From Anaerotruncus sp. (GTDB taxonomy: Bacteria > Bacillota > Clostridia > Oscillospirales > Ruminococcaceae), in assembly GCA_021770005.1 (NCBI GenBank), contig JAETRV010000010.1, forward strand, positions 1 through 64,000: a DNA stretch of 64,000 bases. Reading direction: 5' to 3'. Positions 1 through 64,000 of the stretch are shown piece after piece. The notes beneath the pieces were generated by a model. It searched no databases, was not told the DNA's origin, and saw only the letters and a program-made list of their open reading frames with translations. The position numbers were made by a program, and so were the translations under genes. Each line of letters opens with the position of its first letter. Positions within the stretch are counted from its first letter, which is position 1.

Positions 1-95
1 CAACCGAAACCAAAGCGGTTTTGCAAAAAAATCTTTAAAAATTTTCCGGATACAAAAACCCGCCAAAACAGCATTTCATGCGGTTTTACCAGTAC

Positions 96-1529
96 TTATT
101 CGTGTTTGATTGCCTCGAGGGCAGAAATTTTCATCGCGCGGTTTGCGGGCAAAATACCGGAGACCAATCCCACCAAAGTGGCGAATGCAATCGCCGCCAC
201 CACCAGCCAAACCGGGATCACCGAGACCGGCAGCGCCGAACTGTCTCCGCCGCCCATCATCATGCCGCCCATTCCACCCATCATATAACCGCCGCCCATG
301 CCGGAATCGCCGGAAAAGGAAAAGTTGAAATAGTTCATTGCAAACGAGACCCCATAGCTGATCGCGACCCCGACACATCCCCCGATAAACCCGATTACCC
401 CCGCCTCCATGAGGAAGACGGTGCGGATATTGCCGACCACACAGCCGAGCACCTTCATGACGCCGATCTCGCGGGTGCGCTCGTAGATTGACATAATCAT
501 CGTATTGGTGATGCCGATGGCCGCCACCATCAGCGAGATTCCGCCCATCATCCCGAGGAAAAGTTGCTGCTTACGCGCGCTCTCCTGCATCGGCTTACGC
601 ACCGTCTCCATCGAGCGGGTGTTGTAGCCCATCGCCTGAATCTGCATCTCCACCGGGTCGACGTCCTCCATCGTCTCCACCTTCACGGTTACGTTGCCAT
701 AACCGGTGTCATCCTTCTTGTTTACCACGATCTTGTTCGCCTTGATATATTCCTCCTCCAACCGTTTCAGGTCGTTGATGTCCATAATGATCCCGCGCGA
801 GGTCTCATAGCCCTTGTTCCAATCCTCCTTGACCCGCGCTACCGGCCTCACCTCCCGCTGGATGTGGACCGTATCGTCGTCCTTGTTGTCCCTTTCGTCC
901 TGATCCGGCTGTTTGCTAGAAAGGTAAATTTCATCTTTCATCACGTCCACAAACGGCTGACGGATCAATTCGCCCTTTTCATCGGTCTCCGGCCAGGTGT
1001 ACCGGTTATACTTGCTTTTGGTATCCTCAAAATCGAAGCCGGTGTACTCCCCCACCACGACATTGAGCGGCTTTTTCCGGTTTTCCTGTGGACCGTCCGG
1101 ATATTCGCCCTCCAAAAGCTGGTAGCCCATCAGGGGCAGCGCCTCCGAGTAGACGCCGACCACCGTTGCCCAGCTCATCCGGTAGCGGTCTTTTTTGCCG
1201 GAATAGAGGGTCGGCTGGAAATAGTTGGGGTTGTAAACCGGGGTTGCAATGATAACGCCGTCCATCGCCTGGATCTGCGCGACTGCCGCATCGTCCAGCA
1301 CGACCTTTTCACCGTTTTCGTTGCGCCCATAGTTCATCACGTTGATGATCGTCAGGTCGCCCATTTCAGCGAGCATCGCCTCCTGTGAGAGGTTCATGCC
1401 CAGCCCGAGCGAGACCATCACCACAATGGCACAGGTGCCCACCACCACGCCAATGATGGTGAGCAGGGTGCGCATCTTGCGCCGGAACAGGTTGCCCAGG
1501 CACATCGAGATCATGTCAGAAATCTTCAT
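96..1529 (-). CDS. ABC transporter permease, MacB/FtsX family
   Basis: 477 aa; N-terminal TM, MacB-type periplasmic region, C-terminal FtsX block (GMMGGISLMVAAIGITNTMIMSIYERTREIGVMKVLGC). Confidence 0.9.
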   Translation of the reverse strand: MKISDMISMCLGNLFRRKMRTLLTIIGVVVGTCAIVVMVSLGLGMNLSQEAMLAEMGDLTIINVMNYGRNENGEKVVLDDAAVAQIQAMDGVIIATPVYNPNYFQPTLYSGKKDRYRMSWATVVGVYSEALPLMGYQLLEGEYPDGPQENRKKPLNVVVGEYTGFDFEDTKSKYNRYTWPETDEKGELIRQPFVDVMKDEIYLSSKQPDQDERDNKDDDTVHIQREVRPVARVKEDWNKGYETSRGIIMDINDLKRLEEEYIKANKIVVNKKDDTGYGNVTVKVETMEDVDPVEMQIQAMGYNTRSMETVRKPMQESARKQQLFLGMMGGISLMVAAIGITNTMIMSIYERTREIGVMKVLGCVVGNIRTVFLMEAGVIGFIGGCVGVAISYGVSFAMNYFNFSFSGDSGMGGGYMMGGMGGMMMGGGDSSALPVSVIPVWLVVAAIAFATLVGLVSGILPANRAMKISALEAIKHE

Positions 1530-3654
1530 CGCTGTCCTCCAGCAGTTTCAGGTCACGCCGCCGCCGGATCGCTTTCGCCGTGAACGACAGCAGGATAATT
1601 GCCGCCACGCCGCCAACCATCCAGCCCCAGATCGGGACCTGCTGATACCATGGCTCCGGCGGGGCCTCTCCTATGTCGCCGGGGTTCATCGCGTCTAGGC
1701 CGGGGTCCGGCTCGGGCATATCGAATGAAATCGCAGTTGTGGTGAACGGGGAACGCAGCTCGTTGACATTCATATTCGCGTCCTCGTAGGAGATCACCAC
1801 CTCACCCGAGATGGCGCCGGCCTCGAGCGCACCGATCAGGAAGTCGGCGGACTCCTCTTTTCCGCTCTCCACATTTCCGATAAACTGCCGCTGTCCCGGC
1901 TGGGAGAGGTTGCCGGTGATCTCGGCGGTGACGTTATAAACCGTCGATTTCCCCTTGTTGACGAAGGTCGCTTCGATGCTGGTATCCTCGCCGACATAAA
2001 TTTCGGAAGGCACCTCCACCGGGTTGAGGGAGAAACGGTCGAGCTGCGAGACCGGGATGCTGATGTCCTGCTCGGCGGAGAACTGTTTGCGTTCGTCGTT
2101 GATGACCGCCTCATAGGTGAAGCTGACCTTGATCGGGTGGGAGATCGCTTCGGCGTTTGGCTTCACCGAGAGGTTCACCGTCCGTTCGACCGAGGAACGC
2201 TTGGCAATCCGCTCGATATAGAAGGTGTTGGACGAGCTGGTCAACGTGAACGCCTCCGGAACCCCCAGCTTCATCACCACATTGTCCACATTCACCCGCT
2301 TGCTGGTGTTCATCAGCGTCATGCTCAGGGTGAAGTTGCCAGCCGCTGTCACATTGCCGCCGCCATAGTCGTATGTAGAGACAATGATGTTCGGGGTCGG
2401 CGGCGGGATGTCCGGCTTGCTGGAAGAACTGTCGTGGTCGTCGTCATCGTCAGGGTAGTTGTTATTGTTGTCGTCGGGTTCTGGCTCATAGATTTCACAT
2501 TGAGGGAGCGTGATCCGGTCAAACCAAGCAGTTGCTGAGTAGTTTGTTTCAGGGTATCCAATGCCCAAGTAAAGGGTATTTTCTAAACCGCTATAAAAGA
2601 TATTATCATATCTAATTTCATACTCGATGCCTTTGCCTGTCAAATCACTCAAAAAGGAAAAATAAGGTTCATTTGAAGGATAGAAAACATCTTCATTGAT
2701 GACAACAACTTTACTGAGCTGATCGAATTCTTCTGTTTTTGTAACATCTTTTATTCTGAAATCTCGAACTGTAATAATCAAATCATAATTTCCTCGTGTA
2801 ACCCTAGACACAAGTTTCCCATTTTTAGAAAATCTTATATTGTAAATAGCTATAGAATCATCGGTGGTATCGCCTGGAGTGTTTGCAAGTTCAATCTGTT
2901 CAGAAAACGTGGATGAGGCACCAGCTCCATGATCAAAAGTAAAAGAAAAAGTGATTGAACGTGTAGAGGAAGTTCCTGAAAATTCGACATCCGGTATCTT
3001 TGCAGTAAATTCCACACCATCATCTTTGGGCTGAATATTATCAATTTCTAATGATAAAGCATTCGATGGATTGTTTGGAATGAAACGAGGGGCACTATCA
3101 AAGTTAATTTTCCCATTATCTTTATAAGATTCCAAGATGGTTTTATCGATTCCTTCGATATACACTTTCAACAACAGATTCTCAAATCCTTCCTTGATAG
3201 GAACTGAGCGGATAGATTTTTCAGCAAATGTGGCATCTGAAATTTTTCCGTTCAGAGATGAGGGAAAAGAACGGGTATTTGATGGCGGGGAATCTGCGGT
3301 TACCTTCTGATTTGCATTTTCTTCCTGTGTATTTTGTTCGGATTCAGGTATCGGCTCTTTCTTTTCCGGTTTTTTCTCCCCTCCCATAATATTGATCGTC
3401 TGATCTTTCGGGCTCCATGCGGGGGGCTGTTCCTCGGGTTCCTGCGGTGTCTCCGGCTCCTCCTGTTCCTCCTGTTCGGGAACCTCCGGTTGATCCTCGT
3501 CGGTCCCGTCCGGAGCGGGCGTTTCTCCCTGCTGCGCCTCCACTGCATAAGCGCGCGTACTCTGGAACACCATCCCCAGTGAGATACCTGCCGCCGAAAA
3601 CAGCAAGAGGACGGCGAGCAGCAGCGAAAGGGTCGATTTGCAAAAACGGTTCAT
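1516..3654 (-). CDS. Secreted/membrane-anchored CARDB-like (COG1361-type) protein in ABC operon
   Basis: 712 aa; N-terminal signal, Pro/Glu- and Asp-rich linkers, repeated Ig-like segments, C-terminal TM (GWMVGGVAAIILLSFTAKAIRRRR); overlaps both neighbouring CDSs. Confidence 0.75.
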   Translation of the reverse strand: MNRFCKSTLSLLLAVLLLFSAAGISLGMVFQSTRAYAVEAQQGETPAPDGTDEDQPEVPEQEEQEEPETPQEPEEQPPAWSPKDQTINIMGGEKKPEKKEPIPESEQNTQEENANQKVTADSPPSNTRSFPSSLNGKISDATFAEKSIRSVPIKEGFENLLLKVYIEGIDKTILESYKDNGKINFDSAPRFIPNNPSNALSLEIDNIQPKDDGVEFTAKIPDVEFSGTSSTRSITFSFTFDHGAGASSTFSEQIELANTPGDTTDDSIAIYNIRFSKNGKLVSRVTRGNYDLIITVRDFRIKDVTKTEEFDQLSKVVVINEDVFYPSNEPYFSFLSDLTGKGIEYEIRYDNIFYSGLENTLYLGIGYPETNYSATAWFDRITLPQCEIYEPEPDDNNNNYPDDDDDHDSSSSKPDIPPPTPNIIVSTYDYGGGNVTAAGNFTLSMTLMNTSKRVNVDNVVMKLGVPEAFTLTSSSNTFYIERIAKRSSVERTVNLSVKPNAEAISHPIKVSFTYEAVINDERKQFSAEQDISIPVSQLDRFSLNPVEVPSEIYVGEDTSIEATFVNKGKSTVYNVTAEITGNLSQPGQRQFIGNVESGKEESADFLIGALEAGAISGEVVISYEDANMNVNELRSPFTTTAISFDMPEPDPGLDAMNPGDIGEAPPEPWYQQVPIWGWMVGGVAAIILLSFTAKAIRRRRDLKLLEDSDEDF

Positions 3655-4502
3655 ACAGTAACTTCTCCTTTGTTTTCGGCTTCATCAGAGCTGGCGCTGT
3701 CCTGCGCGGGACCGGATGGTTCCGGCAATGCAGGCGGCTCCCCCTCGGGCAGCTCAGGCAGCGGGGCGGCTTCGGGCCTGTCCTGATCCGAAAGGCCGTC
3801 ATAGACCGGCTCATGCAGCAGGTCCGAGCGGATTTCCCCGTCAATCAGGGTGATAACCCGGTCGGCATAATCGGCGATCTCCGCATCGTGTGTAACGATA
3901 ATCAACGTTTGATCGTAGCGCCGGGCAAACCGCACCATCATCTTCATCACGTCAATGGTGGTGTGGGTGTCGAGGTTGCCGGTCGGCTCGTCCGCAAACA
4001 CCACCTTCGGATGGGACACAAATGCCCGCGCGATCCCCACCCGCTGCTGCTGTCCGCCCGACATCTGGGTTGGCTTATGATAGGCGCGCTTTTTTAGCCC
4101 GACCGCTGCCAGCATCTTCAAAGCGGCCTTGTTGCGTTTTCGGCGGCCAATGCCTTTGAAGATCATCGGCAGGGCAACATTTTCAACCGCGGTCATGGTG
4201 GGCAGCAGGTTGTAGGACTGGAATACAAACCCCAGGAAATGCTGCCGGAAGACCGCGAGCTGGTTTTCGTTTAGCTTGGAGATGTTGGTCTTTCCGATGT
4301 AGACCGCGCCGCGCGTTGGCTTTTCCAGCCCGGCGAGCTGGTTGAGCAGGGTGGATTTGCCTGAGCCGGAGGTTCCCACAATGCAGACGATCTGCCCCTG
4401 TAAAATTTCCAGATTGATATTTCCCAGCGCCACGACCTTCTCGTCCCCCACCTGGTAGACCTTTCGCAGGTCCCGCACGCTGATGATTGGCTTTTGCTCC
4501 AA
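3651..4502 (-). CDS. ABC transporter ATP-binding protein, MacB/LolD type
   Basis: Walker [10 protein letters not shown], signature [14 protein letters not shown], Walker [13 protein letters not shown]. Confidence 0.95.
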
Positions 4503-4690
4503 CCGGCGGCCTCCTCTCCCGGATATTCTCTATAATCAGTGTCGAAAACCCCCGCAGTTACTGCCTGCACCCCCCGGGAATTTTTGTTGCAGACCGCGCG
4601 GAGGATATGATACAATGTATAAACCGGAAAATCCCCCGAAAAGGGACAAATTTCGAATCTTTATTTTGAAGCGATAAGGACGGGACGAAG

Positions 4691-6049
4691 ATGCCGCAGA
4701 AAAACCAGATGATAGAGCTTACCATTTCGGACATGACCCACGAAGGGAGTGGGATCGGCCACCTGGACGGGATGGCGGTATTCGTACCGGGGTCAGCGGT
4801 TGGGGACCGGCTGCGGGTGCGGCTGGTCAAGGTCAACAAAACCCACTGCTATGGGCGGATCGAACAGATAATCACCCCCTCGCCCAACCGGATCAAACCC
4901 GACTGCCCGGTCAGCCAAAGGTGCGGCGGATGCGTTTTCCGGCATATCTCCTATGACGCGGAACTGCGGTATAAGCAGGCGTTTGTCCAGTCCAACCTGC
5001 AAAGGATCGGTGGGATTTCGATCGGCCTGGAACCGATTGAACCCTCCCCGCTGGAATCCGGCTACCGCAACAAGGCACAGTATCCCATCCGGATGCAAAA
5101 AGGGAAACTGGCGGCGGGTTTTTTTGCGCCGCGCACCCATGAGGTTGTTGACTGCCACAGCTGCAAACTTCAGCCTGCTTTTTTCGGGGAGCTGCTGGAA
5201 GCTGTGCTCGGTTATCTGGATGAATTTCAGGTCCCGGTCTATGACGAGGCCACTGGGAAAGGGCTGCTCCGGCATCTGTATCTGCGCTATGGGCAGCGGA
5301 CAGGGGAAATCATGGTCTGTCTGGTTGTCAATGGGAACGCTCTTCCACAGGAACAGGCTTTGGTGGGGATTCTGTTAAATACCTGCCCACAGATTGCTTC
5401 GGTGGTGCTCAACACCAACGACCGCAACACCAATGTGATCCTTGGCCCGCATACCCGCACCCTTTACGGGAAACCGCAGATCACCGACCTGCTCTGCGGT
5501 TTGCGTTTCGACCTCTCTCCACATGCGTTTTATCAGGTGAACGCCTTAGGCGCGGAGCGGCTTTATGGGATCGCCGCCGAATATGCCGGGCTGACCGGCC
5601 AGGAAACGGTGTTGGATTTCTACTGCGGTGCTGGGACCATCGGGCTTTCGATGGCGCATCTCTGCCGGGAGGTCATCGGCGTTGAGATCGTCCCACAAGC
5701 AGTGGAAAATGCGCGCGAGAATGCCCGGAAAAACGGGATCAAAAATGCACGCTTTTTCTGTGCGGATGCGTCCGACGCTGCTGCCCGCCTGAAGCAGGAG
5801 GGAATCCGGCCAGAGGTCGTGCTGCTTGACCCGCCGCGCAAAGGCTGTGCACAGGACGTCCTGCATACAGTCGCGGGGATGGCCCCGGAGCGGATCGTCT
5901 ATATCTCCTGTAATAGCGCAACCCTTTCCCGGGATTTGGCGCTGCTTGAAACACTTGGCTACCGAACCGTCAGGGGCCGTCCCGTCGATCTGTTCCCGCG
6001 CACAAACCATGTGGAGACGGTAGTATTGCTGCAAAGAGAAAACCTGTAG
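4691..6049 (+). CDS. rlmD: 23S rRNA (uracil-C5)-methyltransferase, RlmD/RumA family
   Basis: TRAM N-terminus, CGGCVFRH Fe-S Cys, DFYCGAGTIGL SAM motif, DPPRKGC, YISCNSATLSRD. Confidence 0.9.
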   Translation: MPQKNQMIELTISDMTHEGSGIGHLDGMAVFVPGSAVGDRLRVRLVKVNKTHCYGRIEQIITPSPNRIKPDCPVSQRCGGCVFRHISYDAELRYKQAFVQSNLQRIGGISIGLEPIEPSPLESGYRNKAQYPIRMQKGKLAAGFFAPRTHEVVDCHSCKLQPAFFGELLEAVLGYLDEFQVPVYDEATGKGLLRHLYLRYGQRTGEIMVCLVVNGNALPQEQALVGILLNTCPQIASVVLNTNDRNTNVILGPHTRTLYGKPQITDLLCGLRFDLSPHAFYQVNALGAERLYGIAAEYAGLTGQETVLDFYCGAGTIGLSMAHLCREVIGVEIVPQAVENARENARKNGIKNARFFCADASDAAARLKQEGIRPEVVLLDPPRKGCAQDVLHTVAGMAPERIVYISCNSATLSRDLALLETLGYRTVRGRPVDLFPRTNHVETVVLLQRENL

Positions 6050-6343
6050 AAATCCTGCGTTTCCAACCCTTTGCCCGTTGATCTCTTCCCGATTTAGCAG
6101 ACAGCAAAAAGGCGCAAAAAACAGAATGAAATGCAAAACACCTCGCAAGCACTCGTTCAGGCAGCGTGATCGGTGCTGTTGACAAGGGGAGGGGTTTACA
6201 TCCCCTAGCAGATTTGATATACTTAATTTTTAAGAGCCTATTTACAATTTCTTGCGAGAGCTTTTTATTTGCTAAAAGCTTCCACAAGGGGATTCGCGGA
6301 ATGGAGCGGTTTGATGCGGAAAAGGAAGGTTTCATCTGAATGG

Positions 6344-6376
6344 AAAAAACGGACGTCGTCGGGCGTCCGTTTTTTG
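6344..6376 (+). terminator. Rho-independent hairpin (A-tract/T-tract, possibly bidirectional)
   Basis: aaaaaacggacgtcgtcgggcgtccgtttttt. Confidence 0.75.
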
Positions 6377-6432
6377 TTTTCTTCTTTATCGCATTAGCAC
6401 ATTCTATATTTGAAATTTGAAAAAGGAAGTGT

Positions 6433-7356
6433 ATGAAGATGATGTCCCAAAAAAGCCTGTCCTGGCTGCGAACGGTCCCACTGATCCTGCTTGGAAATGC
6501 GATCTATGCGCTGGCTGTGACCGCTTTCATCCTCCCGACCGGTCTGGTCACCGGCGGCACCACCGGCCTGGCGCTGGTCTTTTACCATGGCGTCGGACTT
6601 CCGGTGACCCTGTTTGTCTCGGCTTTCAACCTGCTGATGTTTCTAGTGGGATTGGCGGTGCTGGGGCGGCAGTTTGCGCTGACCACTCTGCTGAGCACAG
6701 TCTTCTATCCGTTCATCCTCGGGATATTTGAACGGCTTCCCCAGCTTGAAGCGCTCACCTCCGACCGGATGCTTGCCGCGGTTTACGGCGGCCTGATGAT
6801 CGGTCTGGGCATTGGCATTGTCATCAAATCGGGCGCTTCCACCGGCGGCATGGACATCCCGCCGCTCGTCCTCAAGAAAAAACTGGGGGTCCCGATCTCT
6901 CTTTCGATGTATGGATTTGACTTTTTGATCCTGCTGCTCCAGATGCGGTTTGCCGACCGAGAGCAGGTGCTCTATGGCCTGCTGATGGTACTAATCTACA
7001 CCACCGTGTTGGACAAGGTGCTGCTGTTCGGGCAGGCGCGTACCCAGGTCAAGGTGGTCAGCGAGCAGTATGAGCGGATCAACCGGGAGATCATCCAGAC
7101 CCTCGACCGCGGCTCCACCCTCATCCATGCGGAAACCGGCTATCTGCGCACCCGCCGCCCGGTCGTGCTGACGGTGGTTTCCAACCGCGAACTGCCCCGG
7201 CTGAACGAACTGGTCCTCTCAATCGACCCGAATGCATTCATGGTCATCAATCGGGTCAGCGAGGTCAAGGGAAGGGGGTTCACCCTCTCCAAGGAGAACC
7301 GCACCCCGCTTTTAAAACCAGAGCCGGAGAGCCCGCCTGAAACATCAGAAAGATAA
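6433..7356 (+). CDS. YitT family (DUF2179) membrane protein
   Basis: 307 aa, multi-TM, GLVTGGTTGLALVFYH and C-terminal DUF2179 (LNELVLSIDPNAFMVINRVSEVKGRGF). Confidence 0.88.
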   Translation: MKMMSQKSLSWLRTVPLILLGNAIYALAVTAFILPTGLVTGGTTGLALVFYHGVGLPVTLFVSAFNLLMFLVGLAVLGRQFALTTLLSTVFYPFILGIFERLPQLEALTSDRMLAAVYGGLMIGLGIGIVIKSGASTGGMDIPPLVLKKKLGVPISLSMYGFDFLILLLQMRFADREQVLYGLLMVLIYTTVLDKVLLFGQARTQVKVVSEQYERINREIIQTLDRGSTLIHAETGYLRTRRPVVLTVVSNRELPRLNELVLSIDPNAFMVINRVSEVKGRGFTLSKENRTPLLKPEPESPPETSER

Positions 7357-7397
7357 AGCAGCAAGGGATTGCAGGCATCCCCCACAGTTTTTAATGG

Positions 7398-7568
7398 CTA
7401 AGAACCCGTATTCATAACCGTTTGACGCCGTTTGAACGGGCCTTTTTCCGACCTGCTGCGTTGAAAAACCTTGCAATACACAAAGTATTGTCTGCGTTTT
7501 TTCGCCTTGCAGGGCGAAAAAACGCCTCGTCCATCCGACATCCTCCGATTATGAATACAGGTTCTTAG
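7398..7568. mobile_element. MITE-like element
   Basis: About 23-bp terminal inverted repeats CTAAGAACCCGTATTCATAACCG / CGATTATGAATACAGGTTCTTAG. Confidence 0.6.
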
Positions 7569-7633
7569 ACCTCGAAATGAAGTAAAAAATTTTTCCGAAA
7601 GGCGAAAAAGAACGAACAGACAACGCAGCAAGC

Positions 7634-7927
7634 CTGTCGGGGTGGGGCCTACGGGGAGGGGGCGCTGCCCCCTATCCCGTAAGACAGCCCGCAGGGGCGT
7701 CGCGCGAAGCGCGCTTCGGGCCGCAGGCCTGAGCAGCCCCGAGGAGGGCGCTCTGCGCCCAGAAGTTTGGTCTGGAACCAAACTTCCTGCTGTCTCACTG
7801 CCCCTCGACCCCGCGATTTTTTGACTGCCGCCGCAGCGGCGTGCATAGGCCAACCGATGCGAAGCATCGGCTCTTGGGCCGGAGCAAAAAAATCGAGTAA
7901 AACTTTAGATATTAAATAGGTTCTAAG
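7634..7927 (+). repeat. Mosaic intergenic repeat family, copy A
   Basis: Shares modules cggggtggggcctacggggaggg, gcgcccagaagtttggtctggaaccaaacttc and right terminus atcgagtaaaactttagat..aataggttctaag with other copies. Confidence 0.7.
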
Positions 7928-7968
7928 AGAATCCCCCATCGGAACAGTTCCAATGGGGGATTTTCTTT
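7924..7968. terminator. Hairpin terminator
   Basis: aatcccccatcggaacagttccaatgggggattttctttt. Confidence 0.55.
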
Positions 7969-7971
7969 TCC

Positions 7972-9864
7972 TTATTTCTGCCCGTAGAGATAGGGCGCCG
8001 CATTGACCGGTGTACCACCGATCAAAATTTCAAAATGCAGATGCGGTCCGCTGCTGTTTCCGGTGCTTCCGATCAGGCCGATCTGCTGGCCCTTCTGGAC
8101 CTGCTGACCGGGCACAACATCGATCCGGCTCATATGGGCGTAGAGGGTCTGCACGCCTCCGCCATGGTCGATACGGACATGGAATCCGTAACCGTAGTAC
8201 CTCTGGCGGACAACCACAACTGTGCCTGCCTGCGAAGCCAGAACCGGCGAGCCATAGCAACCGCTCCAAGTGAGGTCGGAACCGGTATGTCCGTAGTATC
8301 CGCCGTAGCCGGTGCCGATGCGGGCGACCACGGTCGGCCAACCCCAGGTTCCGGCGGGCGTCGGCTTATCGGAAGCCTGCGGGATGAACGCCAGCGGCTG
8401 GTTGCCGCCGACCTCGATAATCTGCGGGACCGCCGGTTGCAGGATGGTGCGGTCGATCTCTCGGCGTTCGGTTTCAACACCGTCCACAAGGGTGACCTGC
8501 TCAACCACGCGGGCTTTGCCGGCTTCACCTGCTTGGACCGTTTTGGTCCAGCCGATGTTCTGGTTGGGGTTGGTCCGCTGCTCAATCTTGTAGCCGACCT
8601 CCTCCTCATAGATCTCGGTCTGGATCACCTTGACGCCCAGGTATGGGACCGAGTTGGAGATCAACAGGCTGTCGCCCGGGAAGAGCTTGATGTCTACTTC
8701 AGGGTTGAGCCGCTTCAGCTCCCGGAAGGTGATGCCATTTTTGGCCGCAATCATGATAGGGGTATCCCCCGCAATGACCGTGTAGCGCTTTTCGCCCTCC
8801 TCCTCGCTGCTGAGGATTTCGACAAGCTGCTCAAACGGCTTGACCGATGAGACCGGATAAAGCCCCTTCTTGACCTGGATTTTCTTCATAAAGCTGATCT
8901 CGGCATCCCGGCTCATATCGTTGGTGCGATACTGCTCACGCATACTGTCCAGATAGTCGAGCAGGGCGTCGCCGTCCATCACTGCGCTGACAAACCGGTT
9001 TTCGACATAAAGCCCCACCGCGTCCTCCAGCTCGTTGCCCGATGCCCGGATCAACAGGTTGGTCAGCTCGTCCACTTCCAGAAGATCGTCTTCTGTGATA
9101 TAATCGTCCGGATTCAGAAAGCTGCCGCCCTTCTTCAAGACAGTGATCTGGAACCGCGGGATGATGTCCTCCGGTTTTATGTACTGCTCGTTGACAATAC
9201 GGGCTTTCATCTCGTTTTCGGCCTGGGTAAAGACCGATTCATCCGCGATGTAGCCGAGGTCGCGCCCGTCGTAAACGAGGTTGAGCGCGAGGGTGAGCCC
9301 ACTGAAAAACTGGAGCAGGAACACCAGCGCGACAAGCGCGGCAAGCGGCGCGAGATAGCTGAGGAGAAAACCAGCCGCGCGCCATGCCCCGGTGAGGAGC
9401 ATGCCGGCCATCCGCAGATAACTCCGATAGACGCCCGCCTCGCCGCTGAACGTGCGTGCATTTTCCAGCTCCGCGCGGAACTTCCTGCGTCTTTCCTTGA
9501 GGTCACGGATCGGGCTGGTAAGCTCGTGGCGCAGGTTGCGCAGGCGGATGCGGGTTTCCTTGCGAAGCCGGAGGAACCGGGCCTGAAACCATCTGCCGAG
9601 GCTGGACAGCCGCGCGTAAAGATGCCGCCGCCGGGTCCTGGTGGAACGCAGAAGCTGGATACCGACAAAATACAGATACCGATAGATGCGGTTCACACAA
9701 TGATAGTATGCCCGCTTGAATAGGTTGCCGCGTTTTTTCTCTATCTGATCCCCTTTTCCAGGGGTATTCTCCTCGCCTGTGCGATCCGGCTGCTCTCGCT
9801 CCTGCGGGTTATCCGGCTCGCTGCTGTAACGTTCGTCGTCCCTCTCTTTTTTCAAGCGCATCAA
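7972..9864 (-). CDS. M23 family metallopeptidase with LysM and G5 domains, membrane-anchored
   Basis: LysM (YTVIAGDTPIMIAAKNGITFRELKRLNP), G5-like (EIYEEEVGYKIEQR), M23 (HTGSDL, HVRIDHGGGVQTLYAHMS, GNSSGPHLHFEI). Confidence 0.9.
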   Translation of the reverse strand: MMRLKKERDDERYSSEPDNPQEREQPDRTGEENTPGKGDQIEKKRGNLFKRAYYHCVNRIYRYLYFVGIQLLRSTRTRRRHLYARLSSLGRWFQARFLRLRKETRIRLRNLRHELTSPIRDLKERRRKFRAELENARTFSGEAGVYRSYLRMAGMLLTGAWRAAGFLLSYLAPLAALVALVFLLQFFSGLTLALNLVYDGRDLGYIADESVFTQAENEMKARIVNEQYIKPEDIIPRFQITVLKKGGSFLNPDDYITEDDLLEVDELTNLLIRASGNELEDAVGLYVENRFVSAVMDGDALLDYLDSMREQYRTNDMSRDAEISFMKKIQVKKGLYPVSSVKPFEQLVEILSSEEEGEKRYTVIAGDTPIMIAAKNGITFRELKRLNPEVDIKLFPGDSLLISNSVPYLGVKVIQTEIYEEEVGYKIEQRTNPNQNIGWTKTVQAGEAGKARVVEQVTLVDGVETERREIDRTILQPAVPQIIEVGGNQPLAFIPQASDKPTPAGTWGWPTVVARIGTGYGGYYGHTGSDLTWSGCYGSPVLASQAGTVVVVRQRYYGYGFHVRIDHGGGVQTLYAHMSRIDVVPGQQVQKGQQIGLIGSTGNSSGPHLHFEILIGGTPVNAAPYLYGQK

Positions 9865-10239
9865 CTCCTTCCAAGCCTGTTCCGCCGATTACGCGGTTCC
9901 TGTTGAAGTCCCGGCCCCACCGCACGCCGAAAGCAACGGGTAGTGAAAGGCCCCTGTCCAATTGCTGACAGTTTCTGAAAAGGCAGGTCTGGGGGACATC
10001 TGCCTTTTTTCTCGCTTGAGAACAATTATATCTTAAAAACACAGTTTTAGCAAGTATGGGGAGGGCAAGTTTAGCGCTTTTGAATACCGTTGGGGCAAAT
10101 TTCCGGGGGGATTTGTGTAGATGCGACGAGAGATATGGCGATAATTTCATCATTTTGTGAATAACCTGTGTATAAGCCGGTACGGCATCCCTAAAATACG
10201 ACCGCGCGGCCGTTGAAACGGCCGCGCGGGAAGGCTGCA

Positions 10240-10581
10240 TCAGGAAAGATGCTCCGAAAGCCACTGGACATATTTGTTGCGCCCCATAATAGCAAGCAGG
10301 TAGGTATCACCGTTTTTCAGGATCATCTTGATACCAAACGGGAAGAACGGCGGGGTCAGGCAGGTGGAGACGGTTTGGATATCGCTTAATGCAATCTCCC
10401 AGCTGACCTTGTCGGTCCCGACCAGACCGCTGGCCAGGAAAACCACCCGCTGGTCGGTGAAATAGGCTCGTCCGCTGATCTGCCTTTTGCCGATGACCGC
10501 GGGCTGACGCCAGCAGTCCGCGGCTACCTTCTGCGCAAAAACCTGCTCGCCTTCCTTTGCCGTAAACGTTGCTTTTGCCAT
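10240..10581 (-). CDS. PH/GRAM-like domain small protein
   Basis: MAKATFTAKEGEQVFAQKVAADCWRQ..RAYFTDQRVVFLASG..; start set at internal Met behind a ribosome-binding site. Confidence 0.6.
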   Translation of the reverse strand: MAKATFTAKEGEQVFAQKVAADCWRQPAVIGKRQISGRAYFTDQRVVFLASGLVGTDKVSWEIALSDIQTVSTCLTPPFFPFGIKMILKNGDTYLLAIMGRNKYVQWLSEHLS

Positions 10582-10618
10582 GGAAATCGCTTCCTTTCGT
10601 TTTGACTGCTTGTATGGA

Positions 10619-11263
10619 TCAGATTTCGGAAACATGATTGGAAAGATAGTGCCAGCGCTCCCCGTCGGTCTCGACCTTCAATGTGACCTCTGCCACCGGG
10701 TCAAACGGTGGGTCGTTGCCCAAAATCGAGAAGGTAATGGTTTGGACAGACCCATTGATTTCCACATGAAGATGGTCGATCTCAATCGGGCCGCCCCCGA
10801 CATCCAGACCGTCCAGATAAGCGTCCGCTTCCGCGCTGTAGGACGGGTGCCCATGCAGGACCGGCTGTTCCGCACCAAAATATTGTGTCACATATCCATC
10901 GAAAAGCGCCGCAGGAATCCTGTACAGCCCTCCCTCCGCTTCATTCAGAAACTGCTCGTAATCTACCTGGTCCGCATTTCCCCGCTCGACGCAAAAGAGA
11001 AACAGGGAGGGCAGAGGCAGCTGTTCCGGGCTGTCCCAGCTGTGCCACACCAGACCGCCAAGCGGCTGGATATAACGTCGTCTCAGCGTATCCGGGTCGG
11101 GGACATCCTCCGACGGTTTGGGCGCAGAGGATTCGGAAGTGGTCATTTGCGAAGAAGATGCCTGCGGCTGCGGACCGGATGCCCGCCGTTCGGCGCAGCC
11201 GACGGCCCCTAGGCTGACCAGCAGCGCCAAAAGTATGGGAAGCGGCCATCTCCTGTACATCAT
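10619..11263 (-). CDS. Putative lipoprotein
   Basis: Signal peptide with lipobox-like LGAVGC; start set at 11263 (MMYRRW..) with GGAAGG upstream. Confidence 0.6.
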   Translation of the reverse strand: MMYRRWPLPILLALLVSLGAVGCAERRASGPQPQASSSQMTTSESSAPKPSEDVPDPDTLRRRYIQPLGGLVWHSWDSPEQLPLPSLFLFCVERGNADQVDYEQFLNEAEGGLYRIPAALFDGYVTQYFGAEQPVLHGHPSYSAEADAYLDGLDVGGGPIEIDHLHVEINGSVQTITFSILGNDPPFDPVAEVTLKVETDGERWHYLSNHVSEI

Positions 11264-11289
11264 AACAGGCCTTCCTTTCCAGAGGATTT

Positions 11290-11504
11290 CCACCCTGTTT
11301 GGAGAGCGCTTTGGGAAGGGGGCTTTTTCTCTTGCAAAAAGCCCCCTCTTGCCGCCTTTGGCGGCAGTTCACCCCCTCAATGCGCTTCTCAGGATAAAGA
11401 GTTCCGTCGCGTGCGCGCGGCGGCGGGGGCTCTGCCCCTCGACCCCGCAATTTTTCGAGAAAAATTGCGTAAAGCTTTCGATTCTGAATAGGCTCTTAGA
11501 GCCG
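11290..11504 (+). repeat. Mosaic intergenic repeat family, copy B
   Basis: gggggctttttctcttgcaaaaagccccctcttgccgcc module and right terminus attgcgtaaagctttcgattctgaataggctcttag. Confidence 0.7.
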
Positions 11505-11592
11505 CCTATGGCGGTTGCGCTCGCAACGCTTCACTGCGGCTCCCAGCGGAAACCGCCGCTTTTGAAAAGATGGCGGGAACTTTTTGATTGCG

Positions 11593-13494
11593 TTAGCGGG
11601 CTTTGGTTGCAACCTCTTCGAGTGCGAGCTTGAGGAAATCATCCACCGAGAGGACCCCTTTATCCCCGTCGCGGCGGGAACGGACAGCTACGCCGCCCGC
11701 TTCGATCTCCTTCTCGCCGATGACCAGCATATAGGGGATTTTCTGGAGCTGGGCTTCGCGGATGCGGTACCCGACCTTCTCGTTGCGGTTGTCCACCTCG
11801 ACCCGTAAGCCCGCAGCGGTGAATTTCTCCGCGACCTGTTCGGCATAGGCGTTATGCTCATCGGTGACCGGCAGCAGCTTGACCTGCACCGGGGCGAGCC
11901 AGAGCGGGAACGCGCCCGCGAAATGCTCGGTCAGGATGCCGATAAACCGCTCAATGCTGCCGAACACGACCCGGTGAATCATCACCGGACGGTGTTTTTC
12001 GCCGTCCTTGCCGGTGTAGGTCAGATCAAACCGCTCGGGCATCTGGAAATCGAGCTGAATGGTGCCGCACTGCCAGGTGCGCCCGATCGAATCCTTGAGG
12101 TGGAAATCGATCTTCGGCCCATAGAAGGCGCCGTCCCCCTCGTTGATGACGTACTCCTTGCCGTTCTTTTTCAGGGCGGCGATCAATGCGTTGGTCGCGG
12201 TCTCCCACTGTTCGTCGGTACCCATCGAGTCCTCCGGACGGGTCGAAAGCTCGAGCATATATTCAAATCCAAAGACCTTATAGAAGCTATCGATCAGCTC
12301 CATGACCCCAAGGATTTCCTCTTCGATCTGCTCGGGCGTCATAAAGATATGCGCATCGTCCTGGGTAAAGCACCGTACCCGCATCAGGCCGTGCAGCGCG
12401 CCCGAAAGCTCGTGGCGGTGCACCACGCCGAGCTCGGCCATCCGCTGCGGCAGGTCGCGGTAGGAGTGCATCCGGCGCTTATAGACCAACATCCCGCCTG
12501 GGCAGTTCATCGGTTTGATCGCAAAATCCCGGTCGTCAATCTTGGTGGTGTACATGTTATCCTTATAATGGTCCCAGTGCCCCGAACGGTGCCACAGCTC
12601 CTCGCTCAGGATCATTGGGGTGCGGATCTCGTGGTAGCCGCACCTGGTGTGCTCGGCGCGCCAGTAGGCTTCGAGCTGGTTGCGCAGAATCATCCCTTTC
12701 GGGAAGAAGAACGGGAAGCCCGGCCCTTCCTCATAGAGGTCGAACAGGTCAAGCTCCCGCCCGAGCTTGCGGTGGTCACGCTTTTTGGCCTCTTCCAGCA
12801 TGGTCAGATAGGCGTCCAGCTCGCTCGCTTTGGGGAACGCGATCCCGTAAACCCGGCAGAGCATCGGGAGGCTGCTGTCGCCATGCCAGTAGGCGCCGGT
12901 GCTCTGGAGCAACTTGACCGCCTTGAGCGGCGAAACGGTCATCAGGTGCGGGCCTGCACAGAGGTCGGTGAAATCCCCCTGCTTGTAGAAGCTCAGTTCG
13001 CCGCCCTCCGCTGCGTGTTTCTCCATCAACTCGAGTTTGTACGGCTGGTTGCTCATCAGCTGTTTTGCCTCGTCGAGCGGCAGGGTGAACCGGCTGACCT
13101 CCACCCCGCTTTTGACGATCTTCGCCATCTCTTTTTCGATCGCGGCGAGGTCTTCGGTCGTAAACGGTTTTTCAACATCGAAATCGTAGTAGAACCCGTT
13201 TTCCACCGCCGGCCCAATGGTATATTTGGTGTTGGGATACAGCCGCATGACCGCCTGCGCCAGCACGTGTGCCGCCGTATGCCAGAAGGCTTTTTTGCCA
13301 TCCACATCATCAAACGTGAGGATCGATACCTCGCAGTCCTCGTTCAGGGCGGTGCGCAGATCCGCTAGTTCGCCGTTTACCTTTGCGGCACAGGCGGCTT
13401 TATAAAGCCCCGCGCCCAGGCTTTTGGCGACCTCCGCAACCGTCGTGCCGGCATCATACTCCCGTACAACGCCGCCTTTCAATGTCACTTTCAT
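11593..13494 (-). CDS. thrS: Threonyl-tRNA synthetase
   Basis: TGS domain (MKVTLKGGVVREYDAGTTVAEVAKSLG), class II core, MNCPGGMLVYK, RCFTQDDAHIF. Confidence 0.97.
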   Translation of the reverse strand: MKVTLKGGVVREYDAGTTVAEVAKSLGAGLYKAACAAKVNGELADLRTALNEDCEVSILTFDDVDGKKAFWHTAAHVLAQAVMRLYPNTKYTIGPAVENGFYYDFDVEKPFTTEDLAAIEKEMAKIVKSGVEVSRFTLPLDEAKQLMSNQPYKLELMEKHAAEGGELSFYKQGDFTDLCAGPHLMTVSPLKAVKLLQSTGAYWHGDSSLPMLCRVYGIAFPKASELDAYLTMLEEAKKRDHRKLGRELDLFDLYEEGPGFPFFFPKGMILRNQLEAYWRAEHTRCGYHEIRTPMILSEELWHRSGHWDHYKDNMYTTKIDDRDFAIKPMNCPGGMLVYKRRMHSYRDLPQRMAELGVVHRHELSGALHGLMRVRCFTQDDAHIFMTPEQIEEEILGVMELIDSFYKVFGFEYMLELSTRPEDSMGTDEQWETATNALIAALKKNGKEYVINEGDGAFYGPKIDFHLKDSIGRTWQCGTIQLDFQMPERFDLTYTGKDGEKHRPVMIHRVVFGSIERFIGILTEHFAGAFPLWLAPVQVKLLPVTDEHNAYAEQVAEKFTAAGLRVEVDNRNEKVGYRIREAQLQKIPYMLVIGEKEIEAGGVAVRSRRDGDKGVLSVDDFLKLALEEVATKAR

Positions 13495-13539
13495 CTTTTG
13501 TTTCCCCTTTCCAAAATCTTTCCCGCGCTTCAAAAAGCG

Positions 13540-13850
13540 CATAAAAATAAAAAGACTTCATCCCGAGTATACCACGGGATGAAGTCAAAAACTCCACGGT
13601 TCCACCCGAATTGCAGAAAAACTGCCGCTCGCAGACCGGTAACGGGGTCAGCCGTTGTGCTCATCGCACACGCTCGAGGGGTGGTCGTCTCCCAGCCGTA
13701 CGCCGGCACAGCTTACAGCGGATCACTGTGCCTCTCTGTGACGCATTGAAAAGCGGTCGACGTCCCCTTTCATCGCACTTTGATGCTCTATTCGGGATGA
13801 TAAGGCGAGGCGGTCCTCTCTAAAAAACCGCCCTCCATCATTCCTATACT
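13540..13850 (-). promoter_or_regulatory. T-box leader of thrS
   Basis: Minus strand contains T-box TTCGGGTGGAACCGTGG (13592-13616), then terminator GACTTCATCCCGTGGTATACTCGGGATGAAGTC + T-run, immediately 5' of thrS; 5' boundary approximate. Confidence 0.9.
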
Positions 13851-13886
13851 ATCACCAGCCGTGCGGGTTGTCAATAGATAAATTCC

Positions 13887-13915
13887 TTGACATTTCTCTG
13901 TTTTCTATATAAAAT
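13887..13915 (+). promoter_or_regulatory. sigma-A type promoter upstream of rny
   Basis: TTGACA-17 nt-TAAAAT. Confidence 0.6.
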
Positions 13916-14059
13916 ATAGAGTGTCATGCATCATGTTTTATGGCGACTGCTACTTTTCATCTTTTTATGGAAAACGTACAGACGCCGCCGAAAATATATC
14001 CTCTGCATTTGTGCAGGTTGCGGACATTGATAATTGAATAAAGGAGGTAAGCATTTCTG

Positions 14060-15616
14060 ATGGTAGGCATCATCCCATTTGCAGTCTGTGTGATTGCTGC
14101 GTTTTTAATTGGTGCGGTCATCGCCTTTTTCTTAGGCGTGGAATATCGGAAGAAATCTGCGGAGGCCACCCTCGGTTCCGCAGAAGAAGAGGCCAAAAAG
14201 TTGATCAGCGACGCAATCAAAACTTCAGAAAGCAAAAAGAAAGAGGTCATTGTAGAGGCAAAGGACGAAATCTACAAGCTCAAGCAGGACAACGAAAAGG
14301 AAATGAAAGAACGCCGGTCGGAGGTTTCTCGCCTCGAGCGGCGGATCCAGCAGAAAGAGGAGTCGGTCGACAAAAAGCTCGACAACCTCGAAAAGAAAGA
14401 GGAGCTCATCCAGAATAAGCTCCGGGAGGCCGATCTCAAGCTTCAGCAGGCCGAGGAGATCAAGTCGCATCAGGTGGAGATGCTCGAGAAAATTTCCGGG
14501 TTTACCTCGGATCAGGCGAAAAATTACCTGTTGGCCAACCTCGAAGGGGAGCTGACCCACGAGAAAGCCCTGAAAATTTCGCAGTTTGAAGCGCAGCTCA
14601 AGGATGAATCCGACCAGCGCGCCCGGGAGATCATCTCGGCTGCGGTTGGACGGTGCGCGGCGGATTATGTGGCCGAAATCACCGTTTCGGTTGTACCGTT
14701 GCCGAGCGACGAGATGAAAGGCCGGATCATCGGGCGTGAGGGGCGCAACATCCGCACCCTCGAGACCCTCACCGGCGTTGACCTGATTATCGACGATACC
14801 CCGGAGGCAATCACCCTCTCAAGCCATGACGCGGTCAAGCGCGAGATTGCGCGGGTGTCGCTCGAACGCCTGATCCAGGACGGGCGAATTCATCCGGCGC
14901 GGATCGAGGAGACGGTCGAGAAAGCCCGGCGTGAGATCGAAGGCAAGATCAAGCAGGATGGCGAACGCGCAGTCATGGAATGCGGCATCCACGGGATGCA
15001 TCCCGAGCTGGTCAAGCTGCTCGGCCGGATGCGTTACCGTTCCAGTTACGGGCAGAACGTACTTAGTCACTCGATTGAGGTTTCCCAGCTCGCGGGCATG
15101 ATGGCAGCGGAGCTGGGCGCGGATGAGACACAGGCGCGCCGCGCCGGTTTGATCCACGATATCGGCAAGTCGATGACCCATGAGATCGAAGGGTCGCACG
15201 TGCAGATCGGCGTTGATCTGGCGAGGAAGTACAAGGAAAGCGGGGAGGTCGTCCACGCGATTGAGGCCCACCATAACGACGTTGAGCCGAAAACGGTGGT
15301 CGCCTGCCTTGTGCAGGCAGCGGATGCGATTTCAGCAGCGCGTCCGGGTGCACGCCGCGAGAATCTCGAAAACTATATCAAGCGCCTCGAAAAACTGGAA
15401 GAAATCGCGAATTCGTTCGATGGCGTGGATAAGTGTTTTGCAATCCAGGCTGGGCGAGAGGTGCGGATCATGCTCAAACCCGAGATGGTGTCGGATGACC
15501 AGATGACGATCCTGGCGCGCGACATTGTGCGTAAGATCGAAAATGAGCTGGATTACCCGGGCCAGATCAAGGTGCATTGCATCCGGGAAAACCGCGCGAT
15601 CGAATACGCGAAATAA
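14060..15616 (+). CDS. rny: Ribonuclease Y
   Basis: N-terminal TM, long coiled coil, KH ([31 protein letters not shown]), HD domain (GLIHDIGKS). Confidence 0.96.
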
Positions 15617-15628
15617 CCGTTGATCAAG

Positions 15629-15658
15629 AAAAAAGCCGTGTGAAAGCGCGGCTTTTTC
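15629..15658 (+). terminator. Rho-independent terminator of rny
   Basis: aaaaagccgtgtgaaagcgcggcttttt. Confidence 0.75.
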
Positions 15659-15845
15659 ATTTTGCCCTATTTCAGGACTTGTTTCGTGTCACCAGTCTGT
15701 CACACCCTGCAAAAACAAAATAGAGGCGGCTCTGAAATAGCCGTCTCTATTTTTGATATTTGCAATCGAAAGCTGCTTTGTCGGTTTTCTCGAAAAATTA
15801 CGAGGTCAAAGGGCCGAACCCCCGCCGCCCTTGGGCAAGATTGTT

Positions 15846-17534
15846 TCAGAGTCTGTCTTGATGCCCAGCCGAAACCACAGGTGCTTTGATTTTAAACTGC
15901 CCGACCAGATTTTTGACAATCTGCGCCTGACCAAACAGCTCTTCGCTCGCCGCAGCACTCTCTTCCGAGGTGGCGGAGTTGGTCTGAACAACCTCTGAAA
16001 TCTGCGAGAGACCGACCGAAATATCGGAAACAGACATCTCCTGTGCGGCGGAAGCCTCGGAAATATCGCGCACCTTGTCAGTCACAATACGCGCATCATT
16101 GACGACTGCGTTGAGCGAATCCTGTGTAGAGCCGGTCAGCTCAACCCCTCGTGAGACTGCCCGCAGGGATTTCTCAATCAGGGCGGTAGTGCTCTGTGCC
16201 GCTTCTGCGCTCTTGGCGGCAAGGTTGCGCACCTCATCCGCTACCACTGCAAACCCTTTTCCCGCAGCCCCCGCGCGCGCCGCCTCTACTGCGGCATTCA
16301 GTGCAAGAATATTCGTCTGGAACGCAATGTCCTCAATCGCCTTGATAATATTGCCAATCTCTTTGGAGTTCGAACTAATCTCCTGCATTGCGCCGGACAT
16401 ATCCTTCATGGTCTGGCTGCAAATATCAATCTGTCCGCCCATTGCGCCGACCGCGCTGTTGGTATCGCGCGCGCTCTGGACGCTTTCCGCGATCTGCCTC
16501 GAAACAAGCTGGATCCGCTCAAGCAGTTTTTCGATCTCGGTGGACTGCTCGGTTGACCCCTGTGCGAGGGACTGGGCCCCACTTGCGACCTGCTCTGCGC
16601 CGCGGGAAACCTCTTCGGAGGTAGCGGCAAGACGGCTCACCATATCATTGAGCTGGTCGAGGATAATTTTAATTGACTGCTCAATCCGCACAAAGTCGCC
16701 GATATAGTGCAAGCCGCTTTCCCGGGTTAGATCCCCTTCCGAAATCTGGGTAAGGGTATCCGAAATATCCTCGACATAGGTGCTCAGGGTTTTCACCGAA
16801 GAGTTGAGGCTGTCGGCAAGCACGCCGATCTCGTTCTCACTCTGGATGTCGATATGGAAACTCAGCTCCCCTCTTGCGAGCTTCTGGCTCGATTCTGTGA
16901 TGATGGTGATTGGGGAAATCACATTGTGCATGATATAGCGGATCAGAAGGATGCAGACGACAGAGATCATCAACATCGAGATGCCAAACACAATGATCGT
17001 CTGCAACTCGGCATTTTGAAGCTGGCGGTCATAACCAGCAACCAGCTCATCAAGAATTCCTATGACCTCTTCCAGCTTCACAATTAGAGTATTTACATCC
17101 GCCTTGGTCTGATTCAAGTAGATATCCTGTGCCTTGGCCCGGTCGGTATCCTTGCACGCGAGGATCTCAAATGCAGAAGAATGGATCCGCTGATGGATCG
17201 GTTCGATTTCATTCATGATCGCATTGATCCTCGGGTCTGGGAGGGACTCCCGATCGGTGTTATAGAGCCAGTTGCCGAGTGAACAGCTGGTATAGTCGGT
17301 GCTTCCGGTAAATTCGGTCCCAAAACTGATCGAAGAGCTGAGATTTTCAATCCATCCCAGGTGCGCTTTTTCCGCAGAGAGGGAGAGCGTATGGATTTCA
17401 TTCGCCTTTTCAGAGGAATGGGAGACGCTTCGAATATTCAGCAGGCCGGTGATCGTGAAGACCGCGCTCAATACCAATGCCACAAAAATAACGATTACGC
17501 GCAGCAAGACTGCTGTTTTAATCGACTTTTTCAT
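15846..17534 (-). CDS. Methyl-accepting chemotaxis protein with CZB-like sensory region
   Basis: Two TMs, HAMP, MCP hairpin ([40 protein letters not shown]); extracytoplasmic AHLGW..C-LGNWLY..HQRIH. Confidence 0.93.
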
Positions 17535-17910
17535 AGAAAAACCCTCTCTTTATTTTGGTATTTAAGTATGCTTTCCGTGTTATCTCAACAAAGAAGCAAA
17601 ACGGGACAGCACTGCCGGAACCATAGTGCCCCGCATTCTATTTCTTTACTATTATATATTAGGAACTTCTTTTGTGCAATCCTAAATTTGGTGGGCTGCC
17701 CTTGTTTTTGTATATACATTTTTTCAATTTCTATATTCGTTAAAAATTTTTTAGACAAAATCGTTGGAAATAAGCTGATTTTCACAAAATGATTCTGGAA
17801 GATTTTTTTACTTTTTCTCTTGTATTTTATCCCCTTTTTCTTTATACTAAAAAGTAGATAATTGTTTACAAAAACAGCCTTAAAATTTGGAATCTTAGGA
17901 GGGAGTTATC

Positions 17911-18648
17911 ATGACTGGCGGCATCCTTCGGTCAGCAGCAGGATTCCCCCTGTATCAGCGAAATTCGATTCCGCGCAGAACAGGGGTTTCCGCACCGTCT
18001 ATACGGCAGGGATTCCCACAGGAGCGGGAATCTGCCCAAGCAAGGCCATCTGCATCCAAACCGGCTTTTGGCCAACCTCAGAAGTCTCCTATTGGAGGAA
18101 ATTCTGAGGATTGGCGTACCAGTATGCCCGGAATGCCAGCGTTGTCCGGCGGCGAGATCGGCACCGGCAGTATGAGCGGGCGCACGAACCCGCTCGCATG
18201 GCAGCAATCCGGCGCGGAAGAAGCTCAACAGGAGGAATCGGTTGGCCCAACCCTTCCCGGTCAGGAGGAAGAAGAGGAGCCCGAAAGCCTGATGGAACCG
18301 GAGAAATGTGAAACCTGTGAGAACCGGAAATATCAGGACGGTTCGACCGACCCAGGGGTTTCATTTAAGACACCGGGAAAGATCAACCCGGACGCTGCCG
18401 CAAGCGTGGTGCGCAGCCACGAGATGGAGCATGTATTCCATGAGCAGGCCCAGGCCAGCCGGGATGGACGGGAGGTTGTCTCCCAAAGCGTTGTCCTGCA
18501 CACCGGGATCTGCCCGGAATGCGGAAGGGTATATATCTCGGGTGGAACCACGCGCACCGTTACCCGTTCGGACGCGGAGGAGCTGTTCCGCCAGGTTGGG
18601 GTGCCCGGCATCCGCAAGGACGGGCGCGGTCTTTTCGCTGCCGCTTAG
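17911..18648 (+). CDS. SprA-related putative metalloprotease
   Basis: CETCENRKYQDGSTDPGVSFKTPGKI..AASVVRSHEMEHVFHEQ (HExxH) ..TGICPECGRVYISGGTTRTV. Confidence 0.75.
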   Translation: MTGGILRSAAGFPLYQRNSIPRRTGVSAPSIRQGFPQERESAQARPSASKPAFGQPQKSPIGGNSEDWRTSMPGMPALSGGEIGTGSMSGRTNPLAWQQSGAEEAQQEESVGPTLPGQEEEEEPESLMEPEKCETCENRKYQDGSTDPGVSFKTPGKINPDAAASVVRSHEMEHVFHEQAQASRDGREVVSQSVVLHTGICPECGRVYISGGTTRTVTRSDAEELFRQVGVPGIRKDGRGLFAAA

Positions 18649-18677
18649 AAGATCAATTTTAGAAGGGAAGCTTGTCT

Positions 18678-18926
18678 ATGTCTAAAAAGGATTGGAGAAT
18701 TGACTTTTCGCGCACCATTCAGGATCTTGCGCTGTTGCACACCCAGAACCATTTGCACGCCAAGGCGGAGAATGACGATCAGGTCAACCCCTACTATGAC
18801 CCGCAAGGCGCAATGGACTACATGCTCGAAACCTACTTCGAGGCAGTCGGCTACATTACGGGAAAAACAAGGGAATATGCGCATATGTTTGAAGAGCAGA
18901 TGGAATCTGAGATGAACGAAGAGTGA
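18678..18926 (+). CDS. Small acidic hypothetical protein (about 82 aa)
   Basis: ORF 30 nt downstream of SprA-like gene with upstream GAAGGGAAG; followed by terminator. Confidence 0.6.
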   Translation: MSKKDWRIDFSRTIQDLALLHTQNHLHAKAENDDQVNPYYDPQGAMDYMLETYFEAVGYITGKTREYAHMFEEQMESEMNEE

Positions 18927-18932
18927 TAAAAT

Positions 18933-18972
18933 ACTGCCCCGGTTGTTTTGGATACAGCCGGGGCAGTTTTTT
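18933..18972 (+). terminator. Rho-independent terminator
   Basis: actgccccggttgttttggatacagccggggcagtttttt. Confidence 0.85.
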
Positions 18973-18978
18973 GCCTTT

Positions 18979-19887
18979 TTAACTTTTTTTGCTATCCAGA
19001 TCCGAGAAGCTCAGGTAGCCGCTGCGATACTGGCGTTCCAGCGTCTGCTCATCCAGAAAAACCGCGACCTCCAAACAACCCGCCCTGATATCAATCAGAA
19101 CACCAACATTATCTGGCCCATCGTAACCGCAAGAAAAAACAGGTGTATTGATGTCGAGAAAAATCCCCCGTTTATCCAGCTTGACCGCAGTGCTGCCGCA
19201 GGAAATATTGCTCAGCTCACAGAGGGCGGATTGCAGCAGCTCATCCGGCTCTTCCAGGTCGAACAGCATCATCCTGCGGATCAGGCTGAACGACAGATTT
19301 TGGGAAAACCCAAAGACCGCTTTCCCTTTCAGGTCCCCGAGCAGCCCAATTTCAACGAAATAATCCCCCCTCTTCCCGAAATGATCGATTTCGCATAGGG
19401 TGAACTGCTCATGCGCAAAGCCTGCCATCTCTTCAAGCACATCAGCCGTCCGTTCTGCAAGCAGCCCGGTGAAATGCTGGGCCTGATGGCCTTTCGGCTT
19501 TTTTTTCGGGTCGGCAACCAGCTTCTGGTCGCTATTTGCCACATGATGGATCAACCATGCGGTCAGCGTGCCTGCCAGATATTTCGTCATCCGCTGGTCG
19601 TACCCGTTTTCGTTTAGCTTCGCCTCGTACTCCTGTATCTTTCCGGCAAATCTGCGGTGCTCCTCAATATGCTTTTCGATCTCGCTATAGCCAATTTCCC
19701 TCTGATAATCCTCCTCATCCTGAAAATGGTACACCACATAGTCTTTTAAAAAGCAAAGCGCTTTCCGGTAGATCTCTTCACCGGCTCCATCCCTTGCAGC
19801 TCTGACGAGAGCGCCTGTCATTTTAAAAAGTTTCTGATGCTGTTCATCAATCCGTTCTACACCTAGGCGGTAACTTTCTTTCCACAT
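18979..19887 (-). CDS. Bacteriohemerythrin fused to C-terminal CheX/CheC-like domain
   Basis: N-term IDEQHQKLF, YHFQDEEDY, HIEEH, WLIHHVANSD hemerythrin ligands; C-term SALCELSNISCGSTA (CheC/CheX E..N...G signature). Confidence 0.8.
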   Translation of the reverse strand: MWKESYRLGVERIDEQHQKLFKMTGALVRAARDGAGEEIYRKALCFLKDYVVYHFQDEEDYQREIGYSEIEKHIEEHRRFAGKIQEYEAKLNENGYDQRMTKYLAGTLTAWLIHHVANSDQKLVADPKKKPKGHQAQHFTGLLAERTADVLEEMAGFAHEQFTLCEIDHFGKRGDYFVEIGLLGDLKGKAVFGFSQNLSFSLIRRMMLFDLEEPDELLQSALCELSNISCGSTAVKLDKRGIFLDINTPVFSCGYDGPDNVGVLIDIRAGCLEVAVFLDEQTLERQYRSGYLSFSDLDSKKS

Positions 19888-19964
19888 TCCGTATTTTCCT
19901 TTACAGTCATTTTATGTGTATGGTTTTTTCGATTCTGCCGTCATCGCGAAGCGATTCGGCTGCA

Positions 19965-20055
19965 TTATCCACCAAAACAAGAGCAAGCAACCACCCGCGG
20001 ATCGTTCTGGCCATAACCCCCGGTATAGTAGCCGCCTTGCGGCTATCATACCATA
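19965..20055 (-). repeat. Structured three-copy repeat, copy 1 (upstream of hemerythrin-CheX gene)
   Basis: Minus strand GGTATGATAGCCGC..GCGGCTACTATACC hairpin + GGGGTTATGGCCAGAACGATCCGCGGG core. Confidence 0.7.
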
Positions 20056-20275
20056 ACGGCAAGCCCTGAAAAGGCTTGTATGCCGCTTGGCTGCATGAAA
20101 ATAGGCAAAGCCGATTTTGGTTATAGGGCAATAAACACAGTGCGGCGTTTTATGTGGCTCTAAATAGCGTTGCAATTTAAGCTGTGCTTATTATATCATG
20201 TTTCATATCAAGCGGCAAGTGGAAAGTATAAAATAATCCGCGAAGCCGGTGTCTTGGACGATTGCTCTGCCGGGT

Positions 20276-20569
20276 TCAGCCGTCGCAATCGTATTCTTTC
20301 ATAGCCCCCGGCAAAGCGGCCACCCGCGGATCGTCCATTTCATAGATCACATTTATCCCCTGCTTTTTCGATTTCAAAATTCCCGCTGTGCGCAGATGGC
20401 CCAAATGCTGGGAGAGTGCCGAAGCGGTAATATGGGGGGTGGACCGGTGGATCCCTCCCACAGTAAGCGGCCCCTTGGCCAAGGCGCAGAGGATTAGCAA
20501 ACGGTGCTCATTGGCCAGAATTTTAAGTAATCCTGCAATCTTCTTTGCTTTTTCCTCCGCAAATAACAT
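20276..20569 (-). CDS. ArsR family HTH transcriptional regulator
   Basis: LLKILANEHRLLILCALAKGPLTV, ALSQHLGHLRTAGILKSKKQG, DPRVAAL. Confidence 0.88.
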   Translation of the reverse strand: MLFAEEKAKKIAGLLKILANEHRLLILCALAKGPLTVGGIHRSTPHITASALSQHLGHLRTAGILKSKKQGINVIYEMDDPRVAALPGAMKEYDCDG

Positions 20570-21131
20570 CCTCTTTCTTTTGTTTCAGCTTGCAGATTCC
20601 CTGTGTCATCGTCCCCATAGGGCAGTATACACACCAAGACCGGGGGCGAAATAATACCATAGTGAGTAATCCCAAAACCGTTGAAGTCATCATTACACCG
20701 AAAAAGCCAAAGGCAAACTGGGCGATCCACGGCGAAACCATATCCACTTCCGCCCATTGCCAAGGCAGCTTGAACATCCACAGCAGCGTCACCGTTTGCC
20801 GGAGTGGTGCGCCCGAAAACACCAGATAGGTACTGCGCAGCATCAACCCAAACATGACCATAAAAAATGCCAGAAATCCACCGCGGAACCAGCGGCTGCG
20901 CAGGAAACGGGGTGGCGGCAGATTCCTCGACAGCCTGCTGCCCAGCAAGCCCATCAGCTGCCCTCGCCCGCAATACCGGTTGCAGTAAATTTTGTTTCCA
21001 CCAATCGCCGCCATCAGCAGAGGGATGAAAAAGAACAGCACCCCTAGCCAAGCAAAGAGGATGTTGCAAAGTCCCAGCACCCAATATAAAAGCTCTGCGA
21101 CCCAGAGGTAATCGTACCATTTCCGCTTCAT
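20523..21131 (-). CDS. 4Fe-4S binding polytopic membrane protein (NapH/CcoG-like)
   Basis: Multi-TM with YCNRYCGRGQ and CVYCPMGTMTQGICK Cys motifs; start at 21131 overlaps ferredoxin stop. Confidence 0.8.
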   Translation of the reverse strand: MKRKWYDYLWVAELLYWVLGLCNILFAWLGVLFFFIPLLMAAIGGNKIYCNRYCGRGQLMGLLGSRLSRNLPPPRFLRSRWFRGGFLAFFMVMFGLMLRSTYLVFSGAPLRQTVTLLWMFKLPWQWAEVDMVSPWIAQFAFGFFGVMMTSTVLGLLTMVLFRPRSWCVYCPMGTMTQGICKLKQKKEDVICGGKSKEDCRIT

Positions 21132-21334
21132 TCTGCAACCCTCCGCTGCACAATGGTAATGACATCCGCCGGACAGGTTTTTGCGCATCTCCCGCATCCG
21201 ACACATGCATCGCTATCTACCCGGGCGATCACACCTGATACAATGCGAATCGCACTTTTGGGGCAAACCCGCAGACAGCTTCCGCAGGCTACACACTCCC
21301 TGCCAATCTGGGCCAGTTTCGTTGATATTGCCAT
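21128..21334 (-). CDS. 2[4Fe-4S] ferredoxin
   Basis: CVACGSCLRVCP and CVGCGRCAKTCP. Confidence 0.93.
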   Translation of the reverse strand: MAISTKLAQIGRECVACGSCLRVCPKSAIRIVSGVIARVDSDACVGCGRCAKTCPADVITIVQRRVAE

Positions 21335-21354
21335 AATGCCTCCTTATCGTATTT

Positions 21355-21395
21355 AAGATATTTCTAATATACTATATTTTAGATATCTGTCAATT
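21355..21395 (-). promoter_or_regulatory. Promoter with overlapping AT-rich dyad, putative ArsR operator
   Basis: Minus strand TTGACA-16 nt-TATATT, with AGATATCT/AAGATAT dyad over the spacer. Confidence 0.5.
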
Positions 21396-21441
21396 AGGAT
21401 TCCTTCCCGCTCTCTTCTCCCCTCGGTTAGGGGCTATGAAA

Positions 21442-21474
21442 AAAGAGTGGCGCCCGGGAGGAATGCCACTCTTT
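21442..21474. terminator. Hairpin terminator downstream of nhaC
   Basis: aaagagtggcgcccgggaggaatgccactcttt. Confidence 0.65.
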
Positions 21475-21487
21475 CTAATCTATAATT

Positions 21488-23020
21488 TCAGGAATTAACA
21501 GATGCCGCAGAGTATTTGTGCAGGATCACCAGCGCGAGCATCAACACCGCCACCGAACTGATTAACGTCAGCAGGACATTGGCATCGGTAAAGCCCGCTA
21601 CCAGATAACCAACCACACAACAACCAGCCACCAGAATCGAATACGTCATCTGGGTGGAAACATGCTCGATATGGTTGCAGCCCGCACCAGTGGAGGAAAG
21701 GATCGTGGTGTCCGAAATTGGGGAGCAGTGATCCCCAAACACACTCCCCGCAAGGGTTGCCGAAAGCGCGACCACCAACAGCTGGGGCGCAATCGCGACG
21801 CAGGCCGGGACAACGATCGGGATCAGGATGCCAAAGGTGCCCCACGCAGTGCCCATTGCGAACGAGAGGAATGCCGCGATCACAAAGATAATCGCTGGAA
21901 GCAGCGCACCCGGGATGCTGCTTTTTTCAACCGAGTCGCGGACAAATTCACCGGTCATGAGCAGATCGCGGCAGACGCCCGAGATGGTCCACGCAAGGAT
22001 CAGGATGATGTCCGCAGGGACCATAGATTTGACCCCTTCTCCGATGCCGCCCATGAAGTCCCGGAAACGGACAACTCCGCGCGGAACAAAGAGCAGGAAC
22101 GCCACCACCAGCGCGCCGAACCCGCCGAGCACCAGCGCCTCGGCGGCCACACAGTTGCCGAACGCTGCGCCGATCGAATGGTAAGCAGGGTCGTCGCCCC
22201 AGTAGCCGCCGTTATAAAGCATCCCGAGCACCGAGAAGATGATCAGGGCAATGACCGGGATCAGCATATCATACACCTGCCCCTTTTCAGAGACCTTCAT
22301 ACCGCTCGAGGTGTTGGTGTCGATCGCACCGAGGTCGCCCCCCTCTGCGCGCCGCTCGGCTTTCGCCATTGGGCCGAAATCAAGGCTGGTGCAGCTCAGG
22401 ACTACCACCAGGAAGATCGAAAGCAGTGCATACAGGTTATACGGGATGGTCGAGACAAACGCCGCAAGGTCGCTTTCAAATGCGCCGGTCACCTGTAGGT
22501 TGGAACCGACCGCCGCGGCCCAGCTCGAGACTGGCGCGATGATGCAGACCGGCGCTGCTGTCGCATCGATGATATAAGCCAGCTTGGCGCGCGAAACCCC
22601 ATATTTATCGGTGACCGGCTTCATTACCGTCCCGACTGTCAAGCAGTTGAAATAGTCGTCGATAAAGATGAGCGCGCCCAATGCACTGGTTGCAAGCTGT
22701 GCGCTGCGCTTGCTCTTGAGCTTCTCCGAGGCCCAGCGCCCGTATGCGCGCGAGCCGCCCGCCATCGAGACCACTACCACCAGCGCGCCCAGCAGCGCCA
22801 GAAAGAGCAGGATATTGACATCCATCCTCTGCGCCATCAGCTTAAAAGCAGTGTCCACCGTTCCCACGATCGGGTTCAGGCCGGTGCTCACCGAATAGAT
22901 CAGCGTCCCGGTCAGGATTCCGACCAGCAGCGAGGAAATCACCTCTTTGGTAATCAGCGCAAGTGTGATTGCGATTACCGGCGGCAGCAGCGAAAGGATG
23001 CCAGCATAATAAGGTTCCAT
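21488..23020 (-). CDS. Na+/H+ antiporter NhaC family protein
   Basis: About 510 aa, many TMs, DHCSPISDTTILSSTGAGCNHIEHVSTQ; start placed at MEPYYAGILSLLPP (23020). Confidence 0.9.
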   Translation of the reverse strand: MEPYYAGILSLLPPVIAITLALITKEVISSLLVGILTGTLIYSVSTGLNPIVGTVDTAFKLMAQRMDVNILLFLALLGALVVVVSMAGGSRAYGRWASEKLKSKRSAQLATSALGALIFIDDYFNCLTVGTVMKPVTDKYGVSRAKLAYIIDATAAPVCIIAPVSSWAAAVGSNLQVTGAFESDLAAFVSTIPYNLYALLSIFLVVVLSCTSLDFGPMAKAERRAEGGDLGAIDTNTSSGMKVSEKGQVYDMLIPVIALIIFSVLGMLYNGGYWGDDPAYHSIGAAFGNCVAAEALVLGGFGALVVAFLLFVPRGVVRFRDFMGGIGEGVKSMVPADIILILAWTISGVCRDLLMTGEFVRDSVEKSSIPGALLPAIIFVIAAFLSFAMGTAWGTFGILIPIVVPACVAIAPQLLVVALSATLAGSVFGDHCSPISDTTILSSTGAGCNHIEHVSTQMTYSILVAGCCVVGYLVAGFTDANVLLTLISSVAVLMLALVILHKYSAASVNS

Positions 23021-23374
23021 GATTTTAACCCCTCCATTCAAGCTACTGACCGTCAAGCCGTCTGCGCGCGGCAGCAGGCTTTGGCGGTGCAGAAAAACAA
23101 CCTCTTGGTATAGAATCGCATAGAGCGCCTGAAAAGTCAACAGATTTTCGGTATTTTCTCCATTTTATGCATATTTATTCATGGAAATCCCCGAAATCCT
23201 ATCAAATTTTCCCGTTATTTTGGCCGTTCTTCCAGAAAAAAAGCAGAGCCACCCCCGCCGCACTGTTTACAAAACCCGTAAAAATCGTTATAATCGAAGT
23301 ACTCCAATGTGCGTCCGGCTGTATTGTACAGGCGGTAAACCGCCCCGAACGCCTCGGAAAGGATTGGGACAGAG

Positions 23375-24184
23375 ATGGAACGGTTAATTGTACTCGGCAC
23401 CGGGAATGCCATGTGCACCAAATGCTACAATACCTGTTTTGCGGTTGATACCGGTGAAGGGGTCCTCCTGACCGATGCCGGAGGCGGGAACGGCATCCTC
23501 GCGCGTCTGGAAACCGCCGGAATCGGCTATGGCAAGCTTCACCATATGATCGTCACCCACGAGCACTGCGACCATCTGCTCGGGGTGGTCTGGGTGGTCC
23601 GCAAAATCGCAACGCTGATGCGCAGCGGGGCCTATGACGGGGATTTCCGGATCTACTGCCATGCAGGGCTGGTCGAACCGATCCGGGCAATCTGCGGCTT
23701 CACCCTGCAAAAAAAATTCACCAGCTTGTTCGACCAGCGGATCTGGTTTGTCCCGGTGGCGGACGGCGACCTGCTCAACCTGCTCGGCTGTGAAACCATC
23801 TTCTTTGATATCCATTCGACCAAAGCCCCGCAGTTCGGGTTCGCCTGCCGCCTGCCCAGTGGGAAACGGCTCACCTGCTTGGGGGACGAGCCGTACAACC
23901 CACTTTGCGAACAGTATGTCGCTGGATGCGACTGGCTTCTGAGTGAAGCATTCTGTCTGTATGGGGAGCGGGAACGGTTCAAGCCGTACGAAAAGCACCA
24001 CAGCACAGTCAAGGATGCGTGCCAGCTCGCGGAGCGGCTCGGCGTGCCCAATCTGGTGCTCTGGCACACCGAGGATAAAAACTATGAACAACGGCAGGCG
24101 CTTTATACCGCCGAGGGAAGGATGTACTACCATGGACGGCTGTTCGTCCCCTATGACCTCGACGTCATCCGCCTGTCCGAGTGA
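23375..24184 (+). CDS. MBL fold metallo-hydrolase (ribonuclease Z-like)
   Basis: VTHEHCDHLLG metal motif, TCLGDEPYNP, SEAFCLYGER..KHHSTV. Confidence 0.88.
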   Translation: MERLIVLGTGNAMCTKCYNTCFAVDTGEGVLLTDAGGGNGILARLETAGIGYGKLHHMIVTHEHCDHLLGVVWVVRKIATLMRSGAYDGDFRIYCHAGLVEPIRAICGFTLQKKFTSLFDQRIWFVPVADGDLLNLLGCETIFFDIHSTKAPQFGFACRLPSGKRLTCLGDEPYNPLCEQYVAGCDWLLSEAFCLYGERERFKPYEKHHSTVKDACQLAERLGVPNLVLWHTEDKNYEQRQALYTAEGRMYYHGRLFVPYDLDVIRLSE

Positions 24185-24196
24185 TCGGGAGGTCCT

Positions 24197-25168
24197 ATGC
24201 CTGCTGCAAAACAAACCATCCTGCGCCTGCTCGAGCAGAACCGCGGCGTGTCCCTTTCGGGGGAACAGATTGCCCAAGAGCTGCATATCTCACGGGCTGC
24301 AGTCTGGAAGGCGGTCAACCAGCTCAAAAAAGAGGGATATCGGATCGAGGCTGTCCAGAACAGGGGATACCGGCTCGACCCGGACACCGACCTGCTCTCT
24401 GCCGAAAGCATCCGCGCCCGCCTTCCGTTCGACCTGCCGCTCTTTCTGGAACGGAGCCTGCCCTCGACCAACCAGACTGCAAAAAAGCTGGCCATTGACG
24501 GCGCGGCACATGGCACGACCGTCCTCGCCGGGGAGCAGACCGAGGGCCGCGGGCGGCTGGGACGCTCGTTCTTTTCCCCCGCCGGTTCCGGGCTTTATAT
24601 GAGCGTCCTGCTCCGCCCCGCGATCGGCTCGGCAGACGCGGTGCTGGTCACCATCGCGGCGGCGGTTGCGGTCTGCCAGGCGGTCGAGGAAATCACGGGG
24701 ATCCAGCTCGGGATTAAATGGGTCAACGACCTGCTGCTCGGCAAAAAGAAGGTGGGCGGCATCCTCACCGAGGGGATCACCGCGTTTGAGAGCGGCGCGG
24801 TCGAAGCGGTGGTCGTTGGGGTAGGGCTAAACCTCACCGACGCCCCCTTCCCTCCGGAGCTGAACGAGATCGCTTGTTCCCTTTTTGGCAGCGAACGTCC
24901 CAGTGTGACCCGCAACGAGCTGGCCGCTGCCATCCTGCGCCGCCTGTTCCTCTTTGCGGAGGACTTCCCTTCCCGCTCGTTCCTCGCGGAATATCGGAGA
25001 CGTTCGACCGCGCTCGGCAAACAGGTAGAAATCTTCGGCCAGGGCGCCTCCCCGTGCACCGCGCTCGCCGTTTCGATCGCGGACGACGGCGGGTTGATTG
25101 TCCGCTATCCGGATGGCCGGGAGGAGACACTGCGGTCGGGCGAAATCAGCATCCGCCCACTTGCATAA
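24197..25168 (+). CDS. birA: Bifunctional biotin--[acetyl-CoA-carboxylase] ligase/repressor
   Basis: N-terminal HTH; STNQTAKKLA, GEQTEGRGRLGRSFFSPAGSGLYMS, GIKWVNDLLLGKKKVGGILTE. Confidence 0.93.
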   Translation: MPAAKQTILRLLEQNRGVSLSGEQIAQELHISRAAVWKAVNQLKKEGYRIEAVQNRGYRLDPDTDLLSAESIRARLPFDLPLFLERSLPSTNQTAKKLAIDGAAHGTTVLAGEQTEGRGRLGRSFFSPAGSGLYMSVLLRPAIGSADAVLVTIAAAVAVCQAVEEITGIQLGIKWVNDLLLGKKKVGGILTEGITAFESGAVEAVVVGVGLNLTDAPFPPELNEIACSLFGSERPSVTRNELAAAILRRLFLFAEDFPSRSFLAEYRRRSTALGKQVEIFGQGASPCTALAVSIADDGGLIVRYPDGREETLRSGEISIRPLA

Positions 25169-25203
25169 AGTTGCGGAAAGATTCCGGATCTGAGCGGTAT
25201 TTC

Positions 25204-25232
25204 TTGACAAAACCGCCGATTTGTACTAATCT
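25204..25232 (+). promoter_or_regulatory. sigma-A type promoter for [FeFe] hydrogenase gene
   Basis: TTGACA-17 nt-TAATCT. Confidence 0.55.
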
Positions 25233-25317
25233 TCCATTGAGGTGTTCTTTATGCTTCCTGGCCGGCGCAAACTACCGGCCGTACATCAAAAAACTGTCTG
25301 GAAATGAGGTAGACTGT

Positions 25318-26823
25318 ATGAGAGGTATCTATTCTTCTGTCACCGACATCCGGCGCAAGGTCTTTACCGAGGTTGCGCGCCTTGCCTACGAGGGCGGGGA
25401 TTATTCCCGCATCGAAGAGCTACCTTATAAAATCCTGCCCGGGGAGGTCGCCGGTTACCGGGATTCGATCTTTCTGGAGCGGGCGATCATCGGTGAACGC
25501 CTGCGTCTGGCCATTGGGCTGCCGCTGCGCCCGGTGGATGAACACGCCCCCCTTTCTCAGGGGATCGACGAGAGCGCAATCGCTGAAAAGTATTATGATC
25601 CGCCGCTGATTAATATCATCAAATTCGCCTGCAATGCCTGCCCCGATAAAAAATTCCATGTGACCGATGCCTGCCAGGGCTGTCTGGAAAACCCCTGCAA
25701 AGAGGTCTGCCCGAAAGGTGCCATCTCGATCCAACACGGCAAATCGGTGATCGACCAGTCCAAGTGTGTCAAATGCGGCCGCTGCAAGGATGTCTGCCCA
25801 TACGGGGCAATCCTCAAGTTCGAGCGCCCCTGTGCCAAGGCCTGCGGCATGGATGCTATTGGCTCGGACGAACATGGCCGCGCCACCATCAACTATGACA
25901 AGTGCGTCTCCTGTGGGATGTGCCTGGTCAACTGCCCGTTCGGCGCAATCGCGGACAAGGGGCAAATCTTCCAGCTCATCCAGTCGATCAAGAAGGGGGA
26001 CCGGGTCATTGCGATCGTTGCGCCCGCGTTCCTCGGGCAGCTCGGGCCCGACCTCACCCCTGAAAAGTTCAACAGCGCGATGAAGCAGCTCGGGTTCGAT
26101 AGCGTAGTCGAGGTTGCGATCGGCGCTGACCTGTGTACCATCGAGGAAGCCAAGGATTTCATGCGCGCCGTCCCCAACGAGCAGCCGTTTATGGCGACTT
26201 CCTGCTGCCCGTCCTGGTCGGTCATGGCGAAGAAGCTGTTCCCTGATCTCGCGCCTTACATCTCCATGGCGCTGACCCCGATGGTCCTGACCGCCCGTCT
26301 GCAAAAGAAGGAGCACAAAAACTGCAAGGTCGCCTTTATCGGCCCCTGCTCCGCCAAAAAGCTGGAGGCAAGCCGACGCACCATCCGCAGCGACGTTGAT
26401 TTTGTGTTGACCTTCGAGGAGCTGATGGGGATGGTGGTCGCCAAAGGGGTAGACTTCAAATCCTGTGAGGCGAACAAGCCGCTGATCGAGGCAACCGGCG
26501 CCGGACGTGGGTTTGCGGTGAGCGGTGGGGTCGCCCAAGCGGTTGCCGACGCGGTCAAGCGTCTCGATCCCAGCCGGGAGGTCAAGATCGCTTCTGCACA
26601 GGGCTTGCAGGAGTGCAAAAAGATGCTCATGCTCGCCAAGGCCGGAAAATACAACGGCTACCTGTTGGAAGGGATGGGCTGCCCGGGCGGATGTGTCGCC
26701 GGTGCGGGTACCCTCCAGCCGACTGCAAAATCTTCCGCGGCAATCGCCAAATACAAAAAGGACGCCGAGCTTCAGAATGCGCTCGACTCCAAATACGAGA
26801 TCACCCTCACCCTGCTGGATTGA
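25318..26823 (+). CDS. Monomeric [FeFe] hydrogenase (group B-like)
   Basis: Multiple ferredoxin-type Cys motifs; H-cluster motifs TSCCPSW, GPCSAKKLE, EGMGCPGGCVAGAG; start at MRGIYSSV, not at the extended ORF. Confidence 0.88.
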   Translation: MRGIYSSVTDIRRKVFTEVARLAYEGGDYSRIEELPYKILPGEVAGYRDSIFLERAIIGERLRLAIGLPLRPVDEHAPLSQGIDESAIAEKYYDPPLINIIKFACNACPDKKFHVTDACQGCLENPCKEVCPKGAISIQHGKSVIDQSKCVKCGRCKDVCPYGAILKFERPCAKACGMDAIGSDEHGRATINYDKCVSCGMCLVNCPFGAIADKGQIFQLIQSIKKGDRVIAIVAPAFLGQLGPDLTPEKFNSAMKQLGFDSVVEVAIGADLCTIEEAKDFMRAVPNEQPFMATSCCPSWSVMAKKLFPDLAPYISMALTPMVLTARLQKKEHKNCKVAFIGPCSAKKLEASRRTIRSDVDFVLTFEELMGMVVAKGVDFKSCEANKPLIEATGAGRGFAVSGGVAQAVADAVKRLDPSREVKIASAQGLQECKKMLMLAKAGKYNGYLLEGMGCPGGCVAGAGTLQPTAKSSAAIAKYKKDAELQNALDSKYEITLTLLD

Positions 26824-26847
26824 ACCAGCTTGAAACAGAAGCTGTGT

Positions 26848-26882
26848 GGAGTGGTGCAGCGAACGCTGTGCCACTCCGTTTT
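26848..26882 (+). terminator. Rho-independent terminator
   Basis: ggagtggtgcagcgaacgctgtgccactccgttttt. Confidence 0.8.
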
Positions 26883-26929
26883 TATGCTGCAAAAAGGGCG
26901 GAACAACTGCTCCGCCCTCAAAAATCATG

Positions 26930-27133
26930 TTACTTTTTAAAGAAGCTGCCAATCGCATCTAAACTAATCTTTGCCTTAATCCCATCGGCAATCTGGTTGA
27001 GCTGCTCCTCCGGGAGATCAACCCCCAGAAGCTTTTCTACTGTGGCAACAGGCTCTTTCATAAAGCTGTCCCGCAGCTCCTTGTCGTTTTTAATTTTATC
27101 GATCAGCTCTTCTATGCTCTTCTTAATATCCAT
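26930..27133 (-). CDS. Small helical protein (67 aa) in operon with reverse rubrerythrin
   Basis: MDIKKSIEELIDKIKNDKELRDSFMKEPVATVEKLLGVDLPEEQL..; 3 nt after rubrerythrin stop. Confidence 0.7.
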   Translation of the reverse strand: MDIKKSIEELIDKIKNDKELRDSFMKEPVATVEKLLGVDLPEEQLNQIADGIKAKISLDAIGSFFKK

Positions 27134-27136
27134 GGC

Positions 27137-27685
27137 TTACTTACCGAAATATCTGTTCAGCAGGCCATTGAATGCGCAGCCGTGACGGGCTTCATCTTTC
27201 GCCATCTCATGAACCGTGTCATGGATCGCATCCAGACCCAGCTCTTTTGCACGTGCAGCCAGCTTCTTCTTGCCGTCGCAAGCGCCGTTCTCAGCAGCAA
27301 CACGCAACTCAAGGTTCTTTTTGGTGTCAGCATTGACACATTCACCCAGCAGCTCTGCAAATTTTGCAGCATGCTCTGCCTCTTCATAAGCAGCCTTCTC
27401 ATAGTAGAGGCCGATCTCCGGATAGCCTTCACGGTGTGCCTGACGCGCCATTGCCAGATACATGCCAACCTCGGTGCACTCGCCGGTGAAGTTCATGCGC
27501 AGACCCTCAATGATCTCTGCATCAACACCAGCCGCAACGCCGATTCTGTGCTCATCCGCCCAGACCATCGAATCGCCCTTCTGCTCCTCAAATTTGGACG
27601 CAGGCGCTTTACACTGGGGGCAGAACTCCGGCGCAGAATCCCCTTCGTGAACGTATCCGCAAATGGTGCAAACAAACTTTTTCAT
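27137..27685 (-). CDS. Reverse rubrerythrin (N-terminal rubredoxin + diiron domain)
   Basis: [28 protein letters not shown] followed by ferritin-like EE..H helices. Confidence 0.92.
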
Positions 27686-27810
27686 GTGAAACATCCTCCT
27701 AAGTTTTATTTCATTTTAAAAATGATTCCTGTTTTCATCTTGATACAAATATACCACAAGTGTATAGTTAAGTCAAGCCCTTTTTCGTTTCGTTTTCTAA
27801 AAATCGGTGT

Positions 27811-27894
27811 AATCGGACATCGGAACGGGCAGCCGCCCGCGGATCGTTCTGTCCATAACTCTGGTATAATCGCTGTTTTATTATTATACCATAC
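27811..27894 (-). repeat. Structured three-copy repeat, copy 2 (upstream of rubrerythrin)
   Basis: Minus strand GGTATAAT..ATTATACC hairpin + GAGTTATGGACAGAACGATCCGCGGGCGGCTGCCCGTTCCGAT. Confidence 0.7.
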
Positions 27895-28189
27895 GTCTCC
27901 GCCCGAAGGAACAGATATTTTGTAAATTTCTTTTGATCGTTCAAAATTTTCCTCTGCGAGGGTGCTGCATAATCTATCTGCCCTGCTCCATACTATAAGC
28001 GGACAACCTCAGCGCCAGTCTTTCTGAGGCCTGCGGCATCCCGCCACAGGAGGCCGCCAAAACCGGCTTTTGTCCAAACTGCACAGCCTATGACGGGGAT
28101 TACCCGTCCGCTTGAAAAAATCGGATTTTTTTCAAGCGACCAGCAATCTTGGTTTAAACCGCATTCCTGAAAGAAAAGAGGTGAACAAA

Positions 28190-28378
28190 ATGGCTCAGAA
28201 CAAAGCAAACAACAAAGCCACCAACAAGGCGCAGAACAGCGCATCCAACACCACAAACAATGCGTACGGCAATACCACTTCCAACTCGGTTTCGAACACC
28301 ACCGGCCGCAATGCTTATTCTCAGAAAAGCTCGCAGGCGAAAAAATCCGGCAGCAATGCAACCGACTGTAGCCACTAA
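28190..28378 (+). CDS. Asn/Ala/Ser-rich low-complexity 62-aa protein
   Basis: MAQNKANNKATNKAQNSASNTTNNAYGN..; AGAGGTG 7 nt upstream of ATG at 28190. Confidence 0.6.
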   Translation: MAQNKANNKATNKAQNSASNTTNNAYGNTTSNSVSNTTGRNAYSQKSSQAKKSGSNATDCSH

Positions 28379-28599
28379 CTTTTCCTCTCTTTTGAAAGTC
28401 AACGCGCGTTAGGGCGGCTCTCTTCGAAGCGGTGGGTAAACAACCGTAATCACGTGGAAAATGCCGTTGGCCGTTGACGATGCAATCCGAATCGAGGCCA
28501 TGAAAAGCGGCCTTCTGCGGTGTTTGGCACCGCAGGCTTGAAAACGGTCTTTTCACCGTTTTCAAGCGATCAAAGGATAACACCAGTCGAAAAACAGAT

Positions 28600-29053
28600 T
28601 GGCATGCCCCCTCTGGATCGGAAGGATCCGGAGGGGGCTTTTTCTCTTGTAAAAAGCCCCCTCTTGCCGCCCAAAGGCGGCAATTCACCCGAAAAATACG
28701 CTTCACAGGATAAAGTATTTCGCTCATTGCGATGAGCGGCCAAAGGCTCTGCCTTTGGAAACCGCGATTTTTTGAAAAAAATCGAGTAAAACTTTAGGGC
28801 TTGTTTGAAAATAGAGAAATTGACGGATTTTTCGCAAAAAATGAGCAGCTGCAAGGAAAAAAGCGCAGGAATACTTGATGTATTCCGAGCATTTTTGACG
28901 CGGCAGATGCCGCTTTTTGTAGAAAAAGACAGTAATTTCGATTTTTCAAACAGCCCCTAGAGCTTGAATAGGCTTTAAGAGCCGCCTTCGGCGGTTGACC
29001 TCCCCGAGGAGGGCATCCTGCGCCCATAAGTTTGGTCTGGAACCAAACTTATG
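28600..29053 (+). repeat. Mosaic intergenic repeat family, copy D (interrupted by nested MITE)
   Basis: gggggctttttctcttgtaaaaagccccctc..atcgagtaaaactttag | MITE | agcttgaataggctttaagagcc..cataagtttggtctggaaccaaacttatg. Confidence 0.7.
28798..28957. mobile_element. Nested MITE-like element with TAG target duplication
   Basis: TIRs ggcttgtttgaaaat / atttttcaaacagcccc flanked by TAG..TAG. Confidence 0.6.
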
Positions 29054-29918
29054 CTGTCTTGAATCCCAATCCGAGCACCTCGCTCGAATCGCTGACAATG
29101 ATGAACGCCTTGGGATCGATCTCATGCACCAGCCTGCGCAGAGGGACATACTGCTGCCGCCGCACCGCGACCAGCAGCACCTGTGTTTCTGTGCGGGTGT
29201 ATCCGCCGGCCGCCTTGAGCAGCGTGCACCCTCTCCCGAGCTCCTCCATCAGTCTCCGGGCAATTTCAGCATGTGCCCCAGAGATGATGTGCAGCAGCTT
29301 GCCGGTATCCATACCATAGAGCACTGTATCGATCACGCGGGCAGAGGTGTATACCGTCACCACCCCGTAAAGCGCCGTTTCAATGGTCCCGAACACCACT
29401 GCCGACAGCGCGATTACAAATAGGTCAATTAGCATCAGCAGCCGCCCAAGCTGAATATAGGGAAATTTTAACTGGAACAGGCGAGAGAGGATGTCGGTGC
29501 CGCCTGTGGTAAAACCGCGCATCAGGACAAGCGCCATCCCCGCTCCGAGCAGCGACCCTCCAAACAGGCAGGCGAGCAGGACATCCCCTTGGTAGACCGG
29601 CGCCCACTGCACCCCATAGTCAATCATGATGGATAGCAAAACCACCGTTCCGAGGGTTTTGAGGGTAAATGCCCAGCCCAGAAACTTCAGCCCGATTAAC
29701 AGCAGCGGGATGTTGATGAAAAAGGACCATGTGCCGATCCCGACCGTGGGGACCAGGCTATGCAGCACGACCGCGAGCCCGCTCGCGCCGCCAGGCGCAA
29801 TCTGATTAGGGGCAATAAACATCTGCATCGCCAACGCCATCACCAAACACCCCGCTGTCGTAAACAGCAGGTCCAATAAACTGTCCCTGTATCGCTTCCC
29901 TTGATCTGGATGGCCCAT
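29049..29918 (-). CDS. YitT family (DUF2179) membrane protein, second paralogue
   Basis: 289 aa; NQIAPGGASGLAVVLH, GFTTGGTDILSR, C-terminal DUF2179. Confidence 0.88.
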   Translation of the reverse strand: MGHPDQGKRYRDSLLDLLFTTAGCLVMALAMQMFIAPNQIAPGGASGLAVVLHSLVPTVGIGTWSFFINIPLLLIGLKFLGWAFTLKTLGTVVLLSIMIDYGVQWAPVYQGDVLLACLFGGSLLGAGMALVLMRGFTTGGTDILSRLFQLKFPYIQLGRLLMLIDLFVIALSAVVFGTIETALYGVVTVYTSARVIDTVLYGMDTGKLLHIISGAHAEIARRLMEELGRGCTLLKAAGGYTRTETQVLLVAVRRQQYVPLRRLVHEIDPKAFIIVSDSSEVLGLGFKTA

Positions 29919-29938
29919 AACGCCTATCCTCCGCTCAC

Positions 29939-30349
29939 TTACTCCTCTTCCACACGGTTTGCGAGGTCAAAGAGCTGATTGATTCTGTCGATCTCCCCCT
30001 TGATGTATAAGTACCCGAACAGCGCTTCCACGCCGGTCGCCCGGCGGTAGTCCGCCATGTCCGCATGTTTTGGCACGCTTGTCGTGTTCGCATTGCGTCC
30101 CCGTTTATAGACCGCCAGTTCCTCTTCGGTCAACACCTCGGAAATCCGCTCGAACGCACCCGACTGCGCGCCCGCGTTGACCAGCGAGACGGTCCGCCGG
30201 TGCATCTCGTTGACCGGCCGGTTGCCCTCCTCTACGACCCGCTGCCGGGCGCAAAGCTCATAGACCGCATCCCCAAGGAATGCCAAGGTCAATGGGCTGA
30301 GGAGCTTCAGGTCGGCGGACGGGACTCCTGTTCCCTGCATTCCAACCAC
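29939..30349 (-). CDS. mrnC: Mini-ribonuclease 3 (MrnC)
   Basis: LTLAFLGDAVYELCARQRV, RGRNANTTSVPKHADMADYRRATGVEALFGYLYIKGEIDRI. Confidence 0.9.
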   Translation of the reverse strand: MVGMQGTGVPSADLKLLSPLTLAFLGDAVYELCARQRVVEEGNRPVNEMHRRTVSLVNAGAQSGAFERISEVLTEEELAVYKRGRNANTTSVPKHADMADYRRATGVEALFGYLYIKGEIDRINQLFDLANRVEEE

Positions 30350-30352
30350 GTC

Positions 30353-31762
<1,410 letters not shown>

Positions 31763-32020
31763 TTACTGTGCAGGCGCGATCGAGACCTTTTTGCGGTCAC
31801 GGCCCATGCGCTCAAACTTGACAATACCGTCAGTGAGTGCAAACAGGGTATCGTCGGAACCTTTGCCGACATTGGTGCCCGGATGGATGTGGGTGCCTCT
31901 CTGCCGGACAAGGATGTTGCCCGCCAGAACGAACTGGCCATCCGCACGTTTTACGCCAAGCCGTTTGGATTCGGAATCGCGTCCGTTTTTGGTAGAGCCT
32001 ACGCCTTTCTTATGTGCCAT
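31763..32020 (-). CDS. rpmA: 50S ribosomal protein L27
   Basis: [31 protein letters not shown]. Confidence 0.98.
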
Positions 32021-32053
32021 AAACTAACACCTCTGCTTTCTCAAATCACAAAA

Positions 32054-32365
32054 TTAAGCCTTAATCGACTGGATTTCCACTTTGGTATAGGGCTGTCTGT
32101 GGCCGAGCTTGCGGGCAGAACCCTTTTTCGGGCGGTAGGTGAAAACGGTCACCTTTTTGGACTTGCCGTTTTTGAGCACCTTGCCGGTGACAACCGCTCC
32201 GTCAACCGTCGGGGCGCCGACAACCATGCCATCCTCTTTCCCTACGACCAGAACCTGATCGAAATCAACCGTTGCGTCCACTTCGGCGTCGAGCTTCTCG
32301 ATAAAAACAACATCGCCTTCACAAACGCGATACTGCTTTCCGCCGGTGCAAATGACTGCGTACAT
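32054..32365 (-). CDS. rplU: 50S ribosomal protein L21
   Basis: [36 protein letters not shown]. Confidence 0.98.
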
Positions 32366-32448
32366 TCTGCTTCCTCATTTCTCTAAGACTCGCTGCAAAC
32401 AGGCGGCGCAAGGGCGCACTTTTGGCCTGACACACGCGGCATGGTTTA

Positions 32449-32476
32449 TTTTAGCATAACCCGGACGGGTTGTCAA
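32449..32476 (-). promoter_or_regulatory. sigma-A promoter for rplU
   Basis: Minus strand TTGACA-16 nt-TAAAAT with TGC extended -10. Confidence 0.6.
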
Positions 32477-32512
32477 GCAGGTAGCCTGCTGCGTGTTGCT
32501 CTTTGAAGCTGG

Positions 32513-32608
32513 CTATGGTAGAATAGCTGCAAAGCAGCTATTCTACGGGGTTATGGCCAGAACGATCCGCGGGCAGTCGCCCGCTCCCGTTCCGATGGGC
32601 GATTGTGA
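32513..32608 (+). repeat. Structured three-copy repeat, copy 3 (upstream of C_GCAxxG_C_C gene)
   Basis: GTAGAATAGCTGC aaa GCAGCTATTCTAC hairpin + GGGGTTATGGCCAGAACGATCCGCGGGCAGTCGCCCGCTCCCGTTCCGATGG. Confidence 0.75.
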
Positions 32609-32650
32609 TAAAATGCGTGCTGCGAACCGAAAGGATGGAGGGTGATATAG

Positions 32651-33070
32651 ATGAAAGACTATATAGCGAAGCGGGTACACGAATTGTACTGGGAACAAGA
32701 TGTAAATTGTGCGGTAGCCTCGCTGCTCTGTTTGGGTGAATGTTTCAAAATTCCCATTGAGCCGCAAACCATTTGTGCCGCAGCCGGACTGCATGGTGCG
32801 GGCGGATACAGGGCGCAATGTGGTCTGGTGGAAGGCGCGCTCATGTTTATCGGGATCTATCTTCATGCGCTGGGAAAAACAGAAGATGAAATTGTATCTG
32901 CTTGTTATCATTTTGCGGCTGCCTTCGACCGCACATTTGGCTCGTTAAGATGCTTGGAATTGCGTCCTTCAGGTTTTTCAGAAACCGATCCGCCGCATAT
33001 GTGCGAAGGTCTAACCTGCAATGGGATTGCATTTGCATACCAGTCTATTTTAAAGATGGAAAAGCAGTAG
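32651..33070 (+). CDS. C_GCAxxG_C_C family putative redox protein
   Basis: NCAVASLLCLGE..GAGGYRAQCGLVEGALMFIG Cys pattern. Confidence 0.75.
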   Translation: MKDYIAKRVHELYWEQDVNCAVASLLCLGECFKIPIEPQTICAAAGLHGAGGYRAQCGLVEGALMFIGIYLHALGKTEDEIVSACYHFAAAFDRTFGSLRCLELRPSGFSETDPPHMCEGLTCNGIAFAYQSILKMEKQ

Positions 33071-33181
33071 AGGAATTCCAGTTTATGAGAAGGTTACCCT
33101 CGTCGGGTAACCTTCTCTTTATATATTTGCATAAAATTTTGTAGATTGTGCAAAAAAATAGGGGGATTTTGAGGAATATTG

Positions 33182-33210
33182 TTGACAAGATTTGTCCAAT
33201 TTGATATTCT
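33182..33210 (+). promoter_or_regulatory. sigma-A promoter for Rrf2-family gene
   Basis: TTGACA-17 nt-TATTCT. Confidence 0.65.
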
Positions 33211-33232
33211 ATTAACAAAGGAGGGGCTGTAC

Positions 33233-33667
33233 TTGTTTATTACACGCGAGACCGACTATGCGCTGCGGATCCTCCGCGCGCTTGCGGACGGGAACCGCCG
33301 GAATCTATCACAGGTCTGCGAGCAGCAGATGGTCCCCTCCTCCTTCGCCTACAAGATCATCCGGAAGCTGGAAAAAGCGGGGTATCTTACGGTATCACGC
33401 GGCACCGGCGGAGGGTGTACGCTGACCGCCGACCTGCAAGCGCTGACCCTCTTTGACCTGCTCGGCGCGATGGGGGAGGACTGCCGGATCAATGCCTGTA
33501 TCGACCCGGCGTTCGACTGCTCATGGCGGAACCGGTATGGGGCCTGCCCCACCAACCACTGCCTCTGTGAAATTCAGAGGACGATCAACGCCGAGCTCCA
33601 ACGGCATACGCTCCATCAGCTATTGTTCAGCGATGAGGAGGGAAAGCCGGAGGGTGTTTCGGGATAA
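33233..33667 (+). CDS. Rrf2 family transcriptional regulator
   Basis: FITRETDYALRILRALADGNRRNLSQVCEQQMVPSSFAYKIIRKLEKAGYL; Cys-rich C-terminus; TTG start proposed. Confidence 0.88.
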   Translation: MFITRETDYALRILRALADGNRRNLSQVCEQQMVPSSFAYKIIRKLEKAGYLTVSRGTGGGCTLTADLQALTLFDLLGAMGEDCRINACIDPAFDCSWRNRYGACPTNHCLCEIQRTINAELQRHTLHQLLFSDEEGKPEGVSG

Positions 33668-33677
33668 GAAACAGGCG

Positions 33678-34201
33678 TTAAGGGCCTGTTCAGAATCTTT
33701 TGCAGGGGATATCTTTCTCTTGCAGAAAGCCCTTTCTTGCCGGGGTGGGGCCTACGGGGAGGGGTCGCCGATCCCTATCCCGCAAGACAGCCCGCAAGGG
33801 GCGTCGCGGCGGATGCCGCGCTTCGGGCTGAAAGCCCGAGAAGCCCCGAGGAGGACGCTTTGCGCCCGGAAGTTTGGTCTGGGGCTAAACTTCCAGCTGC
33901 CCCGCCCCCGCAATTTTTCAAGAAAAATTGCGTAAAGCTTTTGGCTAAGGGAAAAGAGAGGAGCTCCCCCCAGCTTGCCGGGGTGGGGCCTGCGGGGAGG
34001 GGTCGCTGACCCCTAGCCCGCAAGACAGCCCGCAAGGGGCGTCGCGGCGGATGCCGCGCTTCGGGCTGAAAGCCCGAGAAGCCCCGAGGAGGGCGCTTTG
34101 CGCCCGGAAGTTTGGTCTGGGGCCAAACTTCCAGCTGTCCCGCCCCCGCAATTGTTCGAGAAAATGGAGTAAAGCTTTCGATTTTGAATCGGCTCTTAAA
34201 A
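33678..34201 (+). repeat. Mosaic intergenic repeat family, copies F1/F2 in tandem (period about 238 bp)
   Basis: Left terminus ttaagggcctgttcagaatc, right terminus gattttgaatcggctcttaa; gccggggtggggcct...cccgcaa nearly identical twice (33739 and 33977). Confidence 0.8.
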
Positions 34202-34229
34202 GCTGTTCGATGATAAAGGAGGAATTTTT

Positions 34230-36113
34230 ATGAACCAGTGTTATGGATGCAACACCTGCCAAAGTGCGGATAAGCCGCTCGAAAGCTACATCCGTTCCCT
34301 GCCGATGCAAACCTCCCACCACCGGGTGGAGGACCAGTCGGTCAAATGCGGGTTCGGCCTGCAAGGGGTCTGCTGCCGGCTCTGCTCCAACGGTCCCTGC
34401 CGGATCACCCCGGATGCTGGCCGCGGCATCTGCGGCGCCACCGCCGACGTGATCGTCGCCCGCAATTTCCTGCGCGCAGTCGCGTCCGGGTCGGGCTGCT
34501 ACATCCATGTTGTGGAAAACACCGCGCTCAACCTCAAAAATACCGCCCTGGCCAAAGGGGTTATCAAAGGCGAAAAGGCACTTGCCCACCTCTGTGAGCT
34601 GTTTGGGATCGAGCAGGGGGACAAATATGAAAACGCGCTCGCAGTGGCGCAGAAGGTGCTTGACGACCTGTACAAGCCCGAATACCAGAAGATGGAGCTG
34701 GTCGAAAAGCTGGCATACGCTCCACGCTACAAAAAGTGGCGGGAATTAAATATTCTGCCGGGCGGTTCGAACGCAGAGATTGTCAAGGGTGTGGTAAAAT
34801 GCTCGACCAATCTGAACTCCGACCCGGTTGACATGCTGCTGACCTGTCTGAAGTTGGGCATCTCGACCGGACTTTACGGTTTGACCCTCACCAACCTGCT
34901 CAATGATGTGATGCTCGGCGAACCGGAGATCCGTCCTGCGCCGGTCGGGCTGGGCGTGATCGACCCCGATTACATCAACATCATGATTACCGGGCACCAG
35001 CACTCGACCTTCTCCTATTTGCAGGACCGCCTGATCGAACCGGATGTGGTCGAAAAAGCGAAAGCGGCGGGTGCGAAAGGCTTCAAACTGGTTGGGTGCA
35101 CCTGTGTCGGGCAGGATTTGCAGCTGCGCGGCGCACACTACACCGAGGTGTTCGACGGCCACGCGGGCAACAACTACACCTCCGAGGCGGTGCTCGCAAC
35201 CGGCGGGATCGACGCGGTGCTTTCCGAGTTCAACTGCACGCTGCCGGGTATCGAACCGATCTGTGACGAGCTCAAGATCAAACAGATCTGTCTGGACGAC
35301 GTTGCGAAGAAAGCGAACGCGGAGTACCGTCCGTTTGTCTTTGAGACCCGCAAGGAGGACAGCGACGCGATCATCGACGCGATTATCGAGGCATACAAGG
35401 CCCGCCGCGGCGTGGTACCGCTCAACCTGCTGCCCGAGCACGGCAACAAAAATACCATCACCGGTGTTTCGGAGGTTTCGCTCAAGCAGTTCCTCGGCGG
35501 GAACTGGAAGCCGCTCATTGATCTGATCGTGTCGGGCGACATCAAGGGGGTTGCCGGCGTGGTTGGCTGCTCCAACCTGACGTTTGGCGGTCATGATGTA
35601 CTTACCGTTGAGCTGACGAAAGAACTGATTAAACGGGATATTATCGTCCTGTCGGCGGGCTGCTCGTCGGGCGGGCTGGAAAACTGTGGCCTGATGACCC
35701 CCGAAGCCGCCGAACTTGCGGGCCCCAAGCTCCAAGCGGTCTGCAAAAAGCTGGGAATCCCGCCCGTGCTCAACTTCGGGCCCTGCCTCGCGATTGGACG
35801 GCTTGAGATCGTCGCGACCGAGCTGGCCCAGGCGATTGGCGTTGACCTGCCGCAGCTCCCACTGGTCCTCTCCGCGCCCCAGTGGCTGGAAGAGCAGGCG
35901 CTGGCGGACGGTGCGTTCGGGCTGGCGCTCGGCCTGCCGCTGCATCTGGGCGAGCCGCCGTTCATCACCGGCAGCAAGCTGGTGACCAAGGTGCTGACCG
36001 AGGATATGAAGTCCCTGACCGGCGGGCAGGTCGTGATTGATCCGGATGGGCAGTCGGCGGCCGAACGCCTGGAAAAGATCATTCTGGAAAAACGTGCCGG
36101 GCTGAATATATAA
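34230..36113 (+). CDS. CooS-family anaerobic CO dehydrogenase-like protein (divergent active site)
   Basis: CGFGLQGVCCRLCSNGPCRI..GICGATADVIVARNF B/D-cluster region; GHQHS, LVGCTCVG, FNCTLPG, VVGCSN, SAGCSSGG, NFGPC C-cluster ligands. Confidence 0.85.
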   Translation: MNQCYGCNTCQSADKPLESYIRSLPMQTSHHRVEDQSVKCGFGLQGVCCRLCSNGPCRITPDAGRGICGATADVIVARNFLRAVASGSGCYIHVVENTALNLKNTALAKGVIKGEKALAHLCELFGIEQGDKYENALAVAQKVLDDLYKPEYQKMELVEKLAYAPRYKKWRELNILPGGSNAEIVKGVVKCSTNLNSDPVDMLLTCLKLGISTGLYGLTLTNLLNDVMLGEPEIRPAPVGLGVIDPDYINIMITGHQHSTFSYLQDRLIEPDVVEKAKAAGAKGFKLVGCTCVGQDLQLRGAHYTEVFDGHAGNNYTSEAVLATGGIDAVLSEFNCTLPGIEPICDELKIKQICLDDVAKKANAEYRPFVFETRKEDSDAIIDAIIEAYKARRGVVPLNLLPEHGNKNTITGVSEVSLKQFLGGNWKPLIDLIVSGDIKGVAGVVGCSNLTFGGHDVLTVELTKELIKRDIIVLSAGCSSGGLENCGLMTPEAAELAGPKLQAVCKKLGIPPVLNFGPCLAIGRLEIVATELAQAIGVDLPQLPLVLSAPQWLEEQALADGAFGLALGLPLHLGEPPFITGSKLVTKVLTEDMKSLTGGQVVIDPDGQSAAERLEKIILEKRAGLNI

Positions 36114-36130
36114 AGGGGGTCGGCAGCATA

Positions 36131-36580
36131 ATGAAAAGGATTCTGATTGATGCGGACAAGTGCGATGGCTGCAAAAACTGTTCGATCGCCTGCATGAACG
36201 CCCACCGGACCGACGGCGGGGACAGCGTCTATACCCTTGACCTGAACGACCCGGCGAACGAAAGCCGCAACTTCATCCGGCTGGACGGGGACGGGCATTA
36301 TAAGCCGATCTTCTGCCGCCATTGTGATGTCCCGATGTGCGCGGGGAGCTGTATGAGCGGCGCGCTCCAGAAGGATCTGCAAACCGGGCTGGTCACCTAT
36401 GATGAGGATCGGTGCGGCTCCTGCTATATGTGCGTCATGAACTGCCCATACGGGGTGCCAAAGCCCGACCGGGTTTCCCGCACAAAGGTCATCAAATGCG
36501 ATTTCTGCAAAGACAAGGGCGGCGAGCCGAGCTGCGTCAAAGCCTGCCCGAAAAAAGCGATCTGGGTAGAGGAGGTATAA
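36131..36580 (+). CDS. CooF-like 4Fe-4S ferredoxin protein
   Basis: CDGCKNCSIACMNAH, CRHCDVPMCAGSC, CGSCYMCVMNCPYGVPK, CDFCKDKGGEPSCVKACP. Confidence 0.9.
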   Translation: MKRILIDADKCDGCKNCSIACMNAHRTDGGDSVYTLDLNDPANESRNFIRLDGDGHYKPIFCRHCDVPMCAGSCMSGALQKDLQTGLVTYDEDRCGSCYMCVMNCPYGVPKPDRVSRTKVIKCDFCKDKGGEPSCVKACPKKAIWVEEV

Positions 36581-36581
36581 G

Positions 36582-37817
36582 ATGCGGCATCTGATTATAG
36601 GCGCTTCCGCGGCGGGGATTACAGCGGCTAAAACCATCCGCCAGTGGGAGCCGGAGGATGAAATCACGGTGGTGTCGGCTGACACACAGGTGCATTCCCG
36701 CTGTATGCTCCATCATTTCCTGAGCGGCCACCGTACCGCCGAGGGGATCAACTTTGTGTCCGAGGATTTTTTTGAGAAAAACCACATCCGGTGGCTGAAG
36801 GGTGAGCGGGTGGACCGGGTGGACACCGCCGCCAATCTGGTGCACCTTGACTGCGGCGCCGAGGTCCCGTATGACCGCCTGCTGCTCGCTTCGGGCGCAA
36901 ACTATTTCATCCCGCCGCTCCCCAACTTCCGGGAGGCGAAAAACGTCTATGGGCTGCGCGATCTTTCGGATGCACAGAAGATCAGCAAGGCAGCGGAGGG
37001 CAGCAAACAATGCGTGATCGTCGGTTCGGGCCTGGTCGGGCTGGATGCCGCAAACGCCCTTTGTGAACGCGGGATCAGCTGTGCGATTGTCGAGATGGCC
37101 GACCGGATTTCCCCGCTTCAGCTCGACGCGATTGCTGCTAAACCCTATCAGAAGCTGTTCGAACAAGCGGGCTGCACCTTCTACCTCGCAGAAAAGGCCG
37201 CAGGTTCCGAGATCGACGCACAGGGCAATATCACATCCATTTCGCTCGAGAGCGGGACTGTCCTGCCTTGTGATTTCGTGGTGGTAGCGGCAGGGGTGCG
37301 CCCGGCGATCGGCTTCCTCGAGGGCAGCGGGATCAAGACCGGCCGCGCGGTTGAAGTGGACCGCTATCTGCGCACCAACGTTGAAAATGTGTGGGCGGCG
37401 GGCGATGTCGCCGGAATCACCGGCATCTGGCCTAACGCGATGGAGCAGGGCGAAACCGCCGCAAAGAATATGTGCGGCGCCCAAGTCCCCTATGAAAACA
37501 CCTACGGGATGAAAAATACCATGAACTTCTATGGCCTGACCACCCTTTCCCTCGGGATCAATACCCCACAGGAGGGGGACGAGGTGGTTGTCCGGGAGAG
37601 CCGGGAGAGCTATAAGCGTGCCATCCTGCGGGACGGCGTGGTCACCCATGTGATCCTTCAGGGCGATATCTCCAATTCCGGGTTCTGGCAGGAGCTGGTC
37701 AAGCATCATATCCCGGTGGGGCACCTGAAAAAATCGGTGTTCGACCTGAGCTACGCCGATTTTTACCAGTATGACCCCAAGCATGGCCTCTTCGAATGGA
37801 AGGTGCCACAGGCATAA
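36582..37817 (+). CDS. FAD/NAD(P)-dependent oxidoreductase
   Basis: MRHLIIGASAAGITAAKTIR, VIVGSGLVGLDAANAL, VWAAGDVAGI. Confidence 0.92.
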   Translation: MRHLIIGASAAGITAAKTIRQWEPEDEITVVSADTQVHSRCMLHHFLSGHRTAEGINFVSEDFFEKNHIRWLKGERVDRVDTAANLVHLDCGAEVPYDRLLLASGANYFIPPLPNFREAKNVYGLRDLSDAQKISKAAEGSKQCVIVGSGLVGLDAANALCERGISCAIVEMADRISPLQLDAIAAKPYQKLFEQAGCTFYLAEKAAGSEIDAQGNITSISLESGTVLPCDFVVVAAGVRPAIGFLEGSGIKTGRAVEVDRYLRTNVENVWAAGDVAGITGIWPNAMEQGETAAKNMCGAQVPYENTYGMKNTMNFYGLTTLSLGINTPQEGDEVVVRESRESYKRAILRDGVVTHVILQGDISNSGFWQELVKHHIPVGHLKKSVFDLSYADFYQYDPKHGLFEWKVPQA

Positions 37818-37827
37818 AAGCAGCATC

Positions 37828-37860
37828 AAAAACGGGCCCCTCATGCGGGGGCCCGTTTTT
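37828..37860 (+). terminator. Rho-independent terminator of cooS operon
   Basis: aaaaacgggcccctcatgcgggggcccgttttt. Confidence 0.85.
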
Positions 37861-37889
37861 CCTGTTCGGGACATGTTTCACATCTTTAA

Positions 37890-38022
37890 ATATAGGTGGC
37901 TTTTTGCAAGTGAAAAAGTCACCTCTCGCCGTCCATAGGCGACAATTCACCCGAAAAACTGCCGCCACAGCGGCAGTGAAAAAAATCGAGTAAAACTTTA
38001 GATCTTGAACAGGCTCTTAGAG
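37890..38022 (+). repeat. Mosaic intergenic repeat family, copy E
   Basis: gtggctttttgcaagtgaaaaagtcacctctcgccg..aaatcgagtaaaactttagatcttgaacaggctcttag. Confidence 0.65.
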
Positions 38023-38042
38023 ATGGGATAGGTTCTTGATCT

Positions 38043-39293
38043 TCACAGCTTTCGGGTGAAAATATCGCTCTCTTCGAGCAGGGCCTCCACAGTCTCGATC
38101 CCCAGCCGCCGCAGCAGTTCGATCACATAGGGGTTATCGATCGGGGTCGGAAACGCGGCTGCATCCCCATAAGCCGCGACGTTCTCCCGCCCCTGCTCGG
38201 TCGGAATCACACGCTTCGGCCCGCCGACACATCCGCCGGGGCACCCCATCCCTTCAAAAAAATTGGCATTGGAGGTCCCTTCGAGTACCTCCTGCATCAT
38301 CTGCCTGCATGAAGGAACCCCATCCGCACTGCGTACCCGCACCTCAACCTTGCGGTGTGGGTTCAGCCGCTCCACGGTTGATTTCACCGCCTCGCCCACT
38401 CCGCCCGCGTGTGCATAAATCCGGCCTGCGCGGGAGGAATGATCCTTCTCCTCGTCCGGCAGGGTGGAAGGGTCAATCCCGGCGGCAGTAAATACCTCCC
38501 GGATTTCCTCAAAGGTCAGCACATAATCCACCGCACCGGCGAGGTCAGGCTCGCGGGCTTCGGCTTTTTTGGCAAGGCAGGGACCGATAAAAACGGTGAG
38601 CGCATCCGGATGGAGGGCCTTTACTGCCCGTCCACAGGCGACCATCGGGGAAACTGACGGGGGCAGATGCGGGATAAGCTGGCTGTAAACCTTGCGGATC
38701 ATCCCGATCCAAAGCGGACAACAGCAGCTTGTGAGCTGGTAATCCCCCTCTTTGCGGATATTTTTATCAAATTCAAACGCCTCTTTCAGGGTGAGGATGT
38801 CGGCAAACAGGGCAACCTCCACCATGCCGTCGAAGCCGAGCTTTCGGAATGCGCTGCGCAGCATCCCGGGCGTGACCTGTGCACTGAACTGTCCGTGAAA
38901 CGCCGGAGCTACCAGCACATAGGCCAGCCCTTGATGGTTCCGGACCGCCTCAAGCGCGGCGACCACATCCTTTCCCGCTACAATTTTGTGCCCCCGGCAG
39001 GCCTCCACACAGGCGGTACATCCGGTACACCGGGTCATGTCGATTGCAATATGGCCGTTTCCGTCCGGAGCAGCCGCGTCAAACCCGCACGCCTCCACGC
39101 AAGCGGGGGTCCCGCCCGGACAGTCGCATTCCGCCAGCTTCCAGACGACCGGATATTTTTTCGGACTGAGCAGACAGTCAAGCTGTTTGGGGTCGTACTC
39201 CTCGCTTGCCTTAATCTGGCGCACCGCCTCGGGCAGGTTGCGCCGCACCGCTGCCGCCAGCAGCGTCTGGTAAAGCTCCTCAAAAGTTGCCAT
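38043..39293 (-). CDS. [FeFe] hydrogenase-like protein with reduced ferredoxin domain
   Basis: CTGCTACVEACRG, SCCCPLW, GPCLAKKAE, EGMGCPGGCVGGPK. Confidence 0.82.
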   Translation of the reverse strand: MATFEELYQTLLAAAVRRNLPEAVRQIKASEEYDPKQLDCLLSPKKYPVVWKLAECDCPGGTPACVEACGFDAAAPDGNGHIAIDMTRCTGCTACVEACRGHKIVAGKDVVAALEAVRNHQGLAYVLVAPAFHGQFSAQVTPGMLRSAFRKLGFDGMVEVALFADILTLKEAFEFDKNIRKEGDYQLTSCCCPLWIGMIRKVYSQLIPHLPPSVSPMVACGRAVKALHPDALTVFIGPCLAKKAEAREPDLAGAVDYVLTFEEIREVFTAAGIDPSTLPDEEKDHSSRAGRIYAHAGGVGEAVKSTVERLNPHRKVEVRVRSADGVPSCRQMMQEVLEGTSNANFFEGMGCPGGCVGGPKRVIPTEQGRENVAAYGDAAAFPTPIDNPYVIELLRRLGIETVEALLEESDIFTRKL

Positions 39294-39384
39294 AAAAACT
39301 CCCCTTCCGATATGGTCCATCTGAAAGATAGCGTAACCAGAAAGGGAATTTTTATGTGGGACGCCGGTTGATAAACGAGGGGGC

Positions 39385-40860
39385 TTATCTCGGCTGTACT
39401 TCCAGCGTGAATTCTTGCGGGCCCTGGTCCTTTTCCTTGCTGTAAAGGACCGTCCGGATGCTGCTTTTCAGCAGGCGGTTTTTTCCGGACGCATCCTCTG
39501 TCTCATAAAGATGCAGGATCGTCCGAATCGCTTCGGCCTCTGGATCGTGGGGCTCCTCCTGCATCTGCACAAGCTGGCTTTCCAGACGGTTTGCGGTCTC
39601 GTACAAGGAAATGCGCTTCTGTTCGATTGTATGGAACCTTTTCCGGAAGGTCTCCGGGGTATAGACACCCTGTTCCAATAGATCATGAAGCCTGTCAAGC
39701 TGTCGTTCGACGCTGGAAATTGTTCGGCGCACCTGCTCAAGCGCATGAAGCGTTGCGGTGTTATCGGAGGGAGCGGGAGCCTGCACCTGAATACCGGCCA
39801 ACATCTCCGCGAGCAGGCCGAGCAGTTCCGCTTCGACATAAGCGATGTTGGAGGATTTGCAGTCACATTGCCGGTTGGGGCATTTTAGGTAGCTCCACCG
39901 GCCCTTGGAGGTCTGCACTACCATTCTGGAACCGCACTTTTTGCAGACACAAATTCCGGCGAGCGGGTTCCGCACCACCCCGGTATAGCAGGGCGGATGC
40001 CAACGCTCATGCAGGATTTTGCCTGCCTGCCGCCAGACCGCTTCGTCGATGATCGGGGGATGCAGCCCATCCACGACAATCCAGTCGTCCTCCGGGCGGT
40101 TGGCAGCACTGCGCCCGCTTTTTCCATTGTGGACACCGACGGTGCGGTTATAAAAGATCTTCCCGGCATAGACCGGATTTTTTAGGATGTGCCGGACCGA
40201 AACGGCGGCAAAGCGGTCCGACCGTCTCGGCTGCGCCCCCAGCGCGTTGATCTGATCCGCGATCGCCTGGCACCCAATCCCTTGGTGGACGTACAGGTCA
40301 TAGATCATACGCACAAAATAAGCCTCCTCCTCAACAATCCGGAGGGTCGGCCGTTTCCCGACATGGTCGCGCGCATAACCATATGGAACGCTGGAGACAT
40401 GTCCCCCTTCTTTTACCGTCTGAAGAATACCGCGATGCAGCCGCTTGGTGATCATCTTGTATTCCCTTCGAGAAAGAAAGGTCTTGAATTCGGTCAGTTC
40501 TTCGTCCAGATCGTCGTTGAGGTCATAGACCTTTTCGAGGGTCACGATCTTGGTCCCGGAACATTTGAAGGCATCCAGAATGATCCCTTGATCCCGCATC
40601 CCGCCGCGCCCAAGGCGGTCGATGTCCACACAGAGGACCGAATCATACATCCCGTTTTCCACATCCTCCAGCAGCTGCATCATCTGCGGCCGTAGGTACA
40701 GGCTGTCCCCTGTCACAACCTCTTCATAATAGCGGGCAATCAAAAGCTGATGCTGGTTTGCAGCTGCTTGCAGCTGCATCTTGTGGCGGGAAAGGGTCTC
40801 TTCGAGCGGCTCGCCTGGATCGTCCGAACGGCTTTTGCGCAGATAGACCGCGGATGCCAT
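39385..40860 (-). CDS. Large serine recombinase (resolvase + zinc ribbon + coiled coil)
   Basis: AVYLRKSRSDD, CVDIDRLGRGG, recombinase domain, CVCKKCGSRM..CPNRQCDC. Confidence 0.92.
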   Translation of the reverse strand: MASAVYLRKSRSDDPGEPLEETLSRHKMQLQAAANQHQLLIARYYEEVVTGDSLYLRPQMMQLLEDVENGMYDSVLCVDIDRLGRGGMRDQGIILDAFKCSGTKIVTLEKVYDLNDDLDEELTEFKTFLSRREYKMITKRLHRGILQTVKEGGHVSSVPYGYARDHVGKRPTLRIVEEEAYFVRMIYDLYVHQGIGCQAIADQINALGAQPRRSDRFAAVSVRHILKNPVYAGKIFYNRTVGVHNGKSGRSAANRPEDDWIVVDGLHPPIIDEAVWRQAGKILHERWHPPCYTGVVRNPLAGICVCKKCGSRMVVQTSKGRWSYLKCPNRQCDCKSSNIAYVEAELLGLLAEMLAGIQVQAPAPSDNTATLHALEQVRRTISSVERQLDRLHDLLEQGVYTPETFRKRFHTIEQKRISLYETANRLESQLVQMQEEPHDPEAEAIRTILHLYETEDASGKNRLLKSSIRTVLYSKEKDQGPQEFTLEVQPR

Positions 40861-41092
40861 AGGATCACCCCTGTTTTTGTGGATTCACCTCTATTGTATG
40901 TGGAAGATGCATTTTTTAGAGGTAAAGAAATCCCCCGCATGTTTTTTCGTCTGATCGCGACACGCTTTGCCCGCTCTATCTGCTATAATTTTTGGACGAA
41001 CTACTGTACAAATCCCAGAGAAAGGAGTATACTATATACAAAACCTACAGGTATGTGCAGAGAAAACCTTACAGAAGAAAGGAGCGGGACGG

Positions 41093-41710
41093 ATGGCAAA
41101 GCAGACGATTATCACGATCGGCAGAGAATATGGAAGCGGCGGCAGGGAGATCGGCAGCAAGCTGGCTCAGAAGATGGGGCTTACCTATTATGACAAGGAA
41201 CTGCTGGTACTTGCAGCCAAAGAAAGTGGGATTGCACAGGAGCTTTTTGAGCACAATGACGAGATGCCAGTCAATAGCCTGCTCTATTCCCTGTCGGTCC
41301 ATCCGTATTCGGCGGGAAATCTGGCTGGAATGCAGAATATGCCGCTCACCCAGAAGATGTTTTTGGCGATTTTTGAGGTGATCCAGAAGATCGCCCAGAA
41401 GGAGGACTGCGTCATCGTCGGGCGGTGTGCGGACTATGCGCTGCGCGATTACCCCGATTGTCTGAATGTGTTTGTCCATGCGCCGCTCCCCTACCGGATC
41501 GAGCGGGTCTGCAAGCGCAATGGGCTGGACATGTACGAGGCCAAGGAGCGCATCCTCAGGACCGACAAAAAACGGGCCTCCTATTACAATTCCTACTCCG
41601 ACCGCAAATGGGGAAGCCTGCAAAGCTATCACCTCTCGTTTGACAGCAGCCTGCTCGGGGTAGACGGCTCGGTCGCATTGATTCAGCATTTTGTGCAGTC
41701 GCGGCTGTGA
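41093..41710 (+). CDS. Cytidylate kinase-like family protein, paralogue 1
   Basis: MAKQTIITIGREYGSGGREIGSKLAQKMGLTYYDKELL, CVIVGRCADYALRD. Confidence 0.88.
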   Translation: MAKQTIITIGREYGSGGREIGSKLAQKMGLTYYDKELLVLAAKESGIAQELFEHNDEMPVNSLLYSLSVHPYSAGNLAGMQNMPLTQKMFLAIFEVIQKIAQKEDCVIVGRCADYALRDYPDCLNVFVHAPLPYRIERVCKRNGLDMYEAKERILRTDKKRASYYNSYSDRKWGSLQSYHLSFDSSLLGVDGSVALIQHFVQSRL

Positions 41711-41874
41711 GTGACGATAGCGAAGGGCGGCGGCCAGAAAATCATAACGAGAAGTTTCGCCAGCCTTTTCAAAGGCTGCGGGGTCGAGGGGCAGAATCCC
41801 CGCCGCTTGCCCCAGTGCGAGGGCTGAGGGGATAGGGCTTGTCCTACCAGAATGGAAAGGAAGAACGAAATGCA

Positions 41875-42102
41875 ATGTATAGATATATCATCGACAGGAT
41901 CGAAGGAAGGTTCGCTGTAATCGAAGGCGAGAACGGCGAGATGAGCGGGGTGGAACTTTCCCGGCTGCCGCAGGGGGTTTCCGAAGGAAGCGTAGTAATC
42001 CACCACATAGGGGAGTGGAGCGTGGACGCCGAGGAGACCGAGGCGAGGCGCGCACGGATGCGCGAAAGGCTGCGCCGCTTGACCAGGGGCGCGGAGGAGT
42101 GA
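41875..42102 (+). CDS. DUF3006-like small protein
   Basis: MYRYIIDRIEGRFAVIEGENGEMSGVELSRLPQGVSEGSVV. Confidence 0.7.
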   Translation: MYRYIIDRIEGRFAVIEGENGEMSGVELSRLPQGVSEGSVVIHHIGEWSVDAEETEARRARMRERLRRLTRGAEE

Positions 42103-42115
42103 CCACACAGCTGGG

Positions 42116-42157
42116 ACGGCAGCGCAAAAGCGTGCCGTCCCGCTTTTTGTCCGTAAG
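42116..42157 (+). terminator. Rho-independent terminator
   Basis: gggacggcagcgcaaaagcgtgccgtcccgcttttt. Confidence 0.8.
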
Positions 42158-42195
42158 AAAGGCGGAACTTTTTTAGGAGGGATCGGTGGAATCTT

Positions 42196-43365
42196 ATGGT
42201 AAATCTTTTGGTGCGCCTGTTCGTCAAAAATAGCGAGCAGACGCATCTGCCCGAAGTGCGCGGCCGGTATGGGATGCTGAGCGGCGGGGTGGGGATCGTC
42301 CTCAACCTCTGCCTGTTTGCCGCAAAATTCCTTGCGGGGCTGTTCGCTTCCTCAATCGCGATCACTGCCGACGCGTTCAACAACCTTTCGGACGCGGGCA
42401 GCTCGGTTGTCACGCTGGTGGGGTTCCGGATGGCGTGCGCTCCTGCTGACAGCGAGCATCCGTTTGGACATGGGCGGATCGAATATGTCTCGGGGTTGGC
42501 GGTCTCGGTGGCAATCCTGCTGGTCGGGGTAGAGCTGGGAAAAAGCTCGGTGGAAAAAATCCTGCATCCCGAAGCGATCCAATTCAACACGCTGTCCATG
42601 GGGATTCTGGCGGTTTCGGTGGTGGTTAAACTCTGGATGTGTTGGTTCAACCGGTCGCTTGGCAACCGGATCGGTTCCACCGCAATGCGTGCCACCGCGA
42701 TGGACAGCCTGACCGATGCGGTGGCAACAGCGGCAGTTGCTGCCGGTACGGTGATCGGGCACCTGTCCGGGCTGCTGCTTGACGGTTGGATCGGCCTGCT
42801 GGTGGCCGCGTTTATCCTGTATACCGGCTATCACACCGCCAAGGACAGCCTTTCGCCGCTGCTTGGCCAGACGCCTGACCCGGAATTTGTGAACCAGATC
42901 GCTGAAACGGTGATGCGTCACGATGAGGTAATCGGGATGCACGACCTGATTGTGCACGATTACGGGCCGGGGCGGCGGATTATCTCGCTGCACGCAGAGA
43001 TGCCCTGCACAATGGATGTGCTCGTCATGCACGATGCGACCGATCTGCTCGAGCTGGAGCTGCGTCACAAGTTCAACTGCGAGGTGACCATCCATATGGA
43101 CCCGATCGAGGTGAACAATCAGGCGATTACCGATATGCGCAAACGCCTGGCCGCGCTGGTGCAGGAGATCGACCCCGCCCTTTCCATCCATGATTTCCGG
43201 ATGGTCTGGGGAAAGAGCCACACCAACCTGATCTTTGACCTGCTGGTCCCTTATCAGTTCCCGATGAGCAATTCCGAAGTTTCCAAGCTGGTGCAGGAGC
43301 GGGTGCGCCAGATGGAGGACGGGCAGTATTTTGCGGTGGTCAAGGTCGAGCAGGCATTTGTCTGA
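42196..43365 (+). CDS. Cation diffusion facilitator family transporter
   Basis: SIAITADAFNNLSDAGSSVVTL, HPFGHGRIEYVSGL, C-terminal MTP domain. Confidence 0.94.
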   Translation: MVNLLVRLFVKNSEQTHLPEVRGRYGMLSGGVGIVLNLCLFAAKFLAGLFASSIAITADAFNNLSDAGSSVVTLVGFRMACAPADSEHPFGHGRIEYVSGLAVSVAILLVGVELGKSSVEKILHPEAIQFNTLSMGILAVSVVVKLWMCWFNRSLGNRIGSTAMRATAMDSLTDAVATAAVAAGTVIGHLSGLLLDGWIGLLVAAFILYTGYHTAKDSLSPLLGQTPDPEFVNQIAETVMRHDEVIGMHDLIVHDYGPGRRIISLHAEMPCTMDVLVMHDATDLLELELRHKFNCEVTIHMDPIEVNNQAITDMRKRLAALVQEIDPALSIHDFRMVWGKSHTNLIFDLLVPYQFPMSNSEVSKLVQERVRQMEDGQYFAVVKVEQAFV

Positions 43366-43455
43366 ATCTTGAGGATGGAGCAGACGCCGCCTGGGCGGAT
43401 ACATACCGTGGCAAAAAACAGCGAAGCCGGGGCTGATCCAGCCCCGGCCTCAAGA

Positions 43456-43602
43456 TTATTTTTCGGATTCTTTCCGCTCCATCAGCTGCTCGGCATCCAG
43501 CTCGAGCGGGGCGCTGTCCCCTTGCTCCAACGCATGGATCCCGGCGTCAATCAGCCGGAGCAGCGCTTCGTTTTCGGGCAGCGGTTCACTGTTCAACCCC
43601 AT
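43456..43602 (-). CDS. 48-aa small ORF overlapping the 3' end of the DtxR-like gene
   Basis: MGLNSEPLPENEALLRLIDAGIHALEQGDSAPLELDAEQLMERKESEK*; below the ORF-track size cutoff. Confidence 0.5.
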   Translation of the reverse strand: MGLNSEPLPENEALLRLIDAGIHALEQGDSAPLELDAEQLMERKESEK

Positions 43603-43981
43603 CGCTTTCTCCCCCCTTTTCGTGCGCTTTCAGATATGCTTTTACCCCTTCGAACGTCTCATCACTGATGATATGCTCGATCCGGCAGGCGTCCTGGCTG
43701 GCCGTTTCGGGGCAAACCCCCAGAACAGACTCCAAAAAGCGGGAGAGCAGCAGATGCCGCTCATAAATCGCTTCGGCTTTTGCGCGCCCGGATTCGGTGA
43801 GCAGGATGCGTCCGGTGTCTTCCATGACGATCAGGCCATCCCGCCGCAAAATCGACATCGCCCGGCTGACGCTGGGTTTGGTATAATCGAGCTCGTTTGC
43901 AATGTCGATCGACCGCACCGACCCGTTGCGGTTTTCCAAAACGAGGATGGTTTCCAGATAATTTTCTCCCGACTCGTGCAT
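43586..43981 (-). CDS. DtxR/MntR family metal-dependent transcriptional regulator
   Basis: MHESGENYLETILVLENRNGSVRSIDIANELDYTKPSVSRAMSILRRDGLIVMEDTGRILLTESG. Confidence 0.9.
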   Translation of the reverse strand: MHESGENYLETILVLENRNGSVRSIDIANELDYTKPSVSRAMSILRRDGLIVMEDTGRILLTESGRAKAEAIYERHLLLSRFLESVLGVCPETASQDACRIEHIISDETFEGVKAYLKAHEKGGESDGVEQ

Positions 43982-44082
43982 GGCGCGCCCTCCTGCTTCC
44001 AAAAGTATCATCCATAGTTTAACATAAACCGCGGGCCTACGCAAGGGAAAGGGCGCTGCCCAGGGCAAAAAGGCCCCGGGGG

Positions 44083-44541
44083 TCAGCCTTTTTCGAACCA
44101 TGCGGTCAGCTGCATCTTGCTTCCCGGCTTGGAACCATCGTAATAATTGACATCCCCGGTTTTCCCGCATACCCGGATTTTGAGGCGGTCTCCATCTGCC
44201 GCAAGAATCTCCATCCGGTTATCCACAGCCGGCTGATGCTCGGCATAGTAAAAGGTTCCATCCACCTCTTCCGCCCCGTTGGGTTGCTCCAAAGAAAATC
44301 CAGTTTGTAATTGATCGGCCAAAATTTCATTTTTGTAGAAATTGATCTCCCAAATAGGCTCCGCTTTCAGCGCCTGTGTATCTTCATGCAGATGGGTCCC
44401 TTTGGCAAACCGCATCTCAAGGCAAAACATGTCCGGATCTTCCCCGGTTCCATCCCCTTTAATCAAATGCCACACCGCCTGTTTTACGGGGTAGGTCTCC
44501 ACACCGCAAAACCGTTCCAGATAAAAAACCTGTTCCTGCAT
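44083..44541 (-). CDS. Hypothetical protein (152 aa)
   Basis: Intact ORF with codon structure; family not recognised. Confidence 0.55.
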   Translation of the reverse strand: MQEQVFYLERFCGVETYPVKQAVWHLIKGDGTGEDPDMFCLEMRFAKGTHLHEDTQALKAEPIWEINFYKNEILADQLQTGFSLEQPNGAEEVDGTFYYAEHQPAVDNRMEILAADGDRLKIRVCGKTGDVNYYDGSKPGSKMQLTAWFEKG

Positions 44542-44685
44542 CGGTCATCCCTCCGAAGCCATCTTATCGCGGGGAGCTGCGGTTGTCAAGCATCCGGCCT
44601 GACCACCTAGGGATTGTCTGAAAAATCGAAAAAAGCGGCTGGAATCCGCTGGAAATACAAAAGCAAATCGAAAGGAAGTGGAGCG

Positions 44686-46173
44686 ATGAAACGCTATATC
44701 CTCGCGCTCGATCAGGGGACAACCAGTTCCCGCGCGATTCTGTTCGACCGGGATCAGACGATCGTTGAGATGGCGCAGAAGGAGTTCACCCAGCTTTACC
44801 CGCAGGAGGGATGGGTGGAACACGACCCGATGGAGATCTACTCCTCCCAGTATGCGGTGATGATGGAGGTGATCGCCAAAAGCGGGGTGGATGTCTCCGA
44901 GATCGCGGGGATCGGGATCACCAACCAGCGGGAGACCACTATCCTTTGGGACCGCAATACCGGCCGGCCGATCTACCATGCGATTGTCTGGCAGTGCCGG
45001 CGCACCGCCGGGATCGTCGACCAGCTCAAAGCGGATGGGCACACCGAATATATCCGGCAGTCCACCGGACTGATTCCGGACGCCTATTTTTCCGCCACCA
45101 AGGTCAAATGGATTCTCGACCATGTCGAGGGGGCGCGGGAACGTGCGCGCCGGGGGGAAATCCTGTTTGGTACGGTGGATAGTTGGCTGATCTGGAAACT
45201 AACCGGCGGGGCAGTCCATGTGACCGACTATACCAATGCGTCCCGCACCATGCTCTATAACATCAAGACCCTCGAATGGGATTCAAAATTACTCGACATT
45301 TTGGATATTCCATCTGAAATATTACCAAAAGTACATAACTCCAGCGAAATCTACGGGTATACAGTGATCCAGGACACCCAGATTCCGATTGCAGGAATCG
45401 CGGGTGACCAGCAGGCGGCGCTGTTTGGGCAGACCTGTTTCGGAAAAGGGGAAGCGAAAAATACCTATGGTACCGGCTGTTTTCTGTTGATGAACACGGG
45501 CGGTACCCCCTGTGACAGCAAAAACGGCCTGCTCACCACAATCGCAATCGGTCTAAATGGGAAGGTGCAGTATGCGCTTGAGGGCAGCGTCTTTGTAGGC
45601 GGTGCGGTGATCCAATGGCTGCGCGATGAGCTGCGGTTCATCACCGAAAGCCGGGACGCAGAGTATTACGCGCGCAAGGCTGACAGCACCGGAGGCGTCT
45701 ATATTGTACCCGCGTTCACCGGGCTGGGTGCGCCCTATTGGGATATGTACGCGCGGGGGTGTATTGTCGGGCTGACTCGGGGTACCAAGCGGGAGCATTT
45801 GATCCGAGCGGCACAGGAGTCGATTGCCTACCAGAGTATGGAACTGGTCGAAGCGATGGAAAAGGATACCGGTACGCCGATGTCTGAGCTGAATGTGGAC
45901 GGCGGCGCGAGCCGGGATACGTTCCTGATGCAGTTTCAGGCGGATGTGCTGAACAAGCCGGTATGCCGTCCGCAGATTCAAGAGACAACCGCGCTGGGCG
46001 CCGCCTATCTGGCCGGTTTGGCAACCGGGGTCTGGAAGGATCAGGAGGAGATTAAGCAGATGCGCGGCAATGCGGTGCATTTCCTCCCAAACATGGATTC
46101 CCAAACCCGTGAAACGCTGGTGCGCGGTTGGAAAAAAGCGGTTGGCCGTTCCCTCGACTGGGCAGAGCATTAG
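44686..46173 (+). CDS. glpK: Glycerol kinase
   Basis: [54 protein letters not shown]. Confidence 0.96.
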
Positions 46174-46421
46174 TCTCCCTTTTCCCCTTGACCGAAAGGC
46201 CGGGGGGAATTTGTATTCCCAACCCCTTATTACCTGCCAAGCGCCCAGCCGCCACATTCGGCTCTGGCGCGGACCCATACAGAACGGTTGGATTCCGGCC
46301 ATTGTTCCCTATTTTTCTACTGATTCTGTATTTTATAGCCAAATAACTTGTTCCTGTTTCATAAATGTGTTACAATGACTGCAAAGCAGCGGAGGAAATT
46401 TCAACCGACAGGGAGCAGGGT

Positions 46422-49400
46422 ATGGCGGCATCCATCGTATTTATCGACAGCGAAATCGGCATGACAGACGGAAAGGTCATGGACCTGGGGGCAATCCGGC
46501 AGGATGGCGCCTGTTTTCATTCTGCCTCGTTACAGGATTTCTCCGCCTTTCTCTCCGGCTCCGATTTCATATGTGGCCACAATATCATCCATCATGACCT
46601 GAACTATATCCAGAGGCAGCACAATATCCCGATTCCGGCAGGCATCGTGGACACCCTCTACCTCTCTCCCCTGTTGTTCCCGCAAAGGCCCTACCACGCG
46701 CTTTTGAAGGATGATAAGCTTCAGGCGGACGAGCTGAACAATCCGCTCAATGACGCCCAGAAGGCGCGGAAGCTCTTTTTTGATGAGGTGAACGCCTTTT
46801 CTGAACTGCGCCCCAATCTCGGGCAGATTTACTATGGCCTGCTGAACCAGTTCGAAGAGTTCAAAGGCTTTTTCGCATACATAGGCTACCAGCCGCGCCC
46901 CCTGAACCTCCCGGAGCTGATCCAAGCGGAATTCTCGGGTAGGGTTTGCGAGCATGCGGATATCCGCCTCCTGATTGCGGAACATCCCATCGCATTGGCC
47001 TACGCGCTGGCCTTGATCGATACCAATGATTCCCATTCGATCACCCCGCCATGGCTGACCCAGAACTATCCGCAGATCGGGTTTGTGATCAAGGCGCTTC
47101 GCGGCACCCCCTGTCGGGCCGGCTGTGCCTATTGTACCGGCGCCCTGAACATCCACCGGAAACTGAACGAATTTTTTGGTTTTGATGGGTTCCGCACCTA
47201 TGGCGGCGAGCCGCTTCAGGAAAGGGCGGCACAGGCGGCGGTGGATGGGAAATCGCTGCTCTCGGTGTTCCCCACCGGAGGCGGGAAGTCGGTCACCTTC
47301 CAGCTGCCCGCCCTGATGGCTGGGCAGGCGGAGCATGGGCTTACCGTCGTAATCTCCCCGTTGCAATCACTGATGAAGGACCAGGTGGACAACCTGAACG
47401 AGCGGGGGATCGCCGACGCCGTTACGGTGAACGGGCTTCTCAGCCCTATCGAACGGGCCGAGGCGCTGGAACGGGTCGCAAGCGGGCGGGCCTCGCTGTT
47501 TTACCTATCGCCGGAACAACTGCGCTCCCGCACCATCGAGAAGCTGCTCTATTCCCGCAATGTGGTCCGCTTCGTCATTGATGAAGCGCACTGTTTTTCC
47601 GCCTGGGGGCAGGACTTCCGGGTGGACTACCTGTATATCGGGGACTTTATCCGCGAGCTACAGGAGAAAAAACAGATGCATACCCCGATCCCGGTTTCCT
47701 GCTTTACGGCAACCGCAAAGCAGAAGGTCATCAGCGACATCCGCGATTATTTCAAGGAAAAACTGGGGGTGGACCTCGAGCTGTTTGCATCTGCTGCTGT
47801 GCGGGAAAATCTGCATTACGTTGTGCTGCATCAGGAAACGGAGGATGAAAAATACAATACGCTCCGCTCGCTGATCGAAACGCACCCCTGCCCAACGATC
47901 GTCTACGTCTCCCGGACCAAGCGGTCGAAGCAGCTCGCAGAAAAGCTGACAGGCGACGGCTTTCCCGCGCGCCCGTTCTACGGCAAGATGGAGCCCAGCG
48001 AAAAGGTGGAAAACCAGGAAGCTTTCATCCGCAACGAGGTCCGGGTGATCGTCGCCACCTCCGCTTTTGGCATGGGCGTCGATAAAAAGGATGTTGGGCT
48101 TGTGGTCCACTACGATATCTCGGATTCCCTCGAAAACTATGTGCAGGAAGCGGGTAGGGCAGGGCGTGACCCCGCCCTTTCCGCCGAATGCTATGTCCTG
48201 TTCAACGATAACGACCTGGACAAGCATTTCCTCCTGCTGAACCAGACCAAACTGAGCATCAGTGAAATCCAGCAGGTTTGGAAAGCCATAAAGGACCAGA
48301 CCAAAAACCGCGCTACCGTCTGCTGTTCCCCGCTGGAAATCGCGCGGCAGGCGGGGTGGGACGATTCGGTCAGCGATATTGAAAGCCGGGTCAAATCCGC
48401 TGTCGCCGCGCTCGAGAACGCGGGGTATGTCAAACGCGGGCGAAACGTACCCCACATTTACGCAACCAGCATCTTCCCCAAGAATATGGTGGAGGCCAGC
48501 TTCAAGATCGACCGTTCCAAACTGTTCTCCCATTCTCAGAAGACCAGCGCCAAGCGGATCATTCAGCATCTCATCTCCTCCCGCAGCCGTGCGGTTGCGG
48601 GAAACGATGACGCGGAATCCCGCGTCGATTATCTCGCCGACATCCTGGGAATCCCCAAGTTCGAGGTGATAGAATGCGTCAACCTGATGCGTCAGGCCGG
48701 GCTTCTGGCCGACTCGAGGGACATGTCCGCCTTTCTCTTCAAGAACGACACACAGAACCGCTCCGCCTTGATGCTCGGTCGTTTTGCCCGGCTGGAACGG
48801 TTCCTGCTCTCCAAGATCGGGGAACAGGAGAATGGCTTTGCACTGAAAGAGCTGAACGAAGAGGCTGCGCGCGAAGGGATCGCCTATACTTCGGTCAAAA
48901 ATATCCGCACCATCCTCTATTATCTGACGATCAAAGGCTACATCACCAAACGGGAGTACTACGACCAGCAATATGCGGTTGTGATTCCGCTGGTGGAATC
49001 TTCCAAGCTGGTTGAAAAGTTCCAGAAGCGGGTGGACCTCTGCCAGTTTATCGTGAAAAAACTGTACGCCCTCAGCGTCCCCTCCGATTCCTCGGAGGAG
49101 AAAGGCGAAACCTTTGTCCAGTTTTCACTGGTCGGGTTGTACCAGGACTATCTTGCACAGTCCAAGGGCAACCCCTCGGTCCCCAAAATTTCCCTCAAAG
49201 ATGTGGAGGATGCGCTTTTGTATCTGTCCAAAATTGGCGCCATGCGGCTGGAAGGCGGGTTCCTCGTTCTTTATAATGGTATGGAGATCAACCGGCTGGT
49301 CCTTGACAATAAAATCCGTTATAAAGTGGAGGACTATAAAACGCTGAATGCGCACTATAAACAGAAAATCCAGCAGATCCACATTGTCGGTGAATACGCA

Positions 49401-51242
49401 AACCTGATGGTCCGCGATTATAACGCCGCGTTGCAGTTTGTGCAGGATTACTTCCAGCTCGATTACAGGAAGTTCCTCGCCAAATATTTTAAAGAAGAAC
49501 GCGCCAAAGAAATTGACCGGAATATTACTCCGGAAAAATACCGGCAGTTGTTTGGCGAGCTTTCGGAAACCCAAGCAAGCATCATCAATGATTCGGAGTC
49601 CAGATATATTGTGGTGGCTGCCGGACCCGGAAGCGGAAAAACGCGCGTCCTGGTCCACAAGCTGGCGGCGCTCCTGCTCCTCGAGGACGTCAAGCACGAA
49701 CAGCTCCTGATGGTGACCTTTTCCCGCGCCGCGGCCACCGAATTCAAAAAGCGGCTGATTGCCCTGATCGGCAATGCGGCCAACTTTGTCGAGATCAAAA
49801 CCTTTCACTCCTACTGCTTTGACCTGCTGGGCAAGATCGGCAGTCTGGAAGGGGTGGAGGACGTGGTCAAAAATGCCGCAGAGATGATCGAAAACGGCGA
49901 GGTCGAACCCGGCCGGATTGCCAAAACCGTACTGGTCATCGACGAAGCGCAGGACATGGACAGCAATGAATACCGGCTGGTCCGCGCGTTGATGCAGCGC
50001 AATGACGACATGCGTGTGATTGCCGTGGGGGATGATGACCAGAACATCTACCAGTTCCGCGGTTCGGATTCCAAATATATGCACGCCCTGATTGAGGAGT
50101 TTGGCGCTGTGCAGTACGAGATGACCGAAAACTACCGCAGCAGCAGGGCAATCGTCTCTCTTGCGAATCTGTTTGCCCGTTCGATCGAAAACCGGATGAA
50201 ATCGGAGGAGATCAAAGCCATCCGCAAAGAGGCCGGCACAGTTCAGATCATCCACCATACCAGCGCGCACCTGGAATATCCGGTTGTGGAGCAGATCGCC
50301 AGAACCTACCGCGGCGGGAAGGTCTGCGTCCTGACGAATACCAACGAAGAGGCCCTCCGGGTGCTCGGCCTGCTGACCAAACGCAATATCCGCGCGAGGC
50401 TGATCCAGTCTATGGATGGGTTCCGTCTCTATAACCTCTCTGAAATCCGGTTCTTCCTGAAGGTCGTGGACCAGAAGCGCGGCTTGGCCCCGGTTATCAG
50501 CGACCGGGCCTGGGAGGAAGCGAAAGACCGGCTCCAAACGGTTTACCGCGGCAGCACCTGCCTTGAGGTCTGCCTGAACCTCATTGCTGAGTTTGAAAAG
50601 GTGAACCGCCGCGAAAAATACTTCAGCGACCTCAAGGAATTTGTCATGGAATCGCAATATGAGGACTTTTATTCGGATGATCTGGAAACCGTATCGGTCT
50701 CGACCATCCACAAATCCAAGGGACGGGAATTCGACAGCGTCTACTTGCTGTTAAACCATGTCCAGATGTACAGCGACGCCGACCGCCGCAAACTGTATGT
50801 CGGCATCACCCGCGCCAAAAGCAATCTGTACATCCATTGCAATACCGGCCTCTTTTCCATCTTCCATCTGCCGGATGTTGAAAAGCGCGAGGACTTCACC
50901 GCATATCCAGAACCGGAGGAGATCACGCTCCAACTGACCCATCGGGACGTTGTCTTGGGCTTTTTCAAGGGAAAGAAGCCGCTGGTTACCAGGCTCCGCA
51001 GCGGATGCCCGCTCACGGTTGACCACGAGTACCTTCTGGCCCGGGTGGAGGGGAAGCTGTTCCGCGTTGCGAAATTTTCCAAAGCCGCTGTCGACCGGCT
51101 GCACTTTTTGAACCGGAAAGGGTACCGCCTGGTTTCCGCAAACGTGCGCTTTATTGTTGCGTGGAAAGGAAAAGAGGATTCCGAAGAAACAGCGGTCCTA
51201 CTGGCGGATATCCACCTATCCAGCCGTGTTTCTGAAGTGTAA
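46422..51242 (+). CDS. Giant multidomain DEDD exonuclease-like / RecQ helicase / UvrD-Rep helicase fusion
   Basis: FIDSEIG..GHNIIHHDLN; FPTGGGKSVTFQ..VIDEAHCFSAWGQDFR..FGMGVDKKDV; AAGPGSGKTRVLVHKL..VIDEAQDMD..VSTIHKSKGREFDSVYLL. Confidence 0.92.
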   Translation: MAASIVFIDSEIGMTDGKVMDLGAIRQDGACFHSASLQDFSAFLSGSDFICGHNIIHHDLNYIQRQHNIPIPAGIVDTLYLSPLLFPQRPYHALLKDDKLQADELNNPLNDAQKARKLFFDEVNAFSELRPNLGQIYYGLLNQFEEFKGFFAYIGYQPRPLNLPELIQAEFSGRVCEHADIRLLIAEHPIALAYALALIDTNDSHSITPPWLTQNYPQIGFVIKALRGTPCRAGCAYCTGALNIHRKLNEFFGFDGFRTYGGEPLQERAAQAAVDGKSLLSVFPTGGGKSVTFQLPALMAGQAEHGLTVVISPLQSLMKDQVDNLNERGIADAVTVNGLLSPIERAEALERVASGRASLFYLSPEQLRSRTIEKLLYSRNVVRFVIDEAHCFSAWGQDFRVDYLYIGDFIRELQEKKQMHTPIPVSCFTATAKQKVISDIRDYFKEKLGVDLELFASAAVRENLHYVVLHQETEDEKYNTLRSLIETHPCPTIVYVSRTKRSKQLAEKLTGDGFPARPFYGKMEPSEKVENQEAFIRNEVRVIVATSAFGMGVDKKDVGLVVHYDISDSLENYVQEAGRAGRDPALSAECYVLFNDNDLDKHFLLLNQTKLSISEIQQVWKAIKDQTKNRATVCCSPLEIARQAGWDDSVSDIESRVKSAVAALENAGYVKRGRNVPHIYATSIFPKNMVEASFKIDRSKLFSHSQKTSAKRIIQHLISSRSRAVAGNDDAESRVDYLADILGIPKFEVIECVNLMRQAGLLADSRDMSAFLFKNDTQNRSALMLGRFARLERFLLSKIGEQENGFALKELNEEAAREGIAYTSVKNIRTILYYLTIKGYITKREYYDQQYAVVIPLVESSKLVEKFQKRVDLCQFIVKKLYALSVPSDSSEEKGETFVQFSLVGLYQDYLAQSKGNPSVPKISLKDVEDALLYLSKIGAMRLEGGFLVLYNGMEINRLVLDNKIRYKVEDYKTLNAHYKQKIQQIHIVGEYANLMVRDYNAALQFVQDYFQLDYRKFLAKYFKEERAKEIDRNITPEKYRQLFGELSETQASIINDSESRYIVVAAGPGSGKTRVLVHKLAALLLLEDVKHEQLLMVTFSRAAATEFKKRLIALIGNAANFVEIKTFHSYCFDLLGKIGSLEGVEDVVKNAAEMIENGEVEPGRIAKTVLVIDEAQDMDSNEYRLVRALMQRNDDMRVIAVGDDDQNIYQFRGSDSKYMHALIEEFGAVQYEMTENYRSSRAIVSLANLFARSIENRMKSEEIKAIRKEAGTVQIIHHTSAHLEYPVVEQIARTYRGGKVCVLTNTNEEALRVLGLLTKRNIRARLIQSMDGFRLYNLSEIRFFLKVVDQKRGLAPVISDRAWEEAKDRLQTVYRGSTCLEVCLNLIAEFEKVNRREKYFSDLKEFVMESQYEDFYSDDLETVSVSTIHKSKGREFDSVYLLLNHVQMYSDADRRKLYVGITRAKSNLYIHCNTGLFSIFHLPDVEKREDFTAYPEPEEITLQLTHRDVVLGFFKGKKPLVTRLRSGCPLTVDHEYLLARVEGKLFRVAKFSKAAVDRLHFLNRKGYRLVSANVRFIVAWKGKEDSEETAVLLADIHLSSRVSEV

Positions 51243-51493
51243 GAGCCTATTCAGCATCTTAAGTTTTACTCGATTTTTTTGCTCCGGCCCAAGAGCCGAT
51301 GCTTCGCATCGGTTGGCCTATGCACGCCGATCTCCGCGCTAAGAGCCGCCTGCGGCGGTTGCGCTCCGAAACGCTCGCTGCGGCTCGCAGTGCGGCGGCA
51401 GCTTTTCGGGTGAATTGCCGCCTAAAAGGCGGCAAAAGGGAGCTCTTTTTGCAAGGGAAAAACCCCCTGCAAAGATGCTGAATAGGCCCTTAG
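51240..51493. mobile_element. TIR-bounded mosaic repeat element, copy G
   Basis: TIRs taagagcctattcagcatctt / aagatgctgaataggcccttag, internal modules shared with copies B/D/E. Confidence 0.7.
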
Positions 51494-51605
51494 AAAAGAA
51501 AAAGGTTGACCTTTCCAAGCGGATAAATTATACTGAAAGGGAGGCCGGTATGCGGACTTCGGCAACCGGGCCGTTCAACGAAAATGATGCGAGGGAGGGC
51601 CTGCC

Positions 51606-52229
51606 ATGAAAAAATTTGTGATTACGATAGCGCGTGAATATGGGAGCGGCGGAAAACAGATCGGAAAACTGCTGGCAAAAGAGCTGGGGGTCGGTTACTA
51701 CGACCGGGAGCTGCTCCGAATGGCCTCGGATGACAGCGGGATCAATGAATCCCTCTTCGCCAATGCGGATGAAAAATTCAAGCGCACCCTGCTCTTTAAG
51801 ACAGCGCGCGGCGCTTATACCGGTGAGCTGATCCCGCCGGACAAGGGGGAATTCACCTCGAACGAAAATCTCTTCAACTTTCAGGCGCGGGTGATCCGGC
51901 GGTTGGCCGAGAGCGAGTCCTGCATCATCATTGGACGGTGCGCTGATTACATCCTGCGGGATATGGAGCACGTGGTCCGAATCTATGTGCATGCGCCGTT
52001 TGAGCACTGCGTGAACGAGTCCATGCGGATCCATCCGCAGATGACCCGGGAGGAGGTTACACGCTATATCACCAAAATCGACAAGGAGCGCGCACTCTAC
52101 TACAAATACTTTACCGGTCTGGACTGGAAGAACGCGGATAACTATGACCTCTGCCTGAACAGCAAGGAACTGGGCTGGGAGAAATGCGTCTCGCTGGTCA
52201 AGGCGTATCTGGAGATCAAATTGAGCTAA
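51606..52229 (+). CDS. Cytidylate kinase-like family protein, paralogue 2
   Basis: MKKFVITIAREYGSGGKQIGKLLAKELGVGYYDRELL, CIIIGRCADYILRD. Confidence 0.88.
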   Translation: MKKFVITIAREYGSGGKQIGKLLAKELGVGYYDRELLRMASDDSGINESLFANADEKFKRTLLFKTARGAYTGELIPPDKGEFTSNENLFNFQARVIRRLAESESCIIIGRCADYILRDMEHVVRIYVHAPFEHCVNESMRIHPQMTREEVTRYITKIDKERALYYKYFTGLDWKNADNYDLCLNSKELGWEKCVSLVKAYLEIKLS

Positions 52230-52271
52230 AGGCTGGTTGAAAGGATAAGACCTCTGAATCAGGAAAATAAG

Positions 52272-52313
52272 CAAGCCCCCGCCGCCCCATTTTGGGGCGG
52301 CGGGGGCTTGTTT
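52272..52313. terminator. Hairpin terminator (convergent genes)
   Basis: caagcccccgccgccccattttggggcggcgggggcttgttt. Confidence 0.8.
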
Positions 52314-52342
52314 CACGTCATCCGGATTTCCCGTCCGGGCAG

Positions 52343-54106
52343 TTATGTACTGGATTCCTCGTACATGCTGTACAGGCTGTGATAAATGCCCCGTTGTTCC
52401 ATCAGCTCCGCGTGGTTTCCCTGCTCGGCGATGCCATCTTCGGTTAGAACCAGAATCATATCCGCGCCGCGGATGGTGGTCAACCGATGGGCAATCGTAA
52501 AGGTAGTACGCCCATGCGCCAGCTTTTCGAGCGACTGCTGGACAATCCGCTCGCTTTCGTTATCGAGCGCCGAGGTAGCTTCATCAAGAATCAGGACAGG
52601 CGGATTTTTGAGGAACACCCGCGCAATGCTGATCCGCTGTTTCTGACCGCCCGAGAGCCGCACCCCGCGTTCTCCAACATAGGTGTCATACCCATCCGGG
52701 AACTCGCTGATAAAGCCATGGGCGCCCGCCAGTTTTGCCGCCTCTATGACCTCCTGCCGGGAAGCGCCCGGCTTGCCATAGGCGATGTTTTCGTAGACTG
52801 AACCGGCAAACAGATAGACATCCTGCTGTACCACGCCGATCTGCCGGCGGAGCGAATGAAGGGTGAGGGAACGGATGTCCTGCCCATCGATCAGGATCCG
52901 ACCGCTGGTCACGTCATAGAACCGCGGGATCAGGTTGCAGAGGGTGGTTTTGCCGCTGCCCGAAGGCCCGACCAACGCGACGCTCTGTCCCGGTTTTACT
53001 TCCAGGTTGATATCTGTAAGCACCATCGCCGGATCGTCAGCATAATGGAAACCGACCTGCTCGAACCGGATGTTGCCCTGAACCTCCCCTAATTCAGACG
53101 CATCGGGCGCGTCCTCGATATCAACCGGCGCGTCGATTACCTCAATGAACCGCTCGATCCCGGTCATTCCGCGCTGGAACTGCTCGGTAAATTCGACAAT
53201 CCGCCGCACCGAGGCCAGCAGCGTTGTGACATAGAGCAGATAGGCGATGAAATCGGCGGCGGTGATCTTCCCGTAGGTCATAAACAGCCCGCCGATCACC
53301 ATGACCGCAAGGTACATCACCCCGTCATAGATGCGGGTGGTGCTGTTGAAGCCAGCCATATAACGGTACTGCTCTTTTTTGATCTCGAGAAACGCTTGGT
53401 TCCCCTCGTCGAACTTCTCTTTTTCCAGCTCTTCATTGGCAAAGGATTTGACCACACGCACTCCCAGCAGGCTATCCTCGACCTGTGCGTTGATCTCACC
53501 CGTCTGGTTGCGGGACTTCTTGAATGCCCGGCGCATTCTGCGGTTGAAATAGATGGTTGAAAGCAGCATCAGCGGGATAATCGCAAAGATAATCAGGGTC
53601 AACAGGAGGCTGTAGTTCGAGAGGATCGCAAACGATACCACGATCTTGAGTCCGGCGATAAAAAATTCTTCGGGGCAGTGGTGGGCAAACTCGGTCACGT
53701 CGAACAGATCGCTCGTGATCCGCGCCATGATCTGCCCGATCTTGTTGCTGTCGTAAAAGGTATAGGACAGGCGCTGTAGATGGTCGAACAGGTCGCGGCG
53801 CATATCAGTCTCAATCCGGGCACCCATCACATGACCGATGCTCTGCATAAAATAGTTGGCAGATGCATCCACGATCCGTAGAATCAAATAGAGCAGACCA
53901 ACCCGCAGGATGAGCGAGACGGTCAACCCCGCCGCACCGCTGGTCCCACGGTTGGTAAGGAATCGCACGATCAGCGGCAGCACCAGTTCGCAGACGGTGG
54001 TGAGTGCTGCGCAGACCAGGTCGATCAACATAATCGCGGCGTAAGGCTTGAAGTAGGGGGCAAAGCGGCGCAGAAGCACGCTTGTCTTGATCTGTCGGTT
54101 GTTCAA
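52343..54106 (-). CDS. ABC transporter ATP-binding/permease (exporter type)
   Basis: TM domain then GPSGSGKTT, LSGGQKQRISIARV, LILDEATSALD; TTG start at 54106 preceded by GGGAGGG proposed. Confidence 0.92.
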   Translation of the reverse strand: MNNRQIKTSVLLRRFAPYFKPYAAIMLIDLVCAALTTVCELVLPLIVRFLTNRGTSGAAGLTVSLILRVGLLYLILRIVDASANYFMQSIGHVMGARIETDMRRDLFDHLQRLSYTFYDSNKIGQIMARITSDLFDVTEFAHHCPEEFFIAGLKIVVSFAILSNYSLLLTLIIFAIIPLMLLSTIYFNRRMRRAFKKSRNQTGEINAQVEDSLLGVRVVKSFANEELEKEKFDEGNQAFLEIKKEQYRYMAGFNSTTRIYDGVMYLAVMVIGGLFMTYGKITAADFIAYLLYVTTLLASVRRIVEFTEQFQRGMTGIERFIEVIDAPVDIEDAPDASELGEVQGNIRFEQVGFHYADDPAMVLTDINLEVKPGQSVALVGPSGSGKTTLCNLIPRFYDVTSGRILIDGQDIRSLTLHSLRRQIGVVQQDVYLFAGSVYENIAYGKPGASRQEVIEAAKLAGAHGFISEFPDGYDTYVGERGVRLSGGQKQRISIARVFLKNPPVLILDEATSALDNESERIVQQSLEKLAHGRTTFTIAHRLTTIRGADMILVLTEDGIAEQGNHAELMEQRGIYHSLYSMYEESST

Positions 54107-54451
54107 AAAATTCCCTCCCGGTGAATTGGTTGTCTGTTGAGAAGCAGTGAGACAGCAGGAGCTTGGCTCCGAATACGCTCTTCCAGCTTGCCGATGTACG
54201 ATAGGCGAGGCTTCAAAGCATCTTTTTATCTGGCCCCGCAGATATTCTATCACAAATCCAGACAGACTACAACTATATCTCCCTGCGTAAGCAAGGCGAC
54301 AACATTTAATTTAGGGGGCCAATAGTTCTAAAAGGAACAAAACAAGGACTGCGATTTATCACACTAAAGTATTTTACATATCGCTTTACCCGCAATAGGG
54401 CATATAAATGTAAGCTAAATACATCGCATTTGAATTTTTTTGAGGCAAATA

Positions 54452-54497
54452 AAAGAAGTTTTATAGATCTGGTTAAAAATCAAATCTATAAAACTTC
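54452..54497 (-). terminator. AT-rich hairpin downstream of sulfatase-like gene
   Basis: agaagttttatagatctggttaaaaatcaaatctataaaacttct. Confidence 0.6.
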
Positions 54498-54527
54498 TCC
54501 TCTACAAAATCCTAAACGATCCCTTTC

Positions 54528-57023
54528 TTATTGATCTGAAGAAAAACAAACCGACGAAAATGCAAAAGCCAAAACACGTCTATCATCGCTCTTCCCTAAA
54601 CTGAAGGGGGACACCGCATCCGGATATTCAAGCGCCAGAATCAGTTTGCCATTCTCTATAGAATCTTTAGGAACTGTAAATTTAACTGGTTTTTCATTCG
54701 ACGCAACCTTCTGATCATAGAGAATTTGCTCCCCACAGCGAACCACCAGCCTTTGCGGCATTGCATGAATATATTTGAACCGGAATTCTCCTATCAAATC
54801 ATATTCCACATTTCCAATATCCAAAGTCAGCCCACTTGTTTTTCCTAAAGACCAAGCAAAATCATTTTCAACCTTGCAGATGCCAGATATAAAGTAGCTA
54901 GAGCTATCATTATCATTATCATTTGTAAAAGTAAGCTTATCTCCTATCTGATACGGGCATGAAATGATCTTTGACTCTGTATCGTCCTTCCGCTTTTCAC
55001 GGATTGTCATGGATTCAAAAGCTATCCCAAGGATTCTGGGATCTCCATTCTCTGGGAAAGCTGCATCCGGTAATTTTAAGCGGATCGTCAATTTATCCGG
55101 ATGTTCAAGTGCCTTTGCCGGAATGATAAACCTCAATTCTCCCGGTTTATCAATCAAATAATAATTTAGGAACACATCATTTACGTAAATCCCTACCCGT
55201 TGCGTATTCATAACCCACTTTAGAGAAATTGATACAAGCGCATCATCTTTCAAAGACTTCTGAAGAGGGATTTCCAATTCTGTCTCATATCCCTCTGTCC
55301 AGATATGTGTGGCTTCCATGCCACTAAACCCCTTTGATGCATATTGCAGCCCTGTTGCACGAGTGTCAAAATAAAGCTCTGTCCCAAGTTGATATTTAAT
55401 CGATTGTTTGCTAGAAAAAACAGAAAATAATCTACCAGTTTTATAAGCATTTTCTGGATCAGATGCATCTCCTCGAACAATATATTCTGTAGCGATTCGA
55501 TCAGCAGAATTTATATAAAAGAATCGTTCCTGATTATCTTCCTTTGTCAAATCAAAAATGCTCTTACCAGCAATGTCCTCTTTTAAAAGAAGCGACAATA
55601 AGGTGGGATGTAAATTTGTATAAGAAACTGGCAAATCACTTACACAAAAATTTTTCGTTTCCTGCCCTTTTTTCACTAAAAGCAAAGGATTTTGCGCGTA
55701 ATTTTCCTCCCCATGATCTGCTAAAACAATAATATTGGCATCATCATAGATCCCCAATTCTTTCATCTGTTCAAAATAAGTCTCTAAAATATTCATGAGA
55801 CCTATTTGCTGCTTCTCTAATGAGGTCCCTTCCGAATTCCTTTGAGACTTTTCATCTAAAGTATAAGGCTTATGTGTGCCAAATAAATGATACAATCGAA
55901 ATGCATTTTTATCCTGTAAGGAAAGTCCGTTTTGAGTTAAATCTCTGTAAAAAAAAGCGTCATCCAAAAGATATGAAGTTTCCTCACTACCGCTGTTATC
56001 CAACGCTGCATCAAAGTCTCCTGAATACATCCAAACACACTTCTTTAATTCATGAGGAAAGTACCTGCAGGCCGTAAATCTATATAAATAGTATGTCAAC
56101 GTTGTATACGATCTTATCCGCTTTTTATCGGTAGTGACATTCATAATAAGATCACTCATGCTTGGAGACATAAACTTCCCCTCGGTATAAATACCGGTAT
56201 TATAATTAGCGTCACGAAGTGTACGGTACAACTCCGTAGACTGATATGCATTTTCCAAATACTCGCTATATGGTGCCTCACTGGTATAAAATTGGCCAGT
56301 TAAAATTTGCGGCATTGCAAGAATTGTACGTATTCCACCAGCAACTGTATCAGGATAATAAGTGAACTCGTTCCAAAGCGTCTCCTTATACTCTGGGTGC
56401 TGCTCTATAAAATCAGAAAAAAATTGACTGTCATAGGCATCAAGAACAAAAACAATTGTATTTTCATTTTGGGATAATTCAAATCGTCCGGCATTTGTCA
56501 GCTGACAATCCGAATTAGGATGTTTATCCGCTGTGATAAAAAGAGTACTAAGCGTGATAATTTGCACACATAAAATCCCAATTGCCAAATAATTGCGTAT
56601 TGCTTTCCAAGTCTCAGGAGTAAATTTATACAATAACACCGGAGAAATTATGCACAACATCCATATTAGACTGTTCCACACACCTACTCCCTGATATTTT
56701 CCCCAGTCTATCGCTCCATCCAATGTTCCATAATCTGTAAGAATAAAATTTCCCTGGATATACAATCCCATTGCAATTCCCCATAGGACACAACAATAGA
56801 GTTCTTGTATTTTTCCCTTCAACATCCATCCTAAAAGAGTCATAAAAAATAGCGAAACAAGAGCAACTATCGCGCATGTCCACCAAATATCAGAAAAGGA
56901 AAAAAACAGCTCAGATGCATTCGTGATATATATCTGAAATGGACCAAATATGAAAAAAGTAAAAATTAAAAATAATGAGGAAATTATAACTCCTCTTTTA
57001 CCGATGTTCTCCTGTCTCATCAA
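54528..57023 (-). CDS. LTA synthase/sulfatase-like membrane phosphotransferase with C-terminal beta-sandwich repeats
   Basis: N-terminal TMs; NTIVFVLDAYDSQFFSDF, HLFGTHKPYTLDE, IIVLADHGEENYAQNPLLLVK. Confidence 0.82.
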   Translation of the reverse strand: MMRQENIGKRGVIISSLFLIFTFFIFGPFQIYITNASELFFSFSDIWWTCAIVALVSLFFMTLLGWMLKGKIQELYCCVLWGIAMGLYIQGNFILTDYGTLDGAIDWGKYQGVGVWNSLIWMLCIISPVLLYKFTPETWKAIRNYLAIGILCVQIITLSTLFITADKHPNSDCQLTNAGRFELSQNENTIVFVLDAYDSQFFSDFIEQHPEYKETLWNEFTYYPDTVAGGIRTILAMPQILTGQFYTSEAPYSEYLENAYQSTELYRTLRDANYNTGIYTEGKFMSPSMSDLIMNVTTDKKRIRSYTTLTYYLYRFTACRYFPHELKKCVWMYSGDFDAALDNSGSEETSYLLDDAFFYRDLTQNGLSLQDKNAFRLYHLFGTHKPYTLDEKSQRNSEGTSLEKQQIGLMNILETYFEQMKELGIYDDANIIVLADHGEENYAQNPLLLVKKGQETKNFCVSDLPVSYTNLHPTLLSLLLKEDIAGKSIFDLTKEDNQERFFYINSADRIATEYIVRGDASDPENAYKTGRLFSVFSSKQSIKYQLGTELYFDTRATGLQYASKGFSGMEATHIWTEGYETELEIPLQKSLKDDALVSISLKWVMNTQRVGIYVNDVFLNYYLIDKPGELRFIIPAKALEHPDKLTIRLKLPDAAFPENGDPRILGIAFESMTIREKRKDDTESKIISCPYQIGDKLTFTNDNDNDSSSYFISGICKVENDFAWSLGKTSGLTLDIGNVEYDLIGEFRFKYIHAMPQRLVVRCGEQILYDQKVASNEKPVKFTVPKDSIENGKLILALEYPDAVSPFSLGKSDDRRVLAFAFSSVCFSSDQ

Positions 57024-57054
57024 TCATATCCCCTTCAGCTTCTCAAATAAGCCA

Positions 57055-58656
57055 TCAAAAAGTTACTCTCTGGCTTCGGATTTTCAAGCTTTGTATCAAG
57101 CGTGGCCGATCCAACAGATACTTCACATATGCAAAGGCTGAATCTTGTTCTGTATAATAGAATCCGCAATTTTCCTTTCGAAGCAGCGCAACAATATCTG
57201 CCCTTGTTTCTGGAACGATCATAATCTCCCCAGCTTGAATCCGTGATCGAACCTCTTCCAAAGGCATCTGTGAACGTTCCTGCAATACAACAATATCGAG
57301 GTCTTCCAAGTGCTGTATCCAAGATAGAACATAATAATTTTCCCTGGCAGGTTTCCTATTAGCAATCTGCCACGGAAACACATCTCCTTCAAATGCGATA
57401 GAAATTCCCCTTCTAAACGGCAAGGATTTTCTCGGCTTTTCCTCATATTTATCCAAAATTTTTAAAATCTGCTGATCGAACGAATTTTTCTCCATGATTC
57501 GCTTTGCATTTTCTCCAAATTCCACAATTTTTTCCGGATACTCAAAGAAAAATGTAATCTTCTCTTTCAAACTTTCCACATTACCGGCTTCAAACAACAG
57601 CCCGGTTTCCCCGTCCTTTACAAGCTCAAGATTTCCTCCCAATTGCGATGCAATTACCGGTTTCCCACATATCATCGCTTCGGTGATGCTAACCGGTTGA
57701 TTCTCTGGCCAAATCGACGCAATGAAGAAAATATCCGTGTGTTCATACACTGTCTTCACCTGTGAATTATCTACTTTTCCCCAAAATTTAACCTGATTTT
57801 TTAAGCCATGCTGTTTGACAAACCGTTCATAAGCCTCTTTTTCTTCTCCATCTCCAACCAAGTTAATTTCGAGTTTCTCTTTATAACAAAAGGATGCTGC
57901 AGCTTCCAGCATGGTCAAAATACCTTTATGCTTCCCAAAATAGCCAACATATGTAAACCTAGTCTTCGCGCTTGGAACATTCTTTAAATTTTTATAATGC
58001 TCCACATCAATGCCGTTCCAGATGGTATTCATCTTTTCAATCGGGAAACCCGCTTCCAGGTATTTTTCAGCCAAATAGCTGCTGGGAGAAATAAATACAT
58101 CCACTTTTTTTAGAATATATCGGAAATAATCGCTTCTCGCCTGCATCGGAATAAACATCTGATTTCCAGTTAAAGCCGGCATACATTTTGAACACGCAAA
58201 GATATCCTCACAGGGCTGATTATTTGACAATAGCCTCGTATTTTTAAAGCAGTAACCCCAGTGATCATGGAGCGTTATAACGACCCGCATCCCGTAGTCT
58301 TTTGCGATATCTATGATTCCCAGCGAGAGGCCAATGATATTATGGATATGCAGTACATCCGGCTTATATTGTTCCACAAGGGTAGTAAATGCCCGGTTCA
58401 CCTGCTCATTGAAAAAATTAACATAATCAGAACCGAAATTCTCTGCACCTAACCGGATTCTGTAAACGCAAATCCCCTCAAAATGTTCTTCATATACTTC
58501 ATACCGGCGATGCCCACTATACGTATCCCCAGCCAATACGACTACTTGATGTCCGGCTCTCGTCAATGCTTTTGCCTGATTATGCGCAATAATTTCCGCC
58601 CCTCCAATAAAATTGGGAGGGTACGCATTTGAAACGATTAAGATTGTATGTTTCAT
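57055..58656 (-). CDS. Glycosyltransferase family 4 with C-terminal extension
   Basis: SNAYPPNFIGGAEIIAHNQAKAL, FTYVGYFGKHKGI, PVSITEAMICGKPVIAS. Confidence 0.88.
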   Translation of the reverse strand: MKHTILIVSNAYPPNFIGGAEIIAHNQAKALTRAGHQVVVLAGDTYSGHRRYEVYEEHFEGICVYRIRLGAENFGSDYVNFFNEQVNRAFTTLVEQYKPDVLHIHNIIGLSLGIIDIAKDYGMRVVITLHDHWGYCFKNTRLLSNNQPCEDIFACSKCMPALTGNQMFIPMQARSDYFRYILKKVDVFISPSSYLAEKYLEAGFPIEKMNTIWNGIDVEHYKNLKNVPSAKTRFTYVGYFGKHKGILTMLEAAASFCYKEKLEINLVGDGEEKEAYERFVKQHGLKNQVKFWGKVDNSQVKTVYEHTDIFFIASIWPENQPVSITEAMICGKPVIASQLGGNLELVKDGETGLLFEAGNVESLKEKITFFFEYPEKIVEFGENAKRIMEKNSFDQQILKILDKYEEKPRKSLPFRRGISIAFEGDVFPWQIANRKPARENYYVLSWIQHLEDLDIVVLQERSQMPLEEVRSRIQAGEIMIVPETRADIVALLRKENCGFYYTEQDSAFAYVKYLLDRPRLIQSLKIRSQRVTF

Positions 58657-58672
58657 CCTTTTTTGTCCACCT

Positions 58673-61528
58673 TTATTCACAGAGCAGTATGGCTTCTATA
58701 TCGTATGGGTCCCCCGGAATAATAAAGGAATCCTGCTTCTTTCGCAAAGTTAAACGATCCCAAGCTATTTTTGTTTTCATCCCTTCCCGCATAATCAAAA
58801 GGGGGAGCTTACTATGGTATGCATTCAACATATCTGTTAAAGTCTCAAAATCGGAATATCCCTCTGCCAGATAAATCAGTCCAACCGATATATGGTGTTT
58901 TTCCAGCTCATCTAATAGGACGGGAAGCACTTCGGATATCGTCCCATTGAGCACAAAATGGTTTGCCGCTGTTCTCTTCTCCTGTACATCCGAAATTGTA
59001 TAGACAATCGGTACATTTTCCGTGAAAAGGGAAATGTTTTCGTTGGTCCCCAAGCTGATTACGCAGGCAGGCCGGATCAGCTCTGTGATCCCGAAAATGG
59101 CCGCTTTCATGCTGATATTGGCCGTACTGGATGTCATGGTTCTTTCCCCAAACAGGAACCGGTTGAATAGCCCCTCCTTTTGCCAATGCCCTTTGTCTGA
59201 CAAGCGATAGATGCTGTCCAAAAGGCAGATGGTGTACTCTTTCCATGTGCGGATCGGCCTATTAATTGCTTCCTCTGTCAGTGATTGCAACTTCCCGATG
59301 TCAGATGCAAGCGTATAGACCCCTTCCATGATGCTTTTTTCATCCAGCACGTCCACAAGGAGGCAGCCGCCCTCTTTTCCCAATTCTGCCATGACGCCAG
59401 TATGAGAGCAGATACACGGTTTTCCTGCCCACAGGCTTTCCATAATAGGCATCCCGAAGCCCTCAACAACGGACGGATAGATTGTAAAATCTGCATCCTG
59501 ATAGGCTTTTTTTAACGTTGGATCGTCAACGACCCCCAGCCATTTGATCCTGTTTTCTCTTTTAGAAATATTTGTTACATATTCAGGAATCTCTGCATTT
59601 CCGGCATATCTGTTTCCAATCAGTGTCAAACGCCAATCCAGCTCCGGATGCTTTTCCGCAAGCATCAAAAAAGCCTGTAAAAGCCGTTTATGATTTTTTC
59701 TCGGCTCTAAGGTGGAGACGCAAAGGATTGAAACGGGTTTCCCTTTTCTGCTTCCCGCATGATTTTCTTTTACCCGCTTTGCCCCCTCCAGCTCACCTGG
59801 CAATAAATCAGTACAAACGCTAGTTGGAGCTATTTTTTCTGCATCCCAAAAAGCAATCAAATCTCTTTCGCTGGTTTGAGAGATCGGTACGATCAAATGA
59901 TATTCGCCTAATCCACGCATATAAATTTTATGATTTTCCGCGACATCCATATTGCACAATTCAGGATGGAGGACAGCGATCGCATCATAAAATATGGCAA
60001 TCAGTTTTGTATTATTCTTTTTGAAATACTTTCGTATTTTTCTAGCTTCTATCTCATTGATTGTTTCGGTAATCAGTGCAAACTTCTCTTGACTTGCAAT
60101 AGATGGCAAATATTCATCCAAGCATTTTCTTGCCATCCCATCACTGGAACGCAGCTTTATTTTTTCTTTTTCTGGGCCTCCATAAGAACACAAAAGATTC
60201 ACCTCTTCTGGATAAGGGAACACATATCTTCCGATGCTCTTATCCCAAAGGATAAAGACGGTCTCAGCCCGTTCCTGAATGTTCTTGGAGATATGACGCG
60301 TCACCCGCATGACCCCGGAATTTGCGGTATCATGCGAGGCATTTGTGACATCTATAAAAACGACGATTTTGTTTTTCTGGTACAAAATTTTGGAAAATTC
60401 ATCAAGAAGCTCTACGGCGCATCTCTGCCATGTAAAATGCTCCTTGAATTGAAGATATTGTTCCTGTTTTACGTCTGGCCTGATCTTTTCTTTTCCCTGT
60501 AATTGCAGAATGACTTTCTCGCTCATATCGGCTAACGAATCGCAAAGATAATAGGGGTCTATGACAACTTCTGGATGTGCGCCCACATTGAAGACATAAA
60601 CAGGCTTTTTTAACAACTGCATCTCGGACAGAGGAAGATTAAACCCTTCCCATAGCGACATAGATACTCCAACATCACATAGTTCCATCAATGTCTGAAG
60701 ATCATCATCACTCACAAATCCCAGAAATTTTATAGTTCCTTGAAGGTCAGCAGGAACCGGCACATCCTCCTGCTGAGCCAACATCAGCATCTTGACATTG
60801 CTAAATTTTCTTTTGATTTCACGAAGAAGTTCAAAGCTCTGTTCTGAATTTTTATAGTTGTCAAATTCAAAACGACCCAATAGAAAAATGAGGTTACAGC
60901 CTTCCTTTTTAAGCTGCTGCACCTCTTCCACGGTTTTGCTCTCTTCTAATTTTAGGTCCTGTTTTGACCATAGGCCCAGTTTCATATGGTCGGTACCAAG
61001 ATGGACATAGCTGGTGGAAATCAAATTTTGAGCATCCGGTTTACTTTGGCTTTCTTCTAAGAATTGGCTAATTGCGATGATTTTATCCGCTTTTGACAGA
61101 TTATCCGCTCTCAATTTTCTCAACTTTTGTTGTGTAAGGAGGGTACCACCCTCCATCTTGTCAAGAGGAACTGCCCCATAATCATGAAAGACACAAACAC
61201 CGCATCTTTCTTTCAAAATCGAGAGTGACTCATAAAATGGCCATCCTGCAACGAAAGCGATATCCGGAGTATCCCGCCGGGATGGGAACAGGTCATCCCA
61301 ATTTTGGGACAACCATCCCTGCACAAACTCATTGGAATTGAAATACTCCGGCGCTTCCGGAACCTTGATAAACCGGTCGGTGCACACCTGGACCGCCTTT
61401 TCATCCAAACGGTTTCCCATCATAATGACCGTATGGCCCATCTTTTTAAAATACATTCCCAGGATCATCAAGACCCGATCTACCCCAAACCGGAACAGGA
61501 ATCTTTCGTTGCATAAAAGTATTTTCAT
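58673..61528 (-). CDS. Tandem two-domain glycosyltransferase (GT4-like)
   Basis: First GT: LIFLLGRFEFDNYKN..SMSLWEGFNLPLSEMQ; second: ILCVSTLEPRKNHKRLLQAF..YPSVVEGFGMPIMESLWAGKPCICS. Confidence 0.85.
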   Translation of the reverse strand: MKILLCNERFLFRFGVDRVLMILGMYFKKMGHTVIMMGNRLDEKAVQVCTDRFIKVPEAPEYFNSNEFVQGWLSQNWDDLFPSRRDTPDIAFVAGWPFYESLSILKERCGVCVFHDYGAVPLDKMEGGTLLTQQKLRKLRADNLSKADKIIAISQFLEESQSKPDAQNLISTSYVHLGTDHMKLGLWSKQDLKLEESKTVEEVQQLKKEGCNLIFLLGRFEFDNYKNSEQSFELLREIKRKFSNVKMLMLAQQEDVPVPADLQGTIKFLGFVSDDDLQTLMELCDVGVSMSLWEGFNLPLSEMQLLKKPVYVFNVGAHPEVVIDPYYLCDSLADMSEKVILQLQGKEKIRPDVKQEQYLQFKEHFTWQRCAVELLDEFSKILYQKNKIVVFIDVTNASHDTANSGVMRVTRHISKNIQERAETVFILWDKSIGRYVFPYPEEVNLLCSYGGPEKEKIKLRSSDGMARKCLDEYLPSIASQEKFALITETINEIEARKIRKYFKKNNTKLIAIFYDAIAVLHPELCNMDVAENHKIYMRGLGEYHLIVPISQTSERDLIAFWDAEKIAPTSVCTDLLPGELEGAKRVKENHAGSRKGKPVSILCVSTLEPRKNHKRLLQAFLMLAEKHPELDWRLTLIGNRYAGNAEIPEYVTNISKRENRIKWLGVVDDPTLKKAYQDADFTIYPSVVEGFGMPIMESLWAGKPCICSHTGVMAELGKEGGCLLVDVLDEKSIMEGVYTLASDIGKLQSLTEEAINRPIRTWKEYTICLLDSIYRLSDKGHWQKEGLFNRFLFGERTMTSSTANISMKAAIFGITELIRPACVISLGTNENISLFTENVPIVYTISDVQEKRTAANHFVLNGTISEVLPVLLDELEKHHISVGLIYLAEGYSDFETLTDMLNAYHSKLPLLIMREGMKTKIAWDRLTLRKKQDSFIIPGDPYDIEAILLCE

Positions 61529-61544
61529 ACGGACGGCCTCCACA

Positions 61545-63326
61545 CTATTTTTTGTATGCCAAAATCGAATAATCGCTCATATTATTGAAAAATTGGGCCA
61601 TTTTCTGCACAGCTTCATTGTCCTGACCGATGCTTCCCTCAGGAATCGCAGGGTAGGGATTCAAACGGAACAGGTCTACCCGGTCATACCCTACCGATTC
61701 CGCAACAAATCGCAGCCGGTCTGGCGGGATCGGCCGGACATGGCTGGGGTCCAGATAAAAGTTGCAGGACCCCACAATCAGGTTTTCCGGATTAGGGGTT
61801 TCAAAAATGACAAACCCGCCTGGTTTCAGGACGCGCAGGCTCTCCTGAAGCAGCTCCAAAACCGTCTCCGGGCTGAGATGCTCGACGACCTGGAAACCGG
61901 TAATCACATAATAGCTCGCATCCTCCAGCCCCTTTAGATAGGTTATCGCATCCGCACAGCAGGCCGAAAGATTTCTCTTCTTGCATTCCTGCACCATCTG
62001 CGCGTTGAGGTCGACCCCGGCACCGATGAACCTGTTTTCTTTTAAAAGCTCCAACCATTCTCCGCGCCCACAGCCGATATCCAATACATTGGTGTAATCG
62101 TGATTATTTTTCTGATCCAAGTTTTCAACCATCTTCAGATATTCTGTCAACCGCTGTTTGATGACGCCGCGCTCCCCGCGGAATTTATTTTCAAACTCCA
62201 CATAAATTGCTTCGTATTCCTTCTGCTTCGCACTGTGGGCCTGCTCTGCTTTCTCCTTTTCTGCCTGTATTTTTTCGATCTGGTAAAGCGTTTCCTGTAT
62301 TTTATAGATATCAGACTCGTTGTGCTCTGCAATCCTGCAAACTTCGCCCACCTCATCCCGATATTTTTCAGCAAAACGCTCCAAACGCTCCCGCGCTTCT
62401 AGCGCGTTCTTCCTGGCCTGTGCTGCACACTGCTCCAAACCGGTTTCGATTGCCACCACGTTCTGGTGCAGGGTTTCCATCCCCTTTTGCCCCGTAACCA
62501 GACTTTCCTGCATCCGATAGATTGCTTCCCGATTTTCATCCAGACGATCCCGTACAACCGTCCCAGTATCCCGCTCCAAGCGGCCAACTGTGCAGCTCAA
62601 TTCCTCCAGTCTCCCGTTCACGCTCCAGATGATCTCCCGTGATTCCACAGCATTGCAAACATTTTGGGATAGTCTGTTTTCCGACTGCATACAGGACCCA
62701 TAAAGCAGGTCAAATTTTTTGCTGACTGTGGCAATGTCTTTCAGCCAATATACAAGCCCAAGGATTGGAATCCTCCGGACACTCCATACCACTCGTCTGA
62801 AAAAATACCGGGACCGCAGCTTTTTCACCGCGACCTCATGTAGTTTTCCTTCCGGGGAATAGCGGATTTTTCCCAAAACAAAAACCCTGTCTCCACGGCT
62901 TTCATAGAGGAATTGGCGGTAGGCCTGTTTCCCCTGTTCATCCGCCTGCCGCTCCAACAGGACAAGATATGCGCGGTCCAGGAATTCCTCTACCCCTCCT
63001 CCCAGCAATTCTGTGTAGGTCAGAGTATGCCTATATTTGTGACTATCCCCCACCAGACGCTTGACCCTCCGGACAATCGGGAACAGGAAAGTATGATACC
63101 CGGGGAGTTTTTGCAGTTTCTGGTTCAGCTTTTTGCACACACGGTATCCAGTGGTCAGCTTTTCCGATTCCGGCGCCTCAACCGGATTCTCGGTCCTCGG
63201 CAGCCCTTGACCGCTCATTCCCCTACGGATTTCCTCCACCATCGATACAGTATCCATACACCCTGGCTGGTTCTGGAATTTCAGCGATTCCCGAATTTCT
63301 GCCCTGAGTTGGCTCTCGTCTATCAT
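61545..63326 (-). CDS. SAM-dependent methyltransferase with DUF4214-like and coiled-coil N-terminus
   Basis: FLDRAYLVLLERQADEQGKQAYRQFL; coiled coil; VLDIGCGRGEWLELLKENRFIGAGVD, VVEHLSPETV, VIFETPNPEN. Confidence 0.82.
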   Translation of the reverse strand: MIDESQLRAEIRESLKFQNQPGCMDTVSMVEEIRRGMSGQGLPRTENPVEAPESEKLTTGYRVCKKLNQKLQKLPGYHTFLFPIVRRVKRLVGDSHKYRHTLTYTELLGGGVEEFLDRAYLVLLERQADEQGKQAYRQFLYESRGDRVFVLGKIRYSPEGKLHEVAVKKLRSRYFFRRVVWSVRRIPILGLVYWLKDIATVSKKFDLLYGSCMQSENRLSQNVCNAVESREIIWSVNGRLEELSCTVGRLERDTGTVVRDRLDENREAIYRMQESLVTGQKGMETLHQNVVAIETGLEQCAAQARKNALEARERLERFAEKYRDEVGEVCRIAEHNESDIYKIQETLYQIEKIQAEKEKAEQAHSAKQKEYEAIYVEFENKFRGERGVIKQRLTEYLKMVENLDQKNNHDYTNVLDIGCGRGEWLELLKENRFIGAGVDLNAQMVQECKKRNLSACCADAITYLKGLEDASYYVITGFQVVEHLSPETVLELLQESLRVLKPGGFVIFETPNPENLIVGSCNFYLDPSHVRPIPPDRLRFVAESVGYDRVDLFRLNPYPAIPEGSIGQDNEAVQKMAQFFNNMSDYSILAYKK

Positions 63327-63349
63327 CTATGTGCCCTCCATCCTCGTTT

Positions 63350-64000
63350 TTACATGAAATCTTCGATCCTTCGGCCCCAAAAAGTCAGCTCATGCCCAAC
63401 CTCACAACTACCCCAGCAGCCTGTGCACGCTCTCACCATTTCGCGGAACGGGGCATTTTCATCCTGGCAGATTTCATAAATCTCATCCAGCGTCTGTTCT
63501 TTCAAATTTCCAATATAGAACTTCTCCCGGTTTTTGATCCCTTTATAACAAAAACCTGTTATGCAAGCATACACCTTTCCGGATGGGGCTATCGCAAAGG
63601 TTTTCTGCCCCGCATGGCAGCCCCTCAAGCGGATATCCCCGTATTTTTCCAGATAGGCTTTTCCAATCGGATCCCCCTGCGCCTCAACCCGCCGCAGAAC
63701 CTCTTTTCGCTGTTCCTCGCTGTAGGGAAATTCTGATTTTCCAGCGAGCTGTGAAATTTCGGGAATCCAGGCGATTCGGGTTTCTCCACATATCTCGGTT
63801 ATATATGCCGCAAACTTGTCCAAGCTATCGTAGTTTTCCTGTTGAATTACTGTGTTGATTTGCAGAGGAATTCCTTTGCGTTTCAGCAGCTTTACCGTCT
63901 CGATCGCTTTCTCAAATGCGATAGGATTTTTCCTGATCCGGTTATGCACCTCTGGCAGCCCGTCAATCGAAACGGCGAAAAAGAGCCGTTCCGGCTGTCC
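63350..64000 (-). CDS. Radical SAM/SPASM domain protein, truncated by window edge
   Basis: Frame open to 64000 (GQPERLFFAVSIDGLPEVHNRIRKNP..); SPASM Cys: CHAGQKTFAIAPSGKVYACI, CTGCWGSCEVG. Confidence 0.85.
   Translation of the reverse strand, partial: GQPERLFFAVSIDGLPEVHNRIRKNPIAFEKAIETVKLLKRKGIPLQINTVIQQENYDSLDKFAAYITEICGETRIAWIPEISQLAGKSEFPYSEEQRKEVLRRVEAQGDPIGKAYLEKYGDIRLRGCHAGQKTFAIAPSGKVYACITGFCYKGIKNREKFYIGNLKEQTLDEIYEICQDENAPFREMVRACTGCWGSCEVGHELTFWGRRIEDFM

Follow-up and report, generated by a model that had tools for sequence, protein, structure and literature searches.

The branch of CO dehydrogenases (CODHs) closest to the protein analyzed here is clade C, described as having a complete C-cluster together with replacement of the catalytic His by Tyr and of the catalytic Lys by Gln (Inoue et al., 2019; PMC6344411). 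Group C-1 of this clade is marked by an additional N-terminal cysteine motif, and groups C-1 and C-2 are linked to genes for an FAD-dependent NAD(P) oxidoreductase (FNOR), a CooF-like ferredoxin subunit (COG0437), and an NsrR/IscR-like regulator (Inoue et al., 2019; PMC6344411). Gut bacteria commonly carry clade C, which accounts for 179 of 1380 human-gut CODH genes (PMC11338639). According to a survey published in eLife in 2026, which doubted its representativeness, the CooS of Thermoanaerobacter kivui is the only clade C enzyme to have been isolated (PMC13056359). For the purified CooS-CooF1 complex, CO oxidation rates of 13.9 U/mg (methyl viologen) and 0.5 U/mg (ferredoxin) and a Km for CO of 5 µM are reported (PMC8683389), and deletion of T. 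kivui cooS abolishes growth on CO. The two sources differ on the strain: the survey speaks of a CO-adapted strain (PMC13056359), and the original Methods of DSM 2030 transformed for production (PMC8683389). Lys563 and His93 of C. hydrogenoformans CODH-II are regarded as the residues responsible for acid-base chemistry in Ni-CODHs, and an enzyme without them is readily labelled "inactive"; K563A and H93A mutants of CODH-II are present in the PDB. A statement linking the clade C replacements to the activity of the T. kivui enzyme was not found in the literature examined.

The window, a stretch of 64,000 nucleotides of Anaerotruncus sp. DNA, carries an open reading frame at positions 34230-36113 (+ strand) for a CooS homologue of 627 amino acids. 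Its product scores 780.9 bits against TIGR01702, the NCBI model of the catalytic subunit (cut-off 478), 495.8 bits against Pfam Prismane, and 22.2 bits against TIGR01703, the model of the hybrid-cluster protein (HCP), far below the cut-off of 360.8. A predicted monomer model (mean pLDDT 76.8, with residues 1-60 below 50) bears out the CODH fold and gives CooS-V of C. hydrogenoformans as the top fold match (TM 0.86). We aligned the protein with 158 CODHs of related loci and with reference rows taken from solved-structure alignments (CODH-II, CODH-IV, the D. vulgaris and Thermococcus AM4 CODHs, and CooS-V). Columns were numbered by CODH-II, whose row is a PDB variant chain, and the numbering was verified at C39, C47, C48, C51, C56, C70, H93, and K563.

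The window protein is a complete, full-length CooS in which all ligands of the B-, C-, and D-clusters are kept. The D-cluster residues C40 and C48 and the B-cluster residues C49, C52, C57, and C68 (34347-34433, +) correspond to CODH-II C39, C47, C48, C51, C56, and C70 and do not vary among 104 clade C sequences. The C-cluster set of one His and five Cys comprises His256 (CODH-II His261), encoded with Gln257 and His258 at 34995-35003; Cys292 (Cys295; 35103-35105), likewise invariant among the 104; Cys336 (Cys333; 35235-35237); Cys447 (Cys446; 35568-35570); Cys478 (Cys476; 35661-35663); and Cys519 (Cys526; 35784-35786), all on the + strand. The His-Gln pair is invariant in the same set, and at the third residue of the triplet (position 263) 94 of the 104 have His and the other 10 have Gln. 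The D-cluster is of type II (C40-x7-C48-C49), and it is accompanied by an N-terminal motif, C4-x2-C7-x2-C10 (34239-34259, +), in which C7 and C10 are invariant and C4 is conserved in at least 90% of 30 gut relatives; the alignment shows no such motif in T. kivui CooS.

Around these ligands the residues held to carry out acid-base chemistry are replaced. In place of the His93 and Lys563 typical of CODH-II and of clades E and F, the window protein has Tyr91 and Gln556; Thr213 (34866-34868, +) replaces Asp219 and is invariant in the 104 clade C sequences, and Ala and Ile replace D528 and N529. Within Cys90-Tyr91-Ile92-His93 (CODH-II positions 92-95; 34497-34508, +), Cys90 and His93 are newly gained and the Cys, Tyr, and His are invariant in the clade C set, whereas His96, His99, and His102 of CODH-II are represented by Val94, Asn97, and Leu100. 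The triplet Glu554-Glu555-Gln556 (35889-35897, +) is invariant in all 104, T. kivui CooS included, and its first Glu (CODH-II position 561) stands at the position of HCP Glu494 and CooS-V Glu556 (PMC6344411, PMC9311411). A sequence-only reading of this DNA had claimed that every metal ligand is retained, that the His ladder is lost (GHSGHAKHLAH versus CYIHVVENTAL), that the Lys has become Gln, and that an extra N-terminal Cys motif is present. Each of these claims was borne out, and the by-eye alignment of the ladder proved exact to the residue, so that an alignment error can be ruled out.

In a tree of 68 rows, the window protein falls within clade C with support of 100/100 and groups with sequences from gut Oscillospiraceae and Lachnospiraceae. 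The Tyr/Gln, Tyr/Lys, and His/Lys types each form one group, and the Tyr/Gln group has support of 100/100; it is identified as clade C by T. kivui CooS and the Tyr/Gln signature, and not by Inoue's C-1 representative. Nineteen active-site positions are invariant in the 104 clade C sequences, which come from several families and two phyla, compared with 24% of columns overall; the set was drawn by Tyr93 and Gln563, and invariance at those two positions is therefore a matter of selection and not a result. The invariant positions (CODH-II numbering) include Cys92, His95 (window H93, the gained His two residues past the Tyr), Thr219, His261-Gln262, Thr294-Cys295-Val296, Pro525, Ile529, Glu561-Glu562, and Asp567. 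Because neighbouring active-site positions that were not used in drawing the set are also invariant, the replacements are not the product of chance or decay. They are a fixed trait of the whole clade, described in 2019, and no peculiarity of the window gene. With its C-cluster, its His-to-Tyr and Lys-to-Gln replacements, its D-cluster type, its Cys motif, and its neighbouring genes, the window gene is a clade C cooS of group C-1, a new member of an already described branch. Nothing sets it outside this group; its host carries this CODH alone, with no CooC detected.

The neighbouring genes are those of group C-1. An Rrf2-family (NsrR/IscR-like) regulator (33179-33667, +; Pfam Rrf2, 71.6 bits) lies upstream, and a CooF-like ferredoxin subunit of 149 amino acids with 16 Cys in four 4-Cys groups (36131-36580, +; Pfam Fer4_11) begins 18 bases past the end of cooS, followed by an FNOR of 411 amino acids (36582-37817, +; Pfam Pyr_redox_2 and Rubredoxin_C). 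Among the 86 related loci with sufficient downstream sequence, CooF directly follows cooS in 74 and FNOR lies downstream in 80; an Rrf2 homologue was found upstream of cooS in 31 of 80 related loci. The same order of cooS, Fe-S subunit, and oxidoreductase, judged by published gene order, is seen for cooS1 of C. autoethanogenum (assigned to clade C by Bohm and Land) and for CD0174-0176 of C. difficile. An RNA search near the operon found no nickel/cobalt riboswitch or other RNA element, its sole match, below threshold, being a ribosomal L21 leader that precedes a different gene, and a promoter scan gave nothing above chance.

The purified clade C enzyme bears directly on what the replacements mean. 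The T. kivui CooS gene (TKV_c08080) is our locus L169, in which both published cloning primers (PMC8683389) match exactly; both acsA primers match in L178, another locus of that genome, and L168 is 95.7% identical to L169, 96% being the value reported for Aceticella. With the window protein, T. kivui CooS shares Cys92, Tyr93, Asn99, Thr219, His261-Gln262, Thr294-Cys295-Val296, Glu561-Glu562-Gln563, and Asp567, as well as the identical block APQWLEEQALADG; it also has a partner CooF. The ratio of CooS to AcsAB activity is 6.5% with viologen and 0.45% with ferredoxin (calculated here from Table 2 of PMC8683389). If AcsAB had been carried over, the ratio would be equal with both acceptors; since the two ratios differ, carry-over is ruled out as the source of the activity, and CooS itself accounts for most of the viologen activity. 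A CODH can thus oxidize CO, slowly, with Tyr93 and Gln563 in place, and the residue losses do not abolish CO chemistry. Judged by this homologue, loss of the Lys and His does not by itself mean a changed function. The sequence-only reading had proposed a different substrate or a sensing role from kept ligands and missing acid/base residues, and had named prior knowledge of the clade as an active CODH as grounds for giving this up. Its premises stand, and one clade member, T. kivui CooS (PMC8683389), is such an active CODH; the enzyme's Tyr93, Gln563, Thr219, and Glu561 weaken the proposal, although a non-CODH function may still apply in the Anaerotruncus host.

A whole-genome search placed the gene in a setting with little dedicated CODH machinery. 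The host assembly (2.93 Mb, 96.5% complete) contains one CODH. It gave no match to acetyl-CoA synthase (ACS; TIGR00316), the partner expected of a CODH/ACS (Wood-Ljungdahl) subunit, although the same search detected the family in five of its ten genomes, so that the absence of ACS, noted earlier for the window and confirmed there, extends to the whole assembly. Likewise, no match was obtained in the assembly for HCP or for CooC, CbiM, and HypB, genes that may sit in assembly gaps; a LarA-type family is present and suggests that nickel use in the cell is possible. Two relatives whose CODHs are 99% and 90% identical to that of the window (G002 and G021, respectively) also lack matches to ACS, CooC, CbiM, and HypB. 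At the thresholds used, CooC was found in none of the nine genomes in which clade C is the only CODH (G000, G002, G021, G385, G382, G439, G461, G372, and G459), and it was present in each of the four genomes with CODHs of the His/Lys type that served for comparison (G465, G104, G024, and G041). A published operon-level result has CooC accompanying clades A, E, and F, and the CooC-less clade-C-only genomes extend it to whole genomes. In such hosts the nickel site may be unfilled, and these genomes make nickel loading directly testable. In a same-genus relative (G007), a locus (L197; G007:C99:14000-33900) holds a cluster of acsB, CFeSP, CooC, fhs, and folD without acsA, and the single CODH detected in the genome of this relative, on another contig, is of clade C.

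We consider it probable, at roughly 0.6, that the window CooS is a slow, stress-linked CO:NAD(P) oxidoreductase that retains CO chemistry. The protein would most likely still build a C-cluster and slowly turn CO into CO2, with the joint loss of Lys563, Asp219, and His93 to Gln, Thr, and Tyr giving an altered proton-handling set. The invariant Cys92, Tyr93, His95, and Glu561 would substitute for or flank the lost residues, and from their positions in the alignment any of these four is a candidate proton carrier. Electrons would pass from the C-cluster to the B- and D-clusters, then to CooF and the FAD of FNOR, and finally to NAD(P)+. Since the genome has no ACS, CO oxidation would be the useful direction, with no obvious use for CO2 reduction, and the role would probably be low-capacity CO scavenging or relief of redox stress rather than growth on CO.

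This reading is favored by the clade C signature and the 100/100 tree placement, by the replacements shared with T. kivui CooS, by the 19 invariant positions, and by the retention of CooF and FNOR. A link to stress is suggested by C. difficile, in which the cooS-cooF-FNOR operon is a strong target of sigma factor B (cooS log2FC 8.3 under sigma-B overproduction) and is lowered in a fur mutant, and by induction by oxygen in C. ljungdahlii, as cited by Inoue et al. Counting against it, a C. autoethanogenum acsA mutant that retained the clade C cooS1 did not consume CO, which argues against ready CO oxidation, and an assay of any gut-bacterial clade C enzyme was not found in the literature examined. 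T. kivui CooS is, moreover, the earliest clade C branch and just 54% identical to the window protein; it differs in His96, Gln263, and Ser528 and in its lack of the N-terminal Cys motif and of FNOR, and its host has AcsAB and CooC. The lack of CooC, HypB, and CbiM in the Anaerotruncus host, and of CooC in the nine clade-C-only genomes, weighs on the same side.

The strongest alternative, which we regard as unlikely but as a serious possibility, is that the cluster of the protein is iron-only or hybrid in this host and that the protein acts as an HCP- or CooS-V-like reductase of NO, hydroxylamine, or another oxidant, with electrons from NAD(P)H reaching it by reverse flow through FNOR and CooF. 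Glu554 at the HCP Glu494 position, CooS-V as the top fold match, the NsrR/IscR-like regulator, and the stress regulation in C. difficile all fit such a reductase. So do the missing CooC, HypB, and CbiM, and with HCP also missing the protein could fill the HCP niche. CooS-V itself (clade D; PMC9311411) shares the CODH fold, Tyr93, Glu561, and Asp567 with the window protein but is 34% identical to it, keeps Lys563, and has Glu in place of Cys295, an Fe-S-O cluster, and no CO activity; HCP shares the superfamily and the Glu at position 561 but has Glu where the window protein has Cys292. The exchange of Cys295 for Glu marks the hybrid-cluster subclade of CooS-V (clade D group D-1), yet each of the 104 clade C sequences retains the Cys, which together with the TIGR01703 score of only 22 bits rules out membership in the CooS-V/HCP group. 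The CO oxidation by T. kivui CooS with the same residues and the possible nickel use indicated by the LarA-type family also speak against a reductase. With Cys295 kept and a Glu at position 561, clade C unites the full CODH cysteine set with the HCP glutamate. A tentative and rather doubtful extension is that its second sphere (Cys92-Tyr93-x-His95, Thr219, and Glu561-Glu562-Gln563) has been re-invented and that gut hosts build the cluster without a dedicated nickel insertase, possibly as an iron-only cluster performing hybrid-cluster chemistry on a CODH fold.

Less probable again is that the protein acts as a sensor of redox conditions or CO, or as a regulator, with no significant turnover. 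The 2026 genomic-context survey proposed this for clades C and D on the basis of what their operons contain and of knock-out phenotypes (PMC13056359). That T. kivui CooS is less active than AcsAB is consistent with such a role, and in a host without detectable CooC the window protein may be redox-modulating or regulatory; however, the operon supplies a full electron path through CooF and FNOR that a sensor would not need, and in T. kivui the enzyme turns over and growth on CO depends on it. Decay into a nonfunctional CODH, to which the loss of both textbook acid/base residues and the lack of ACS and CooC might point, is hardly credible in view of the open frame, the intact ligands, the operon kept in most loci, and the replacements fixed across 104 sequences of several families and two phyla, a conservation that rules out a pseudogene. 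A CO-oxidizing CODH naturally free of the Lys and His provides a ready test of which residues carry protons.

Several other features of the window were noted. The stretch that separates the Rrf2 gene from cooS holds two tandem copies (33731-33930 and 33974-34164, 95% identical) of a dispersed, GC-rich repeat about 190 bases long; a further copy lies at 7635-7792, with fragments at 11432-11467 and 29002-29050, and the repeat is also present in Anaerotruncus sp. G3 (L012, 1082-1782). A gene for a C_GCAxxG_C_C redox protein (32651-33070, +) lies just upstream of the Rrf2 gene and has no counterpart close to cooS in those related loci that were examined. Two genes for group B-like [FeFe] hydrogenases are found at 25420-26823 (+) and 38043-39320 (-). 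The second converges on FNOR and scores 293 bits against TIGR04105, under the cut-off of 450; its type does not adjoin cooS in the related loci examined. Next to it is a large serine recombinase with Resolvase, Recombinase, and zinc ribbon domains (39385-40860, -), possibly the mark of a mobile element. Further downstream, a gene at 46365-51242 (+) encodes a protein of 1625 amino acids that fuses DEAD-box/Helicase_C and UvrD-type helicase parts.
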